DNA of 64,000 nt, from contig NZ_JAKWJS010000008.1 in assembly GCF_022761115.1 (NCBI RefSeq), forward strand, positions 1 through 64,000, written 5' to 3'. This document shows positions 1 to 64,000 of this stretch, in pieces; positions within the stretch are counted from its first letter, which is position 1, and the number at the start of each line of letters is the position of its first letter. Source of the stretch: Dyella sp. RRB7. Its GTDB lineage: Bacteria; Pseudomonadota; Gammaproteobacteria; Xanthomonadales; Rhodanobacteraceae. The position numbers were made by a program, and so were the translations under genes. The notes beneath the pieces are model-generated. The model was not told the origin of the DNA and did no database searches. It saw nothing but the letters and a program-made list of their open reading frames with translations.

Positions 1-342
1 AGAGTTTGAACGGCGCTACGCGCAAAGCGGCTCGTAAGTGTCTACAGAACTCTGGCCGGTCCAAGCAGTTTGCCGAATCGCTCCACGAGCAGGGTGTGGC
101 TGCCAACGCAACGAAGCGCATCGAGCGCGGTGTGATCCGAAAAGGGGCCAGCGCAGGCGCTGGCTGCACGGCTGGCCTTCAGGCCGTGGATGGGTCACTG
201 CTTTGGGAAGGGCGGGCGCATAGCGCCCGCGTGGTCGGCGGGAGAAGGGCAATGGGGTGGGGCATTGATGGCAGATCGCGCACCTGGCCAGCTCGGGTAT
301 GTCGCCATTGCTGAACGAGCCTCCGCTGGCGATAAGAGAGTT

Positions 343-358
343 CTTCTGCATGCAGAAG
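343..358. repeat. palindrome CTTCTGCATGCAGAAG, copy 1
   Basis: Perfect 16-base palindrome. Two further copies lie at 548 and 625; all share TTCTGCATGCAGAA while the flanking bases differ. The function is unknown; a protein-binding or recombination site is possible. Confidence 0.75.
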
Positions 359-547
359 GAAATCGCTAGTACCTCGTCGCACCCTCTAGAACTGTGAGCC
401 GAGCAAAGGGAGGTGGCGGAGGGGTTCCCTCCGCCGGATGCGCTCTTTTTCTGTCGGTGAAGCCAGGTGCCCATACAGCCCGCTTTCGCGGGCTACGCGC
501 GGACTTCAACTCTGAAGCGCTGGTCCTCTGCCAAACCTGCTGTGTTT

Positions 548-563
548 CTTCTGCATGCAGAAG
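548..563. repeat. palindrome CTTCTGCATGCAGAAG, copy 2
   Basis: Perfect 16-base palindrome identical to the copy at 343-358, 205 bases further on. No similarity is seen in the flanks, so the palindrome itself is the conserved unit. Confidence 0.75.
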
Positions 564-624
564 ACTCGTTAGGTTGCGAAAGCTATTGCAGGATAGGCTG
601 TCGCCGTCATTTATCACATAGAAC

Positions 625-640
625 CTTCTGCATGCAGAAA
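625..640. repeat. palindrome CTTCTGCATGCAGAAA, copy 3
   Basis: Third copy, 15 of 16 bases identical to the other two, with the 14-base core TTCTGCATGCAGAA intact. It lies about 65 bases beyond the 3' end of the ATPase gene that ends at 705. Confidence 0.7.
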
Positions 641-704
641 ATTGATGGCAGTAAGAGCGCTTGTGTTGAGTCGAGTTTCCGGACTTTGGCCCCATTCCCT
701 CGCT

Positions 705-3467
705 TTAGAGCGGAATGGAGCCAATATTCTTTTTCAGCAGAGCCTGTGTGCGCGGTCGCCCAGCTGCCGAGGTGGCGAAGCCTAGCCCGTATCGGTAAAT
801 TTCAGGGAGAAATAGTCGCTCTTCATTCAAGTTGCCGTCGACGTCTTCATAGATCACGCCGATTTCCTTCAACAAACCAAGAAGGTTTGCATCCAGCTGT
901 GCCTGTTCCTGGCTAAACGGCACCTTTAGGTCGTGGATGCCTTGCTGCTCCATGAGTTCTATCCATCTTCTCAGGGGGGCAATTTCTGACTTAGCCTCAG
1001 TTACCTTCTCTGTGCTGCAATTAGGGATGGCCTTGCGCATGGATTCTGGTGTAAGGACACGATCAGGCCATGTTTGCCCCGTTCGTGTCGATTCCAAATC
1101 AGCAGCAATCTTCAAGAAGCGGACTAAGTCACGTGCTTGCACGTTACCCTTTAAATCGCACAGCGCGGCATAAACCCATCGCGCAGAGTGCGCCTCTTTA
1201 GATTTTTCGCCACCGAGCTTTTTACCCCATAGGCGTTCCAACTCAATCTTCAAATCTTCGATGCGCAAGGATTCCGCGGACTTTGGCTCGGCAGTGTGAA
1301 TGCCGGCTTGGCAGCTCAGCATGAAGGCCAAACGCAAGAAGCTCTCAGGATTCCATTGCAGGCGGAACGGTTGGAAGCGTTGCAGCCACTGGCCCAGGTT
1401 CTGGCGGATCGCGGTCTGCACGTAATCTGCTCGCACGAAAACTATGGCGCCGATGCGTCGGTTCTCAAGCTCGCTGATGCGATTCGGCAAACGCAGCAAG
1501 GCATGGATAGCCTCCGTAGCATTGCCCTCATTGGCATCCTTAAACGCATCTTCAATGCCATCGAAAACGAGTACCACTCGCGCGTGATGCGTAAAAAGTG
1601 ATTCGTTTACTGCCCGCAGTCCGCCCTCCGACAGGCCGAACTGACGGGCGATAAGACCGTCCCAGAAGTCCTCCCAGTGATCAGGTGGTGACTTGCGAGC
1701 GTCTTCAATCAGTCGCCGAACAGCACTCGCACTAAGCAAAAGCTGCTTGTCGCCTTGAATGAGGTCAAGTGTGCATCCTTGCGCTAGTTTGATTTCTCCA
1801 TCGGGCTTGTCCTCGATGTTATCGGACCACAGCGCCGGAAAGATTGCGGCGTCGGTTGTGTTCGGTTTGGCGAACCCCAACTTGCTCAAGAAGCTCTGCC
1901 ATGTGCGGTTTCCCACTACTTGGCGGAACGTGAACGTTTTTCCTGCTCCTTTGGCACCGATCATCCATAGGTTGGGTAAATCGTTGGCGTAATGCTTGCC
2001 GAGATTGAGCAACGGCTCAGTGGCCAATATTGCATTCGTAGTGCTGCTGTCAGCGAACTCGGCAGCCTTGCAGACCTCATGCAGTCTTCTTGCTTGTTCC
2101 TGCCTTGACGAACTTGTGGTACTGGACCCTCCGATAGTCGTAGCCGGCGATTCTGCTAGGGGCGCGGCATAGAGAGCATCAGCCCATTCACTCGCACTGG
2201 TAAACAGGCGGCTGGCCTTGGGCAATGCGTCTAATGCTTCACGCATCGACCCAATGGACATGAGCGTTTCCAGGAACTCGGCTTCCAGCCACTGCACGCC
2301 GGATGTCAGCGCATCATCTGTGGGATACGCCTCGCCTAGGGTTTTCAGTGCCTGCTCATAATGGTCTGTGTCGCGAAGCTGCTTAGTCAGCAGGCTCAAC
2401 ACCAGCGTGGGACGCGCGCTCTCTTGCTGAGCTGAAGGCAGCTGACGATTGAAGGCATACAAGCGACGCAATACTTCTGCCATACCATGCACCGATTGCG
2501 GTGCAATGGTGCTGACGAAGAAGTGATCCACTCGGGGGTCAAACAGAATGGGGCTTGCCAGTTCACTCAAACCCGCTCGTAGGTCTATGAACACAGCATC
2601 TACATTCAGCCGCCGGCCAAGGGCATGCAAATGATCTGACAACTGCCAGGGGTTGGCCGGGTTACGCGCTAAGTGTTCGGGCGCCACCGGCATGTCCTGG
2701 ATCTCAGCCAAGTCCAAGGCTGCCGGCAATACAAATAGCTGGCGCTGCATTCCTCCTACGCTGAGCGAGGTTTTGCTCAACTCTTGCGCAAAGAAATCCA
2801 GTGTGGCCTCTAGCCCTGCAGGAGGGTAGTGTAAAGCTTCCATCAATTGCACGAAGGACACCGTGGGCCGATTGACATCGTCTAACCAGAAGCTGACGCC
2901 AGGGGCCTCCAGGTCCGCGTCCACCACGAGAATTCTTTTTGGGCCGGAGCCGGGGCTCTGCATGCATGCCGTAACGTAGGTCATGAGGGCGCTGGTGCGA
3001 CCGACACCGCCTTTGAACGAATGGAATGAGACCAAGTCAGGACCTGTTTCCCAGCCCGTTGGGGTGTTTGCCAGGGGGCGAACAGGCGAATGCATGGCAA
3101 GATCCGCAGCTATGGTCGCCTCACCGGTGGGTAAATAGGTGACATCGCGCCACAGCGGGTAGCTTTGCCCCGCAATAGGCGCAGCACCTTCAGTATCCAG
3201 CATCAACTCTACCGGGTAGCTGGCTTCGCCAATGCGCAGCCTGATTGAACGATGCTCGGGTTGATAGGCATTGCCAAAGACGTGGCTTAGCCAGTCGTCC
3301 ACCGACTCAGCTTTGACAGCGTGTCGTACCTCCATTCCACTGGGAAAGCAGTCGATACCTTGCACGCCTTCGGGCAGTTGGGTCCACAACGCAGTGCGTT
3401 GCTTGAGCAAGCGTTCAACGTCCAGCCAGGTTAGCAAACGCTCGGCTGCATCTGATTGCATGCTCAT
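705..3467 (-). CDS. large double-P-loop ATPase with ParA-like KGGVGR motif, putative defence/island effector
   Basis: 920 aa. An N-terminal region of about 145 aa is followed by a ParA/MinD-like domain with a variant Walker A, KGGVGRT (residues 152-158), and VVDADLEAPG (181-190). A second nucleotide-binding domain of STAND/AAA style has Walker A GAKGAGKT (504-511) and Walker B VVLVFDGIED (631-640). This matches the KGGVGR-variant AAA ATPase type, whose role is not firmly established; such proteins occur on islands and I infer a defence-like role. The ATG at 3467 is chosen because it overlaps the upstream stop (ATGA) and follows AAGGAG at 3475-3480. Last gene of a minus-strand operon behind higBA. 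Lower GC and more A/T-ending codons than the core genome suggest acquisition by transfer. Confidence 0.8.
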   Translation of the reverse strand: MSMQSDAAERLLTWLDVERLLKQRTALWTQLPEGVQGIDCFPSGMEVRHAVKAESVDDWLSHVFGNAYQPEHRSIRLRIGEASYPVELMLDTEGAAPIAGQSYPLWRDVTYLPTGEATIAADLAMHSPVRPLANTPTGWETGPDLVSFHSFKGGVGRTSALMTYVTACMQSPGSGPKRILVVDADLEAPGVSFWLDDVNRPTVSFVQLMEALHYPPAGLEATLDFFAQELSKTSLSVGGMQRQLFVLPAALDLAEIQDMPVAPEHLARNPANPWQLSDHLHALGRRLNVDAVFIDLRAGLSELASPILFDPRVDHFFVSTIAPQSVHGMAEVLRRLYAFNRQLPSAQQESARPTLVLSLLTKQLRDTDHYEQALKTLGEAYPTDDALTSGVQWLEAEFLETLMSIGSMREALDALPKASRLFTSASEWADALYAAPLAESPATTIGGSSTTSSSRQEQARRLHEVCKAAEFADSSTTNAILATEPLLNLGKHYANDLPNLWMIGAKGAGKTFTFRQVVGNRTWQSFLSKLGFAKPNTTDAAIFPALWSDNIEDKPDGEIKLAQGCTLDLIQGDKQLLLSASAVRRLIEDARKSPPDHWEDFWDGLIARQFGLSEGGLRAVNESLFTHHARVVLVFDGIEDAFKDANEGNATEAIHALLRLPNRISELENRRIGAIVFVRADYVQTAIRQNLGQWLQRFQPFRLQWNPESFLRLAFMLSCQAGIHTAEPKSAESLRIEDLKIELERLWGKKLGGEKSKEAHSARWVYAALCDLKGNVQARDLVRFLKIAADLESTRTGQTWPDRVLTPESMRKAIPNCSTEKVTEAKSEIAPLRRWIELMEQQGIHDLKVPFSQEQAQLDANLLGLLKEIGVIYEDVDGNLNEERLFLPEIYRYGLGFATSAAGRPRTQALLKKNIGSIPL

Positions 3468-3901
3468 TTGAGTTCTCCTTGAATCCAGTTCAACACCTGC
3501 TCCAGCTTGCTCTCGCAATCGTTGTCGGTGGGGGACGTGCATTTGCCGCCATAGCGCCAAGCTTGGTGCAGGATGTTGATGTCGCCCTTGCGGGGTTCCT
3601 GAGCACCGTTCTGCGTCACAGGCTGAAGCTGTAAAGCTTCAGGTAGTGATAGTCCGGTCCCCACCTTCAGCTCTTTAAGCACGTGGCGCAGGTTGTGGCC
3701 GGTTCTTTCTATATCTTTGCGATCGAATAGGCTGCGGTTCTGCCTCTTGAGCCATACCGCTTTCAAGCCGCACTCCACTGCATAGAAGAGCAGCAAGCGG
3801 TGTGGGTTCGTGCGCGTATTACCTGCCGCTGGTAAGGCCATGGCGGAAAGTTCTCGCCAGGCACGCTTCAACTCGCGGTCAGTAAATGGGATCGCGCTCA
3901 T
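3464..3901 (-). CDS. HEPN-like small protein
   Basis: 145 aa, soluble, mostly helical. The patterns FYAVECGLKA (39-48), TGHNLRHVLKEL (67-78) and LHQAWRYGG (111-119) resemble HEPN-fold proteins, where an E-x-x-LKA helix is followed by a GH-x-L helix. An R-x6-H arrangement (R66/H73) could correspond to the RNase motif of toxic HEPN proteins, but I cannot confirm it. Both ends overlap neighbours by ATGA (63-aa gene upstream, ATPase downstream), so the three products are probably made together. It may be the effector or partner of the ATPase. The family call is by pattern only. Confidence 0.6.
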   Translation of the reverse strand: MSAIPFTDRELKRAWRELSAMALPAAGNTRTNPHRLLLFYAVECGLKAVWLKRQNRSLFDRKDIERTGHNLRHVLKELKVGTGLSLPEALQLQPVTQNGAQEPRKGDINILHQAWRYGGKCTSPTDNDCESKLEQVLNWIQGELK

Positions 3902-4089
3902 TGCAGAGTTCCTTCGAGGGCTCTATTCCAAGCGTTTTCCCGAGACCTTCTCGTCGTGCTATCGCCGAAGCTTTGCGTAATGGGTGTTAGATCGCGATTG
4001 CCCATAGATGGCACGGCGAACATTTGAATTCGCCTCCAATTGAGCACAGAGATCGGTTTGTACTGGCCTGCGAACAATCGAATTTCCAT
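3898..4089 (-). CDS. small hypothetical protein (63 aa) in island operon
   Basis: 63 aa, basic, no family recognised. It starts 15 bases after the end of higA with AGGT just upstream, and its stop overlaps the start of the HEPN-like gene (ATGA). The overlap and spacing are the main evidence that it is real. No signal peptide or membrane segment is visible. It could be a small regulator or only a translation-coupling frame. Confidence 0.45.
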   Translation of the reverse strand: MEIRLFAGQYKPISVLNWRRIQMFAVPSMGNRDLTPITQSFGDSTTRRSRENAWNRALEGTLQ

Positions 4090-4104
4090 TTGACCTGCGT
4101 GCGC

Positions 4105-4401
4105 TCAGGCTGCGCGAGGCTGGATGTGGGCCAGTGTGTCGCGCAACTCGCGACGGGCTGTTTCTAGCTCGTACCGCTTCTGCAGGTTCATCCACAGCTC
4201 CGGCGTAGTGCCGAAGTAACGACTTAGGCGCAGGGCGCTGTCGGCAGTGATGCCACGCCTTTCGTTCGCAATGTCGTTCACCCGTGCAGGGGTTACGCCG
4301 ATGGCGCGAGCGAGTGCATTGCTCGACAGTTCGAGTGGGCGCATGAACCCCTCACGGAGTATTTCGCCGGGGTGTACTGGCGTCAGCAGTTTGGTAGCCA
4401 T
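4105..4401 (-). CDS. higA: HigA-family antitoxin / XRE transcriptional regulator
   Basis: 98 aa. The opening TPVHPGEILREGFMRPLELS and the helix-turn-helix (ALARAIGVTPARVNDIANER) are typical of HigA/VapI antidotes, which neutralise HigB and repress their own promoter. The ATG at 4401 is preferred over one at 4419 because AGGA lies at proper distance before it. higB ends 26 bases upstream, and the 63-aa gene, HEPN-like gene and ATPase follow on the same strand, so HigA probably controls the whole operon through the palindrome at 4711-4729. Confidence 0.9.
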   Translation of the reverse strand: MATKLLTPVHPGEILREGFMRPLELSSNALARAIGVTPARVNDIANERRGITADSALRLSRYFGTTPELWMNLQKRYELETARRELRDTLAHIQPRAA

Positions 4402-4427
4402 GATCGTTCCTGTCTTCATCGTCAGCG

Positions 4428-4700
4428 CTAGTCGCAAATTTCCACGTCATAGGCGTCACTGTCTTTCCAGCGAAAACACAGTCGAAATTGGTCGTTCACG
4501 CGGATGCTGTGCTGAGCAGCCCGGTAACCCTTGAGCGCTTCCAGCCGATTACCTGGGGGAGCGCGAAGGTCTTCCAGCACCACCGCCGCATCGAGATATT
4601 CCAGCTTGCGGCGGACCGCTTCTTCGATGTTCACGAAGCGCCGGACACGCGCGCCACTGAGCAGGACTTCCGTATCCTTGTTGGCGAAGGTCTTTATCAT
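4428..4700 (-). CDS. higB: HigB-family mRNA-interferase toxin
   Basis: 90 aa from the ATG at 4700. MIKTFANKDTEVLLSG, the central region LRAPPGNRLEALKG and QHSIRVNDQFRLCFRW are the hallmarks of HigB/RelE-like toxins, which cut mRNA on the ribosome. Toxin-before-antitoxin order is the usual higBA arrangement. A longer frame from 4730 would run through the operator palindrome, so the 4700 start is preferred. Length fits the family (about 92 aa). Confidence 0.9.
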   Translation of the reverse strand: MIKTFANKDTEVLLSGARVRRFVNIEEAVRRKLEYLDAAVVLEDLRAPPGNRLEALKGYRAAQHSIRVNDQFRLCFRWKDSDAYDVEICD

Positions 4701-4710
4701 GATATTGCCG

Positions 4711-4729
4711 TGTATCGATATACGATACA
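4711..4729. promoter_or_regulatory. perfect inverted repeat, probable HigA operator
   Basis: TGTATCG, 5 bases, CGATACA: a perfect 7+5+7 inverted repeat ending 11 bases before the higB start codon. HigA antitoxins bind short palindromes over the toxin promoter, so this is the expected autoregulatory site and would govern the five-gene operon. The assignment is by position and symmetry. Confidence 0.65.
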
Positions 4730-4883
4730 AAACAAGGCGATTTCAGTACATTGGAGGTACAGCAGTCAGTTGGTCAATCTTTCGCCAGTCTCCGCTAAGC
4801 TACTGATTGCAAAATTTATTTGTCTATACAAGGCTTCGTTAAGCTTCGCAGGATTTTCAATGACTTATTGATTTTCTTGAGAA

Positions 4884-4928
4884 CTTTTAATCTATTGGTC
4901 CCGAGTTCGAATCTCGGACGGCCCACCA
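4884..4928 (+). pseudogene. 3' half of tRNA-Lys(UUU), integration site (att) remnant
   Basis: The sequence matches tRNA positions 32-76 exactly: anticodon loop CTTTTAA, anticodon-stem 3' strand TCTAT, five-base variable loop, T arm CCGAG-TTCGAAT-CTCGG, acceptor 3' strand ACGGCCC, discriminator A and CCA. The 5' half is absent: AT-rich sequence replaces it and cannot pair with TCTAT. Tyrosine integrases commonly recombine in the anticodon loop and duplicate the tRNA 3' part at the far end of the element. So this marks the island boundary; the intact tRNA should lie beyond the left edge. Confidence 0.85.
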
Positions 4929-4936
4929 AAGCATGG

Positions 4937-4967
4937 AAGGACTCGCGGAGACGCGGGTCCTTTTTTT
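4937..4967 (+). terminator. rho-independent terminator of former tRNA-Lys
   Basis: Stem GGACTCGCG (939-947), loop GAGA, CGCGGGTCC (952-960) with one G-T pair, followed by seven T. It lies 10 bases after the CCA of the tRNA remnant and would end tRNA transcription. Confidence 0.85.
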
Positions 4968-5006
4968 GTTGGTCGTCTGCGTGGAGCGAAGGCGATCCCG
5001 GGGCCG

Positions 5007-6443
5007 TCAGCTCGCCTGTCGCCAGGTGGTCGAAGGGCGGCTGCGCGGCTGGGAATGGATTTCCATCACCGGCATGCGGGGCAGGTCGAACCAGAAGGTG
5101 CTGCCGCGGCCGGGTTCCGAGCGCAGGCCGATCCGGGTGCCCAGCAGTTGCGCCAGTCGCTCGGCAATGGCCAAGCCCAGCCCATAACCGTTGCGACGTT
5201 CGTTCTCGCCGGTCTGCAGCTGGACGAATTCTTCGAAAATCCGCTGCTGGTGAATCACGGCAATGCCCGGACCGTTGTCGCGTACTTCGATGCGGATCGA
5301 CTGGCCGCGGCGACGGGCCGCGATCAGCACGCGGCCGTGCGGTGCATTGATGATGGCATTGCTGGCCAACTGGTAGAGCAGGTTGGCGGCGACGTCGGCG
5401 TCCCCGTGCAGGTGATGATGGCTGCCGCGCCATACCAGCGCGACCTGTTGCTGCGCGGCTTCGTGGTTGAGCGAGGTGCGGTCGCGCATGAACAGCTCGG
5501 CCGCGGTGAAGCCGACCGGCTTGACCGCGATGACGCCGGCATCGAGCCGGGATATCTCCAGCAGGGCATCGAGCAGGCGCGTCATCGAGGCGATGCTGGC
5601 GCGTACCTGCCGGAACAGCACTTGCTGCTCATCGTTGGCATGGGCGTCGAAGCCGCCGGCGAACAGTTCCAGCGCTTGCAGGGGTTGGCGGAAGTGGTGG
5701 CTGACCAGGGCAATGAACTGCGATTTGCTGCGGGTGGCGGCCTGGCTCTGGCGCAAGCGGTCAAGCGCTTCGACGGCGTTGTCGCGCTGCATGGCGCTCC
5801 AGTCGCGCCGCTGCTCTTCCTCGACATCGAACAGCTGCTGCACGGTTTGCGTGATCTCGCTGAACTCCGCGCTTACCGGCGTGGTGTCCGTTCCCGGGTG
5901 GCGGCCATGGGCCAGCTCTTGCAGCGAGGCCTGGATATGCGACAGCGGCTCCAGCACGCGATGCCGAAGCGTGACCCGGGACAGCCAGGCCAGCACGATG
6001 ATGCCCGCCGCGCACAGGCTGCCCAGCAGCCACACCATGCCCTTGGCACGCTGCAACGGGCGTGTATCGAATTGCATGCTGAGCCAGGACGCGCTGTTGT
6101 CGCGACCATCCAGCTCGCTGCGATAGGTGGCGACGCCGTCGGCAGGTGCGGTGCCGCTGCTCCAGACGCCGCCGTTGGAACGATGAAGTTCGATTCGACG
6201 CAACTGGTCGGCTTGTCCTTCGCGCAAGACACGATCCAGGGCGTCCTGCGGCGAATGGCTCTCGTCATTCGAGAGCTGACGGGTGATGCGTTCCATGCGC
6301 AGGGCGATGGCTGCGTCGGCGCGTTCGCCGAGGTTATGCACCTGCTGGACGCACAACGCGAGAACCAACGCCAACGCGGCGATCGTGCCTGGAAGCACGA
6401 CATCGATGAACAGGCGGGGAAGCAGGCGGGCGCGCGGCTCCAT
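5007..6443 (-). CDS. membrane sensor histidine kinase
   Basis: 478 aa. Two membrane segments (about 12-33 and 135-155) enclose a periplasmic sensor region of about 100 aa. Then come a HAMP/linker coiled stretch, a HisKA domain with phospho-acceptor His249 in SHHFRQPLQAL, and a HATPase_c domain with an N box (NLLYQLASNAI), DNGPGIA and GYGLGLAIA. No receiver domain is present. The RQPL-type dimerisation helix is shared with the hybrid kinase at 11290-13194, so the two are related. No response regulator is adjacent in the same direction; the LuxR-type regulator at 8535-9218 is a candidate partner. First intact core gene after the island boundary. Confidence 0.9.
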   Translation of the reverse strand: MEPRARLLPRLFIDVVLPGTIAALALVLALCVQQVHNLGERADAAIALRMERITRQLSNDESHSPQDALDRVLREGQADQLRRIELHRSNGGVWSSGTAPADGVATYRSELDGRDNSASWLSMQFDTRPLQRAKGMVWLLGSLCAAGIIVLAWLSRVTLRHRVLEPLSHIQASLQELAHGRHPGTDTTPVSAEFSEITQTVQQLFDVEEEQRRDWSAMQRDNAVEALDRLRQSQAATRSKSQFIALVSHHFRQPLQALELFAGGFDAHANDEQQVLFRQVRASIASMTRLLDALLEISRLDAGVIAVKPVGFTAAELFMRDRTSLNHEAAQQQVALVWRGSHHHLHGDADVAANLLYQLASNAIINAPHGRVLIAARRRGQSIRIEVRDNGPGIAVIHQQRIFEEFVQLQTGENERRNGYGLGLAIAERLAQLLGTRIGLRSEPGRGSTFWFDLPRMPVMEIHSQPRSRPSTTWRQAS

Positions 6444-6786
6444 GCCTCAGGCCTCTGCCATCGGCAAGCGTGATGGCTTCTGGCCTGGTGTCCAGCGGCA
6501 GGGCATGACCTGAGTCGGCTGCATGATGGTGGACCCGCGGCAGTGAGGCACAAAGGCACATCTCCGGCGGAGCGTGCCATGGAGGCCACTCTAAAGAATC
6601 GTAGCAGGGGCGACGATACGCACTTCGTTCTAGCGCCAGGTGCCGTAGTGCAAACGGTCTATCTGCCCTTGCCGACAGGCCGGCGTCAGCAAGCAGTGGA
6701 TCGTTTGCGGCAGCGTTGCATGACGGCCAGCCGATTTGGCGCTACCTTGCACACCCGTATGGCCCGTCCGGTCCATGGAGACCCTT
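6444..6786. other. divergent intergenic region, nothing clear
   Basis: About 340 bases between the divergently read kinase gene and the DUF3617 gene. It must hold both promoters, but I see no clear -35/-10 pair, palindrome or small gene with a good ribosome-binding site. Confidence 0.4.
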
Positions 6787-7305
6787 ATGTCCGCTCGTTG
6801 TCGTTGCTTGCTTGCTGTTTCCTTGCTGGGTATCACCGGCATCGCCCTGGCGCAGGATCTCCCGGCCAACATGCCCAAGCGCAAGCCCGGCCTGTGGGAA
6901 ATGCAGACCACCGGCATGGGCGGCCAGCCGCAGCTGATGAAGCTTTGCCTTGATGCCGATACCGACCAGGCGATGTACAAGATGGGCGCACAGATGAGCG
7001 GCCACATGTGCAGCAAGTTCGATATCCACGTGGAAGGCACCACCGTGGTGTCCGATGCCGTCTGCAAGATGGATGGTCCCAATGGCCCGGTCAGCATGAC
7101 CAGCCATAGCGAAACGCGCTTCGAGGGCGATACCTCCTACCAGACCCAGGGCCATGTGACGTATGACCCGGCGATGATGGGGCAGGGCGACATGACGATC
7201 ACCAGCACGGGCCGCTGGGTGGGGCAGTGCGCGGCGGGCCAGAAGCCGGGTGACATGGTGATGCCCAATGGGCAGAGCATGAACATCAAGGATATGCAGC
7301 ATTAA
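6787..7305 (+). CDS. DUF3617 family exported protein
   Basis: 172 aa with a signal peptide (MSARCRCLLAVSLLGITG..., cut near ALA-QD). The mature part has KPGLWEMQTTGMGG near its start, and later paired cysteines (LCLD, HMCSKF, AVCKM) and GRWVGQC, as in DUF3617 proteins, which are periplasmic and of unknown function. Rich in methionine and glycine. Start at 6787 because GGAG precedes it by 6 bases; an earlier in-frame ATG at 6775 lacks this. It stands alone on the plus strand between minus-strand signalling genes. Confidence 0.8.
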   Translation: MSARCRCLLAVSLLGITGIALAQDLPANMPKRKPGLWEMQTTGMGGQPQLMKLCLDADTDQAMYKMGAQMSGHMCSKFDIHVEGTTVVSDAVCKMDGPNGPVSMTSHSETRFEGDTSYQTQGHVTYDPAMMGQGDMTITSTGRWVGQCAAGQKPGDMVMPNGQSMNIKDMQH

Positions 7306-7315
7306 ACCGGCGGCG

Positions 7316-7342
7316 CGCGGCAAGGCAGCCGGCCTTGCCGCG
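7316..7342. terminator. hairpin between convergent genes
   Basis: Perfect 10-base stem CGCGGCAAGG / CCTTGCCGCG with a 7-base loop between the convergent ends of the DUF3617 gene and the PhnD-like gene. There is no T run, so its role as a bidirectional terminator is inferred from position. Confidence 0.55.
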
Positions 7343-7360
7343 TGAACGAGACCGATGGAT

Positions 7361-8431
7361 TCAGGGCGGGGTGGTAGGCGCCATCAGGCGCTTCACCAGG
7401 GCCGCGTGCTCGGCATCGATCTTGTGCAGCCGCGCCTGCATGGCGGCATCGCTTACCCACTGCGCGCTGTAGGCGCGCCGCCGCTCCAGGTTGAATTCGA
7501 TGTCGGCAAACGGCACCAGGGTTTCATTGCCGGCAGGGGTGAATCCGCTGATGTCATGGATCAGTTGCAATTTGGACAGCTCCGCCGAGGCGTTTTTACC
7601 CTTGGCATAGGTGGTCAACGCCGTCGCGACGCGCTGGCGCAGGTCCGCCGGCAGATCCGTGCGTATCACGATGACCGCATGCGGGATCAGGCTGGACGTC
7701 CATAGCACGCGCAGCTTCGCGTACTGATCGGGAAAGCGCTTGGAGAAACGTTCCAGGTCGGCCGTGTTGTTGGTGGCCACGTCGACCTCGTTGTTGGCCA
7801 CGGCCAGCGCATTGTTCTGGTGGTTGTCCACGCTCACGTTGACGAAGAAGGTGTCCGAATCGAGCCGCCGGTTGGCGAACAGCTGCGTTTCGGGCACCAG
7901 GTAGCCCGATACCGACAACACCTCGCCCCGCGCGTAGCGCAATCGCCCCGGTTGCTGGAACAGGTCGTCGATGCTGTGCAGTGGCGAGTCCTTGGCGACC
8001 AATAGCACCGAGTAATAGCCGCGCGAGCCATTGCCTCGGGCCAGCTGGGCAATCACCTGCATGTGGTCCTGGGTGACCGCATCGAGCGCCAGTCGACCGG
8101 ACACGAAGGCGAAGTCCACGCGTTCCTCGGCCATGGCCTGGCCGAGTCCTTCATAGGTGCTCACCGAAAGGCTGTGAATGGGCAGGTGCAGGGTGCGGCT
8201 GAGATCGTCGAGCATGGGGCGCCAGGCTTCGAGCGATTCGGAGGGACCGCCTATTGGCAGGATGCCAAAGGTCAACGCGCGGATATGCGTGCTGCTACCA
8301 CTGGGTGCAGGAGCCGCCACGCTTGGCCCGGTGCCAATCAGGCAGCCGGTGATCAGGCAGGCGCAAAGCAGCCAGACGGATGTCGACCTGACAGGCCAGG
8401 GCCAATGGCTTGGGATCCATCTGCTCGGCAA
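7361..8431 (-). CDS. PhnD-like phosphate/phosphonate-type solute-binding lipoprotein, orphan
   Basis: 356 aa. The N-terminus has a hydrophobic segment ending in the lipobox LITGC (Cys30), so it is probably a lipoprotein. The rest is a type 2 periplasmic binding fold of the PhnD/SsuA group (LTFGILPIGGPSES, YEGLGQAMAEERVDFAFVS, RGYYSVLLVAKDSPLHS, NNEVDVATNN). Start is TTG at 8431, seven bases after GGGGGA. No ABC permease or ATPase is near. It lies 103 bases downstream of a LuxR-type regulator on the same strand, so it may be the ligand-sensing arm of a two-component system rather than an uptake protein. That role is inference. Confidence 0.8.
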   Translation of the reverse strand: MPSRWIPSHWPWPVRSTSVWLLCACLITGCLIGTGPSVAAPAPSGSSTHIRALTFGILPIGGPSESLEAWRPMLDDLSRTLHLPIHSLSVSTYEGLGQAMAEERVDFAFVSGRLALDAVTQDHMQVIAQLARGNGSRGYYSVLLVAKDSPLHSIDDLFQQPGRLRYARGEVLSVSGYLVPETQLFANRRLDSDTFFVNVSVDNHQNNALAVANNEVDVATNNTADLERFSKRFPDQYAKLRVLWTSSLIPHAVIVIRTDLPADLRQRVATALTTYAKGKNASAELSKLQLIHDISGFTPAGNETLVPFADIEFNLERRRAYSAQWVSDAAMQARLHKIDAEHAALVKRLMAPTTPP

Positions 8432-8534
8432 CGCGGCATCCCCCGGGGACCGCCGGATACTCCCGCCCGGAAACGGCGGGGTCGTGGTCGTGTGGGCGAG
8501 GATACGCGAGTGCTGTTAGTGCCAGGTGAAAGCC

Positions 8535-9218
8535 CTAAAGCCCGCTTATCCGGCGCGATGCCACCACTGCCTCGACGCGATTGCGTACGTTGAGCGCGCG
8601 GAAGATGGCGGCGAGATGGATCTTCACCGTGCCCTCGCTGATACCCAGATCGCGCGCGATCAACTTGTTGGGCTTGCCCTGCGAAAGCAGGCGCAGCACG
8701 TCGATCTGGCGTTCGGTAAGCAGTTTGCGCAGGCGTTCTTCGAGCGAATCGAGCGACGATGGCGGCGGCGCTGCGCTGGTGGTGGCCGCCGGCAAGGGTG
8801 TGGCACCGTCCGTCCGCTCCTGCAGCAACAGCGGGGGCACGTACACGCCGCCGGAGAGCACCAGCCGCACCGCCGACAGCATCACATCGGGCGAATAGGC
8901 TTTCGGGATGAAACCCTGCACGCCCATCGCCAGCAGGCTCTTCATCAGGGCCGGATCTTCCGAGCCGGACAACACGATGACCGGCACGCCAGGCAAGCGT
9001 TCGACCACTTCGGCAAGATGCTCGCTGCCCCGCACGCCGGGCATCGCCAGGTCGATCAGGGCAAGCGACAGCGACGATGCCTCCGGCGCATGGAGCGCCT
9101 CGCGCAGTTCGGCCATGTCCATGGCGATGACAAATTCGGTGTCGGGTCCCAGCTCGCCCAACTTGAGCTTGACCCCTTCGACGATCAATCGATGGTCGTC
9201 CGCGATCAGTATGCGCAT
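8535..9218 (-). CDS. LuxR/NarL-family response regulator
   Basis: 227 aa. Receiver domain with acidic pair DD (7-8), phospho-acceptor Asp56 in LIDLAMPG, VIVLSGSED and K in FIPKAYS. A proline/alanine-rich linker leads to a C-terminal LuxR helix-turn-helix (LTERQIDVLRLLSQGKPNKL, GISEGTVKIHLAAIFRALNV). The ATG at 9218 is chosen because GGGGGA lies just before it. It is upstream of the PhnD-like gene on the same strand and divergent from the DotU/IcmF-like gene. Likely partner kinases are those at 5007-6443 or 11290-13194. Confidence 0.9.
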   Translation of the reverse strand: MRILIADDHRLIVEGVKLKLGELGPDTEFVIAMDMAELREALHAPEASSLSLALIDLAMPGVRGSEHLAEVVERLPGVPVIVLSGSEDPALMKSLLAMGVQGFIPKAYSPDVMLSAVRLVLSGGVYVPPLLLQERTDGATPLPAATTSAAPPPSSLDSLEERLRKLLTERQIDVLRLLSQGKPNKLIARDLGISEGTVKIHLAAIFRALNVRNRVEAVVASRRISGL

Positions 9219-9417
9219 GTCATCCCCCATGGCGTCATGCTGCGCTCCCGTTGCCGCATACCCGCCTGCGCAACATAGCCCCAGCTCGCCGATACGGCAA
9301 CCGCATGGCGCTTACGAAAGGCCTAGTCACAAGGTGATATGGCTGCCCCCGCGCATGCTCGCGACAATCAAGACACTGCGATGGGGGACTCATGCGTACC
9401 GTGCTTGAGGCAAGGCG

Positions 9418-11271
9418 GTGGCGTTGCCAGTGCTGTGGGTGGGACGCATGCATGAACAGGCAGATCGGCGGGTATCCGAATCAACAGGCGTGGTGTGGCA
9501 GCGAGGGACTGACCGCAGCTTCTCGCTGCGCGCCCGGCCATCCGGCATGGCCCTAGGCGCCATGCGGTTACTGGAATATTTCTTGCCCCTGTTTTCCTAT
9601 GGACTGCTGATTGACGAGCAGGCCAGCGCGCATGCGCTGTCTGACGATCTCGCTACGGTGCAGGCTCAAGCGCAGGCGCTGCTCGCGCAGGGGCGCCAGC
9701 TTGCGCTGGTCGAGGGCAAGGCGCCGACCGATGTCGAGCTGGCCGGCTTTGCGGTGGTGGCGTGGTTCGACGAGATGATCGGGCGCCACGACGACGCGTG
9801 GGATCATGTCGCGCCCCTGCAGCTGGCGCTGTTCCATACCGGCGGCGCGGCCAGCGAATTCTTCGACCACCTGGCCGGGCTGGGAAGCCAGGCGGAGGAG
9901 GTTCGCGAGGTCTACGGCATGGCCTTGTTGCTCGGCTTCGTCGGGCAGTACTACTACGAGCGCGGCGACCAGGGCGAGCTGGGACGGATCAAGGCGCTGC
10001 ATTGTCCATCCTGTGTGAATGCGCAGGCGTTGCTGCAGTCGCTGCAGCGCGATGCCATCACGCCACAGCCCTATCGCGCGCCCGGGGCGCCGGTGAACCA
10101 TTTGCAGGCGGCCTGGATGGGCCGGCCCGCTCCCTTCGTGGCCGGCTCGGTCGTGCTGCTGGTACTGCTCGCCTTCGTTGCCCCGGTGGTGAGCAGCGCG
10201 ATGTCCACGCAGGCCTGGTACCTGGCCGCGGTCGCGGTGGTCATCGCCGGGGCGCTCAGCTGGGCCGCCACGGTGGCCTGGCACGAACTGGTGCTCAAGC
10301 GTGGACACAACCGCTTGGCCACCGATCCGCAGGCCGGCTATGGCGCGGGCGAGCTATGGGCCGCCATCGTGGACGCTGCGCGGCACGCGCGTGGCGCGAT
10401 ACTTCATCCGTTTCGCCGACGCCGGGCATGGCGGCGGCTAGCCCGACACCCGTGGTTGCTGTTCCTGGGCGACAGCGCGGCGAATGTCCGTGGACTGCTG
10501 CGCGCGGCAGCACATGCGCCGCATGCACGGGAGTTCTCCGGCGAGGAGGTCGCCAAGCCCTGGCATTGGTGGGTGTTTCGATCGCTGATCGCCATCGAGC
10601 CCGGCCAGCACCTGATGCCGGAGGCGGATGGTGTGCGCGGCGATGAGGCGCCCTGGGAACAGGCACTGGCCTTGCTGGCGCGGGAGCGCCGCAAGCTGCC
10701 ACTCGACGGCATGGTGCTTTGCGCCGCCGCGCACAGCCTGCTCGGGCCGACGCCGGCCGTCGAGTCGTATGCGGCGACGCTGTGTGACTTGGCCGGCGAG
10801 GCCGCCCAACGTATGCAGCTGCAGCTGCCGTTCTATGTGGTGATGACCGGCCTGGATGCGTTGCCGGGGTATGCGACGTTCAGGGCCGCGCTGCCACCGG
10901 CAGTGTTGCATCGGGCGCTGGGCGCGCGACTACCCGCGATGCCGGGCGATGGGCGCGTGGACGTGCCGTGGAACGCCTTGGACGAGCAGTTGCGGCGGGT
11001 GGCGCTGGCCGTGCTGGCGATGCAGCGTGAGCCTCACGGCCGGCGCGTAGTGTTCGACTTTGTGCAGTCGTTGCCGGCGTTCCAGCGTGGTCTGCAGACA
11101 TTCCTCGATGGCGTGCTGGCGAACCCGGTGGTGGCATCGCGCAGGCTGCATTGGTGTGGCCTCTACCTGACCGGCGAGCCCCAGGCGGATGCGCCAGGCG
11201 GCGATTTTGTCGATGACCTGTTCCTTCGTTTTCTGCCAGGCGACTGGTTGCTGGCGCGTCGTCTGGCATGA
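9418..11271 (+). CDS. DotU/TssL - IcmF/TssM N-terminal fusion, orphan type VI secretion-like protein
   Basis: 617 aa, GTG start with GAGG seven bases upstream. Residues about 50-205 look like DotU/TssL (LEYFLPLFSYGLLIDEQA, VVAWFDEMIG, LQLALFHTGGAASEFFDHL, GFVGQYYYERGDQGEL). Two membrane segments follow (about 240-262 and 267-290). Residues 345-600 follow the N-terminal cytoplasmic part of IcmF/TssM (PWLLFLGDSAANVRGLL, KPWHWWVFRSLIAIEPGQH, PFYVVMTGLDALPGY). The IcmF nucleotide-binding loop (GxxGxGKT) is replaced by GDSAANVRG, so GTP/ATP binding is probably lost. The large periplasmic IcmF part is missing. No other secretion gene is nearby. It may be a relic or a repurposed inner-membrane scaffold. 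Confidence 0.7.
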   Translation: MALPVLWVGRMHEQADRRVSESTGVVWQRGTDRSFSLRARPSGMALGAMRLLEYFLPLFSYGLLIDEQASAHALSDDLATVQAQAQALLAQGRQLALVEGKAPTDVELAGFAVVAWFDEMIGRHDDAWDHVAPLQLALFHTGGAASEFFDHLAGLGSQAEEVREVYGMALLLGFVGQYYYERGDQGELGRIKALHCPSCVNAQALLQSLQRDAITPQPYRAPGAPVNHLQAAWMGRPAPFVAGSVVLLVLLAFVAPVVSSAMSTQAWYLAAVAVVIAGALSWAATVAWHELVLKRGHNRLATDPQAGYGAGELWAAIVDAARHARGAILHPFRRRRAWRRLARHPWLLFLGDSAANVRGLLRAAAHAPHAREFSGEEVAKPWHWWVFRSLIAIEPGQHLMPEADGVRGDEAPWEQALALLARERRKLPLDGMVLCAAAHSLLGPTPAVESYAATLCDLAGEAAQRMQLQLPFYVVMTGLDALPGYATFRAALPPAVLHRALGARLPAMPGDGRVDVPWNALDEQLRRVALAVLAMQREPHGRRVVFDFVQSLPAFQRGLQTFLDGVLANPVVASRRLHWCGLYLTGEPQADAPGGDFVDDLFLRFLPGDWLLARRLA

Positions 11272-11289
11272 CGATGTGCGGTCCTGGCG

Positions 11290-13194
11290 TCAGGCCACGG
11301 TCGCGTGCGCGGCATTCCACGCCACCATCATGGCTTCCTTCAGCTGCTCGGGCGATACCGGCTTGTAGAGCACCGGGATTTTGGCGGCCATGATCTCGCG
11401 AAGGCGATCGCTGCGGGTTTCGCCGGTGATGAGCAAACGCGAGAAGGGCGCGTTGCCGTCGCGCTCATAGTGCTGATCCAGCGCGGCCAATACGTCCAGC
11501 CCGCTTTCGCCATCGCGCAGGCGGAGATCGGAAATGACGATATCGGGCGGTGCCGGCCATTCCTCGGCGGCCTGCAAGGCCTGCACGCGATCCTCGGCGA
11601 CCGCGACCTCGCAACCCCAGCTGCGCAGCAGGTAACGGATGCCCGAGAGGATGGCCGGCTCGTCGTCGACCACCAGCACGCGCATGCCGGAAACGTCCAG
11701 AGGCGTTTCGTCGGCGGGTGGACTCGACAGCGCTTGTGGGGGCACTTCCGGCAGGTGAAAACTGAATACGCTGCCGCGCCCGGGGTTCGACTGCAGCTGC
11801 ACCTGCGTGTCGAGCAGTTCCGCCAGGCGCTGCACGGTGGCCAAGCCCAGCCCCAGGCCGCGGCGCGGGCCGGTGTCGTGTTCGCCGCCGTTCTGGCATT
11901 CCACCCGATAGAACTCGTCGAATACGCGCGCCTGATGTTCGGGGGCGATGCCGCTGCCGGTGTCCCATACATCGACGCGCACCGTGCCATCGCCGCGCCG
12001 GCGCGCCACCACCAGCACGCCGCCTTTGCTGGTGTAACGCAACGCGTTGCTGACGAGGTTGTTGAGAATGCGCGCGAGCATGGTGTGGTCGCTGCGCACC
12101 CACAGGTTGGTGGCGCGCATGATCAGGCGCAGGCCATGCTGCTCGGCGATCATGCGGAAGTTGCGGCTGACTTCCTCGAACACCTGGTCGAGCGGGAATT
12201 CGGTGATCTCGATCTGCATCGCGCCGGTTTCCAGGCGCGACAGGTCGAGCAACTCGCTGAACAGGTGATCGAGTGCCTCCACGCACTCCTGGATGTGCGC
12301 GATGCGGTCGAGCCGCACCGGGTCGCGTTCGTCCACGGCCAGCGAGGAAGAGAACAGGGTAAGCGCATACAGCGGCTGGCGAAGATCGTGCGAGGCGGCG
12401 GCGAGAAAGCGCGCCTTGGCGACGCTGGCCGCTTCCAGCGCGGCGTTCTTGCGCGCCAGCTCCACGGTGGCGTGCTCGATCTCTTTTTCCATGCCGCGTT
12501 GCACGTCGAACAGGGCCAGGGCTGCACTGTTGAAGCCACGTTGCAGTTCGCCGATCTCGCTCTGGTCGGTGACCTCCACCTCCACATGACGGTCGCCACG
12601 ACCGAGCTGGTGCACGGCGGCGACCAGGCGGCGCAGCGGCGCGCTGATCCATCGCGCGGCCTGCCAGCCGATCACCGCGGCCACCAGCAGGCTGACCAGC
12701 AGGGCGATCAAGGCGTGCTGCAGGCTGGCATGTTGCGCGGCAATGGCGTCGCTTAGGCTGACATCCACCATTACCGAGCCCAGCACGGGGTGGCCTGGCT
12801 GGTCAGTATCGACCACGTCGCGCATCACCGTCAGCGTTTCGGTGTTGTTGACGCCGCTGCGTCCCAGTTCATCGGCAAGGATCTCGCCATCGGCGGCGCG
12901 GATCTGCACGCGCGCGACGTGGGGCAGTTCTCCAATGGATTCGGCAATGCGCACCAGCTCGCGGCGCTGCATGTCGCGCAGGGGCGCGGCGGTTACCGAG
13001 GCGGCCTGCGTGGCGATGGCATCGGCGGTGTTCTGCGCCATGCTGCGCAGGCTGGCCAGCTGGTGCTGGGTGAGCATGGCGACCAGCAGCGTGGCGGTCA
13101 CCAGGGTGGGCACGAGCGCAACAAGGGCTAGTCGCTGCATCAGCGACGTGCGCCTCCACCACCGAACTGCCCGGGAGTTCGCCCCTGCACCCAT
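11290..13194 (-). CDS. hybrid sensor histidine kinase with C-terminal receiver
   Basis: 634 aa. Membrane segments at about 20-42 and 160-180 flank a periplasmic sensor of about 115 aa. Then HAMP, a coiled stretch, HisKA with His269 in SHDLRQPLYAL, HATPase_c (ILNNLVSNALRYT, DTGSGIAP, GLGLGLATV) and a receiver domain from about residue 505 (MRVLVVDDEPAILSG, Asp in VISDLRLRDGE, K in VLYKPVSP). Same RQPL subfamily as the kinase at 5007-6443. Its 3' end faces that of the DotU/IcmF-like gene 18 bases away. Same direction as TVP38 and the deaminase, with a 92-base gap. A start at Met19 is possible. Confidence 0.9.
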   Translation of the reverse strand: MGAGANSRAVRWWRRTSLMQRLALVALVPTLVTATLLVAMLTQHQLASLRSMAQNTADAIATQAASVTAAPLRDMQRRELVRIAESIGELPHVARVQIRAADGEILADELGRSGVNNTETLTVMRDVVDTDQPGHPVLGSVMVDVSLSDAIAAQHASLQHALIALLVSLLVAAVIGWQAARWISAPLRRLVAAVHQLGRGDRHVEVEVTDQSEIGELQRGFNSAALALFDVQRGMEKEIEHATVELARKNAALEAASVAKARFLAAASHDLRQPLYALTLFSSSLAVDERDPVRLDRIAHIQECVEALDHLFSELLDLSRLETGAMQIEITEFPLDQVFEEVSRNFRMIAEQHGLRLIMRATNLWVRSDHTMLARILNNLVSNALRYTSKGGVLVVARRRGDGTVRVDVWDTGSGIAPEHQARVFDEFYRVECQNGGEHDTGPRRGLGLGLATVQRLAELLDTQVQLQSNPGRGSVFSFHLPEVPPQALSSPPADETPLDVSGMRVLVVDDEPAILSGIRYLLRSWGCEVAVAEDRVQALQAAEEWPAPPDIVISDLRLRDGESGLDVLAALDQHYERDGNAPFSRLLITGETRSDRLREIMAAKIPVLYKPVSPEQLKEAMMVAWNAAHATVA

Positions 13195-13286
13195 TGGCCG
13201 TCACCCCATCCGGCGCTCTGTACGCCAAGCGGGGTCAGCCTAGCGCGATTCGCAGAGCAGCGGCAGCTGGCTCATTGGCCGAGTGC

Positions 13287-14024
13287 CTAGGGGTCCGTGT
13301 GTTCGGGCTGGGGCGGGTGCGCCTTCTCACGCCGATAGCGGCTGAGCCGCTCGACCAGCAATGGCAGCAGGGCCAGCACACCGATGGCGCTCAAAGGCAG
13401 CCAGACCGCCCGCTGCATCAGCAGGGAAAATCCGAAATGCCCATGACTGCGGGCCAGCGCTTCGCCCAGGCCGGCGCCGATGGACGTCTCAAAAATCAGG
13501 GAGACGGTGCCGCCCAGCCAACTGGCGCCCATGAACAGCCACAACGGGCAGCGCAGCCACGCCAGCGCCACGGTGACCAGCCCGAACGGCGCCACGGGCA
13601 CGAAGCGCAAGAACATGGTGTAGGCCGTCGGATGGCGCTCGAAGCCGTGATGCAGCTTGTCGACCAGCGCCGGCGGGTGCTTGCTGCCGGTGCCGAAGGC
13701 GTAGCGGCTGGCCAGGAACAGGATGAGCGTGCCCAGGGTGAGCCCGATGGAGGAGTAGATGCTCCCTTCCACCGCGCCAAAGGCAAAGCCGCCCGCCATG
13801 ATGATGATCACCGTCCCCGGAATGCCGGTGGACATGGCCAGGGTAAGCAGGCCGATATAGGCGAGACGACTGAGCCAGGGCGCATCCGCGATATTCGCGC
13901 GCAGCTGGGTCTGATGGGTGACCAGCTGCTCCGGATGCAGTCGATCGAGCAGGCCCGAGCTGAACAACACGATGCCGGCGATGACCAGCAGGATCAGCGG
14001 CAACGCGGCGCGCAGGCGGCTCAA
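13287..14024 (-). CDS. TVP38/TMEM64 (DedA-like, SNARE-associated) membrane protein
   Basis: 245 aa with about six hydrophobic segments. YIGLLTLAMSTGIPGTVIII, AGGFAFGAVEGS and FLRFVPVAPFGLVTVALA are typical of the VTT/TVP38 family of inner-membrane proteins linked to lipid transport. The preferred start is a TTG at 14024 that overlaps the stop of the deaminase gene (TTGA). A longer frame reaches 14246 but would run through the deaminase in another frame. Translational coupling to the deaminase is therefore likely. Confidence 0.75.
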   Translation of the reverse strand: MSRLRAALPLILLVIAGIVLFSSGLLDRLHPEQLVTHQTQLRANIADAPWLSRLAYIGLLTLAMSTGIPGTVIIIMAGGFAFGAVEGSIYSSIGLTLGTLILFLASRYAFGTGSKHPPALVDKLHHGFERHPTAYTMFLRFVPVAPFGLVTVALAWLRCPLWLFMGASWLGGTVSLIFETSIGAGLGEALARSHGHFGFSLLMQRAVWLPLSAIGVLALLPLLVERLSRYRREKAHPPQPEHTDP

Positions 14025-14578
14025 TAGTGCTGTCCGCTCTGGCCGTACACCGCCAGCACGCCGCGTGCCCGCTCGCGCAGGATATCGCGACGCACCGCAA
14101 TGCCGCGGCGTTCGAGTTCGCCCACCCAGTCGGCGGGCAGCGGACCTTCGTCGAACTCGGTCAGTTCTTCCACGTCCTCGGCGCGGGCGCCGATCAGCAG
14201 TTCGTCGACACCGGCCCACACCGTGGCGCCATAGCACTGGCAGCACGGCTGGGCGCTGGTGGCCAGGGTGTAGCGACCGCCATCCTCGTTGATGCGGAAG
14301 CTGGACAGGCGCTGCTGGGCGCTCATGTACGCCATCATCTCCGCATGCGCCACCGAACAGGTCTGCGGCACCACGCGGTTGACGCCTACCGACACCAGTC
14401 GACCCTCGGCATTGAACACCGCCGCACCGAACGGACCGCCATGGCCATGCTCGATGTTGTGGCGCGACAGCTCGATGGCCAGGCCCACGCGCTCCTCGTC
14501 GGTGACGTAGCGCTTGCCGGCATCAACCACCTCGCCGATCCACGGCGGCAACGTCAAGTGAATCTGCAGACGAAGCAT
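14021..14578 (-). CDS. nucleoside/cytidine deaminase-family zinc protein
   Basis: 185 aa. The zinc site of the cytidine deaminase superfamily is complete: HAE in CSVAHAEMMAY and PCxxC in SAQPCCQCYGATVWAG. GGPFGAAVF resembles guanine deaminase/TadA-like members, so a nucleoside or nucleobase is the likely substrate; which one cannot be told. GGGAGAG precedes the ATG at 14578. The gene lies 24 bases after glnS on the same strand and overlaps the TVP38 start. Confidence 0.85.
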   Translation of the reverse strand: MLRLQIHLTLPPWIGEVVDAGKRYVTDEERVGLAIELSRHNIEHGHGGPFGAAVFNAEGRLVSVGVNRVVPQTCSVAHAEMMAYMSAQQRLSSFRINEDGGRYTLATSAQPCCQCYGATVWAGVDELLIGARAEDVEELTEFDEGPLPADWVGELERRGIAVRRDILRERARGVLAVYGQSGQHY

Positions 14579-14602
14579 GTGACTCTCCCTGTGATGCCTG
14601 TG

Positions 14603-16387
<1,785 letters not shown>

Positions 16388-16513
16388 CGGGATTCGAAGC
16401 TCGTACGCGGTGACGGAAACGACCAAGTTTACCTTGTCCTAGGTGGGGGGTGTTTTGGTGGGTTTCAGGGGGGCGTAAATGGGGCTAGTTGCCTCACTGG
16501 GGGGCTACTTGCT

Positions 16514-16833
16514 CGTCATCCCTGTGGAACCAGGGAGCCAGTGACTGTGCGCCTGGTTATGGCGTGGTGGCGACTGGGCTCGCCTGCGGCGGGCTCCCGA
16601 GCCGCTGCCGCGGCCCGGGTCACTTCTCTTGACTCCGGGCATCCTGCTCTTCGCCCTTCGGGGCGGCTTCGCCGTTCGCATGCGCTCCTGCGCATGCGTG
16701 GGCAAGCAAAGAGAAGTAACCCGGCCTCCGGCAAGAGGGCGGAAGCCCGCCGCAGGCGAGCACGCTGGCGATAACGCCACCATCCCACCATCAAGAACGC
16801 TTTCACTGGGTCCCTGCTTCTACAGGGATGACG
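16514..16833. repeat. 320-bp long inverted-repeat element (MITE-like)
   Basis: The stretch is one long imperfect palindrome. Outer ends are CGTCATCCCTGT (16514-16525) and ACAGGGATGACG (16822-16833), followed inward by GGAACCAGGGAGCCAGTGA paired with its near-complement around 16803-16821. Inner arms at 16578-16597 and 16741-16760 are complementary at 19 of 20 bases, and 16611-16629 pairs with 16707-16725. It has no coding capacity. It fits a non-autonomous inverted-repeat element between glnS and the DUF2127 gene. The CGTCATCCC ends match the small hairpin repeats elsewhere in the window. Confidence 0.8.
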
Positions 16834-16872
16834 AAGAGAAGCACGCTGCTTTCAACCCATCATCAGCGCCCG

Positions 16873-17376
16873 TCAGCGAACCTTCCCCGGCCTGGGCTGC
16901 ATCGCAATCCTCACCAGATACACCACGATCGCGACATTCGCGACCAACGCCCCCAGCTTCAGCCAGGTGAAGCGATGCAGCGTCTCGTAGAACTCCAGCG
17001 GAATCAGCGAGCCGGTGGCAATCACCGTGAACCATTCCGCCCAATGCTTGCGCAGCCATAGCCCGGTGCCCTCGGTGGCGAAAATAGCCGCGTAAGCAAG
17101 CGCGACCAGCCCGATGGCGACGAACTTGCTCGGCCCCCACTCCTGCAGCACTTCGACCAGGCGCCAGCGCAGGCCGTTGCTGTCGGTCAGCGACAGGTGT
17201 TCCAGCCAGTGCACCAGCTTCTCGAAGTTCTGCTCGCGATCCAGGTGAAAGGCGAATGCCGCCACCAGGATCAGGCACACCGTCTTGATCGCCTTGTAGA
17301 TGGCGATGATGCGCAGGCCGATGCTGTGCTGGGCTTCGACGTCGGAGGTTGGCTTGGTGAGATGGTGTTCGGTCAT
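16873..17376 (-). CDS. DUF2127 family membrane protein
   Basis: 167 aa. About four hydrophobic segments (IYKAIKTVCLILVAAFAFHL; FVAIGLVALAYAAIFATEGT; WFTVIATGSLIPLEFYETLH; LGALVANVAIVVYLVRIAM). The family trait GLWLRKHWAEWFTVIATG, with the conserved W-x-x-W region and E-x-x-E pattern, fits DUF2127, whose function is unknown. It stands alone on the minus strand beside the MITE-like element. Confidence 0.8.
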   Translation of the reverse strand: MTEHHLTKPTSDVEAQHSIGLRIIAIYKAIKTVCLILVAAFAFHLDREQNFEKLVHWLEHLSLTDSNGLRWRLVEVLQEWGPSKFVAIGLVALAYAAIFATEGTGLWLRKHWAEWFTVIATGSLIPLEFYETLHRFTWLKLGALVANVAIVVYLVRIAMQPRPGKVR

Positions 17377-17520
17377 GGTGAAACAGGTGGCGCAGGCGGT
17401 GCCTGCTCGCGGGGCGATAATGATGGGAATGGCATGGAAAGCCCAGTGTCGCGTTTGGGGCCGCCATAAGAAAGGCCATGTTCCTTGCGGGACATGGCCT
17501 TGGGGAGAGCTGCCGCCAGC

Positions 17521-17715
17521 TCAGCAGCAGCGTCCGCCGGTGCCTTTGTAGCGCGCGATCTGGCGCTCGCGGAAGAACTCCTTGTAGCTGGGCACCGGGC
17601 GTTCGGGATGGTGTTCACGCAGGTGCTTCACGTACACGTCGTAGTCCGGTACGCCGCAGCAGAGGCGGGCGGTTTGTACCGCCCACCTCCGGATCGCTTG
17701 CAGGTTCGCTTTCAT
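17521..17715 (-). CDS. YbdD/YjiX family small protein
   Basis: 64 aa. GVPDYDVYVKHLREHHPERP, followed by PSYKEFFRERQIARY and a short GGRCC end, is the YbdD/YjiX signature. These small proteins are encoded directly after cstA/btsT and are thought to assist the transporter. It starts 11 bases after the end of cstA on the same strand. A longer frame from 17796 would overlap cstA and is not preferred. Confidence 0.9.
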   Translation of the reverse strand: MKANLQAIRRWAVQTARLCCGVPDYDVYVKHLREHHPERPVPSYKEFFRERQIARYKGTGGRCC

Positions 17716-17726
17716 GGTCGCAGCCC

Positions 17727-19805
17727 TCAGCGGGTGGGCACGCTTCCCAGTGCCACGTACGGTTCCTCGTGCGCGGTCGGGTGGTTGATGCGCCATGCCT
17801 TGAGGATCGCGGTGATGGCGAAACCGAGCATGGTGAGGATCAGCAGCATGAAGATGCCGGTCAGCGCGGCGTCGACATAGTTGTTGGTGATGATGCGCTG
17901 CATTTCCTCGGCGGTCTTGGCCGGAGCCAGCAGCTTGCCATCAGCCAGTGCCTGGGCGTACTTCTGCGCCGCGGCGGTGAAGCTGATCGGGCCGCTGACC
18001 TTTTCCCAGCCCGCGGTGAGCGTGCACACCACCAGCCAGATCGCCGGCACGCCAGGCACCAGCACGTAGCGCTCGCGTTTGAGCTTCACCGTGACCACGG
18101 TGGCCAGCATCAGCGCCACCGCGGCAAGCATCTGGTTGGCGATGCCGAACAGCGGCCATAGCGTGTTGATGCCGCCCAGCGGGTCGACCGCGCCCTGGTA
18201 CAGGAAGTAGCCCCACAGGCCCACGCAGATCGCGGTGGCGAGCAGGTTGCCGGTCCACGACTCGGTGTGTTGCAGCGGCTTGTACACCAGGCCGGCGATC
18301 TCCTGGATCATGAAGCGGCCGACGCGGGTGCCGGCATCCACCGTGGTGAGGATGAACAGCGCTTCGAACAGGATCGCGTAGTGGTACCAGAACGCCATCA
18401 TGCCCTCGCCGGGAATGATGCCGTGCAGCAACTGGGCCATGCCCACCGCCAGCGTCGGCGCACCGCCGGCACGGCTGAGCACGCTGTGCTCACCGATGTT
18501 CTTGGCGGTGGTGAGCAGGTCATCCGGCGTCACCGTGAAGCCCCATTGGCTGATGGTGGTGGCAGCCTGTTCCACCGTGGTGCCGATCAGGGCGGAAGGC
18601 GAGTTCATGGCGAAGTACACGCCCGGGTGCAGCGAGCAGGCGGCAATCAACGCCATGATGGCCACGAAGGCCTCCATCAGCATGCCGCCGTAGCCGATCA
18701 TGCGCGCCTCGCCCTCGTTGCTGAGCAGCTTGGGCGTGGTGCCCGAGGCAATGATCGAATGCCAGCCCGATACCGCGCCGCAGGCGATGGTGATGAACAG
18801 GAACGGGAACAGGTTGCCCTGGAACACCGGGCCGGTGCCGTCGATGAACTTGGTCACCGCCGGCATCTGCAGCGTGGGCGCGGCCAGGAAGATGGCCAGC
18901 GCCAGCAGCAGGATGGTGCCGATCTTGAGGAAGGTGGAAAGGTAATCGCGCGGCGCCAGCAGCAGCCACACCGGCAGCACCGAGGCGCAGAAGCCATAGC
19001 CGATCAGCAGCCAGGCCAGCGACTTCGCATCGAAGTCGAACACGGCCGACCACGTCGGCGAGGCCGCCACATGCGCGCCGTACCAGATCGAGGCGAGCAG
19101 CAGCACCAGGCCCACGATCGATACTTCGAGGATCTTGCCCGGCCGCAGCCAGCGCAGGTAACCGCCCATCAGCAGGGCAATCGGAATGGTGCAGGCCACC
19201 GTAAACGTGCCCCAGGGGCTGTGCGTCAGCGCCTTGACCACCACCAGCGCCAGCACCGCCAGCACGATCATCATCAGCACCAGCACGCCGAACATGGCCA
19301 CCACGCCGGCCACCGGCCCCAGCTCGTCGCGCAGCATGTTGCCCAGCGAGCGACCGTCGCGGCGTACTGACAAGCCCAGGATCATGAAGTCCTGCACCGC
19401 GCCGGCAAACACCACGCCGAACAGGATCCACAGCGTGCCCGGCAGGTAACCCATCTGCGCGGCCAACACCGGGCCAACCAGCGGACCGGCGCCGGCAATG
19501 GCGGCAAAGTGGTGGCCGAACACCACCCACTTGTCGGTAGGCACGTAGTCCAGGCCGTCGTTGCGCAGCACCGCCGGCGTGGCCCGGCTGGGGTCCATGC
19601 ACAGCACTTTGTCGTTGATGAACTTGCTGTAGAAGCGATAGCCGATCACGAATACCGCGATGGATGCGGCCACCAGCCAGATCGCATTGATCGGCTCACC
19701 GCGGCGCAGGGCGACCACGCCCAGGCACCAGGCGCCGACGATGGCGATGACCACCCACAGGATCTTGCCCGCGGGACTGGGTTTGACAGCGGCAGCGGTA
19801 GACAT
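17727..19805 (-). CDS. cstA: CstA/BtsT-family carbon starvation transporter (peptide or pyruvate)
   Basis: 692 aa, many membrane helices. [58 protein letters not shown] and [20 protein letters not shown] are CstA family landmarks. Members import peptides (CstA) or pyruvate (BtsT) by proton symport; the length is nearer CstA/BtsT-like paralogues (about 690-720 aa). The start has AGGAG just upstream. The YbdD gene follows as usual. The sequence alone does not settle the substrate. Confidence 0.93.
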
Positions 19806-20011
19806 GGGCGATGGCTCCTGGGCTAGTCCCCCGCAAGGGTCGTCTCGGTGGCCCCGGTGGTCAATGCCATTATGCGCCGGTCATCATTAGCCTTTGGTCG
19901 AATGGCCAAGTGACGCCATGTGCACCTGCGTCACCATCGATGCGTAAACTATCGGTTCGGCCGGACGGGAGTACGGTGGCCGGCGAACAGGTTAACGAGG
20001 CGAGGTTTTTC

Positions 20012-20551
20012 ATGATCCGCGAGATCCTCAAGATGGGCGACCCACGCTTGCTGCGCGTGGCGCCGCCGGTGCCCGACGCCATGATCGGCAGCGCGGAACT
20101 CGACGCGCTGATCGCCGACATGTTCGACACCATGCACGACGCCGGTGGCGTCGGCCTCGCCGCGCCGCAGATCGGCGTGGACCTGCAACTGGTGATCTTC
20201 GGCTTCGACCGCTCCGAGCGCTACCCCGATGCGCCGGCGGTGCCTCGCACCATCCTGCTCAATCCCATCATTACGCCGCTGTCGCACGACATGGAGGAGG
20301 GCTGGGAGGGGTGTCTCTCGGTGCCCGGCCTGCGCGGCGCGGTGAATCGCTACACGCTGATCCGTTACCAGGGGCTGGACCCCAAGGGCGAACGCATCGA
20401 CCGCAATGCCGAGGGCTTTCATGCGCGCGTAGTGCAGCACGAGTGCGACCACCTGATCGGGCGGCTGTATCCGTCGCGCATCACCGACTTCAGCAAGTTC
20501 GGCTATACCGAGGTGCTGTTCCCGGGGATGGACCCGGGGGCGGACGAGTAG
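20012..20551 (+). CDS. def: peptide deformylase
   Basis: 179 aa. Removes the formyl group from the N-terminal methionine of new proteins. All three metal/active-site motifs are present: [18 protein letters not shown] (Cys ligand) and HECDHLIG (His-Glu-His). Start at [14 protein letters not shown], as is usual for the family; a longer frame from 19811 would cover the divergent promoter region of cstA. No fmt gene is adjacent, so this may be an additional deformylase copy. Confidence 0.95.
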
Positions 20552-20560
20552 CCGCGCCTT

Positions 20561-20588
20561 GCCCCCTCGCCGCGCCGGGGGAGGGGGC
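20561..20588 (+). terminator. GC-rich hairpin after def
   Basis: GCCCCCTC (561-568) pairs with GAGGGGGC (581-588) a few bases after the def stop codon. No T run follows; it also belongs to the common GC-rich hairpin class of this genome. Confidence 0.45.
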
Positions 20589-20690
20589 TATAAAAGCCTT
20601 GCGTCGTTCCCCAAATGTGGCAACCCTACGCGCTGGCCCGCCCTCCGGCGGGGCTCTCGTATCCATGAATCACCCAGGGGAACCACCACC

Positions 20691-20711
20691 ATGACGGGTA
20701 TGCACTCGTGA
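20691..20711 (+). CDS. six-codon leader minigene upstream of the OPT transporter
   Basis: The best ribosome-binding site in the region (AGGGGAA, 20676-20682) serves an ATG at 20691, not the transporter start. The frame encodes MTGMHS and stops at TGA 20709-20711, which overlaps the transporter GTG at 20708 (GTGA). Ribosomes would have to re-initiate there. Either this is a real coupling leader, or a one-base change has separated the original start from the transporter frame. Confidence 0.35.
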   Translation: MTGMHS

Positions 20712-22723
20712 GCGGCATCCATCCCAGCGCGGAGTCGCGCAAAGAGCTGACCATTCGCGGTCTTATCCTCGGCGTCGTGATCACGGTGATATTCACCGCG
20801 GCCAACGTCTACTTCGGCCTCAAGGCCGGCCTCACCTTCGCCACCTCGATCCCGGCGGCGGTGATCTCGATGGCCCTGCTGCGCGGGTTCAAGGACTCGA
20901 CCATCCAGGAAAACAACGTCGTGCAGACGATCGCCTCGGCGGCCGGCACGCTGTCGTCGATCATCTTCGTGCTGCCCGGCATGATCATGATCGGCTGGTG
21001 GACCGGGTTTCCGTTCTGGACCTCGTTCGCGGTGTGTGCGCTGGGCGGCATCCTGGGCGTGATGTATTCCATCCCGCTGCGCCGCGCGCTGGTGACCAAC
21101 TCGGACCTGCCGTATCCCGAGGGCCTGGCCTGCGCCGAGGTGCTCAAGGTCGGTGCCGGCGACGAGGCGGATGCCGGCAGCGTCGAGGAAGGCAGGGCCG
21201 GCCTGCTGGCGGTGCTGTGGGGCTCGATCGTCTCGGCGGTGTTCGCGGTGGTGGTGGCCACCCAGGTGTTCGCCAGCGACGTGGTGCAGTACTTCCGTGT
21301 CGGCAACAAGGGCGCGGTAAGCGGTTTCGATTTCAATCTTTCGTTCGCGCTGTTCGCCATTGGCCACCTGGTAGGCCTATCGGTGGGCATTGCGATGCTG
21401 ATCGGCGCGGTGATCGGCTGGGGCTGGGGCGTGCCGCATTATTCGCTGCTGGCGGAAGCCTCCGGCACGGTGGCGAAGCTGGCCCAGGACACCTGGAGCC
21501 ACAAGGTGCGCTTTGTCGGCGCCGGTGCCATTGGCGTCTCGGCGATCTGGACGCTGGCCAAGCTGGTCAAGCCGGTGATCAGTGGCCTGAGTTCGGCCAT
21601 GGCCGCCTCGCGCGTGCGCAAGGCCGGCAAGGCCGACAGCCTGCCGCGCACCGAGCGCGACATCCCGATCGGCATCGTGGGCCTGGTCACGCTGGCCTGT
21701 TTCGTTCCGATCGCCTGGCTGCTTGGCTATTTCGGCACCATCAGCGGCCTGGGCGCCCACGTTGGCGTACTGGCCATCGGCGGCGTGGCCTTCGTGGTGC
21801 TGATGGGCTTCTTCGTGTCCACCGTGTGCGGTTACATGGCCGGGCTGATCGGTTCGTCCAACAGCCCGCTGTCGGGCGTGGGCATCCTGGTGGTGATCGC
21901 CGCGGCGCTGTTGCTGGTGGCCTTCGTCAAGCCCTACGTCGATGCGGAAGCGGGCAAGGCGCTGGTGGCGTTCGCGCTGTTCATCACCTCGGTGGTGTTC
22001 ACCGTGGCGGCCATCGCCAACAACAATCTGCAGGATCTGAAAACCGGCCAGCTGGTGGACGCCACGCCGTGGCGCCAGCAGGTGGCGCTGGTGATCGGCG
22101 TGGTGGCCGGCGCGGCGGTGATTCCGCCGGTGCTGGACCTGCTCAACCACGCCTATGGTTTCGCCGGCGCGCCGGGTGCGGGCGCGCATGCGCTGCCGGC
22201 ACCCCAGGCGGGCCTGATTTCGGCGTTGGCGCAGGGTGTCATCACCAACAATATCGACTGGAGCCTGATCATCACGGGCATCTGGATCGGCGTGGCCATC
22301 ATCGTGGTCGATGAGATCCTGGCGCGAACCACCAAGCACGTGCGCCTGCCGCCGCTGGCGGTGGGCCTGGGCATCTACCTGCCCACGGTGAGCACGCTGA
22401 TGGTGGTGGTGGGTTCGGTGGTGGGCTGGTATTTCGACCGTCGCGCCGACCGTGGCCCCAAGCCCGAGAGCACGAAGCAGCTCGGCGTGCTGCTGGCCTC
22501 GGGCCTGATCGTGGGCGAGAGCGTCGTTGGCGTGCTGATTGCCGCCATCGTAGCCTTCGCCGACAAGCTGGGTTTCAGCAATCCGGAAGCGCCGCTGGCG
22601 CTGGTTGGCGAGGGATTTGCCAATGCGGCCGAGTGGATCGGCGGCATCGCCTTTGCGGCGATCATCTTTGTGCTGTACCGCTGGGTGGCCAGGATGGCCA
22701 ACGGGCTCAACGCCAAGTCTTGA
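20708..22723 (+). CDS. OPT-family oligopeptide transporter
   Basis: 671 aa, about 14-16 membrane helices. RGLILGVVITVIFTAANVYF, GLKAGLTFATSIPAAVISM, NNVVQTIASAAGTLSSIIFV and NSDLPYPEGLACAEVLKVG are highly typical of the bacterial OPT superfamily, which imports oligopeptides or metal chelates. The GTG at 20708 is the first start in frame and overlaps the stop of a six-codon leader. It stands alone on the plus strand between def and mprF. Confidence 0.93.
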   Translation: MSGIHPSAESRKELTIRGLILGVVITVIFTAANVYFGLKAGLTFATSIPAAVISMALLRGFKDSTIQENNVVQTIASAAGTLSSIIFVLPGMIMIGWWTGFPFWTSFAVCALGGILGVMYSIPLRRALVTNSDLPYPEGLACAEVLKVGAGDEADAGSVEEGRAGLLAVLWGSIVSAVFAVVVATQVFASDVVQYFRVGNKGAVSGFDFNLSFALFAIGHLVGLSVGIAMLIGAVIGWGWGVPHYSLLAEASGTVAKLAQDTWSHKVRFVGAGAIGVSAIWTLAKLVKPVISGLSSAMAASRVRKAGKADSLPRTERDIPIGIVGLVTLACFVPIAWLLGYFGTISGLGAHVGVLAIGGVAFVVLMGFFVSTVCGYMAGLIGSSNSPLSGVGILVVIAAALLLVAFVKPYVDAEAGKALVAFALFITSVVFTVAAIANNNLQDLKTGQLVDATPWRQQVALVIGVVAGAAVIPPVLDLLNHAYGFAGAPGAGAHALPAPQAGLISALAQGVITNNIDWSLIITGIWIGVAIIVVDEILARTTKHVRLPPLAVGLGIYLPTVSTLMVVVGSVVGWYFDRRADRGPKPESTKQLGVLLASGLIVGESVVGVLIAAIVAFADKLGFSNPEAPLALVGEGFANAAEWIGGIAFAAIIFVLYRWVARMANGLNAKS

Positions 22724-22868
22724 GTTCCCAGGGTCGCGGCTGCCTGAAGCGGCCGCGACCAAATGTCATCCGGGCATGCCACGATCGAACAGAATGCGCC
22801 TTGACCGGCTATCCTAGTTGGTCGCAGCTTTCGTTCTGCGCGCTGGTCGATGTGGAGGCGGTAAACGC

Positions 22869-25475
22869 GTGGTGGAGCAGACAGGGGCGGAGGCCCCGAT
22901 TTCCGGAGACATGCTGGCCCGTCCTGGTCTGATGGCCAGGCTGCGTCGGCTCGCCGGTCCGCTGCTTTCGGTGGCCATGCTTTGCCTGGCGCTGTGGGCG
23001 CTGCACCGTCTGGCCAGCGAGGTGAGCTACCGCGAGGTGGCCCGCTATGTCCACGGCCTGGAGAACTACCGTATTGCGCTGGCGGTGCTGCTCACCGCGG
23101 GCAGCTATGGCGTGATGATCCTGTACGACTGGTTCGGGCTGGCCTATATCGGCAAGCGCCTGCCGGGCCCCCAGGTCAGCCTGATCTCGTTCATCAGCTA
23201 TGCCTTCAGCAATGCGCTGGGCATGGCGCTGCTGATCTCCGGTTCCATCCGCTACCGCTTCTATATCCAGGCCGGCCTGTCCACCGCCGAGGTGGCCAGG
23301 GTGGTGCTGTACTGCACGCTCAGTTTCTGGCTGGGCCTGTCCGCGCTGACCGGCGTGACCCTGTTGCTGGTTCCGGTGCCGCCCTCGCTGCCGCTGGCCA
23401 GCTGGCGCCTGCCGGTGGCCATCTTGCTCACCCTGATTCCGCTGCTGTGGCTGATGGGCAACCGGCTGCTGCGCCGTCCATTGCGCATCTGGCGCTGGCG
23501 GGTAAGCCTGCCGTCCACGCTGACCGCGGCGCGCCAGATCCTGGTGGGTGCGGTGGACTGGGGCCTGGCGGCCTATGTGCTGTACCTGTTGATGCCCGAC
23601 GGGGTCGATACCGGCTTCGGGCATTTCCTGGCCATCTTCGTGCTGGCGCAGATCGCCGGCCTGGTCAGCCATGTGCCGGGCGGGCTGGGCGTGTTCGAGG
23701 CGGTGATGCTGGCGGGCTTTGGCGCGGCCGGCAACCAGGGCCTGGAGGCGCCGATCCTCGGTGCGCTGGCGGCGTATCGCCTGATCTACTACTTCCTGCC
23801 GCTGTTCGCGGCCACCCTGGTGGTGCTGTGGCGCGAGGCGCGCGGGCTGCGCCAGAAGACCCTGCTGGCGCCATGGTTCACCGGTCTGCTGCCGCCGTTC
23901 TTCGCCGGCCTGACCCTGGTGTCCGGTGCGGTGCTGCTGTTCTCCGGCGCCACCTCGGCGTTGCCCACGCGCATGGCGATCCTGCGCGATGTGCTGCCGC
24001 TGGCGGTGCTGGAAGTCTCCCATTTCCTGTCCAGCGTGGTCGGCATGATGCTGCTGATCCTCGCCCGCGGCCTGCAGCGGCGACTGGATGCGGCCTACGT
24101 GCTCACCCTGGTGCTGCTGGTGCTGGGCGCGGTGCTGTCGCTGCTCAAGGGCATCGACTACGAAGAGGCCACCTTGCTGTCGCTGCTGGCGCTGGCGCTG
24201 GCGCCGGCCCACCAGTTGTTCTACCGGCGCACCTCGCTGTTCAGCGCGAGCTTTTCGTGGGGCTGGATCATCGCCATCGTGGCCGTGCTGGGTTGTGCCG
24301 GCTGGCTGGTCGGCTTCAGCTACAAGCACGTGGAATACAGCAACAACCTGTGGTGGGAGTTCAGCTTCTATCACGGCGGTGCGCCGCGCGCGCTGCGTGC
24401 GTTGGTGGGCGCGACGGCGGCCGGCCTGCTGTTTGCGCTGGCCAACCTGATCCGCCCCGCGCGTCCCGACCTGCGCCTGCCCAGCGAGGCGGAACTGGAC
24501 AAGGCGTTGCCGCTGATCAAGAACTATTCCTCCGCGCAGGCGCACCTGGCCCTGATGGGCGACAAGACGCTGCTGTTCGACCCGGAAGGCAAGGCCTTCA
24601 TCATGTACGACGTGGAAGGGCGCAGCTGGGTCGCCATGGGCGACCCGGTGGGCGAGTCGGAGGAGGCGCGACGCGAACTGGTGTGGACGTTCCGCGACCT
24701 GTGCGAGCGCTCGGGTGGGTGGCCGCTGTTCTACCAGGTACGTCCGGAAGACCTGGACCTGTACCTCGAAGTGGGCATGAACCTGCTGAAGATCGGCGAG
24801 GAGGCGCGCGTGCCGCTGGCCAGCTTCAATCTCGACGGCAAGTCCAAGAAAGTGTTGCGCAACACCATCAACAAGCTCACCCGTGAAGGGCTGCGGCTGG
24901 AGATCGTGCCGGCCGAGGCGGTGTCGCCGCTGCTGCCGCGCCTGAAGCACATCTCCGACGCCTGGATGCGCGACAAGCGCGTGCGCGAGAAGGGCTTCTC
25001 GCTGGGCACGTTCGACCCGCACTACCTGGAACGCACGCCGATGGCGCTGGTGTGGCAGGGCGAGGAACTGGTGGCGTTCGCCAACCTGTTCCTCACCGAC
25101 AACAAGGAGGAAGCCTCGCTGGACCTGATGCGCCACCTGCCCGACAGCACCTCCGGCATCATGGATTTCCTGTTCGTGGAACTCATGATGTGGGCCAAGC
25201 GGGAGGGCTATCGCTGGTTCAACCTGGGCATGGCGCCGCTCTCGGGCCTGCAGAACCGGCGCACCGCGCCGCTGTGGAGCCGCCTGGGCGCCCTGTTGTT
25301 CGGCCGCGGCGAGCGCTTCTACAACTTCCGCGGCCTGCACAAGTACAAGGACAAATTCGACCCGGTGTGGGAACCCCGCTATCTTGCGGTGCCCAACGGC
25401 ATTGCGTTGCCGCTGGTATTCGCCAATGTGGCGAGCCTTATCTCGGGTGGACTTTCAGGCATGGTGCGCCGTTGA
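22869..25475 (+). CDS. mprF: bifunctional lysylphosphatidylglycerol synthase/flippase MprF
   Basis: About 868 aa from a GTG at 22869 with GGAGG ten bases upstream. The N-terminal half has many membrane helices of the flippase domain (LISFISYAFSNALGMALLIS, GLVSHVPGGLGVFEAVMLA). The C-terminal DUF2156 synthase domain (MYDVEGRSWVAMGDPVGE, LDLMRHLPDSTSGIMDFLF, YRWFNLGMAPLSGL) transfers lysine or another amino acid from tRNA to phosphatidylglycerol. This lowers surface charge and gives resistance to cationic peptides. It overlaps the next gene by TTGA, as in the agrobacterial lpiA-acvB pair. A start at ATG 22911 is possible. Confidence 0.94.
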   Translation: MVEQTGAEAPISGDMLARPGLMARLRRLAGPLLSVAMLCLALWALHRLASEVSYREVARYVHGLENYRIALAVLLTAGSYGVMILYDWFGLAYIGKRLPGPQVSLISFISYAFSNALGMALLISGSIRYRFYIQAGLSTAEVARVVLYCTLSFWLGLSALTGVTLLLVPVPPSLPLASWRLPVAILLTLIPLLWLMGNRLLRRPLRIWRWRVSLPSTLTAARQILVGAVDWGLAAYVLYLLMPDGVDTGFGHFLAIFVLAQIAGLVSHVPGGLGVFEAVMLAGFGAAGNQGLEAPILGALAAYRLIYYFLPLFAATLVVLWREARGLRQKTLLAPWFTGLLPPFFAGLTLVSGAVLLFSGATSALPTRMAILRDVLPLAVLEVSHFLSSVVGMMLLILARGLQRRLDAAYVLTLVLLVLGAVLSLLKGIDYEEATLLSLLALALAPAHQLFYRRTSLFSASFSWGWIIAIVAVLGCAGWLVGFSYKHVEYSNNLWWEFSFYHGGAPRALRALVGATAAGLLFALANLIRPARPDLRLPSEAELDKALPLIKNYSSAQAHLALMGDKTLLFDPEGKAFIMYDVEGRSWVAMGDPVGESEEARRELVWTFRDLCERSGGWPLFYQVRPEDLDLYLEVGMNLLKIGEEARVPLASFNLDGKSKKVLRNTINKLTREGLRLEIVPAEAVSPLLPRLKHISDAWMRDKRVREKGFSLGTFDPHYLERTPMALVWQGEELVAFANLFLTDNKEEASLDLMRHLPDSTSGIMDFLFVELMMWAKREGYRWFNLGMAPLSGLQNRRTAPLWSRLGALLFGRGERFYNFRGLHKYKDKFDPVWEPRYLAVPNGIALPLVFANVASLISGGLSGMVRR

Positions 25476-26254
25476 AACGACTTTGGAAGTGGCTGGTGCT
25501 GGTGATCGTGGTGGCTGTCGCCGCCGGGCTGTTGGCCTGGCAGCCGTGGCACCATGCGAGCATGGAAGAGTCGATCATCCGGGTGCCGGCCAAGCCTGGC
25601 GTCACGCCGCTGGCGGGGCGCGAGGATGTGGTGGCGGTCTTCTATTCCGGTGACGGCGGCTGGCGCGACCTGGACCAGTCGCTGGGCAAGATCATCGCTT
25701 CGCATGGCATTCCGGTGGTGGGCGTCAGCCTGCTGCAGTACTACTGGCGCGAACGTTCGGTGGCCGATTCGGCGGCCGATCTCGACGCGCTGATCGCGCG
25801 TACCGTGGCCCAGGGCGACAAGCGCCGTATCTGGCTGATCGGTTTCTCCTTCGGCGCCGACGTGCTGCCTTCCATCGTGGGCCGGCTCAGCCCGGAAGGG
25901 CGTGCCCGCATCGCCCAGATCGTGATGCTCTCGCCCAGCACGGACGTGAATTTCGAGATCGAGATGGAAGGCTATATGAAGGAGGGCTGGTGGAAGACCC
26001 ACACCCAGGACTTCTTCCAGTGGATCAACCCGGTGCATCACTACGATGCGATGCCGCCGCTGGTCGCCTTGAACGGCCACCCGCCAGTGGTGTGCTACTA
26101 CGGCATCAAGGACAAGGCGCAAACCATCTGCGCCGATCCGAAGCTGCCCGCGTGGATCAAGGTCTACGAGAAAACCGGCGACCATCACTTCGACTACAAC
26201 TACGAAGGGCTGGCCCAGCAGATGATCCGCGACTTGCCCGCCGCCGCGCACTGA
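25472..26254 (+). CDS. AcvB/VirJ-family protein, probable aminoacyl-phosphatidylglycerol hydrolase
   Basis: 260 aa. An N-terminal membrane anchor or signal is followed by an alpha/beta-hydrolase of VirJ type: VVAVFYSGDGGWRDLD, nucleophile motif GFSFGAD (GxSxG), MLSPSTDVNFEI, VCYYGIKD and the late DHHFDYNYEG. AcvB of Agrobacterium hydrolyses lysyl-phosphatidylglycerol in the periplasm and is encoded with the MprF homologue LpiA. The product here has the length of a single VirJ domain, not the double-length AcvB. The TTG start at 25472 overlaps the mprF stop (TTGA), so expression is coupled. Confidence 0.88.
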   Translation: MKRLWKWLVLVIVVAVAAGLLAWQPWHHASMEESIIRVPAKPGVTPLAGREDVVAVFYSGDGGWRDLDQSLGKIIASHGIPVVGVSLLQYYWRERSVADSAADLDALIARTVAQGDKRRIWLIGFSFGADVLPSIVGRLSPEGRARIAQIVMLSPSTDVNFEIEMEGYMKEGWWKTHTQDFFQWINPVHHYDAMPPLVALNGHPPVVCYYGIKDKAQTICADPKLPAWIKVYEKTGDHHFDYNYEGLAQQMIRDLPAAAH

Positions 26255-26297
26255 CTGGGGCAAGCATGTCGTTTCCTGCCAGGAAGGGGCCGGATCG

Positions 26298-27455
26298 ATG
26301 GCGGTGACGCGAAGCCGCAACGCCGGCATCGACCTGTTGCGCGGGTTCTCCATCCTGCTGGTGGTGCTGCACCACCTCGGCCTGCGCATACCGCTGAAGA
26401 AGAGCCTGTTGGCCGACGTGTTGCCGATGGGCCTGCTGCGGGCATTGAACTACAACGGCTACGAGGCGGTGTTCGTCTTCTTCGTGATCTCGGGTTTCCT
26501 GATCGCCAGCAATGCGCTGCAGCGCTACGGCACGCTGGCGCAGGTCGACCTGCGCGCCTTCTACGTACGGCGCTTCTCACGCATCGCGCCGTGCCTGCTG
26601 GTGCTGGTGGCGGCGCTCAGTGCCTTGCATCTGCTGGGCGTGCAGGACTACGTGATCCAGCGCGAGGGGCAGTCGTTGCCGCGCGCGATCGTGGCGGCGC
26701 TGGGCTTTCACCTGAACTGGTATGAAGGCATGACCGGCTACCTGCCGGGCAACTGGGACGTGCTGTGGTCGCTGTCGATCGAGGAGGTGTTCTACCTCGG
26801 TTTTCCGATCGCCTGCCTGCTGACGCGTCGCGCGTCGATCCTCGTGCCCCTGCTGTTGTTGCTGGCACTGTCGCTGCCGATCACGCGGGCCGCGCTCGTG
26901 GCCAATGAAATCTGGCAGGAGAAGGCCTATCTGCCGGGTATGGCCGCGATCGCCACCGGCGTGCTGGGTGCCTTGATGGCCGCCCGCTGGCCGGCCGCGT
27001 CGCGGCGCACCGCCGCCCTGCTGGGCTGTCTGGGTGCGGTGGGGCTGGGCTGGGTGATGCTGGACGGCAGCGGCCTGTGGCACCTGCTGCGTAACGGCTA
27101 CATGCTGGTGCTGACCTCATCGGCGCTCTGGCTGGTGCTGGCCAGCCACTATGCCACCGGCCGTCCTTCGCGCGGCTGGGAGTGGCTGCGCTCGTGGGGA
27201 CGGCTGAGCTATGAGATTTATCTCAGCCATATGTTCGTGGTGTTTGCGCTGGTACGCGCCTACAAGGCCAGCGGCCACGACGTGGCGCTCGGTTTTCTCT
27301 GGTATCTGCCGGCGTTGCCGCTGTGCTGGCTGCTGGGCTGGCTGATCGAGCGTTATCTATCCACGCCAGCCGAGCGCTGGTTGCGGCGGCGCTGGCTTGG
27401 CGCAGAGCGTCAGGCGCCCGCTGCGGCTATCGCCCAAGGGCTGGCTCAGCGATAG
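26298..27455 (+). CDS. acyltransferase 3 (OafA/YrhL-type) membrane protein
   Basis: 385 aa, about ten membrane helices. [20 protein letters not shown] near the start carries the conserved R and H of the family; [14 protein letters not shown] and [15 protein letters not shown] are further landmarks. Such proteins O-acylate sugars of lipopolysaccharide, exopolysaccharide or peptidoglycan across the inner membrane. It lies 43 bases after the VirJ-like gene and may be co-transcribed with mprF, giving a cell-envelope modification group. Its 3' end overlaps pyrF by 10 bases in convergent orientation. Confidence 0.9.
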
Positions 27456-28273
27456 CGGTTGATGACGTCGCGCAATTCGAGCGTGGCGGCGCGTGCGGCC
27501 TGGGCGAAATCTCCGCCGTTGCCGGCATAGAGGATCGCGCGCGACGAGCTGATCAACAGGCCCGTGCCATCCGCAGTACGGCCGTTGCGCACGACCGCCT
27601 CCACATCGCCGCCCTGGGCGCCGATGCCCGGCACCAGTAGCGGCATATCGCCGACCAGTGCGCGCACTTCGCCGAGCTGTTCCGGCCAGGTGGCGCCGGT
27701 GACCAGCGCGCAATTGCCGTTGGCGTTCCAGTCGCGCGCGATGATTTTCGCCACGTGCTGGTACAGCGGCATCGCGTTGCCATCCTCATCGGTGACGGTG
27801 AGGTCCTGCAGGTCGGCCGCACCCGGGTTGGAGGTGTGGCAAAGCAGGATCACGCCCTTGTCGGCGCGATTGAGGAACGGCTGGATCGAATCGCGGCCCA
27901 GATACGGGTTGAGCGTGACCGCGTCGGCACCGTAGCGCTCGAACGCCTCGGTGGCGTAGTGCTGCGCCGTGCTGCCGATGTCGCCGCGCTTGGCATCGAG
28001 GATCACCGGCACGCCGGGATGCCGGTCGTGGATGTGCGCGATCAGCCGTTCCAGCGCATCCTCCGCGCGCAGCGCGGCGAAGTGCGCGATCTGCGGCTTG
28101 TACGAGCAGACCAGGTCGGCGGTGGCGTCGACAATGGCGCGGCAGAAGGCGAACACCGCGTCGGCATGGTCGTGCAGGTGGGCGGGAAATTTCGCCGGTT
28201 CCGGGTCGAGGCCGACGCAGACCAGTGACTGGTTGCGGGTCCATGCCTGTTGCAAAGACTGCATGAAGTGCAT
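27446..28273 (-). CDS. pyrF: orotidine 5'-phosphate decarboxylase
   Basis: 275 aa. Last step of UMP synthesis. Residues [38 protein letters not shown] (catalytic D-x-K-x-x-D) and [10 protein letters not shown] mark the longer bacterial/archaeal OMP decarboxylase subfamily (PyrF type 2, about 270 aa). Start at 28273 because GGAGAG lies 6 bases before it. Hairpin repeats lie between it and ettA. Confidence 0.96.
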
Positions 28274-28302
28274 CGTGGTCTCTCCGGTGCTTCTCGATCG
28301 AA

Positions 28303-28322
28303 CCCTTCTCGCGGGAGAAGGG
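28303..28322. repeat. hairpin repeat upstream of pyrF
   Basis: CCCTTCTC (303-310), four-base loop, GAGAAGGG (315-322): perfect 8-base stem. One of the GC-rich intergenic hairpins common in this window; it could also end ettA transcription. Confidence 0.5.
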
Positions 28323-28388
28323 CGGGAATGAGGGTTCGGCCGAAGCGACGCATGTCGTCCACCCGAACCCGCATCCACCCTGCGTGCG

Positions 28389-28408
28389 CCCTCCCCCGCA
28401 GGGGAGGG
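28389..28408. terminator. hairpin just after ettA
   Basis: CCCTCCCC (389-396), loop CGCA, GGGGAGGG (401-408). It lies 8 bases beyond the ettA stop codon on the minus strand, where a terminator is expected, but no T run is present. Confidence 0.5.
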
Positions 28409-28415
28409 GACGTGC

Positions 28416-30083
<1,668 letters not shown>

Positions 30084-30155
30084 GGAGCCTCCAGCGGCGT
30101 GCACCGCACCAGCCGGCAGGGCAGGCGGTGCGTTCAGAGTGGGTGTAAACCACTC

Positions 30156-30161
30156 ATTATA
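30156..30161 (-). promoter_or_regulatory. probable -10 box of ettA promoter
   Basis: TATAAT read on the minus strand in an otherwise GC-rich intergenic stretch. No good -35 box is seen at 16-18 bases distance, so only the -10 element is called. Confidence 0.4.
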
Positions 30162-30343
30162 GCGGGTTATGGGGACGCTCCGGTGACGATGCCTGGGGGC
30201 GGCGGGCGTTCCGGCCGAGTTCCGCCATGGAACCTATCCCGGTTGCCTGCGATGGTGCCAGGGCGGGTCTCTTTTCCGGGAGAAAGCACCGTTGAGGACG
30301 CGCTCGCAGGATTCAATGGCCGGCTGGGCGTGGCCGCGCGGGG

Positions 30344-30940
30344 TCAGGCCGGCCGCGCGGTATCGAACAGCGCGCTGACCGTGCGCGTATGCAGCGAGGC
30401 CGCGTCGTAGCCCGCGGGCAGCAGGCCGGCGATTTCCAGCATCACCGCGCCATGCAGCGACGCCCAGAGCTGGTGGCCCAGGATGGCTGGGTCGGCGTCG
30501 ACCTTGCCCTCGGCGATCATCACCTCCACGTGCGCGGCGATGTTGTGCCACAGGCGCTGATGCGCCTCGCGATAGGCCAGGTCGTCGCGATTGCTTTCGG
30601 GATACTCGAACATCAACCGGTAAGTGGCCGTGTCCGCCCGCGCAAACGCGACGTAGGCATCGCGCACCGCGCGACTGCGCGTGCGACCGTCACCAGGCGA
30701 ATCCAGCGCGCCCTCGATCGCTTCGCACAGGCGGTGCATGCCGCGCGTGCGCACCGCCGTGATGATGGCTTCCTTGTTCTCGAAGTAGCGGTAGGGCGTC
30801 ATGGTGCCCACGCCGATGTCGGCCGCGAGGCGCCGCATGGTGACGGCGCCCGGCCCTTCGTCCACGTACAGCCGGGCCGCCGCGGCGCACAAGCGCTCGC
30901 GGAAGGCCTCGGTTTCCTGCGTGCTGAGGGCCTTGGGCAT
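30344..30940 (-). CDS. TetR/AcrR-family transcriptional regulator
   Basis: 198 aa. N-terminal TetR helix-turn-helix (AVTMRRLAADIGVGTMTPYR, YFENKEAIITAV), then an all-helical ligand domain of the WHG/TetR_C type (TATYRLMFEYPESN, LGHQLWASLHGAVMLEIAGL). The target is unknown; it may control its own two-gene operon. Its ATG overlaps the stop of a 51-codon upstream gene (TGATG). The direct repeat at 31123-31143 is a candidate operator. Confidence 0.9.
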   Translation of the reverse strand: MPKALSTQETEAFRERLCAAAARLYVDEGPGAVTMRRLAADIGVGTMTPYRYFENKEAIITAVRTRGMHRLCEAIEGALDSPGDGRTRSRAVRDAYVAFARADTATYRLMFEYPESNRDDLAYREAHQRLWHNIAAHVEVMIAEGKVDADPAILGHQLWASLHGAVMLEIAGLLPAGYDAASLHTRTVSALFDTARPA

Positions 30941-31095
30941 CAGGGTCGCGCCACATTGAGGGCCTTGCGGAAGAAGACCGGCGCATCGGCGTCGATCTGC
31001 GCGTGCACCTGCTTGCGAGCCACGGCGGGCAGGAGCCGGGCAGGGGCCGGCCAGCGCAGCCGGCGGGGCTGGGTGCGCAAGGGTTCAGACGGCAT
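30940..31095 (-). CDS. 51-aa arginine-rich small protein coupled to the TetR regulator
   Basis: Begins at ATG 31095 with AAGGA about seven bases before it and ends in TGATG overlapping the TetR gene. The product is basic ([20 protein letters not shown]) and ends in [16 protein letters not shown]. No family is recognised. The ribosome-binding site and overlap make it a likely translated frame, either a functional small protein or a coupling leader. Confidence 0.45.
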
Positions 31096-31122
31096 CGGTC
31101 GATCCTTGGATTGGGTGGCGTG

Positions 31123-31143
31123 CGATGTACGGTACGATGTACG
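31123..31143. promoter_or_regulatory. direct repeat CGATGTACG x2, candidate operator
   Basis: CGATGTACG at 31123-31131 and again at 31135-31143, giving a 12-base period, with GTACGGTAC palindromic between them. It sits in the divergent region between the TetR-containing operon and glyA, so TetR binding is a reasonable guess but not shown. Confidence 0.4.
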
Positions 31144-31238
31144 AAATGCACCTGCAAGAGCCCGAAGGTGGCCGCCATAGCACATCACGGCTACACTTTC
31201 GCGTTCGAACCCCCGCTTGCCACCCCCACGAGGTCAGG

Positions 31239-32492
31239 ATGTTCCCGAAGCATGAGACGATCGCCGGCTACGACAACGAGCTGGCCCAGGCGATGGCCGA
31301 CGAAGCGCGTCGCCAGGAAGACCACGTCGAGCTGATCGCTTCGGAGAACTACGCCAGCCCGCGCGTGATGGAAGCGCAGGGCAGCGTGCTGACCAACAAG
31401 TACGCCGAGGGCTACCCGGGCAAGCGCTATTACGGCGGCTGCGAATACGTGGACATCGCCGAGCGCCTGGCCATCGACCGCCTCAAGCAGCTGTTCGGCG
31501 CCACCTATGCCAACGTGCAACCGCATTCGGGCTCGCAGGCCAACCAGGCGGTGTACCTGGCGCTGCTCAATCCGGGCGACACCATCCTGGGCATGAGCCT
31601 GGCCCACGGCGGCCACCTTACCCACGGCGCCAAGGTCAACGTCTCCGGCAAGCTGTTCAACGCCATCCAGTACGGCGTGAACGAGCACGGCCTGGTCGAC
31701 TACGACGAGGTCGAGCGCCTGGCCATCGAGCACAAGCCCAAGATGGTCGTGGCCGGCTTCAGCGCCTATTCGCAGGTGATGGACTGGGCCCGCTTCCGCG
31801 CCATCGCCGACAAGGTCGGCGCCTACCTGTTCGTGGACATGGCGCACGTGGCCGGCCTGGTCGCCGCGGGCGTGTACCCCAACCCGTTGCCGCACGCGCA
31901 CGTGGTCACCTCCACCACCCACAAGACCCTGCGCGGTCCGCGCGGCGGCATCATCGTGGCCAAGGACGCCGGCGAAGAGATCGAGAAGAAGCTGCAGTCG
32001 ATCGTGTTCCCGGGCATCCAGGGTGGTCCGCTGATGCACGTGATCGCCGCCAAGGCGGTGGCCTTCAAGGAAGCGCTGGAGCCGTCGTTCACGACCTACC
32101 AGCAGCAGGTGGTGAAGAACGCCAAGGCGATGGCCAAGACCTTTATCGAGCGCGGCTACAAGATCGTCTCCGGCGGCACCGAGAACCATCTGATGCTGGT
32201 GGACCTGATCGGCCGCGACGTCACCGGCAAGGACGCGGAAGAAGCGCTGGGCAAGGCGCACATCACGGTCAACAAGAATGCCGTGCCGAACGATCCGCGC
32301 AAGCCCTTCGTCACCTCCGGCCTGCGCGTAGGCACGCCGGCCATCACCACCCGCGGCTACCAGGAAGCGGATGCGGTCGAGCTGACCCACTGGATCTGCG
32401 ACGTGCTGGATGCGCCGGGCGACGAAGCGGTGATTGCCACGGTGCGCGACAAGGTCACCGCGCAGTGCCGCAAGTTCCCGGTGTACGGCTGA
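31239..32492 (+). CDS. glyA: serine hydroxymethyltransferase
   Basis: 417 aa, same length as the E. coli enzyme. PLP-dependent conversion of serine and tetrahydrofolate to glycine and methylene-THF. [37 protein letters not shown] and the PLP-lysine motif [14 protein letters not shown] are present. Start at MFPKHE with GAGGT upstream; a longer frame from 31125 would run through the divergent promoter region. Followed by nrdR 85 bases later. Confidence 0.97.
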
Positions 32493-32577
32493 GCGCCGGG
32501 AAAGCGCGGACAGGAAGCGGAACATGAGCCCAGGCATCGCCCCTCGTTTTCCGCTGCCGCATACGGGCCACTGACCC

Positions 32578-33096
32578 ATGCATTGCCCGTTCTGCCAGCA
32601 CGAAGACACCCGCGTGATCGATTCGCGCCTCGCCGAGGACGGTGCCACCGTGCGCCGTCGCCGCGAGTGCCCCAAGTGCGGCGAGCGCTTCAACACCTTC
32701 GAGACCGCCGAGCTCAAGCTGCCGACCATCGTCAAGAGCGGCGAGCGGCGCGAGCCGTTCGACGAGCACAAGCTGCGCGTGAGTTTCGAGCGCGCGCTGC
32801 AGAAGCGCCCCGTGCCCACGCATTCGGTGGACAGCGCCGTGCGCGAGATCATCAACGACCTGCGCCGCTGCGGCGAGCGCGAGGTGCCCTCGCGCCAGGT
32901 GGGCGAGCTGGTGATGCGCGAGCTGAAGAAGCTCGACCAGGTGGCCTACGTGCGCTTTGCCTCGGTGTACCGCAAGTTCGAGGACGTGCAGGCGTTCCGC
33001 GAGGAAATCGAGAAGCTGGAGCGCGACCTGCCGGAACTGGAAGCGCTGCAGTTGTCGCTGCTGGGCGAGAGCGTGGCGCGGCGCAAGAAGTCCTGA
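32578..33096 (+). CDS. nrdR: transcriptional repressor NrdR
   Basis: 172 aa. Zinc ribbon CPFC (Cys3, Cys6) with CPKC (31-34), then an ATP-cone ([20 protein letters not shown] and following). NrdR senses ATP/dATP and represses ribonucleotide reductase genes. Positioned between glyA and ribD, the common arrangement glyA-nrdR-rib in gammaproteobacteria. Confidence 0.97.
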
Positions 33097-33163
33097 CGCT
33101 GTGCTTTTCCCTCGCCCGTTGGGGCCTGATTGGCGTTGAATCTCAGCCAGGGCACTCCTTGCT

Positions 33164-33191
33164 CGTCATTCCCGCTTTCGCGGGAATGACG
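33164..33191. repeat. CGTCATTCCCGC hairpin repeat
   Basis: CGTCATTCCCGC (164-175), loop TTTC, GCGGGAATGACG (180-191): perfect 12-base stem. It contains the ATTCCC-N8-GGGAAT pattern known from dRS3-like repeats. Between nrdR and ribD it may also weaken read-through. Confidence 0.7.
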
Positions 33192-33336
33192 ACGATGGGC
33201 TCAAGGGATGGCAGGGTAAGGGACTAGTCTTGCGCTGACGCTGCGTCAACGTCCGCTCTTTTGATAGCCTCCCGCGAGCACCCGTTCCTTCAACTTGGCC
33301 CTCTCCCTCGGAGGGCGAGGAAGCCAGAGCCGAGTC

Positions 33337-34437
33337 ATGACCCACGCCTTCACCGCCGTCGACCACACCCATATGGCGCACGCCTTGCGCCTGGCCGAAC
33401 GCGGTTTGTTCACCACGCATCCCAACCCGCGCGTCGGCTGCGTGATCGCCCATGGCGAGCAGGTAGTGGGCACCGGTTTCCACCCGCGCGCCGGCGAACC
33501 GCATGCCGAAGTATTCGCGCTGCGCGACGCGGGGGAGTGGGCGCGCGGCGCGACCGCTTACGTCACGCTGGAACCCTGCGCCCATCATGGCCGCACGCCG
33601 CCTTGCGCGGATGCGCTGATTGCCGCCGGCGTGGCGCGCGTGGTGATCGCCGCCGAGGACCCGTTTCCGCAAGTCGCCGGCCGCGGCATCGGCAAGCTGC
33701 GCGACGCGGGCATCACGGTGCAGACGGGGTTGCTGCGCGAGCCGGCGCGCGAACTCAATATCGGTTTCTTCAGCCGCATCGAGCGCGGTCGGCCGTGGGT
33801 GCGCTTAAAGCTGGCGATGAGCCTGGATGGCCGCACCGCGCTGGCCGACGGCGAATCGAAGTGGATCACCGGTGAAGTGGCACGCGCCGACGTGCAGCGC
33901 TGGCGTGCGCGCAGCTCGGCCATTCTTACCGGTTCGGGCACGGTGCTGGCGGACAATCCCCGGCTGACCGTGCGCCTGCCCGCGGGCGAGGCTTTCACGC
34001 CGCCCTGGCGGGTGCTGTTGGACAGCCGCCTGCGCACGCCCCCGGACAGCCATGTGCTGGATGGCACCGCGCCGACGCTGGTGCTGCACGATACCCGGTC
34101 GCAGCCGAGCGATCCCCGCTTTCAGGCGGCCGAGCTGGCGGCGGTGGCGACGCAGGGCGGCGCCATCGATCTCGCCGCCGCCTTGGCCGAGCTGGCGCGT
34201 CGCCATCACAGTGAAGTGCATGTGGAGGCTGGCCCGACGCTGGGTGGCGCGTTGCTCGCCGCCGGCTTGGTGGATGAGCTGCTGATCTATGTCGCACCGC
34301 TGCTGCTGGGCGATACGGCGCGGCCGTTGCTGCATCTTCCGCCGCTGGCGGAGATGGCGGCACGCTGGAAACTGCGCACCATCGACCGTCGCGTGATCGG
34401 TGATGATATGCGCCTGCTGCTGCGCCCCGAGACCTGA
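33337..34437 (+). CDS. ribD: bifunctional riboflavin deaminase/reductase RibD
   Basis: 366 aa. N-terminal deaminase domain: THPNPRVGCVIAHGE, HAE in GEPHAEVFAL, PCAHHGRTPPCADAL zinc site. C-terminal reductase domain: RPWVRLKLAMSLDGRTALADG, GSGTVLADNPRLTVR, EAGPTLGGALLAAGLVDEL. It performs the second and third steps of riboflavin synthesis. Start at MTHAF. Unlike the other rib genes here it lies upstream of the FMN riboswitch, so it escapes that control unless another switch exists. Confidence 0.96.
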   Translation: MTHAFTAVDHTHMAHALRLAERGLFTTHPNPRVGCVIAHGEQVVGTGFHPRAGEPHAEVFALRDAGEWARGATAYVTLEPCAHHGRTPPCADALIAAGVARVVIAAEDPFPQVAGRGIGKLRDAGITVQTGLLREPARELNIGFFSRIERGRPWVRLKLAMSLDGRTALADGESKWITGEVARADVQRWRARSSAILTGSGTVLADNPRLTVRLPAGEAFTPPWRVLLDSRLRTPPDSHVLDGTAPTLVLHDTRSQPSDPRFQAAELAAVATQGGAIDLAAALAELARRHHSEVHVEAGPTLGGALLAAGLVDELLIYVAPLLLGDTARPLLHLPPLAEMAARWKLRTIDRRVIGDDMRLLLRPET

Positions 34438-34476
34438 GCGCAGCGCTCTTTTGCACCGCTGCCACCAGGAGCAGGC

Positions 34477-35346
34477 ATGACCCCGTCGCCGCCGATGCCC
34501 ACGACCGTATTGACGGAGGCCGAGCGCGCCGTGTTCCGCGAGCAGGGCTACCTGATCCGCCGGATTCTCGACGACGCCAGCGTGGCGCATTACGTGGCGG
34601 CGGTGGACGCGTCGCGCCGTGAGCGCAGTGACGCGCGGCGCATGAGCAACCTGCAGTTCCTGCAGCCGGGCAAGGCCATCCGCGGCATCCAGGACATCAT
34701 TTGCAACGACGACATCCTCGCCGTGTGCCGCGACCTGCTTGGCGACGGCATCGTGATCGACGGCGCCTCGCTGTTCTACGGCGAGGCCGGCGTCGACTAC
34801 CGGCAGGGCTGGCATCGCGACGTGTTGCAGGTGCCCGACGAGCAAGTGGACCCGCACTGGTTCAGTGAGGACTATCACTACAACTACGTGCAGATGAACC
34901 TGCCGCTGACCGAGGACGGTTGCCTGTGGATCGTGCCGGGCAGCCATCACCGCCAGCTCAATGCACAGGAGCGCGCGATCTTCGGCAACACCGAGAAGAT
35001 GGCGCCGGTGGACGCGCCCGAGCTGCGCGAAGGCCGGCAGATCGTGGTGCAGCCGGGCGAGGCGGTGTTCTACAACAACTACGCCGTGCATCGCGGCTAT
35101 GGCGGCGTGCTGCAACGCCGCCGCATCACCATCCACCTGGGCTTCCACTCCACCGAACATGCGCCCACGCTGCATTTCGGCGTGCTCGACCACACCGAGT
35201 ACACGCTGGACTATCTCTCGTCGCTGCAGCCCTGCGTGCGCGAAGCCTTGCGCGCGCATCTGGTGGAGCGCGCCCGCTATCCGGAAGTGAACGTGTTCCA
35301 CGCCTACCACCAGCAATTCCTCAGCAAGGAGTTCAAGACCACATGA
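34477..35346 (+). CDS. phytanoyl-CoA dioxygenase (PhyH)-family Fe(II)/2-oxoglutarate oxygenase
   Basis: 289 aa. Facial triad visible: HxD in GWHRDVLQ (His113, Asp115) and distal His in AVHRGYGG, with an Arg in RRRITIHLGF for 2-oxoglutarate binding. CLWIVPGSHHRQ is a PhyH family landmark. The substrate is unknown. It overlaps the next gene, a Gfo/Idh oxidoreductase, by ATGA, so the two probably act in one small pathway, perhaps sugar or secondary-metabolite related. The pair is inserted between ribD and the FMN riboswitch. Confidence 0.87.
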   Translation: MTPSPPMPTTVLTEAERAVFREQGYLIRRILDDASVAHYVAAVDASRRERSDARRMSNLQFLQPGKAIRGIQDIICNDDILAVCRDLLGDGIVIDGASLFYGEAGVDYRQGWHRDVLQVPDEQVDPHWFSEDYHYNYVQMNLPLTEDGCLWIVPGSHHRQLNAQERAIFGNTEKMAPVDAPELREGRQIVVQPGEAVFYNNYAVHRGYGGVLQRRRITIHLGFHSTEHAPTLHFGVLDHTEYTLDYLSSLQPCVREALRAHLVERARYPEVNVFHAYHQQFLSKEFKTT

Positions 35347-36359
35347 CGACGGCAGCCATACGCTGGGGCATCATCGGTTGCGGCAACGTCACCGAAGTGA
35401 AGAGCGGTCCGGGTTTCAGCAAAACGCCCGACTCCGCCCTGGTGGCGGTGATGCGGCGCGACGGCGACAAGGCGCGCGACTATGCGCAGCGCCACGGCGT
35501 GCCCCGCTGGTACGACGACGCGGCCAAGCTGATCGCCGATCCCGAGGTCAACGCGATATATGTGGCCACGCCGCCGTCGACGCACAAGCAGTACGCGCTG
35601 ATGAGCATCGCGGCGGGCAAGCCGGTGTATGTGGAAAAGCCGATGGCGTTGGACCATGCCGAGTGCGCGGCGATCATCCGCGCCGGCCGCGAAGCCAACG
35701 TGCCGGTATTCGTGGCGTATTACCGCCGAGCGCTGCCGCGCTTCCGCAAGGTGCGCGAACTGATCTTCGGCCAGCAGGCGATCGGCACGCCACGCATCGT
35801 CAACACGGTGCTGCACGAGCCGCACCATCCGCGCTATCACGATGCGGGCAACCTGCCCTGGCATGTGCGGCCGGAAATTTCCGGCGGCGGCATCTTCATG
35901 GATATCGGCTGCCACACGCTGGACATCCTCGACTGGCTGTTCGGCCCCATCGTCTCGGCCAGCGGCCATGCGAGCAACCAGCTCGGGGCCTACGGCGCGG
36001 AAGACACCGTGGCCATGTCGTTCGCCTTCAGCAATGGCATGCTGGGTACCGGGCTGTGGAACTTCGACAGCTACAAGCATCACGACCAGATCGAGGTGAC
36101 CGGCGACCGCGGCAGCATCGCGTTCGCCACCTTCGGCGACGGTCCGATCCGCGTGGAGAACGCCGACGGCGCGCAGGAGCATCACGTGGAGAACCCACGG
36201 CATATCCAGCAACCGCTGATCGAGACCCTCGTGGCCGAGCTGACCGGACAGGCCGGCGCCTGCCCCTCCACCGCCGAAAGCGGCGCGCGCACCAGCTGGG
36301 TGATGGACCAGGTGCTGCGCGACTATCGCCGGCAGACCGGGCAGTCGATCGGTAGGTAA
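35343..36359 (+). CDS. Gfo/Idh/MocA-family NAD(P)-dependent oxidoreductase
   Basis: 338 aa. N-terminal Rossmann fold WGIIGCGNV (8-16), YVATPPSTHKQYAL, catalytic-lysine motif VEKPMAL and C-terminal domain with GGGIFMDIGCHTLDIL (conserved D and H). Such enzymes oxidise or reduce sugars, inositols or related compounds. The ATG at 35343 overlaps the PhyH gene stop (ATGA), so both are translated together. The gene ends about 95 bases before the FMN riboswitch. Confidence 0.92.
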   Translation: MTTAAIRWGIIGCGNVTEVKSGPGFSKTPDSALVAVMRRDGDKARDYAQRHGVPRWYDDAAKLIADPEVNAIYVATPPSTHKQYALMSIAAGKPVYVEKPMALDHAECAAIIRAGREANVPVFVAYYRRALPRFRKVRELIFGQQAIGTPRIVNTVLHEPHHPRYHDAGNLPWHVRPEISGGGIFMDIGCHTLDILDWLFGPIVSASGHASNQLGAYGAEDTVAMSFAFSNGMLGTGLWNFDSYKHHDQIEVTGDRGSIAFATFGDGPIRVENADGAQEHHVENPRHIQQPLIETLVAELTGQAGACPSTAESGARTSWVMDQVLRDYRRQTGQSIGR

Positions 36360-36455
36360 GCCGGCAGTTAGGGCCGGCATAGGTGCCCCTGGCGGATGCC
36401 TGCCGGCGATAGTGCTAAACTCCCCGCCGCCGGTTCGCCGGCAAACCACAAACGA

Positions 36456-36618
36456 CGTCTTCAGGGCGGGGTGTGATTCCCCACCGGCGGTAGGCACCTC
36501 GGGTGCGAGCCCGCGAGCGCTTCCGGCCTTGCTGGAAGGTCAGCAGATCCGGTCCGATGCCGGAGCCGACGGTTGGCGGCCAGCGATGGCTTCCAGAAAG
36601 TCCGGATGAGAGAAGACG
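36456..36618 (+). promoter_or_regulatory. FMN riboswitch (RFN element)
   Basis: All conserved RFN blocks are present: P1 arms CGTCTT (456-461) and AAGACG (613-618), AGGGCGGGGTGTGATTCCCC and ACCGGCGGTAG after the first arm, then GAGCCCGCGAGCG, a variable hairpin, GGTCAGCAGATCCGGT, GCCGGAGCCGACGGT and AGTCCGGATGAGAG. It binds FMN and acts on ribE and the genes after it. A terminator follows at 36655-36672. It lies within the rib cluster, downstream of ribD. Confidence 0.97.
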
Positions 36619-36654
36619 GTACGACACGCGCCTTCACGGGCCTGTGCCTGCCAG

Positions 36655-36672
36655 ACGCCTTGGGGCGTTTTT
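36655..36672 (+). terminator. riboswitch-controlled terminator
   Basis: ACGCC, loop TTGG, GGCGT followed by TTTT, 36 bases after the RFN element and 83 bases before ribE. Typical expression platform: FMN binding would favour this hairpin and stop transcription. Confidence 0.8.
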
Positions 36673-36754
36673 CGCATGTTTTTCAACGCGGGAAACGTTT
36701 CATGTCCAAGCATCGTTATTTCTGTCTTGCCACCTTCGTCGCGGAGGTGCGCTG

Positions 36755-37396
36755 ATGTTCACCGGCATCATCCAGACCGTGGGCCGCATCGCGCGGCTGG
36801 AACCGCGAGGCGGCGACGTGCGCCTGCATGTCGATACGGCCGACCTCGACCTCACCGACGTGCAGCTGGGCGACAGCATTGCCGTCTCCGGCGTGTGCCT
36901 TACCGCGGTGACGCTGGAGCCGCGAGGCTTCGGCGCGGATGTCTCCAACGAGACGCTGTCGCTGACCACGCTGGGCAAGCACAAGGCCGGCGATCCGGTG
37001 AACCTGGAAAAGGCGCTGCGTCTGGCCGATCGCCTGGGCGGGCATCTGGTGTCCGGCCATGTCGATGGCGTGGGCAAGGTGGTGTCGATTACGCCGGACG
37101 GCCGTTCGCTGCGCTGGGTGTTCGAGGTGCCGGCGGCGCTGTCGCGCTATATCGCGGCCAAGGGCTCCATCTGCATCGACGGCACCAGCCTTACCGTGAA
37201 CGAGGTCAACGGCCATCGCTTCGGCGTCAACCTGATTCCGCATACGGTGGAACACACCGCGTTCCATGCGCGCCGCGCAGGCGATGCGGTGAACATCGAG
37301 GTGGACGTGGTGGCGCGCTATATCGAGCGGCTGCTCGCCAGTGGCGATGCGCCGAAGCTCGATGAGACGTTTCTCAAGCAGCATGGCTTCGCCTGA
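36755..37396 (+). CDS. ribE: riboflavin synthase alpha subunit
   Basis: 213 aa. Two similar lumazine-binding halves, beginning MFTGIIQTVG (the family start) and with HLVSGHVDGVGKVVS at the domain border. The enzyme turns two dimethylribityl-lumazine molecules into riboflavin. GGAGGT lies just before the ATG at 36755. First gene after the FMN riboswitch and its terminator. Confidence 0.97.
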   Translation: MFTGIIQTVGRIARLEPRGGDVRLHVDTADLDLTDVQLGDSIAVSGVCLTAVTLEPRGFGADVSNETLSLTTLGKHKAGDPVNLEKALRLADRLGGHLVSGHVDGVGKVVSITPDGRSLRWVFEVPAALSRYIAAKGSICIDGTSLTVNEVNGHRFGVNLIPHTVEHTAFHARRAGDAVNIEVDVVARYIERLLASGDAPKLDETFLKQHGFA

Positions 37397-37400
37397 CGCC

Positions 37401-37483
37401 CGTCGTCCCCGCGAAAGCGGGGACCCGGCGTCTTCGCATGCACTCACTCAAGGCGCTGGATCCCCGCTTTCGCGGGGATGACG
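37401..37483. repeat. double-hairpin inverted repeat between ribE and ribB
   Basis: GTCCCCGC-GAAA-GCGGGGAC at 405-424 and ATCCCCGC-TTTC-GCGGGGAT at 460-479 are each hairpins, and the two units are inverted copies of each other about 35 bases apart (CGTC at the left end, GACG at the right). It resembles a minimal mobile repeat of the CGTCATCCC family. Confidence 0.7.
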
Positions 37484-37522
37484 AATGAAGGCAGCGTCTC
37501 GGCCAACTTTTTGGATATCCCC

Positions 37523-38614
37523 ATGAGCTTCAACACCATTCCCGAAATTCTCGAAGACATCCGCGCCGGCCGCATGGTCGTCATCCTCGACGACGAGGAC
37601 CGCGAGAACGAGGGCGACCTCATCATGGCCGCGCAGATGGTGCGGCCGGAGGACATCAACTTCATGGTGCGCGAGGCGCGTGGCCTGGTCTGCCTTACGC
37701 TGACCGAGCAGCGCACGCGCCAGCTGGGCCTCAAGCCCATGGTGGTCGACAACACCTCGCCCTACCAGACCAACTTCACCGTCTCGATCGAGGCGGCCGA
37801 GGGCGTCACCACCGGCATCTCGGCGCACGACCGCGCGCGCACCATCCAGGTGGCGGTGAAGTCCGATGCCAAGCCGCAGGATCTCTCGCAGCCGGGCCAT
37901 ATCTTCCCGCTCACCGCGCAGCCGGGTGGCGTGCTGACGCGCGCCGGTCATACCGAGGCCGGTTGCGATCTCGCCGCGCTGGCGGGTCTGGAGCCGTCGG
38001 CGGTATTGATTGAAATCCTGCACGAGGATGGCTCGATGGCACGCCGTCCGGAGCTGGAAGTGTTCGCCAAAAAGCATGGCCTGAAGATCGGCACCATCGC
38101 CGACCTGATCCGCTATCGCCTGGAAACCGAGAAGACGGTGGCCCGCGTGTACGAGGAGGATGTGCAGACCGAATTCGGCCCGTTCCGCCTGGTGGCTTAT
38201 CGCGATGCGATCCATCACGGCCTGCATTTCGCGCTGCTGCGTGGCACGGTGCACGATGGCGAGCCGGTGCTCACGCGCGTGCACGTGCGCAACACGCTTT
38301 CCGATGTGCTGCATCTGCAGCGCGATGACCTGGGCCTTACCGTGACCGCCGCCTTGCGTCGCATCGCCGACGAGGGGCGCGGCGCCTTGCTGGTGCTGTC
38401 GGGCGAGGACACCGCCGATGCGCTGCTGCGCCGCCTCAATCGCCAGCCCTCGGTGCAGGCGCCGGAAGAGGCCTTGCAGCAGGAGTGGCGCCAGCTTGGC
38501 CTGGGCGCGCAGATCCTGGCCGACCTGGGCATCCGCCAACTGCGCGTGCTGGGTACGCCGCGCAAGATGGTGGGGCTGGGCGGCTTCGGCCTGGAAGTGG
38601 TGGAGTACGTTTGA
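37523..38614 (+). CDS. ribB: 3,4-dihydroxy-2-butanone 4-phosphate synthase with degenerate GTP cyclohydrolase II domain
   Basis: 363 aa. The N-terminal DHBP synthase is complete ([35 protein letters not shown]). The C-terminal half aligns with GTP cyclohydrolase II, but the zinc cysteines of the GCH II site are gone ([15 protein letters not shown] where RVHSECLTGD... is expected) and the RQEGRNIGL motif is absent. So only the DHBP step is catalysed; such RibB-X fusions are known in proteobacteria. A separate GTP cyclohydrolase II must be encoded elsewhere. Co-transcribed with ribE under the FMN riboswitch. Confidence 0.93.
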
Positions 38615-38636
38615 CGAAACGTCGAATGTTCCTCGC

Positions 38637-38665
38637 CGTCATCCCCGCCTTCGCGGGGGTAGCGG
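38637..38665. repeat. partial CGTCATCCCCGC hairpin repeat
   Basis: CGTCATCCCCGC (637-648), loop CTTC, GCGGGG (653-658), then divergence from the expected arm. A decayed copy of the same hairpin family as at 33164 and 37401. Confidence 0.55.
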
Positions 38666-38747
38666 CAAGGGGTTTCGCTCTATCCCGCCCCATGAGCGCC
38701 ATGTTTCCATCGGCATATTCCCGGGACGATTCACCACAGGCAACGCC

Positions 38748-39713
38748 ATGACCTCCACGACTGTCCGCCTGATCGCCCCCTCCGGCTACCCGCACGATCG
38801 CGACGCCATGACGCGCGGCGTCGCTCGCCTGCGCGCGGCGGGCTGCACGGTCGATGGGCTGGACGTGCTGGACCGTACCGAGCACCGTTTCGCCGGCAGC
38901 GACGCCGAGCGGGTGGCCGACCTCAATCGTCTGGCCATCCATCCGTCCCTGCCGGATATCGTGCTGGCGGTGCGCGGCGGCTACGGCGCCACGCGCTTGC
39001 TCGAACATATCCACTACGGCGCGCTGCGCGAGCGGCTGGCCGGTACCTCGACGCTGCTGGTCGGGCATAGCGATTTCACCGCCATCCAGATGGCCCTCTA
39101 TGTGAAGAGCGGACTCATCACCTTCGGCGGGCCGATGCTGGGGCCGGACTTCGGCGCGCCCGAGCTCAATGGCCTGATGTGGGGGCACTTCTGGCGTGCC
39201 GTGGGCGAGCCGGAGGCCAGCGCGCGCTGGGCCACGCCGTCGACGGCCGAGCTGGAGGTGGCAGGTCCGCTGTGGGGTGGCAACCTGGCCATGCTGTGCA
39301 GCCTGCTCGGCACGCCGTACTTCCCCAGGATCGACGGCGGCATCCTGTTCGTGGAGGACGTGGGCGAGCCGCCGTTCCGCATCGAGCGGCTGCTGTACCA
39401 ACTGCACCTGGCCGGCGTGCTGGACCGCCAGCGGGCGCTGGTGCTGGGGCATTTCACCCATTGCCGGCCGCACGGCTACGACAACGGCTACGACATCGAC
39501 GCGGCGCTCGACCAGATCAGCCAGGTGGCGCACATCCCCGTGGTGCGCGGCATGCCGTTCGGCCACGAGCCGGACAAGTTCACCCTGCCGTTCGGCGTGC
39601 CGGCCCGGCTGCAGGTGGCGGCGGGGCAGGCCAGCCTGCGGTTTGGCGGCCATCCGCACCTCGCCGGGGCGGTTTCCCGGCCCGATCCGGGCACGCTGCC
39701 CCAAATCCCGTAA
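38748..39713 (+). CDS. ldcA: LD-carboxypeptidase (muramoyltetrapeptide carboxypeptidase, S66)
   Basis: 321 aa, cytoplasmic. Cleaves the terminal D-Ala from recycled murein tetrapeptide. IAPSGYPHD near the start, nucleophile Ser in [30 protein letters not shown] and [14 protein letters not shown] fit the S66 family; the late His is in [17 protein letters not shown]. It sits between ribB and ribH, an unrelated cell-wall gene inside the riboflavin operon. Confidence 0.93.
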
Positions 39714-39760
39714 AATACCCGGCCCGCATGGGCCACCAAGCCCTCAGGAAGCGCATACCC

Positions 39761-40222
39761 ATGAAGATCATCGAAGGCGATTTCGCCACGCCCAAAGGCC
39801 GTTTTGCCATTGTCGCCGGCCGTTTCAACGGTTTCGTCGTCGAGCCCCTGGTGGCCGGCGCGCGCGACGTGCTGGTGCGCCATGGCGTGAAGGACGACGC
39901 GATCGAGCTGATCCGCGTGCCAGGCGCGTGGGAAATCGCGCTGGCCGCGCACAAGGTGGCCAACTCCGGCAAGTACGCGGCGGTGATCGCGCTGGGCGCG
40001 GTGATCCGCGGTTCCACCCCGCATTTCGACTACGTGGCCGGCGAGTGCGCCAAGGGCCTGGCCCAGGCGGCGTATGCCTCCGGCGTGCCGGTGGCGTTCG
40101 GGGTGCTCACCACCGACAACATCGAGCAGGCCATCGAGCGTTCCGGCACCAAGGCCGGCAACAAGGGCGCCGACGCGGCGCTGGCCGCGCTCGAGATGGT
40201 CAACCTGTACGGAAAGCTGTGA
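39761..40222 (+). CDS. ribH: 6,7-dimethyl-8-ribityllumazine synthase
   Basis: 153 aa. Condenses the RibB product with the pyrimidine intermediate. [52 protein letters not shown] and [18 protein letters not shown] are typical. AGGAAG precedes the ATG at 39761; a start at 39728 is less likely. Its stop overlaps the nusB start (TGATG). Confidence 0.97.
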
Positions 40223-40668
40223 TGAGCCAGCGTCCGGAAGGCATCGATCTGGCCGCACGCTCGCGTGCCCGCCGCCGCGCGCTGCAGGCGTTGTACGCCT
40301 GGCAGCTCAGCGGCAGCCACATGAACGCGGTGATCGACCAGTTCCGCCACGAGCAGGACATGGAAGTGGCCGACCTGGAGTACTTCGAGGATCTGCTGCA
40401 CGGCGTGGAAAAGCACATCGACGCCATCGACGAGAGCCTCAAGCCCTACGTGGACCGCGAGGTCGGCCAGATCGACCCGATCGAGCGCGCCGCGCTGCGC
40501 CTGGCCGCGTATGAGCTGAAGTACCGCCCGGACGTGCCGTACCGCGTGATCATCAACGAGGCCATCGAAGTCACCAAGCGCTTCGGTGCCGATCACGGCC
40601 ACAGCTACGTCAACGGTGTGTTGGACAAGCTGGCCGGCGTGCTGCGCGCGCCCGAAAAGCGCAGCTGA
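40222..40668 (+). CDS. nusB: transcription antitermination factor NusB
   Basis: 148 aa, all-helical. ARRRALQALYAWQLSG, DLLHGVEKHIDAIDE, PIERAALRLAAYELKY and NEAIEVTKRFG mark NusB, which with NusE binds boxA RNA during rRNA transcription. Overlaps ribH upstream and the GNAT gene downstream, both by TGATG, so the three are translationally coupled. Confidence 0.97.
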   Translation: MSQRPEGIDLAARSRARRRALQALYAWQLSGSHMNAVIDQFRHEQDMEVADLEYFEDLLHGVEKHIDAIDESLKPYVDREVGQIDPIERAALRLAAYELKYRPDVPYRVIINEAIEVTKRFGADHGHSYVNGVLDKLAGVLRAPEKRS

Positions 40669-41213
40669 TGGAACGGGCCAGGGAAGGGCAGTACGAAGGC
40701 GCGGTGCCGGTGCTGGAAACCGCGCGACTGCGCCTGCGCGCGCATCGCGTCGAGGATCACGATGCACGTGCGGCCATCTGGTCCGACCCTGAAGTTACCC
40801 GTTTTATTGGTGGCCGCCCGCTTACCGGCGAGGAAGTGTGGCGCCGCCTGCTGCAGTACATCGGCCTGTGGAATGTGCTGGGCTACGGCTACTGGGCGGT
40901 GGAGGAAAAGGCCACCGGCCGCTATATCGGTGATATCGGCTTTGCCGACTTCCATCGCGACATGCAGCCCTCGCTGGCAGGCATGCTGGAGTTCGGCTGG
41001 GTGCTGGCGCCCCACGCCCACGGCAAGGGCTATGCGAGCGAAGCGGTGGCCGCCGCCATCGCCTGGGGCGGGCAGCACTTCGGTGCGTTGCGCGCCGTGT
41101 GCATCATTGCCCCGGACAACCGGCCGTCGATCCGCGTGGCGGAGAAGGCCGGCTTCAAGCTGTGGCAGGAAACCACCTATCACGATGCTCCCACCCTGGT
41201 CTTCAGCCGCTAG
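40668..41213 (+). CDS. GNAT-family N-acetyltransferase (RimJ/RimL-like)
   Basis: 181 aa. LETARLRLRAHRVEDHDARA, GYGYWAVEEKATGRYIGDIG, LEFGWVLAPHAHGKGYASEA (acetyl-CoA binding) and IAPDNRPSIRVAEKAGFKLW are typical of the RimJ/RimL group, which acetylates small molecules or protein N-termini. The exact substrate cannot be told. It starts within the nusB stop codon (TGATG) and lies 41 bases before thiL. Confidence 0.9.
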   Translation: MERAREGQYEGAVPVLETARLRLRAHRVEDHDARAAIWSDPEVTRFIGGRPLTGEEVWRRLLQYIGLWNVLGYGYWAVEEKATGRYIGDIGFADFHRDMQPSLAGMLEFGWVLAPHAHGKGYASEAVAAAIAWGGQHFGALRAVCIIAPDNRPSIRVAEKAGFKLWQETTYHDAPTLVFSR

Positions 41214-41254
41214 TGTCCCCGGCTGGGCCTTCTGATCCGCACAGGTCGCAAGCC

Positions 41255-42232
41255 ATGGAATTTAGCCTGATCGACCGCATCCGCGAGCGCACCGCGCAAG
41301 GCCGCGACGATGTGCGCCTGGGCATCGGCGACGACGCCGCCGTGGTGGCGCCGCCGGCGGGGCAGGAGCTGGCCATCGCCATCGACACCCTGGTCGAGGG
41401 CGTGCATTTTCCGCACGGCACCGCGCCGGCCGATATCGGCTGGAAGTCGCTGGCGGTCAACCTTTCCGACCTGGCGGCGATGGGCGCCAGCCCCGCCTGG
41501 GCGCTGTTGGCGCTCACCTTGCCGCCGCAATCGCGCGAACAGCTGCAGGCGTTCATCGACGGCTTTGCCGAAGGCTTCGCGCAGCTGGCCCAGCCGCACC
41601 GGCTGGCGCTGATCGGCGGCGACACCACGCACGGCGCGCTTGCCGTCAGCGTCGCCGTGCATGGCTTCGTGCCGCCGGACCAGGCGCTGACCCGTGCGGG
41701 TGCGCGGGTGGGTGACGTGGTGCTGGTCACCGGCACCCTGGGCGATGCCGCCGCCGGGTTGCAGCTGCTGCAGCATGGCGCGCGTGTCGGCGAGGGCGAT
41801 GGGCGCGCCGCTTACCTGATCGAACGCCTCAACCGCCCCACGCCCCGGCTGGCGGCGGGGCTGGCCCTGCGCGAGCGCGCCACTGCCTGCATCGATGTTT
41901 CCGATGGCCTGCTGGCCGACCTCGGTCATATCTGCGAAGCCAGCGGCTTGGGCGCGGAAATCGATGCGCCGCTGTTGCCGCGCTCATCCATGTTGCTGGG
42001 CGCCTTCGACGACGTCACCGCGCGCGATTTCGCGCTGGCCGGCGGCGACGATTACGAACTGTGCTTCACCGTGCCGCCATCGCTGGTGGCCGAGGTGCAG
42101 GCCGATCTTGCGCGCATGGGCTGCGGCGCCACGCGCATCGGCCGCATGGTGGAAGGCTACGGTGTACGCGTGCGCGACGAGCGGGGACAATGGCTGGAAG
42201 CGACGCATCGCGGCTGGGACCATTTCGCATGA
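41255..42232 (+). CDS. thiL: thiamine-monophosphate kinase
   Basis: 325 aa. Phosphorylates thiamine monophosphate to the active diphosphate. LGIGDDAAVVAPP, DTLVEGVHFP, LIGGDTTHGALAVSV and VTGTLGDAAAGLQLL are ThiL/PurM-like motifs for Mg-ATP binding, and CIDVSDGLLADLGHI and AGGDDYELCFTV complete the set. Its stop overlaps pgpA by ATGA. Confidence 0.97.
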   Translation: MEFSLIDRIRERTAQGRDDVRLGIGDDAAVVAPPAGQELAIAIDTLVEGVHFPHGTAPADIGWKSLAVNLSDLAAMGASPAWALLALTLPPQSREQLQAFIDGFAEGFAQLAQPHRLALIGGDTTHGALAVSVAVHGFVPPDQALTRAGARVGDVVLVTGTLGDAAAGLQLLQHGARVGEGDGRAAYLIERLNRPTPRLAAGLALRERATACIDVSDGLLADLGHICEASGLGAEIDAPLLPRSSMLLGAFDDVTARDFALAGGDDYELCFTVPPSLVAEVQADLARMGCGATRIGRMVEGYGVRVRDERGQWLEATHRGWDHFA

Positions 42233-42729
42233 GCGACAAGACCACACTCTCACCGGAACAGCGGCGCCTGCTGCTGGCCACGCCGGCCGGGTGGCTGGCC
42301 TGCGGTTTCGGCTCGGGCCTGGCGCCGGCGGCGCAGGGCACGTTCGGATCGCTGGCCGCCGTGCTGCCCTGGCTGCTGCTGCGCACGCTGCCGTTGCAAC
42401 TCTACGTATTCACCCTGCTGGTGGCGTTTTCCATCGGCGTGTGGGCCTGCGGTATCGCGGGCCGTGCGCTGGGCGTGGACGATCATCGCAGCATCGTGTG
42501 GGACGAATTCGTAGGCCTGTGGATTGCCCTCATCCCCGCGCTGCTGGCGCCGTGGTGGGCCGTGGCGGCGGGCTTTTGCCTGTTCCGCCTGTTCGACGTC
42601 TGGAAGCCCTGGCCGATCGGCTGGCTGGATCGCCGGCTCAAGGGTGGCCTGGGCGTGATGGTGGACGACGTGGTGGCCGGCGTGTTCGCGGCCATCGTGC
42701 TGGCGGTGCTGCTGGCCCTGTTGCGCTGA
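42229..42729 (+). CDS. pgpA: phosphatidylglycerophosphatase A
   Basis: 166 aa, several membrane helices. GFGSGLAPAAQGTFGSLAAV, WDEFVGLWIAL and RLFDVWKPWPIGWLDRRLKGG are the PgpA signature. It removes the phosphate from phosphatidylglycerophosphate in the inner membrane. Start ATG overlaps the thiL stop (ATGA); the nusB-thiL-pgpA order is widely conserved. Confidence 0.96.
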   Translation: MSDKTTLSPEQRRLLLATPAGWLACGFGSGLAPAAQGTFGSLAAVLPWLLLRTLPLQLYVFTLLVAFSIGVWACGIAGRALGVDDHRSIVWDEFVGLWIALIPALLAPWWAVAAGFCLFRLFDVWKPWPIGWLDRRLKGGLGVMVDDVVAGVFAAIVLAVLLALLR

Positions 42730-42851
42730 CCCGGGGCAGGCATCGTCGCGATGCCTGCCGGCGCCGGCGACGCTATAGTGCCATCCTTTTGCTTCGATCA
42801 GCGCGTGGGTTTTTGCATGGGCAAACTCATGCGACACCAAGGGGAAAATGG

Positions 42852-44012
42852 ATGAGCCGCTTGCCTGGCCTGGATCTGCTGCGCGCGATTGCGATCGTGT
42901 GGGTGATGATTTTTCACTCCTACATTATCGGTGGCTGGGGCCATTTCGGCGGCATGGACAAGCCGGGCTGGATGGGCGTGGACCTGTTCTTCGTGCTCAG
43001 CGGTTACCTGATCGGCTCACAGGTGCTCCGGCCGTTGGCGGAAGGGCGGCGTTTCTCGTTCGCCGATTTCTACCTGCGCCGCGCCTTCCGCATCCTGCCG
43101 GTGTACCTGCTGGTGGTGGGCGCCTATTTCCTATGGCCGTCCATTCGCGAATACCCCGGCATCCAGCCGCTATGGCAGTTCTGCACCTTCACGGTGAACC
43201 TGCTGATCGACGTGGAACACAACCTGGCGTTCTCGCACGTGTGGTCGCTGTGCGTGGAGGAGCATTTCTACCTGCTGTTTCCCTTGCTGGCGTGGTGGCT
43301 GACCCGCCGCCCCTCGCTGGCCAGATGCGTCGCCGCAGGCGTTGCCGTGCTGGCTTTCGGCCTGCTGGTGCGCGGCTACGTTTGGCTGCACTACATGGCG
43401 CCGTTCAAGGATGTTGACCAAAATTCCTATGGAAAGTACTTCCTTGAAGGCATTTACTACCCCACATGGTCGCGTTTGGACGGCCTGCTGACCGGCGTGA
43501 TGCTGGCGGCGATCAGGACGTACCGGCCCACGTGGTGGGCGCGCTGGGCCCTGCACGCCGACCGCATCCTGCTGGCGGGGCTGGCCGTGGTGGGCCTGTC
43601 GATCTGGTTTTTCCAGGACCGTACTGGCTTTCTGCCCACCCTGCTGGGCTACCCGCTGCTGTCGTTCGGCATGGGGCTGGTGGTGTTTGCGGGTGCCAAC
43701 GCAACCTGTGTGCTGGCCCGGTTGCGGGTGCCGGGCGCCAGCTGGCTGGCGCTGGCTTCCTACAGCTTGTACCTGTCACACAAAGCGGTGTTTCATTGGG
43801 TGGAATCCAGCGTGGGGGCGAAGCTGGACGGCCACGGTGTACTGACCTTTGCCGGCTATGCAGGGGCGGTGCTGTTGGTCGGCGCGCTGTTGCATCATGG
43901 CGTGGAGCGCCCCTTCCTGCGGCTGCGTGAGCGCTATTTGAACTGGTTGCGCGCACGCCGGTCGAACCCGGAAGCTGGCGTCGTGCCGAGTGCCAGCGCC
44001 GGGGTGAACTGA
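42852..44012 (+). CDS. acyltransferase 3 family membrane protein
   Basis: 386 aa, about ten membrane helices. LPGLDLLRAIAIVWVMIFHS (conserved R and H), GWMGVDLFFVLSGYLIGSQV, HVWSLCVEEHFYLLFPLLAW and SYSLYLSHKAVFH are family landmarks. It probably O-acylates an envelope polysaccharide. Second member in this window (the other is at 26298-27455) but not closely similar in the middle region. AGGGGA lies before the ATG. It stands alone, 122 bases after pgpA. Confidence 0.9.
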   Translation: MSRLPGLDLLRAIAIVWVMIFHSYIIGGWGHFGGMDKPGWMGVDLFFVLSGYLIGSQVLRPLAEGRRFSFADFYLRRAFRILPVYLLVVGAYFLWPSIREYPGIQPLWQFCTFTVNLLIDVEHNLAFSHVWSLCVEEHFYLLFPLLAWWLTRRPSLARCVAAGVAVLAFGLLVRGYVWLHYMAPFKDVDQNSYGKYFLEGIYYPTWSRLDGLLTGVMLAAIRTYRPTWWARWALHADRILLAGLAVVGLSIWFFQDRTGFLPTLLGYPLLSFGMGLVVFAGANATCVLARLRVPGASWLALASYSLYLSHKAVFHWVESSVGAKLDGHGVLTFAGYAGAVLLVGALLHHGVERPFLRLRERYLNWLRARRSNPEAGVVPSASAGVN

Positions 44013-44089
44013 GGGTATCGGCAGCAGGGTCGCGCGGCGCGACCCAGGGGGCTCAAGGCTTTCGATTTACTCCAACAGGGGGAGGTGTT

Positions 44090-44662
44090 ATGCGCAGGCT
44101 TATCAAAGCAGCATGTCTGCTGGCGCTGCTGATTGCGCCGTTGGCAGCGTCGGCGGCCGGTACGATGCCGTCGGGACCTTGCAGGCTGATCGATCCATCG
44201 ACCTGCCCCAACACCAGCGAGTTGATGCGCTCCACGGGTTTCGTGCAGGCGCTGGGGCATTTTGCGGAAGGCGTGAAGGCGAGCTACTTCAAGGCGAATC
44301 GCTCGCTGAGCGAGCAGGCCGCATCCGCCCTGGGTGGCCAGTCGGACCATGTGGTGGTGCTGGACGGCAAGCGCTACCTGTTCTCTGGCTGTCCGTCCCA
44401 TGATTGCAGGGGCAATGCGGCGGCCGTGATCCTCAACGAGTACGGCCAGATCGAAGCGGTGGGCATCTCCAGCTTTCATTGCGATGTCCAGTGCGACGAT
44501 GCGCGGCATCTGGACTTCTATATCAAGACGGACGCCCAGGACGACACCGTGCTTGCCGCGCTGAAAACATGGGGTACCAGCGACACCATTCGCAATGGGC
44601 TGTTTCATCCGGAGTCGGATGACGGCATTGCGGGGCGAATGGATGTCCATTTGATTCCCTAG
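44090..44662 (+). CDS. secreted Ivy-like protein (putative C-type lysozyme inhibitor)
   Basis: 190 aa, clear signal peptide (MRRLIKAACLLALLIAPLAA, cut near SAA). The mature part has SELMRSTGFVQALGHF and KRYLFSGCPSHDC followed by a beta-strand region. Ivy lysozyme inhibitors carry a comparable CKPHDC loop that plugs the lysozyme active site; here it reads CPSHDC. Extra cysteines (PCRL, TCPN, HCDVQCDD) suggest disulfides. A strong GGGGGAGG precedes the ATG. Family assignment rests on this loop and overall layout. Confidence 0.55.
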   Translation: MRRLIKAACLLALLIAPLAASAAGTMPSGPCRLIDPSTCPNTSELMRSTGFVQALGHFAEGVKASYFKANRSLSEQAASALGGQSDHVVVLDGKRYLFSGCPSHDCRGNAAAVILNEYGQIEAVGISSFHCDVQCDDARHLDFYIKTDAQDDTVLAALKTWGTSDTIRNGLFHPESDDGIAGRMDVHLIP

Positions 44663-44740
44663 CCCGGCATCGTTGGTACGGGGCCGGCGCGCCGGGTAAA
44701 TGGAGGGCGCGGCGCCCGGCTTCCTCGTCTTGTCACAAAG

Positions 44741-44756
44741 GTCTAGTTATCTAGAC
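44741..44756. promoter_or_regulatory. palindrome GTCTAG-TTAT-CTAGAC, HutC/GntR-type operator candidate
   Basis: Perfect 6+4+6 inverted repeat, 162 bases before the DUF1045 gene. GT-N-TA...TA-N-AC symmetry is typical of sites bound by the HutC branch of GntR regulators, which includes PhnF of phosphonate operons. No such regulator gene is in the window. Confidence 0.45.
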
Positions 44757-44917
44757 GGACCGGGCGCGATGCCCCGGTGCGGCAGGTGCCAACTGTGGAA
44801 CCTGTCGCTGTCACGACGGTGAGGGCTGGGTGGACCAGGTGGCATGAGTCGGGGGGAGCAAGGACATGGTGTGTCGAGCAGCAGCGGTGCGCGCGGCGTG
44901 CCAGTGGCTGACCGCTG

Positions 44918-45574
44918 ATGCGCTACGCGGTCTACTTCTGTCCGGCGCCGGCCAGTGCCCTGGCCGCACTGGGGCGCGATTGGCTGGACGCCGCGCTGGC
45001 GCCCGCGGGTATTCTCGGCATTCGGAATGCCTTGCTGGCTGACGTGCGCCGCTATGGCTGGCATGCCACCTTGCGTTCGCCGTTCACGCTCGGCCCTGGC
45101 AGCGAGCTGGGCGATCTGCGGCGCGCGCTGGCCGCGGTGGCGCAAAGGCATGCGCCCATGAATATCGCGCTGCGCCTTGGCCGCCTGGGCGGGTTTCTCG
45201 CCTTGCGGCCAACGGCCGAATGCGCCGCCGTCCATGCCTTGGCAGCCGCCTGCACCGAGGCTATCGAACCGCTGCGCGCGCCATTGGCCGAACCCGAATT
45301 CCAGCGTCGCGCCGGCGGGCTCGACGCCATCGAAACCCTTTACCTCCAACGTTACGGATACCCCTACGTGTTCGATCGCTATCGGTTTCATATGACGTTA
45401 TCCGCTCCGGCCACGGTCGAGGAAGAGCGAGCGCTGCAGCGCTGGCTGGCGATGCGTGCCGCCATGCTGCCCGCTGCGCGCATCGATGCGCTGACCCTCT
45501 GCGTCGAGCGATCGCCGGGATCGGCGTTCGAGCCGCTGGAGCGCATCGCCTTGCACAGGGCATCGGTTGCATGA
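44918..45574 (+). CDS. DUF1045 phosphonate-locus protein, 2H phosphoesterase-like
   Basis: 218 aa. Two H-x-T/S-type motifs, GWHATLRSPF (residues 47-56) and RFHMTLSAP (about 155-163), are spaced as in the 2H phosphoesterase fold. The opening MRYAVYFCPAPASALAALG and DVRRYGWHATL match the DUF1045 proteins that accompany C-P lyase (phn) operons. It overlaps a truncated phnN by ATGA. No phnG-M gene is in the window, so it is isolated from its usual pathway. No strong ribosome-binding site is seen. Confidence 0.8.
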   Translation: MRYAVYFCPAPASALAALGRDWLDAALAPAGILGIRNALLADVRRYGWHATLRSPFTLGPGSELGDLRRALAAVAQRHAPMNIALRLGRLGGFLALRPTAECAAVHALAAACTEAIEPLRAPLAEPEFQRRAGGLDAIETLYLQRYGYPYVFDRYRFHMTLSAPATVEEERALQRWLAMRAAMLPAARIDALTLCVERSPGSAFEPLERIALHRASVA

Positions 45575-45789
45575 CGGCCGGCCGCCTGTACTACGTGATG
45601 GGTTCACCTGGTGCGGGGAAGAATGGCGTGCCCGGCTGGCTACGCGACAACGGCCTGTCCCGTGGCGGCGCGCAGCGAGTGGCTGTGCGCCGGAATGCGG
45701 AAGCCGTTGCATCGACGCGCATTGGCCTTCCAAACGGCGTTGGCCTCTGTGCTTCGAAGCAAGGAAAGCGCAAGCGATGCTGCGGATAA
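45571..45789 (+). pseudogene. phnN: truncated phnN (ribose 1,5-bisphosphokinase) remnant
   Basis: 72 codons, against about 185 in PhnN. The first part, RLYYVMGSPGAGKNGVPGWL, fits the PhnN start with its P-loop (GxxGxGK). After about residue 35 the sequence no longer resembles the family, and the core with the lid and substrate residues is missing. Start overlaps the DUF1045 gene (ATGA), the normal phn arrangement. It is most simply a deletion remnant. I found no convincing PhnN continuation in the other frames. Confidence 0.65.
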
Positions 45790-45820
45790 TGCCGGCTCAT
45801 CCCAAACGCGAGAGGGTCGC

Positions 45821-46282
45821 ATGAAATTGCTGTTCAAGCGCATGATGTTGACGGCTGGACTGGGGGTGTTGCTGCCGTTGTCGGCGCACGCCGATCTGCC
45901 GGGCAATCACCCCGCTTACCTGCATGCGCTGTCGGATCTCCGCGCCGCACGCTGGATGCTTGAGCATCGGCCCGGCGATGCGGCCATCAGCAGCCACGAA
46001 GACGTCGCCATCAGCGAGATCGATCATGCCATCGATGAGATCAAGCGCGCATCGATCGACGACGGCAAGGACCTGAACGATCACCCGCCAATCACCCGTC
46101 CGCTGGACCAGCCCGGTCGCCTGCATGCGGCGCTCGATCTGCTCGGCCAAGTCCACCACGATATCGATCGCGAAGAGGACGATCCGCAGGCAAGGGAATT
46201 GAAGCATCGCGCCATCGCACACGTCGATGAAGCCGCGCATGCGGTGGAGAGTGCGATCAACGATGCGCGCTATCAGCGCTGA
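45821..46282 (+). CDS. exported helical protein of unknown function
   Basis: 153 aa with a signal peptide (MKLLFKRMMLTAGLGVLLPL..., cut after SAHA). The mature protein is histidine- and aspartate-rich and probably all helix (YLHALSDLRAARWMLEHRPG, AISEIDHAIDEIKRASIDDG, LDLLGQVHHDIDREEDD). The repeated amphipathic pattern suggests a small periplasmic bundle. Its neighbours give no clue to function. I do not recognise a named family. Confidence 0.75.
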   Translation: MKLLFKRMMLTAGLGVLLPLSAHADLPGNHPAYLHALSDLRAARWMLEHRPGDAAISSHEDVAISEIDHAIDEIKRASIDDGKDLNDHPPITRPLDQPGRLHAALDLLGQVHHDIDREEDDPQARELKHRAIAHVDEAAHAVESAINDARYQR

Positions 46283-46314
46283 TCGCCGCCCGGGCTAACG
46301 GATAAGGAAGCGGG

Positions 46315-46343
46315 ACATCGGCCAGCGCATGCGTGGCCGATGT
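46315..46343. terminator. bidirectional hairpin between convergent genes
   Basis: ACATCGGCCA (315-324), nine-base loop, TGGCCGATGT (334-343): perfect 10-base stem between the exported-protein gene and the alcohol dehydrogenase gene, which are convergent. No T run. Confidence 0.6.
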
Positions 46344-46356
46344 TCATCCGGACAGC

Positions 46357-47373
46357 TCAGTTGCGGTTTGCTTCCAGCACGATGCGGTAGCGCGCCTTGC
46401 CGTCGGCAAGATGCTTGAGTGCCTCGTTGACCTGGTTCATCGGAAACATCTCCACCTGCGGCCGCACATCGTGGCGGGTGGCGAAGTCCAGCAGCGTGGC
46501 GATATCGACCGGCGAGCCGGTGGGCGAGCCGGAGATGTCGCGTTCGGCGCCAATCAGCGCAAACGCCGGCACCGGAATCGGTTCCAGGACCGCACCCACC
46601 ACATGCATGCGACCGCGCGGCGCAAGCGTGCCGATCAACGCGTTCCAGTCCAACGGTACGTTGACGGTAACCAGCAGCAGGTCGAGCGAGCCGGCGATGG
46701 CGCCGATGGCCTTGGCATCACGGCTGGCCACCACATGGTGGGCACCGAAGCCGCGCGCCTCATCGGCCTTGGCCGCGTTGGAAGTGAAGGCGGTGACCTC
46801 GCAGCCCCACGCCCTGGCGAGCTTTACCGCCATATGGCCCAGGCCGCCGATGCCGACCACGCCCACGCGCGCGGTGGGGCTGATGTCGTAGGCCAGGAAC
46901 GGCTTGAGCACCGTGATGCCACCGCAGAGCAGGGGGCCGGCGCTGGGCAGGTCGATCCCCTCGGGCAGCGGAATGGTCCAGGCCCAGTGCGCGCGTACCT
47001 TGTCGGCAAAGCCACCATGGTGGCCACCGATGGTCGCCTCGAGCTGGTTGCACAGGTTCTGGTGGCCCGAAAGGCACTGGCGACAGTGCATGCAACTGGA
47101 GGCGCTCCAGCCGATACCCACGCGCTGGCCCAGCTTGAGCCCCTTGGCCTGCGCTCCCAGCGCCGTCACCTTGCCGATCACCTCGTGTCCCGGCACGAAC
47201 GGGTAGCGCGAAAAGCCCCATTCGTTGTTGATCATGGAGAGATCCGAGTGGCAGATGCCGCAGTAGTCCACGGTCACTTCCACTTCTTCGGGGCCGAGCG
47301 GCCCGAGATCGAATGCCGTGAGCACCAGCGGTTTGCCCGCCTCCTGCACGGCCCAGCCCTGCATGTGTGACAT
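46357..47373 (-). CDS. zinc-dependent NAD(P) alcohol dehydrogenase (YahK/CAD-like)
   Basis: 338 aa. Catalytic zinc residues in DYCGICHSDLSM and PFVPGHEVIG, structural zinc in CMHCRQCLSGHQNLC, and a Rossmann motif GVVGIGGLGHMAVKLA. The layout matches the cinnamyl-alcohol-dehydrogenase/YahK group of aldehyde reductases, usually NADPH-dependent. GGAG lies seven bases before the ATG at 47373. Divergent from the aldo/keto reductase, so the two carbonyl-reducing enzymes may share a control region (47374-47524). Confidence 0.93.
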   Translation of the reverse strand: MSHMQGWAVQEAGKPLVLTAFDLGPLGPEEVEVTVDYCGICHSDLSMINNEWGFSRYPFVPGHEVIGKVTALGAQAKGLKLGQRVGIGWSASSCMHCRQCLSGHQNLCNQLEATIGGHHGGFADKVRAHWAWTIPLPEGIDLPSAGPLLCGGITVLKPFLAYDISPTARVGVVGIGGLGHMAVKLARAWGCEVTAFTSNAAKADEARGFGAHHVVASRDAKAIGAIAGSLDLLLVTVNVPLDWNALIGTLAPRGRMHVVGAVLEPIPVPAFALIGAERDISGSPTGSPVDIATLLDFATRHDVRPQVEMFPMNQVNEALKHLADGKARYRIVLEANRN

Positions 47374-47524
47374 GACTTCGCTCCACGGGTGATGGGAATG
47401 CATGCGTCGACGACGTAGCGTAGCGGGTGCGGTGTCGGTGCCACGTAAAGGCGCGCGGCGATGGACGCGGGGCGCATGCTCTTGGCATGCTGCTCCACCC
47501 CCTCGAAGAAACCGGAGCGAAGCC

Positions 47525-48493
47525 ATGCAATATCGACGCCTTGGAAAATCCGGCCTGCAACTGTCTGCGCTGTCGTTCGGCGCCTGGGTCACCTTCGGCA
47601 CACAGGTAGGCCGCTCACTCGCGCGCGACCTGCTGGCGATGGCGCATGACCACGGCATCAACTTCTTCGACAACGCCGAAACCTACAACAACGGCGTGGC
47701 CGAAACGCTGATGGGCGATGTGCTGGCCGATCTGCGTTTCCCGCGCGACAGCTATTGCGTATCGAGCAAGGTGTTTTTCGGCGCGGTGGACAACCCCTTG
47801 CCGACGCAGCACGGTTTGTCGCGCAAGCACGTGATCGAGGCCTGCCATCAGGCGCTGCAGCGTCTTCGCGTTGAACATCTGGACCTGTACTTCTGCCATC
47901 GCCCCGATCCGGATACGCCGATTGTGGAAACGGTGGCCGCGATGGATACCCTCGTGCGGCAAGGCAAGGTGCTTTATTGGGGTACCAGCGAATGGCCGGC
48001 CGAGGCCATCATCGAAGCCCATCGCGTGGCACGCGAAAATTACCTGTATGCACCGGTGATGGAGCAGCCGCAGTACAACCTGCTGCATCGCGAGCGGGTG
48101 GAGCAGGAATACGCGCCGCTGTACGACGCCTATGGCATGGGCACCACCATCTGGTCGCCACTGGCATCGGGTTTGCTGAGCGGCAAGTACAACAACGGCG
48201 TACCCGCCGACGCGCGTCTGGCGCAGCCCGGTTATGAGTGGCTGCGCGAGGCCATCCTGGAACATGGCGGCGACCGCATCGAAAAAGTGCGGCGACTCGT
48301 GCCGATCGCCACGGAACTCGGCGTGTCGATGGCACAGCTGGCGATCGCCTGGTGCCTGGTCAATCCGCATGTCTCCACGGTGATGCTGGGGGCAAGCAAG
48401 CTGGAGCAGTTGGAGCAGAATCTGGCGGCGCTGGATGTGGTGGCGAAGTTGGATGCGGGGGTGTTGGGGAGAATTGGGGAGATCGTGGGGTGA
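47525..48493 (+). CDS. aldo/keto reductase (Kv-beta/YghZ-like)
   Basis: 322 aa TIM barrel. YRRLGKSGLQLSALSFGAW opens the fold; catalytic Asp and Tyr are in FFDNAETYNNG, Lys in VSSKVFFG and His in YFCHRPDPD. YWGTSEWPAEAIIEAH and LASGLLSGKYNNG resemble the Kv-beta/YghZ branch (AKR6/14), which reduces aldehydes with NADPH. Divergent from the alcohol dehydrogenase gene. Confidence 0.93.
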   Translation: MQYRRLGKSGLQLSALSFGAWVTFGTQVGRSLARDLLAMAHDHGINFFDNAETYNNGVAETLMGDVLADLRFPRDSYCVSSKVFFGAVDNPLPTQHGLSRKHVIEACHQALQRLRVEHLDLYFCHRPDPDTPIVETVAAMDTLVRQGKVLYWGTSEWPAEAIIEAHRVARENYLYAPVMEQPQYNLLHRERVEQEYAPLYDAYGMGTTIWSPLASGLLSGKYNNGVPADARLAQPGYEWLREAILEHGGDRIEKVRRLVPIATELGVSMAQLAIAWCLVNPHVSTVMLGASKLEQLEQNLAALDVVAKLDAGVLGRIGEIVG

Positions 48494-48641
48494 GGTGCTT
48501 GTCATCCCTTGGCTCGTTATCCCCGTGAAGGGGGCCGGGGACTTTTGCTTTTGTTGGCGTGGTCGCCAGGCCGGCCCAGTCATCCAACGTATGCAGGAAA
48601 ACCCTCATCCAGAGACGAGAAGGGCAATAGGCCACCGATGG

Positions 48642-48670
48642 TTGACACTCAAATGAGAATCATTATCATC
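48642..48670 (+). promoter_or_regulatory. Fur-controlled promoter of hemP
   Basis: TTGACA (48642-48647), 16 bases, TATCAT (48664-48669) give a good sigma-70 promoter. AATGAGAATCATTATCATC (48652-48670) matches the Fur box pattern of GATAAT repeats and covers the -10 box, so iron-bound Fur would block transcription. Confidence 0.85.
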
Positions 48671-48701
48671 CATTTGTCACTACCGACCGTGGAGCGCCAC
48701 C

Positions 48702-48923
48702 ATGACAACGAGCGTCCTGTCCCTGCCTCTGGGTGCCGAAGCGCCCGCCCGCTCTTTCCGCATGCTTAGCCTGAAACAGGCGTTGACGCCTGATGCACCG
48801 ACTGTCCGGCGTATTTCCAGCCAACTGCTGCTGAAGGGCGAGCGCGAGTTGGTGATCCAGCATGAAGGCAGCGAGTACCACCTGCGGCTCACCCGCAACG
48901 ACAAGCTGATCCTTACCAAGTAA
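48702..48923 (+). CDS. hemP: hemin uptake protein HemP
   Basis: 73 aa. The C-terminal half VRRISSQLLLKGERELVIQH, EGSEYHLRLTRNDKLILTK is the HemP/HmuP signature. HemP proteins are small factors tied to haem uptake, and HmuP activates the haem receptor gene in some species. A Fur box lies directly upstream. No TonB-dependent haem receptor is in the window; the next gene may be haem-linked. Confidence 0.92.
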   Translation: MTTSVLSLPLGAEAPARSFRMLSLKQALTPDAPTVRRISSQLLLKGERELVIQHEGSEYHLRLTRNDKLILTK

Positions 48924-49060
48924 CACCCCCGATGGACGGCTTCATGGGCAAGGATGCCCCCTCCCATGTCCGGCCTGCGGGCCGGGCCCCTTTCAAGGCC
49001 TATCGCCACGCCGTTCCTACGGAACGCCAGCCGGGTCGCCTCTCAGCTAGGAGAATGACG

Positions 49061-49645
49061 ATGCTCGGCTGGCTCGCCCATGCCTTCGCCTCGACCCGGC
49101 CAGCCCGCGATACGGCTGGCTGCTCCATCAGTCGCTGTTCGGTGCCGATGACCGGCCCCGAACTGGCGTCTCGCCTGCCAATGCTGGGCAGCGTGCTGTA
49201 TCTGCCGGCACGTTCACCAGCGCCTCTCGATCCGCCCCTGCCACCCGGTTGGCTGGTGGCGCGGCGCGAACTGGCCGGCTTGCTGCATACGCATGAACTG
49301 GTGGTGGCCAGCATGATCGGCGCCGATGGCCCGCGCGAGTGGATCGACTGCCTGGATGCCAGCGGCCACTTTTGCGCGCGGCTGCATTTGCTGCCCGATA
49401 CCGATTATCTCGCCTGGGACGCCTTGCTCGCGCAGGGCCGCGCGCTGCCGGCGGCGCCGGTGCAGTCGGGGCGCCTGGCCTGCCGTGCGGCCCGCGCCGA
49501 ACTGCTGTGCTTTGCTACCCGCCGGCTGGGCGGGCTCGACCTGCTCGAAGCCACGCCGCTGGGGCATCTCTCGGCGGTGGGCTGCGGCATTGCCCGCGAG
49601 GCGGCCCGCGCGGCCGCGGTCGAGCTGGAGCCCTTTCCGGGCTGA
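49061..49645 (+). CDS. hypothetical protein downstream of hemP
   Basis: 194 aa from the ATG at 49061, seven bases after AGGAG; frames starting further upstream lack this site. No transmembrane segment. Blocks such as LYLPARSPAPLDPPLPPGWL and the alanine/arginine-rich end LGHLSAVGCGIAREAARAAA do not match a family I can name. It follows hemP by 137 bases, so an iron- or haem-related role is possible, by position only. Confidence 0.7.
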   Translation: MLGWLAHAFASTRPARDTAGCSISRCSVPMTGPELASRLPMLGSVLYLPARSPAPLDPPLPPGWLVARRELAGLLHTHELVVASMIGADGPREWIDCLDASGHFCARLHLLPDTDYLAWDALLAQGRALPAAPVQSGRLACRAARAELLCFATRRLGGLDLLEATPLGHLSAVGCGIAREAARAAAVELEPFPG

Positions 49646-49647
49646 GC

Positions 49648-49691
49648 TGTCCGGACGCTTGTCCGTCTGTCCGTGAGGGTGTCCGCGGACA
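49648..49691 (+). promoter_or_regulatory. array of four TGTCCG boxes, probable activator binding region
   Basis: TGTCCG begins at 49648, 49660, 49668 and 49680 (spacings 12, 8, 12). The first is part of TGTCCGGACG and the last is the perfect palindrome TGTCCGCGGACA. The array ends about 67 bases before the sigma-54 promoter, where enhancer-binding proteins bind. The regulator is not in the window. Confidence 0.6.
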
Positions 49692-49757
49692 GTGCACCGA
49701 TCTTGGGTGAAGGCGATAAGCATCTGAAAACAAGGCAATAAATCATCGATTCCGGGT

Positions 49758-49773
49758 TGGCACGCGGCTTGCT
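49758..49773 (+). promoter_or_regulatory. sigma-54 promoter (-24/-12) of the ABC transporter cluster
   Basis: TGGCAC (758-763), five bases, TTGCT (769-773): exact fit to the sigma-54 consensus TGGCAC-N5-TTGCW, with GG and GC 10 bases apart. It lies 45 bases before the start of the adaptor gene. Confidence 0.85.
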
Positions 49774-49818
49774 GACAAGGACCCAGGGGCCGCGCTGTCC
49801 GCGGCCAGGGACACATCG

Positions 49819-51090
49819 ATGATTCGCGACACCTCTGCTCAAGACCGCCTGGTCGAGGTCAAACCCAATCGCAAACGCCGCCTGCTATGGATCGGCAGCG
49901 GCGTCGCCGTGCTCGCACTGCTTGCGCTGTTTGGTCCGCGCATCGGCAGGCTGTTTTCGGCGGATGCCTCGGTGAGCAGCTCGCGGCTGGCGTTCGCCAC
50001 GGTGGAGCGCGGGCCGTTCGTTCGCGATATCGCGGCCGAGGGCAAGGTGGTGGCGGCGGTCAGTCCCACCTTGTACGCCACGTACGGCGGCGCGGTGACG
50101 CTGAAGGTGCATGCGGGCGACGCGGTGAAGAAGAACCAGGTGCTCGCCGTTATCGATAGTCCCGAGCTGACCAACAAGCTCGCCCAGGAACAGAGTGCCG
50201 CCGACGCCATGCAGGTGGACTACCTGCGCGCGCAGATCGACGCCAGCAAGACCCGCGGCGAGTTGCAGAAGGCCTACGACAGCGCGCAAATCGACGAGCA
50301 GGGCGCCGAGCGCGACCTGGCGCGCTACCAGAAGGCGTTCGCCCAGGGCGCGGTGCCCAGCATGAATGTGGACAAGTCCAAGGACGAACTGGAAAAGGCC
50401 CGCATCACCCTGGTGCACGCCAAGGCTGACCTGGCCACCAACTCCGACAGCCTCAGCTTCGACATCCAGTCCAAGAAGCTCGCGCACGATCGCCAGTTGC
50501 TGCTGGTGAAGGACCTGCAGCGCCAGGTGGACGACCTCAACGTGAAATCGCCGGTGGATGGCCAGGTCGGCCAGCTGTTCATCGCCGAGCGCGCCACCGT
50601 GGCCAAGGACGCCCAACTGCTCAGCGTCATCGACCTGTCCGCGCTGGAAGTGGAGATGAAGGTGCCGGAAAGCTTCGCGCGTGATCTGGGTATCGGCATG
50701 GCCGGCGAGATCAGCGGCAACGGCACCACCTGGAAGGGGCTGGTCAGCGCCATTTCGCCCGAAGTGGTGAATGGCGAAGTGGCCGCGCGTCTGCGCTTCG
50801 ACGGCGCCACGCCCAAGCAACTGCGCCAGAACCAGCGCCTCTCGGTGCGCATCCTGCTCGACAAGCGCGACAACGTGCTCACCGTGCAGCGCGGTTCGTT
50901 CGTCGACGAATCCGGCGGCAGCTATGCCTACCTCGTCCACGACGGCGTGGCCGAGAAACACCCGATCCGCGTGGGTGCCAGCAGCATCGACAAGGTGGAG
51001 ATTCTCGATGGCCTGAAGGAAGGCGACAACATCGTGATCTCCGGTACCGACAGCTTCAAGGGCGCCGCGCGCGTCGCCATCAGCAACTAG
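49819..51090 (+). CDS. HlyD/MacA-type periplasmic adaptor (membrane fusion) protein
   Basis: 423 aa. One N-terminal membrane helix (about 23-39); biotinyl-lipoyl-like halves (LYATYGGAVTLKVHAGDAVK and VDDLNVKSPVDGQVGQLFIA) flank a long coiled hairpin (about 110-245). Beta-barrel and membrane-proximal domains follow. It would link an inner-membrane ABC transporter to an outer-membrane channel; no TolC gene is nearby. First gene after the sigma-54 promoter. Two strong hairpins separate it from the ATPase gene. Confidence 0.9.
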   Translation: MIRDTSAQDRLVEVKPNRKRRLLWIGSGVAVLALLALFGPRIGRLFSADASVSSSRLAFATVERGPFVRDIAAEGKVVAAVSPTLYATYGGAVTLKVHAGDAVKKNQVLAVIDSPELTNKLAQEQSAADAMQVDYLRAQIDASKTRGELQKAYDSAQIDEQGAERDLARYQKAFAQGAVPSMNVDKSKDELEKARITLVHAKADLATNSDSLSFDIQSKKLAHDRQLLLVKDLQRQVDDLNVKSPVDGQVGQLFIAERATVAKDAQLLSVIDLSALEVEMKVPESFARDLGIGMAGEISGNGTTWKGLVSAISPEVVNGEVAARLRFDGATPKQLRQNQRLSVRILLDKRDNVLTVQRGSFVDESGGSYAYLVHDGVAEKHPIRVGASSIDKVEILDGLKEGDNIVISGTDSFKGAARVAISN

Positions 51091-51098
51091 CGAATTCT

Positions 51099-51190
51099 CC
51101 CGCCCCTGCTGGCAGGGGCGGGCTGGGGTGGGGTTGGCCGCGCGGCACGCCTTCACCCCCTCCCAGCCTCCCCCTGCGCGCAGGGGGAGG
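51099..51190. repeat. two perfect GC hairpins between adaptor and ATPase genes
   Basis: CCCGCCCCTGC / GCAGGGGCGGG (51099-51122) and CCTCCCCCTGC / GCAGGGGGAGG (51167-51190), each an 11-base stem with a 2-base loop. They are in the same genome-wide hairpin class. Inside an operon they may stabilise or partly end the transcript. Confidence 0.65.
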
Positions 51191-51219
51191 GGTAAAGAAA
51201 CCACCACGAGGAAGCACCC

Positions 51220-51942
<723 letters not shown>

Positions 51943-51961
51943 TCCAGCCATGGCGACCTGT

Positions 51962-51979
51962 CTCCCGCCCTGGCGGGAG
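51962..51979. repeat. small hairpin between ATPase and first permease
   Basis: CTCCCGCC (962-969) and GGCGGGAG (972-979) with a two-base loop. Same class as the other GC hairpins here. Confidence 0.45.
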
Positions 51980-52004
51980 GTCGTCATCACCTTCTGAGCG
52001 AAAC

Positions 52005-53321
52005 ATGATGTTTGCCTATTACTTCCAGCTTGGCTTGCGCAGTCTTCGCAAGAATCCGTTGCTGACGGCGCTGATGGTGATGGCGATTGGCTGCGGCGTG
52101 GCCGCCTCCATGACGACCTACTCGGTGTTCCGCGCCACTTCCAATAATCCGATTCCCGGCAAGTCGTCCCAGCTGTACGTGCCGCTGATCGACAACTGGG
52201 GCCCGGAGGACGCCGCGCAGAACAAGGGCGAGCCGCCGGATGCGATGAGCTACACCGATGCGATGGCGCTGATGCGCGACCACCGCGCCAGGCGGCAGAC
52301 GGCGCTGTACCCGGTGGCGCCGTCAGTGATCCCGGCCGACGCCAGCATGCTGCCGGTGCGCGAGAGCAGCTATGCGGTATACGCCGACGCATTCCCCATG
52401 TTCGACGTTCCCTTCCTCTATGGCGGTGGCTGGCAGGCGTCGGACGATGCGGCGCATGCGCCGGTGGTGGTGATTGGCCGTGCGCTCAACGACAAGCTTT
52501 TTCGCGGCGTCAACAGCGTGGGTCGCGAGATCAATCTCGATGGCCGCAACTACCGCATCACCGGCGTGATGGATACGTGGGACCCGCAGCCGTTGTTCTT
52601 CGATCCGGTCAACACCTCCGGCTTCGGCGATCCGGTGCAGCTGTTCATCCCGTTCACCCGCGCCATCGACCTGAAGATGGCCACCAATGGCAACAACAAC
52701 TGCAACAAGCACTCGGGCGAGGGCTGGGATGCCTGGATTCGCTCGGACTGCGTGTGGATCGAGTATTGGGCGGAACTGCCCTCCGTCGCCGAGGCGAATG
52801 CCTTCCGCCAGTACCTGCATGGCTATGCCGCCGAGCAGCAGCGCAGCGGCCGTTTCACCTGGGCGCCCAACGTGCGCCTGTACGACGTGCCGCAATGGCT
52901 GGAACACGAAAAGGTGGTGCCGCAGGAAGCCAAGGTATCGCTGCTGGTGTCGCTGGGCTTCCTGCTGATCTGCCTGGTCAACACGGTGGGTTTGTTGCTG
53001 GCGAAGTTCATGCGCCGCGCCCCTGAAATTGGCGTGCGTCGTGCGCTGGGCGCCTCGCGCAAGGAGATCTACGCGCAATTCCTGATCGAGGCCGGCACGG
53101 TGGGCCTGGTCGGTGGCGTGGTCGGCCTGCTGCTGACCGGCGTGGGCGTGTTCGGGGTGACCCTGGTGTTCGATCCGGATATCGCGCGGCTGGCCACGCT
53201 CAATGGTTCGCTGATCGCCCTGACCTTGCTGGTCGCCGTGCTGGCGACGGTGCTGGCGGCGTTCTATCCCACCTGGCGGGCGGCGCAGGTGCAGCCGGCC
53301 TGGCAGCTGAAATCCAACTGA
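52005..53321 (+). CDS. FtsX/MacB-like permease, pair 1 first subunit
   Basis: 438 aa. One N-terminal membrane helix (about 20-40), a large periplasmic MacB-type core (about 45-310) and three C-terminal FtsX helices. The motif APEIGVRRALGAS before the last helices is the coupling region to the ATPase. The core holds a cysteine pair, C-x15-C followed by VW (NNNCNK...SDCVWIEYW), shared by the first subunit of all four pairs. The last 75 bases are almost the same as those of the gene at 54622. The second subunit follows 10 bases later. Confidence 0.9.
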   Translation: MMFAYYFQLGLRSLRKNPLLTALMVMAIGCGVAASMTTYSVFRATSNNPIPGKSSQLYVPLIDNWGPEDAAQNKGEPPDAMSYTDAMALMRDHRARRQTALYPVAPSVIPADASMLPVRESSYAVYADAFPMFDVPFLYGGGWQASDDAAHAPVVVIGRALNDKLFRGVNSVGREINLDGRNYRITGVMDTWDPQPLFFDPVNTSGFGDPVQLFIPFTRAIDLKMATNGNNNCNKHSGEGWDAWIRSDCVWIEYWAELPSVAEANAFRQYLHGYAAEQQRSGRFTWAPNVRLYDVPQWLEHEKVVPQEAKVSLLVSLGFLLICLVNTVGLLLAKFMRRAPEIGVRRALGASRKEIYAQFLIEAGTVGLVGGVVGLLLTGVGVFGVTLVFDPDIARLATLNGSLIALTLLVAVLATVLAAFYPTWRAAQVQPAWQLKSN

Positions 53322-53331
53322 GGCGATGACC

Positions 53332-54564
53332 ATGCTGCAGATCAAGCCCATTCTCGTTGCCCTCAAGCGCCACAAGGCCGGCACCCTTCTCATCGCCTTG
53401 CAGATCGCGCTGACCCTGGCCATCGTGTGCAATGCGTTGTTCATCATCCAGCAGCGTCTCGACCGCATCGCGCGCCCCACCGGGCTGGACGAAACCAACC
53501 TGCTCACCATCCAGAACCGCTGGGTGGGTGTGGACGACGAAAAGACCGGCTCGCTGGTGCGCGCCGATGTGCAGGCCATTCGAGAGCTGCCTGGGGTGGA
53601 GGATGCCATCTCCATCAACTCCTACCCACTGCGCGGTGGTGGCTGGTTGACTGGCGTGCGCACCAACCCGGATGCGAAGAAGTCCGAGACGCACACCACG
53701 CAGTATTTCGTCGACGACCACGCACTGGCGACCATGGGCGTGAAGCTCGTCGCCGGTCGCAATTTCCGCTCCGATGAAATCACCGAGATCGATCCCAAGG
53801 CGGTGGTGTCGGCGCCGCAGATCATCGTGACCAAGACCCTGGCCGACAAGCTGTTCCCCGATGGTTCGGCGCTGGGCAAGGTGGTGTATGTCGATGACGG
53901 CACCCAACCAAGCACCATCATCGGCATCGTCGAGCGCCTGGGGGGGCCGTGGAACAGCACTTGGTCGGACACCTTCCTGGACAACGCCGTGCTGGAGCCC
54001 TACCAGCTCACCGGTGGCGGCACTTCCTACATGATCCGCAGCAAGCCGGGCCAGCTGGCCGCCGTCACCAGGTCGGTGCCCGAGGCGCTGTACAAGCTCA
54101 ACCGCATGCGCGTGATCCCGTCGGAACGCGGCGTGCGCACATATGACGTGGTGCGCTCGCAGGCCTACAAGAGTGACCGCGGCATGGCGATCCTGATGGG
54201 GGTGGTCTGCCTGGTGCTGCTGGGCATCACCGCCGCGGGCATCGTGGGCCTCACCAGTTTCTGGGTGGGCCAGCGTCGCAAGCAGATTGGCGTGCGGCGT
54301 GCGCTGGGGGCGACGCAGCGCGACATCCTCAGCTACTTCCTTACCGAGAACCTGCTGATCGGCATCGGCGGCGTGGTGGTTGGCGCGTTGCTGGCCATTG
54401 GCATGAACCTGTGGCTGGTGACGCAGTTCGAGATGGCGCGGCTCTCGCTGCTCTACGTGCTGGCCGGCGTGGTCGCGCTGTTGCTGCTGGGGCAGGGCGC
54501 AGTGCTCGCGCCGGCGATGCGCGCCTCGCGCGTGCCGCCGGTCGAGGCCACGCGGTCGGTGTAG
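53332..54564 (+). CDS. FtsX/MacB-like permease, pair 1 second subunit
   Basis: 410 aa. Begins LQIKPILVALKRHKAGTLLI, then a first membrane helix, a periplasmic core and three C-terminal helices. FWVGQRRKQIGVRRALGATQ is the coupling motif and RVPPVEATRSV the C-terminus, both conserved in the other second subunits. It lacks the cysteine pair of the first-subunit type. An ATG at 53326 is an alternative start; 53332 matches the length of its paralogues and lies 8 bases after GAGG. Confidence 0.9.
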   Translation: MLQIKPILVALKRHKAGTLLIALQIALTLAIVCNALFIIQQRLDRIARPTGLDETNLLTIQNRWVGVDDEKTGSLVRADVQAIRELPGVEDAISINSYPLRGGGWLTGVRTNPDAKKSETHTTQYFVDDHALATMGVKLVAGRNFRSDEITEIDPKAVVSAPQIIVTKTLADKLFPDGSALGKVVYVDDGTQPSTIIGIVERLGGPWNSTWSDTFLDNAVLEPYQLTGGGTSYMIRSKPGQLAAVTRSVPEALYKLNRMRVIPSERGVRTYDVVRSQAYKSDRGMAILMGVVCLVLLGITAAGIVGLTSFWVGQRRKQIGVRRALGATQRDILSYFLTENLLIGIGGVVVGALLAIGMNLWLVTQFEMARLSLLYVLAGVVALLLLGQGAVLAPAMRASRVPPVEATRSV

Positions 54565-54621
54565 GTCTTGTTGCGTGGTTCGGTTGGCCAAGGCGGATGC
54601 CTTGCATCGTTTGAGGTAGTC

Positions 54622-55944
54622 ATGAGCGGTATGTTTATCCACAACCTGCAGTTGGGCATTTTCAGCCTGAGGCGCAATCCGTTGCTGACCGCGCTGATGA
54701 TCATGTCGATCGGCTTCGGCGTGGCGGCATCGATGGTGACGTTCGCGGTGTTTCGCGTGGTATCGGGCGACCCGATTCCGCAGAAGTCGTCGCAATTGTT
54801 CGTGCCGCAGATCGACAACCGTGGCCCGCAATACAACCGCAACGGCGAGCCGCCGGGCGCGCTGAACTACACCGATGCCCTGGCGTTGATGCGCGCGCAC
54901 AAGGCGGATCGCCAGACGCTGCTGTATCCGGTGAGCATGTCGGTGATGCCGGAAGAAGCGCACCGGATGCCGTTCAAGGCGGCGGGTTACGCGACGTATG
55001 GCGACTTCTTCACGATGTTCGACGTGCCGTTCCAGTATGGCAGCCCCTGGGGCGCCGCCGAGGATGCGTCGCGCGAGGCGGTGGTGGTGATCAGCCGCGA
55101 CCTCAACCAGAAGCTGTTTGCCGGCGAGAACAGCGTAGGCCGCCGGATCACCCTGGACGACCGGCAATACCGCATCGCGGGCGTTACCGACCACTGGGAC
55201 CCCAAGCCGCGCTTCTACGACATGTTCAACGGCAGGGCGTATGCCGAGCCCGCGCAGGTCTATATCCCGTTTACCTACGCGATGGACCAGCAGATCGAGA
55301 CCTACGGCAACAACAACTGCGGCAGCGGCGGCAAGCGGGGCGATGACCGGGAGAGCTGGCTGCGCGGCGAGTGCGTATGGATCAGCCCCTGGGTGGAGCT
55401 CGACAGCGCATCGAAGGTGGAGGCTTATCGGCAGTTCCTCAACGGTTACGCGGAAGACCAGCGCCGCGCGGGCCGCTTCAGCTGGGCGCCGAACAATCGC
55501 TTGCGCGATGTCCACCAGTGGCTGGATTTCCAGCATGCAGTGCCGCCGGAAAGCCGTATTTCGCTCTCGCTGTCGGTGGGTTTCCTAGTGATCTGCCTGG
55601 TCAACACGATCGGCCTGTTGCTCGCCAAGTTCATGCGCCGTGCGCCGGAAATCGGCGTGCGTCGCGCGCTGGGCGCCTCGCGTGCCGACATCTATGGCCA
55701 GTTTCTGGTCGAGGCGGCCATGGTCGGCGTCGCCGGCGGCGTGCTCGGGCTGCTGCTGACCGGATTGGGCATGCTGGGCGTCGGCATGGTGTTCGAGCCA
55801 CAGATCGCCCGCCTGGCGCATCTCGATCTGTCGCTGGTGGCGTTGACGCTGCTGGTGGCGATTGTCGCCACGGTGCTGGCGGCGTTCTATCCCACCTGGC
55901 GGGCGGCGCAAGTGCAGCCCGCCTGGCAGCTGAAATCCAACTGA
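54622..55944 (+). CDS. FtsX/MacB-like permease, pair 2 first subunit
   Basis: 440 aa. Very similar to the first subunit of pair 1 (NPLLTALMIMSIGFGVAASM; APEIGVRRALGASRADIYGQ; end AAQVQPAWQLKSN). Cysteine pair C-x17-C then VW is present. GAGGT precedes the ATG at 54622. The region 55870-55944 differs from 53247-53321 at only about two bases, suggesting recent duplication or gene conversion. Confidence 0.9.
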   Translation: MSGMFIHNLQLGIFSLRRNPLLTALMIMSIGFGVAASMVTFAVFRVVSGDPIPQKSSQLFVPQIDNRGPQYNRNGEPPGALNYTDALALMRAHKADRQTLLYPVSMSVMPEEAHRMPFKAAGYATYGDFFTMFDVPFQYGSPWGAAEDASREAVVVISRDLNQKLFAGENSVGRRITLDDRQYRIAGVTDHWDPKPRFYDMFNGRAYAEPAQVYIPFTYAMDQQIETYGNNNCGSGGKRGDDRESWLRGECVWISPWVELDSASKVEAYRQFLNGYAEDQRRAGRFSWAPNNRLRDVHQWLDFQHAVPPESRISLSLSVGFLVICLVNTIGLLLAKFMRRAPEIGVRRALGASRADIYGQFLVEAAMVGVAGGVLGLLLTGLGMLGVGMVFEPQIARLAHLDLSLVALTLLVAIVATVLAAFYPTWRAAQVQPAWQLKSN

Positions 55945-55959
55945 GGCGAGCAGCGAACC

Positions 55960-57189
55960 GTGCAGATCAAGCCGATTCTTTCCGCGCTGCGCCGACACAA
56001 GGCGGGCACCTTCCTGATCGCGATGCAGATCGCGCTGACGCTGGCGATTGTCTGCAATGCGCTGTTCATCATCCAGCAGCGCATCGCGCATCTGTCGGAG
56101 CGCACGGGGATAGACGAACCCGACATTTTCGTTATCGAATGCGAATGGGTGGGATCGCCGACGTCGCAGCAGGCGGATGCCAGAATGCTGGAGGACTTGC
56201 GCGTGCTGCGCCAGCTGTCGAGCGTGCAGGACGCCACGCCGAGCAACTCCTACCCGCTGAACGGCGGCGGCTGGGACGACGGCATCAAGCTCAAGCCGGA
56301 CCAGCTGCAGGACAGCTCGGGCACCACGGTCTATCTCGCCGACGACCACTTCATCGACACGCTTGGCCTTAAGCTGATCGCCGGGCGCAATTTCCGCCCG
56401 GAAGAAGTCGCCCGGATAGACATGCGTGACCGGCTGGCGGCGCCGCAGGTCATCGTGACCAAAGCGCTCGCCGACAAGCTGTTCCCCAACGGCGATGCGG
56501 TGGGCAAGACGATCTACCTGGCCGGCAACCCCACCACCATCCTGGGCGAGGTCGAATTGCTGCAGGCGCAGAGCATCGATCGCTGGGCGGCCGATTTCGC
56601 CTATCGCTCGGTCATTGTGCCCAGGCGTCTGGCCGCGTCGCTGGGCGGTTTCTATATCGTGCGGGCGCGCCCCGGGCAGCTGGATGCCGCCATGCGTGCG
56701 GCGCCCGCCGCGCTGTTCGAACACAACCCGCGCCGCGTCATCAACGAGCAGGATGGCGTGCTGAGCTTTGCGCAAGTGCGCGCCCGCGCATACGAACGCG
56801 ATCGCGGCATGGCGATCCTGATGGGCGTGATTTGCGTCGCGCTGCTGGCGATTACCGCAGCGGGCATCGTCGGCCTCACCAGCTTCTGGGTCGGCCAGCG
56901 ACGCAAGCAGATCGGCGTGCGTCGCGCGCTGGGCGCGACGCAGCGCGACATCCTCGGCTATTTCATGACCGAGAACCTGCTGATCAGCTTGGGCGGCGTG
57001 CTGGTGGGCGTGTTGCTGGCGATCGCGATCAACCTGTGGCTGGTCACGCGCTTCGAGATGAGCCGGCTTTCGATGGCCTATGTGCTGGTGGGAGTGGCGA
57101 TCCTGCTGTTGTTGGGGCAAGGCGCCGTGCTGGCGCCCGCGTTGCGCGCTTCGCGCGTGCCGCCGGTGGAAGCCACGCGATCGGTTTGA
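55960..57189 (+). CDS. FtsX/MacB-like permease, pair 2 second subunit
   Basis: 409 aa, GTG start. QIKPILSALRRHKAGTFLIA closely follows the pair 1 second subunit, as do FWVGQRRKQIGVRRALGATQ and the end RVPPVEATRSV. Same layout: one helix, periplasmic core, three helices. The ribosome-binding site is weak (GAGG about 14 bases away), so translation may depend on coupling to the first subunit, whose stop is 15 bases upstream. Confidence 0.9.
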   Translation: MQIKPILSALRRHKAGTFLIAMQIALTLAIVCNALFIIQQRIAHLSERTGIDEPDIFVIECEWVGSPTSQQADARMLEDLRVLRQLSSVQDATPSNSYPLNGGGWDDGIKLKPDQLQDSSGTTVYLADDHFIDTLGLKLIAGRNFRPEEVARIDMRDRLAAPQVIVTKALADKLFPNGDAVGKTIYLAGNPTTILGEVELLQAQSIDRWAADFAYRSVIVPRRLAASLGGFYIVRARPGQLDAAMRAAPAALFEHNPRRVINEQDGVLSFAQVRARAYERDRGMAILMGVICVALLAITAAGIVGLTSFWVGQRRKQIGVRRALGATQRDILGYFMTENLLISLGGVLVGVLLAIAINLWLVTRFEMSRLSMAYVLVGVAILLLLGQGAVLAPALRASRVPPVEATRSV

Positions 57190-57220
57190 TCGCTGAAGAG
57201 TATGGACGGAGGGGAAATCT

Positions 57221-58525
57221 ATGTTCGGCTATTACCTGGATCTGGCGCTACGTAGCCTCAGGCGCAACAAGATGTTGACGGCATTGATGGTGCTCGCCAT
57301 CGCACTGGGCATCGGCGCCAGCATGACCACCCTGACGGTGCTGCATGTGCTGTCGGGCGACCCGTTGCCGGGCAAGAGCGGCACGCTGTTCTATCCCCAG
57401 CTCGACCCGCAGGACATGGACGGCTATGAGCCAGGCAAGGAGCCGCCGCGCCAGGTCACCTGGATCGACGGCATGAACCTGCTGCATGCCCAGCGCGGCG
57501 ACCGGCAGGCGCTGATGACCGGTGGCGCCGTGCCGGTACAGCCGACGCAATCGGGCATGGACCCGTTCTACAGCGATGCGCGCTATACGACGGGCGATTT
57601 CTTCGCCATGTTCCAGGTGCCATTCCTGTACGGACGTGGCTGGAGCGCGTCGGACGACGAGGGCAAGGCGCGCGTGGTGGTGATCACCCGCACGCTCAAC
57701 GACAAGCTGTTCGCCGGCAAGGACAGCACGGGCCAGACCCTGCGCCTGAGCGACACCGCCTTCCGCATCGTCGGCGTGCTCGACAGCTGGCGCCCCAATC
57801 CCCACTTCTATGACGTGAACATGGGCAATTACGCCGCATCGGAGGACGTGTTCGTGCCGCTTGCCACCGCGCGCGAACTACGCATGGACCGCAATGGTTC
57901 GATGGACTGCTGGGGCAGCGGCGGCGGTGACGAAGAACATCTGGAAACCGCCACCTGCGTGTGGCTGCAGTTCTGGGTGCAGCTGGATAGCCCGGCCAAG
58001 GCTGCGGCGTACAAGGACTACCTCGTGCACTATTCGCAGGAGCAGAAATCGCTGGGTCGATTCGAGCGCCCGGTGAACGTGCGCCTGCCGAATCTGATGG
58101 AGTGGCTCGATATCAACAAGGTCGTGCCGGGCGACGTGCGCCTGCAGACCTGGCTGGCGCTGGGCTTCCTGCTGGTGTGCCTGGTAAATACGGTGGGCTT
58201 GATGCTGGCGAAGTTCCTGCGCCGTGCCGGCGAGCTGGGCGTGCGCCGGGCACTGGGCGCGTCCAAGCGCGAGGTGTTCATGCAACTGCTGGTGGAGGCG
58301 GGCGTGATCGGCCTGGCCGGCGGCATCGGCGGCCTGCTGCTGGCTTTCCTGGGGTTGTGGCTGGTTCGGCGGCAGCCTTCGGATTATGCGTCGCTCGCGC
58401 ACCTGGACGTCTCGATGCTGCTGATCACCTTCCTGTTGGCGGTGGGGGCGAGCCTGCTGGCTGGCCTGCTGCCGGCCTGGCGCGCCTGCCAGATCACTCC
58501 CGCGCTGCAACTGAAGAGCCAGTAA
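57221..58525 (+). CDS. FtsX/MacB-like permease, pair 3 first subunit
   Basis: 434 aa. YYLDLALRSLRRNKMLTALM and ALGIGASMTTLTVLHVLSGD make it closest to the pair 4 first subunit. Cysteine pair C-x15-C then VW (SMDCWG...TATCVWLQFW) is kept. Coupling motif RAGELGVRRALGASKREVFM. A strong GGAGGGGA precedes the ATG at 57221. The periplasmic core differs from pairs 1 and 2 enough to suggest another substrate or partner. Confidence 0.9.
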   Translation: MFGYYLDLALRSLRRNKMLTALMVLAIALGIGASMTTLTVLHVLSGDPLPGKSGTLFYPQLDPQDMDGYEPGKEPPRQVTWIDGMNLLHAQRGDRQALMTGGAVPVQPTQSGMDPFYSDARYTTGDFFAMFQVPFLYGRGWSASDDEGKARVVVITRTLNDKLFAGKDSTGQTLRLSDTAFRIVGVLDSWRPNPHFYDVNMGNYAASEDVFVPLATARELRMDRNGSMDCWGSGGGDEEHLETATCVWLQFWVQLDSPAKAAAYKDYLVHYSQEQKSLGRFERPVNVRLPNLMEWLDINKVVPGDVRLQTWLALGFLLVCLVNTVGLMLAKFLRRAGELGVRRALGASKREVFMQLLVEAGVIGLAGGIGGLLLAFLGLWLVRRQPSDYASLAHLDVSMLLITFLLAVGASLLAGLLPAWRACQITPALQLKSQ

Positions 58526-58535
58526 GGACGACGCC

Positions 58536-59756
58536 ATGGACATTCTTCCCATTCTTTCCACGTTGCGCCGTCACAAGATCACCGCCTTCCTGGTGATCAT
58601 CGAGATCGCGTTGACCTGCGCCATCGTGTGCAATGCCGTGTTCCTCATCAGCCAGCGGCTGGACCGCATACACATGCAAAGTGGCGTGGCCGAGCACGAG
58701 CTGCTGCAGATCGTGCTTACCGACATCGGCGTCACCAAGGACGAAAAAGCACGCACGCTGACCGACATCGCGGCGCTGCGGCAGATTCCCGGCGTGACCG
58801 AGGTGGCCTCGGTCAACCAGGCGCCCTTCGGCAATTCGTCGTGGAACAGCGGCATCAAGCTGGACCCGAAGCAGCGGGTCTCCACGCTCAATGCAAGCAC
58901 CTATTACGGCGAGAACGCCTTGCAGACGCTCGGCACGCAGCTGGTGATGGGGCGCAACCTGCAGCCCGACGATTACATGGACTTCGACGATGTGGTGAAG
59001 GCGGCCGCGGCGAAGGACCCCAAGGGCATTCCCAAGGTTACCGTCATCACTCAGACCCTGGCCGAACGGCTGTGGCCGGGCCAGGGCGCTCTTGGCAAAC
59101 AGATCTATCTCTCCGACTACCCGATCACCGTGGTGGGCGTGGTGAAGGATCTGGTGCGGCCATCCATTTTTGACGATGCCGCGGCCAAGTTCAGCATGGT
59201 GTTTCCGGTGCGCATCACCGAAGGGCAATACCTCATCCGCACCGCGCCGGAAAACCGCGATGCGGTGCTGAAGGCCGCGCTGGAAAAGCTGAAGGCCATC
59301 AACCCGCACCGGGTCGTGCTCAAGAAGCGATCGATGGACGAGATGCGCCACGACTTCTTCCAGAACGACCGTGCCATGGCCGGTCTGCTGGTGGGCGTGT
59401 GCGTGGCCCTGCTGGTGGTCACCGCGCTGGGCATCGTCGGCCTGGGCAGCTTCTGGGTGGCGCAGCGGCGTCGGCAGATCGGCGTGCGCCGGGCGCTGGG
59501 CGCCACGCGGCGCAACATCCTCAACTACTTCCAGACCGAGAACTTCCTGCTCGCCACCATCGGCATCGTGGTGGGCATGGTGATGGCCTACGGCATCAAC
59601 CTGCTGTTGATGGTGCATTACGAGCTGCCCCGGCTACCGGCCATCTATTTCCCGGTGGGCGCGCTGCTGCTCTGGGCGATTGGCCAATTGGCGGTGCTGG
59701 GACCGGCCATGCGGGCTGCGGCGGTGCCGCCGGTGGTGGCGACGCGATCCGTATGA
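58536..59756 (+). CDS. FtsX/MacB-like permease, pair 3 second subunit
   Basis: 406 aa. MDILPILSTLRRHKITAFLV opens like the other second subunits. Coupling motif FWVAQRRRQIGVRRALGATR and end RAAAVPPVVATRSV, the latter shared only with pair 4. AAGGA precedes the ATG. No cysteine pair. It follows the first subunit by 10 bases. Confidence 0.9.
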   Translation: MDILPILSTLRRHKITAFLVIIEIALTCAIVCNAVFLISQRLDRIHMQSGVAEHELLQIVLTDIGVTKDEKARTLTDIAALRQIPGVTEVASVNQAPFGNSSWNSGIKLDPKQRVSTLNASTYYGENALQTLGTQLVMGRNLQPDDYMDFDDVVKAAAAKDPKGIPKVTVITQTLAERLWPGQGALGKQIYLSDYPITVVGVVKDLVRPSIFDDAAAKFSMVFPVRITEGQYLIRTAPENRDAVLKAALEKLKAINPHRVVLKKRSMDEMRHDFFQNDRAMAGLLVGVCVALLVVTALGIVGLGSFWVAQRRRQIGVRRALGATRRNILNYFQTENFLLATIGIVVGMVMAYGINLLLMVHYELPRLPAIYFPVGALLLWAIGQLAVLGPAMRAAAVPPVVATRSV

Positions 59757-59810
59757 GTAGAGGTTTTACTTCCAGCCATTTTTGACTTCGTCGAGCAAAG
59801 GGATTTATTC

Positions 59811-61115
59811 GTGCTTCGCTACTATGTCGATCTGGCCTTGCGCAGCCTTCGGCGTGACAAGGTACTTACCGTGTTGATGGTATTGGCACTGGCGTTGGGT
59901 ATTGGGGCGTCGATCACCACGCTGACTGTGCTGCGCTTGCTGTCCGGCGATCCACTGCCGCAGAAAAGCAGCCAGCTTTACTACCCGCGTATCGATCCCA
60001 ATCCAAGGAATGGTTACATCGAAGGGCAGACCAAGCCCGAAGCGGTCATGACTTATGTCGACGCGATGAACCTGCTCAACGCGCATCGCGCTAAGCGACA
60101 GGCGGCCATGGCGCTGATGCAGGCCAAGGTGGCGCCGCTGCGCGCGCATGAGCGTCCGTTCTACAGCGACGGCGTGATGACCACGTCCGATTTCTTCACG
60201 ATGTTCGATGCGCCGTTCCAGTACGGCGGCGGCTGGACGCCGACCGATGATGCAAACCGCGCACAACTGGTGGTGATCGCCGGCTTTCTCAACGACAAGC
60301 TGTTTGGTGGCGCCAACAGCGTCGGCAAGACCATTCGCATCGAAGACCACGATTTCCGCATCGTTGGTGTGCTGAAGGACTGGTCGCCGCAGCCGCGGTT
60401 CTATACGCAAGAGCTGGGCGGGCGCAGCTACGGTGATGGTGAAGCGGTCTTCCTGCCGCTGGCGGCGGCGCGGGCCATCGACATCACCCCCAACAGCGTT
60501 AACTGCTTTGCCAGCGTTTCCGATATGAAGCACCTGGAAACCCAGCCTTGCATGTGGCTGGGCTTATGGGTGGAACTTGGCGATGCGGCGGCGGTGGCCA
60601 GCTACAAGGAGTTCCTCGCCGGCTATGCGAATCAGCAGCAATCGCTAGGCCGCTTCCAACGTACCGAGACCGACTTGCCGGACCTGATGCAGTGGTTGCG
60701 CGATGAGCAGGTCGTGCCTGACGACGTCCGTCTCCAGGCGGCACTGGCTTTTGGATTCCTGCTGATCTGCGTGGTCAATACCGTAGGATTGCTGCTGGCC
60801 AAGTGCCTGCGCCGCTCGGGCGAGATTGGCGTGCGCCGTGCGCTGGGCGCTACCCGGCGCGACGTCTTTGTACAGTTCATGGTGGAAGCGAGCATGGTCG
60901 GGCTGGCCGGTGGCTTGCTGGGGCTGGTCTTTACCGAGCTGGGGTTGTGGGGCGTGCGCCATCAGCCAGCCCAGTACGCCAGTCTTGCGCATCTGAACAT
61001 CGAGATGTTCCTGTTTACCTTCGTGGTCGCTCTCGTTGCCAGCCTTATCGCGGGTTTGCTCCCGGCATGGCGCGCCTGCGTACTCGCGCCCGCTCCACAA
61101 CTGAAGGCTGCCTGA
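59811..61115 (+). CDS. FtsX/MacB-like permease, pair 4 first subunit
   Basis: 434 aa, GTG start. LRYYVDLALRSLRRDKVLTV and ALGIGASITTLTVLRLLSGD closely match pair 3. Cysteine pair C-x14-C then MW (SVNCFA...TQPCMWLGLW). Coupling motif RSGEIGVRRALGATRRDVFV. The C-terminus, APAPQLKAA, differs from the others (LKSN/LKSQ). Confidence 0.9.
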   Translation: MLRYYVDLALRSLRRDKVLTVLMVLALALGIGASITTLTVLRLLSGDPLPQKSSQLYYPRIDPNPRNGYIEGQTKPEAVMTYVDAMNLLNAHRAKRQAAMALMQAKVAPLRAHERPFYSDGVMTTSDFFTMFDAPFQYGGGWTPTDDANRAQLVVIAGFLNDKLFGGANSVGKTIRIEDHDFRIVGVLKDWSPQPRFYTQELGGRSYGDGEAVFLPLAAARAIDITPNSVNCFASVSDMKHLETQPCMWLGLWVELGDAAAVASYKEFLAGYANQQQSLGRFQRTETDLPDLMQWLRDEQVVPDDVRLQAALAFGFLLICVVNTVGLLLAKCLRRSGEIGVRRALGATRRDVFVQFMVEASMVGLAGGLLGLVFTELGLWGVRHQPAQYASLAHLNIEMFLFTFVVALVASLIAGLLPAWRACVLAPAPQLKAA

Positions 61116-61122
61116 GGTGATC

Positions 61123-62334
61123 ATGGAAATTCGGCCCGTTTTCGCCAGCCTACGCAAACACCGCATTCCCGCCATGCTGATCGTGCTGGAGATCGCGTTG
61201 GCCTGTGCCGTGTTATGCAACGCGGTTTCCATGATCGGTCAGCGCGTCAATGACGTGCGGCTTTCGAACGCCATCGATGAGCAAGGCGTGGCCGTCGTCT
61301 CGGTCGACGGCAACAACCCCGCCCTCATAGCCAGCGATATACCGCGTAATCTCGCTGCATTGCGTGGTATCGCCGGGGTACAGGCCGCGGCAGTCGTATC
61401 CACGCTGCCGTTGAGCCATAACAACTGGGGCTGGAGTTTCGGCCTTACCCCTGATTCGCTATTGACCGACAAGGACACCACCAACATCTCGATGTACTTC
61501 CTCGGTCAGGGCGGCCCGGAGGCGTTGGGGTTGCAGCTTCTGCAAGGACGTTTTTTCAACGGGGACGAATACGCCGGCAGCGCACTCAACGGCTCGCCTT
61601 TGCCCAGTACGCATGTCGCGGTGGTGACACGGCGCCTGGCCGAGCAGCTCTGGCCGGGACAGCCCGCGTTGGGTAAGACGTTCTACTCCAAGCCCTATGC
61701 CTATACGGTGGTCGGCGTGGTAGCCGATGTGTTGCGCCCTTCGGTGAATGCTACGAACGTATATCAAAGCGCGTTCTTCCCGCTAAGCGGGGATGCAAGC
61801 CTCAGTCATTACGTGCTGCGCAGCGCGCCGCAGGACCGTGATCGTGTCGTCCGGGAAGCGGAGCAGAAGCTGGCCGACCTGGATGGCACCACGGTGGCCA
61901 AGGGCGTGTCCTACGAGGACATCCGCACCCGCTATTTCGCCAATACCAGCAGCATGGCCTGGCTGCTCGTGCTGGTCTGCGTGGTGATGTTGGCGGTGAC
62001 GGCACTGGGGATCGTGGGCCTTACTAGCTTCTGGGTGGGGCAGCGTCGGCGCCAGATCGGCATCCGCCGCGCGGTGGGTGCCTCGCGCGGGCATATCCGC
62101 CAGTACTTCCAGACCGAGAATTTCGTGCTTACCACGGCTGGCGTGGTTATCGGCATGGGACTGGCCTTTGTCCTCAATGTCTACCTTATGCGTCATTACG
62201 AAATGCGCATGATGCCCTGGTACTACCTGCCAGCCGGCGCCATCGCGCTCTGGCTGCTTGGCCAACTGGCGGTACTGGGACCGGCCATGCGGGCCGCGGC
62301 GGTGCCGCCGGTGGTGGCGACCCGGTCCGTTTAG
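61123..62334 (+). CDS. FtsX/MacB-like permease, pair 4 second subunit
   Basis: 403 aa from the ATG at 61123, which has GAGGTGATC before it. MEIRPVFASLRKHRIPAMLI, coupling motif FWVGQRRRQIGIRRAVGASR and end RAAAVPPVVATRSV. Last permease of the cluster; a hairpin follows at 62350-62371. It has no cysteine pair like that of the first subunits. Confidence 0.9.
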   Translation: MEIRPVFASLRKHRIPAMLIVLEIALACAVLCNAVSMIGQRVNDVRLSNAIDEQGVAVVSVDGNNPALIASDIPRNLAALRGIAGVQAAAVVSTLPLSHNNWGWSFGLTPDSLLTDKDTTNISMYFLGQGGPEALGLQLLQGRFFNGDEYAGSALNGSPLPSTHVAVVTRRLAEQLWPGQPALGKTFYSKPYAYTVVGVVADVLRPSVNATNVYQSAFFPLSGDASLSHYVLRSAPQDRDRVVREAEQKLADLDGTTVAKGVSYEDIRTRYFANTSSMAWLLVLVCVVMLAVTALGIVGLTSFWVGQRRRQIGIRRAVGASRGHIRQYFQTENFVLTTAGVVIGMGLAFVLNVYLMRHYEMRMMPWYYLPAGAIALWLLGQLAVLGPAMRAAAVPPVVATRSV

Positions 62335-62349
62335 TCCGGATGAAGGCCG

Positions 62350-62371
62350 ACCCGTGCTGTTCGGCACGGGT
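62350..62371 (+). terminator. hairpin at end of permease cluster
   Basis: ACCCGTGC (350-357), six-base loop, GCACGGGT (364-371), 16 bases after the last permease stop. Only two T follow, so efficiency is unclear, but the position fits the operon end. Confidence 0.6.
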
Positions 62372-62427
62372 TGTGACCCTCGTCGGGGTGGAGAATAGGC
62401 GTCACTTTCAACCCGAGGGGTAGGCTC

Positions 62428-64000
62428 ATGAAGATCGGTCCGCGTATGGTGTTGGCGGGTTTGCTGATGTCGGCCGCAGGTGCCGGCGCGGTATATGCGG
62501 CGCCGCCGCAGGCTGCGCAGGCGGATGTGGCCACGCGCGTGAAGGCGCTCAATGCCCTGCTCGCCGAGCAGTGGCAGCACAACCTGGAAAATGCGCCGGA
62601 GTTCGCCACCATCCTGGGTGACCTGCGCTACAACGATCGCTGGAGCGATGCCTCGCTCGCCCACGCCCAGGCCGAATACGCCAAGACGCAGGATTTCCTC
62701 AAGCGTTTCGAAGCCATCGACACCACCGGTTTTTCCGACGACGACAAGCTCAACCAGCAGTTGATGGTGCGCCAGCTCAAGGATGCGTTGCGTGCGCACG
62801 ACCTGAAGCTGGACGAGATGCCGTTGGATCAGATGAACGGCGCTCACCTGGAACTGGCCGGCTTCGTCAGCTCCATTCCGTTCGACAACACCAAGGAATA
62901 CGACGACTACCTGGCGCGCCTGAAGGCGGTGCCGGCGTTGCTCGATCAGGTCACCAGCGTGGCCCGGCAGGGCCTGAAGGACGGCATGATGCCGCCCAAG
63001 TACCTGCTGGAGAAAGTGGTCACGCAGATCGACAGCATCGGCACGCCGGCCGGCATCGACAGCGTGTTCGCCGAACCGCTGAAGCACTTCCCCAAGTCGG
63101 TTTCTGCTGCCGATCAGAAGCGCCTGCATGACGCCATCCTCGTCGCCATCGACAACGATGTGCGCCCGGCCTACAAGAAGCTGGGCGAGTTCGTGGCCAA
63201 GGATTACGCGCCGCACGGCCGCACTGAACCGGGCGTGTGGCAGTTGCCCAACGGCGATGCCATCTACCAGTTCGACGTGGAGCAGATGACCACCACCAAG
63301 GAAACGCCGGAACAGATCCACGAGATCGGCCTGGCCGAGGTCAAGCGCATCGAAGGCCAGATGACCGAGATCGCCAAGGCGCAGGGTTACCAGGACCTGC
63401 CGAGCTTCCGTGCCGCGCTCAAGACCAACCCCAAGACGCACGCCACCTCGCGCGAGGACATCCTCAACCGCTATCGCAACTACCTGGCCGGCATGCAGCC
63501 GGAACTGCCCAAGCTGTTCGGCATGCTGCCCAAGACCAAGGTGGAAGTGGTGCCGGTGGAGCCGTTCCGCGAGAAGGAAGCCGCCGCCGCCGAGTACCAC
63601 CAGGGCACGCCGGACGGTTCGCGCCCGGGCCAGATCTTCGTCAACACCGGTGATTTCGCCAATCGCAGCGTGCTGACGATCGAGTCGACCGCCTACCACG
63701 AAGGCATCCCCGGCCATCACATGCAGATCTCCATCGCGCAGACGCTGCCCAAGCTGCCGCCGTTCCGCCAGCAGGCCGGCTACACCGCCTACATCGAGGG
63801 TTGGGCGCTGTATGCGGAACAGCTGGGTAAGGAGCTGGGCTTCTACAAGGACCCGCTGTCCTACTACGGCCGCCTCTCCGACGAACTGCTGCGCGCCGAC
63901 CGCCTCGTGCTCGACACCGGCGTGCACTACAAGCACTGGACGCGCCAGCAGATGGTGGACTTCTTCCACGAGCACTCCAGCGAGGACGAGCCGGACGTGC
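62428..64000 (+). CDS. DUF885 family exported metallopeptidase-like protein (partial)
   Basis: At least 524 residues; the 3' end lies beyond the window. Signal peptide (MKIGPRMVLAGLLMSAAGAG..., cut near VYA-AP). The family signature HEGIPGHHMQ (residues 424-433) resembles a zinc-peptidase HExxH variant and lies in TIESTAYHEGIPGHHMQIS. GYTAYIEGWALYAEQLGKEL, with its conserved E, follows. DUF885 proteins are large, mostly exported and thought to be peptidases; the substrate is unknown. It follows the permease cluster by 93 bases but behind a hairpin, so it is probably a separate unit. Confidence 0.93.
   Translation, partial: MKIGPRMVLAGLLMSAAGAGAVYAAPPQAAQADVATRVKALNALLAEQWQHNLENAPEFATILGDLRYNDRWSDASLAHAQAEYAKTQDFLKRFEAIDTTGFSDDDKLNQQLMVRQLKDALRAHDLKLDEMPLDQMNGAHLELAGFVSSIPFDNTKEYDDYLARLKAVPALLDQVTSVARQGLKDGMMPPKYLLEKVVTQIDSIGTPAGIDSVFAEPLKHFPKSVSAADQKRLHDAILVAIDNDVRPAYKKLGEFVAKDYAPHGRTEPGVWQLPNGDAIYQFDVEQMTTTKETPEQIHEIGLAEVKRIEGQMTEIAKAQGYQDLPSFRAALKTNPKTHATSREDILNRYRNYLAGMQPELPKLFGMLPKTKVEVVPVEPFREKEAAAAEYHQGTPDGSRPGQIFVNTGDFANRSVLTIESTAYHEGIPGHHMQISIAQTLPKLPPFRQQAGYTAYIEGWALYAEQLGKELGFYKDPLSYYGRLSDELLRADRLVLDTGVHYKHWTRQQMVDFFHEHSSEDEPDV

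Follow-up and report, generated by a model that had tools for sequence, protein, structure and literature searches.

A stand-alone TssL-TssM fusion conserved in Dyella and its possible role as an inner-membrane docking platform

We found that a gene at positions 9562 to 11271 (forward strand) of the window, by which we mean the whole analyzed stretch of 64,000 nucleotides from Dyella sp. RRB7, encodes a single protein in which the cytoplasmic domain of TssL (DotU) is joined to the N-terminal cytoplasmic domain of TssM (IcmF). The fusion is conserved throughout the sampled genus and is under purifying selection, although it is less constrained than its neighbors, and it has probably acquired a new function. 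We propose that the cytoplasmic docking face of the type VI secretion system (T6SS) membrane complex was exapted here as a scaffold or docking platform at the inner membrane; we give this reading a probability of about 0.5.

The reading frame that contains the gene is open from 9418 to 11271, which corresponds to 617 amino acids, and a preliminary description of this DNA had considered the frame intact over 617 codons. The frame is indeed open, but the ATG of the motif 'MRLL[ED]' at 9562, about 48 codons downstream of 9418, is the start shared by the 20 genus genomes that we sampled. (By genus we mean the genome grouping that we used, which places Dyella tabacisoli in a sister genus.) Therefore, the fusion is most likely a protein of 569 amino acids, and the alignment indicates that the true start is probably at 9562. 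Inspection of the window by eye revealed no clear ribosome-binding site before this position. In the numbering of the 617-residue frame, PF09850 (DotU) matches residues 51-254 (E 5.3e-19; 69.1 bits against a Pfam cut-off of 27) and PF14331 (IcmF-related_N) matches residues 408-595 (E 8.1e-27; 94.6 bits against a cut-off of 25). Both scores exceed the curated cut-offs, and so the earlier proposal that an N-terminal DotU part and the N-terminal part of IcmF lie in one frame is well founded, including the significant IcmF match in the second half. Among the NCBIfam profiles, TIGR03349 scored 54 bits on the fusion, under its cut-off of 89.95, and TIGR03348 (TssM) scored 89.8 bits, below its cut-off of 388.15, with a match that covers only positions 33-369 of the 1168 in the profile. 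The missing periplasmic part, which had also been noted, is thus apparent both from this truncated match and from the frames themselves, all of which end before the position of the third transmembrane segment (TM3) of TssM.

The TssL/DotU cytoplasmic domain (9565 to 10092, forward strand) was assigned from Pfam, tblastn, invariant columns and a fold match. By tblastn, this part and residues 3-180 of the unfused TssL from a sister-genus genome (G046) share 53% identity, and residues D70-E71 of the fusion are invariant in the genus alignment. It is followed by a putative two-helix membrane hairpin (10135 to 10281, forward strand), assigned from hydropathy and alignment, which stands in place of the single transmembrane segment of TssL. 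Two hydrophobic segments at about residues 186-240 were found in all 20 genus proteins, and a third, weak hydropathy peak further along in one of them. The membrane segments align to TM1-TM2 of TssM, and the C-terminal anchor that follows the cytoplasmic domain in TssL is absent. The third part, the N-terminal cytoplasmic domain of IcmF/TssM (10450 to 11256, forward strand; Pfam, tblastn and fold search), is 44% identical to residues 112-383 of TssM from the same sister-genus genome. The C-terminus of the fusion corresponds in the alignments to the sequence preceding TM3 in TssM, and TM3 and the periplasmic region are absent. Given that the fusion ends just before the TM3 position, the periplasmic parts of both parent proteins are gone and, as far as the alignments indicate, the fusion is the cytoplasmic side of TssL and TssM on one hairpin. 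An AlphaFold model of the fusion has middling confidence (pLDDT 69.5, pTM 0.67). Its DotU half matches the TssL structure 6y4r (Z 18.4, rmsd 3.5 over 147 residues), and its second domain matches many G proteins at Z 12-13. The top rows of a Foldseek search with the whole model are also G proteins, at large rmsd, from which we conclude only that the IcmF half, as modeled, has a G-protein-like fold.

The two domains are therefore recognizable, but the fusion differs from both parents. It shares the cytoplasmic domain of TssL by profile and fold, whereas the T6SS TssL has its own membrane anchor instead of the TssM hairpin, and no sheath gene occurs in 14 of the 20 fusion-bearing genomes. It also has the TM1-TM2 hairpin and the N-terminal cytoplasmic domain in common with TssM, but that protein is about 1170 residues long as compared with about 380 residues of TssM in the fusion, which lacks TM3, the periplasmic domains and the P-loop. 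The sequence at the former P-loop position is GDSAANVRG (10468 to 10494, forward strand), and in this respect the site described earlier is confirmed by alignment to TssM. All 20 genus fusions carry GD[SDN]xxxVR at this position and lack a Walker A motif. However, the replacement is not peculiar to the fusion: TssM of the sister lineage, which is unfused, reads GDTEANVHG or similar at this site, and Walker A is missing from all four unfused TssM proteins that we aligned. Thus, the P-loop is not a discriminating criterion, and its loss is ancestral and older than the fusion. Loss of the P-loop as a consequence of the fusion is thereby ruled out.

The fusion was intact in each of the 20 sampled genus genomes (including that of the window), with 569-582 amino acids, no internal stops and nearly the same end. 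The other 19 proteins are 55-63% identical to that of the window, and the genomes matched include those of D. sedimenti, D. solisilvae, D. kyungheensis, D. japonica and D. halodurans. For recovery of the loci, a protein-query scan of contigs gave no relatives and an alignment-based scan gave 13 loci. Tree distances of the fusion correlate with the mean of ten neighboring genes at r 0.96 (153 pairs, from the 18 of 20 genomes that have all of the genes), so that the fusion has been inherited vertically; a recent horizontal gain is ruled out by this agreement and by the presence of the gene in every sampled genus genome. We then calculated dN/dS by simple Nei-Gojobori counts without a model of GC bias. 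In the ten pairs with the smallest dS (0.34-0.71), the fusion gave values of 0.066-0.181, and the controls in the same pairs gave 0.05-0.11 (response regulator), 0.06-0.14 (PhnD-like protein), 0.02-0.09 (hybrid kinase) and 0.06-0.18 (VTT-like protein). When these pairs were analyzed by part, the DotU part did not exceed 0.19 and the IcmF part 0.17, and the short hairpin reached 0.33 in one pair. Across the 184 of 190 pairs with dS below 1.5, the median for the fusion was 0.27 and the maximum 0.44, as compared with 0.11-0.18 for the four controls. The mean tree distance was likewise larger (0.78, against 0.10-0.30 for five neighbors), which indicates that the fusion evolves faster than its neighbors. 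The 20 intact orthologues and the low dN/dS rule out debris or a sequencing artefact, and they agree with the earlier opinion that the gene is not a pseudogene.

In a sister lineage, the position of the fusion is occupied by a T6SS cluster, and the origin of the fusion can therefore be traced directly. In two sister-genus genomes, one of which is D. tabacisoli L4-6, T6SS genes lie between the counterparts of the hybrid kinase and of the regulator/PhnD pair that flank the fusion. The enclosed genes, as labeled by Pfam, encode TssE, Hcp, TssC, TssB, TssA, TssM, TssL, TssK and a TraB-family protein, and in D. tabacisoli those for TssF, TssG, TssH and VgrG are found beyond PhnD. Here, tssL and tssM are separate genes with the same orientation, tssL immediately upstream, in the order K-L-M-A. 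The sequences closest to the fusion parts that we found are the unfused TssL (52%) and TssM (38-39%) of the sister genus and of Rhodanobacter sp. L36. We suggest that the fusion arose by an in-frame deletion that removed the sequence between the TssL cytoplasmic domain and TM1 of TssM, and that all of TssM beyond its cytoplasmic domain was also lost. D. tabacisoli and Rhodanobacter sp. L36 have the regulator and PhnD beside the cluster as at the fusion locus, with the hybrid kinase as well in D. tabacisoli, but they carry two genes with periplasmic parts within a T6SS cluster instead of one stand-alone fusion. The same cluster type is accompanied by the regulator and PhnD in Lysobacter sp. ISL-50 and by the regulator in a metagenome bin. 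When sixteen proteins of the sister-lineage cluster were sought at the locus in the 20 genus genomes (E 0.01), only TssL, TssM and cross-matches to the response regulator were obtained. The TssL of D. tabacisoli (L065:7995-9338) has a DUF4384 domain after its membrane segment, and no OmpA domain was matched in it.

The preliminary description had called the gene an orphan with no other secretion gene nearby, and for T6SS genes this is what we observed: in each of the 20 genomes, the surrounding 16-20 kb contain only the TssL and TssM parts. A search of the window's genome, which covered DotU, TssC, TssK and relatives of the fusion, gave a single DotU and neither TssC nor TssK. Across the genus, TssC is absent from 14 genomes and TssK from 15; TssC in the other six and TssK in the other five are encoded at places other than the fusion locus. 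A separate TssM-like frame of 1173-1263 codons is also present in each of the six TssC-bearing genomes. Given that the fusion is kept with or without a T6SS, and that these six have a TssM-like frame of their own, the fusion is not needed to supply a T6SS.

How, then, might the fusion act? The TssM hairpin would anchor both domains at the inner membrane, and the two ends of the protein would lie in the cytoplasm. TssL binds TssK and TssE in the T6SS, and the cytoplasmic domains of TssL and TssM would together be the surface that receives the baseplate. Since most genus genomes have no TssC or TssK, these T6SS partners are gone; since both domains have been kept, we infer that the fusion is a docking platform for a different partner. 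Once the machine was lost, the fusion would have been retained at the inner membrane to gather a cytoplasmic protein. Our guess is that this partner belongs to the flanking envelope-signaling module, which comprises a hybrid kinase, a response regulator and a PhnD-like sensor, and these flanking genes are the best candidates that we can name. The earlier suggestion of a repurposed membrane scaffold rather than a pseudogene is thus the best reading of the significant IcmF match, the conservation in 20 of 20 genomes and the purifying selection, with the scaffold itself being the conjectural part.

The module surrounds the fusion in a constant order. The gene for a LuxR-type response regulator (8535 to 9230, reverse strand) is divergent to the fusion, and that for a PhnD-like periplasmic binding protein (7361 to 8431, reverse strand) lies beyond it; both adjoin T6SS genes in sister lineages too. 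On the other side, a gene for a hybrid histidine kinase (HAMP-HisKA-HATPase-REC by Pfam and locus comparison; 11290 to 13194, reverse strand) converges with the fusion. All 20 genus loci have the order hybrid kinase, fusion, response regulator, PhnD-like protein, DUF3617 protein and second kinase. It is conceivable, as a tentative extension of the docking reading, that the fusion is a stand-alone signaling hub of the inner membrane, with DotU and the P-loop-less IcmF_N, a pseudo-GTPase, on one hairpin operating with the kinase, the regulator and the PhnD-like sensor independently of secretion; the step from platform to signaling is a guess. A more restricted role, in which the fusion serves the adjacent sensory pathway and nothing else (for example, as an adaptor of the hybrid kinase), seems unlikely to us. 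It would accord with the invariant gene order, with the association of regulator and PhnD with T6SS loci in the sister genus, Rhodanobacter and Lysobacter, and with the partial tree correlation between fusion and kinase, which is the highest among the neighbors tested (partial r 0.62; next 0.50). However, this correlation could reflect physical linkage, as adjacent genes have a common recombination history, and the gene order is explained by ancestry. Moreover, eight loci of other genera keep kinase, regulator and PhnD together without a T6SS or the fusion at the locus, so that the module does not need the fusion. In one of these eight (G028), the gap between kinase and regulator is filled by an unrelated frame that resembles a Na+/H+ antiporter by eye; this genome and another of the eight (G029) have a TssM-like gene elsewhere.

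The intergenic region between regulator and fusion contains a conserved element, CTAGTCACAAGGTGATATGG (9323 to 9342, forward strand), the core of which recurs ahead of TraB-tssK at two T6SS loci of the sister genus. We searched for it with the pattern [TG]A.GT[GC]ATATGG or a longer form, picked by eye from the alignment. The pattern was matched in 11 of the 20 genus loci and in both sister T6SS loci, where it lies between the regulator and TraB-tssK, and it was absent from nine genus loci (including eight of one subclade), from all eight fusion-less loci and from the three T6SS loci of Rhodanobacter, Lysobacter and the metagenome bin. This distribution suggests that the fusion may have kept the old T6SS control region.

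We also examined the distribution of the fusion beyond the genus. The proposal that conservation across Rhodanobacteraceae be checked has a divided outcome: all 20 genus genomes have the gene, but none of the 213 other family genomes gave a full-length match (scan of 233 genomes, five candidates scored per genome). A fusion profile run on a class sample of 369 genomes gave 13 matches, that of the window among them and none of full length outside the genus (at most three candidates per genome). With Pfam DotU and at most eight candidates per genome, a class sample of 369 genomes (89 with DotU) contained no other DotU frame of more than 523 codons, and a phylum sample of 378 genomes (83 with DotU) contained nine other frames of more than 530 codons. 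Because few candidates were scored per genome, these counts may miss weak members. Pfam analysis covered six of the nine long frames (all except those of G721, G743 and G914): one, in genome G685, is a DotU-IcmF_N fusion, another, in G870, joins a partial DotU to IcmF, and four have no IcmF match. The G870 frame (L131:369-2846, 826 amino acids) combines partial DotU with the middle, helical and C-terminal domains of IcmF but without IcmF_N, and is thus the opposite kind of DotU-IcmF join.

The fusion of G685, which belongs to another class of the phylum, is one protein of 635 amino acids with DotU at 11-215 and IcmF_N at 387-628. Its domains follow the same order as those of the Dyella fusion, and it ends at about the same point; however, it lies inside a T6SS operon, whereas the Dyella fusion stands alone. 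This operon (TssK-LM-A-BC-Hcp-E-F-G-VgrG by Pfam labels; L134:8435-19894) also encodes TssB-TssC as one protein (781 amino acids), and the fusion gene has a four-base overlap with TssK on its upstream side and another with TssA on its downstream side. The fusion is the only DotU found in G685 among the candidates scored, and no ClpV match was obtained in the 55 kb examined. The operon leaves no room for the periplasmic part of TssM, although one elsewhere in the genome is possible, as the query was too distant even for the IcmF half of this fusion. In 299 genomes around G685, there was no second full-length copy of this type; the genomes of its three genus mates are 69-83% complete. We infer that the DotU-IcmF_N architecture arose at least twice, and the G685 fusion seems to fill the place of TssL and TssM in a T6SS. 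By analogy, the Dyella fusion might anchor a reduced contractile or T6SS-like machine encoded elsewhere; the G685 arrangement speaks for this, but neither TssC nor TssK was found in the genome of the window, and we consider it very improbable.

We also considered that the fusion may be a decoy or brake on other T6SSs of the same cell, capturing the baseplate proteins TssK and TssG. Six genus genomes do encode TssC elsewhere, and the baseplate protein TssG binds the cytoplasmic loop of TssM in known T6SSs (PMC4604203). However, 14 of the 20 fusion-bearing genomes, that of the window included, lack TssC, which makes this role very improbable. Slow decay of the remains of a lost T6SS, with which the faster evolution of the fusion would agree, is hardly credible in view of 20 intact frames that share their start and end at almost the same position, dN/dS well under 1 and the absence from the locus of the other T6SS genes sought.

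Under the docking-platform reading, the fusion is a readable case of the loss of a machine followed by exaptation of one of its faces. A genus that keeps just the cytoplasmic domains of TssL and TssM, mostly without a T6SS sheath gene, also makes a separable activity of these domains testable. The G685 operon, with no adjacent periplasmic part of TssM, suggests that the cytoplasmic half may be enough for a membrane complex to work; if true, this bears on models of T6SS assembly. To our knowledge, TssL and TssM have been studied as parts of secretion machines. A membrane pair of IcmF and DotU also occurs outside the T6SS, as two separate proteins, in the Dot/Icm type IVB secretion system of Legionella, but the corresponding profile (NF038226) scored only 11.3 bits on the Dyella fusion. 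Among the matches listed in the literature searched, no title or abstract opening describes a TssL-TssM fusion, and the portions of text available contain no description of a stand-alone, cytoplasm-only TssL-TssM kept after loss of the machine. A survey of T6SSs in Xanthomonadales covers Dyella clusters and contains none of the words fusion, PhnD and histidine kinase (PMC6653060). The domains themselves are known.

Two minor observations concern the flanking genes. The flanking genes at window positions 5007-9230 and 11290-13194 include a LuxR-type regulator that adjoins this type of T6SS at four loci (L065, L066, L067 and L068), with a PhnD-like protein at three of the four. The regulator also remains in other genera without a T6SS at the locus, and these genes may be an unrecognized set of T6SS regulators. 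In addition, the window's genome encodes a second PhnD-like protein (C16:126815-127810), which is 48% identical to the one adjacent to the fusion, and two PhnD-like matches were found in 19 of the 20 genus genomes.
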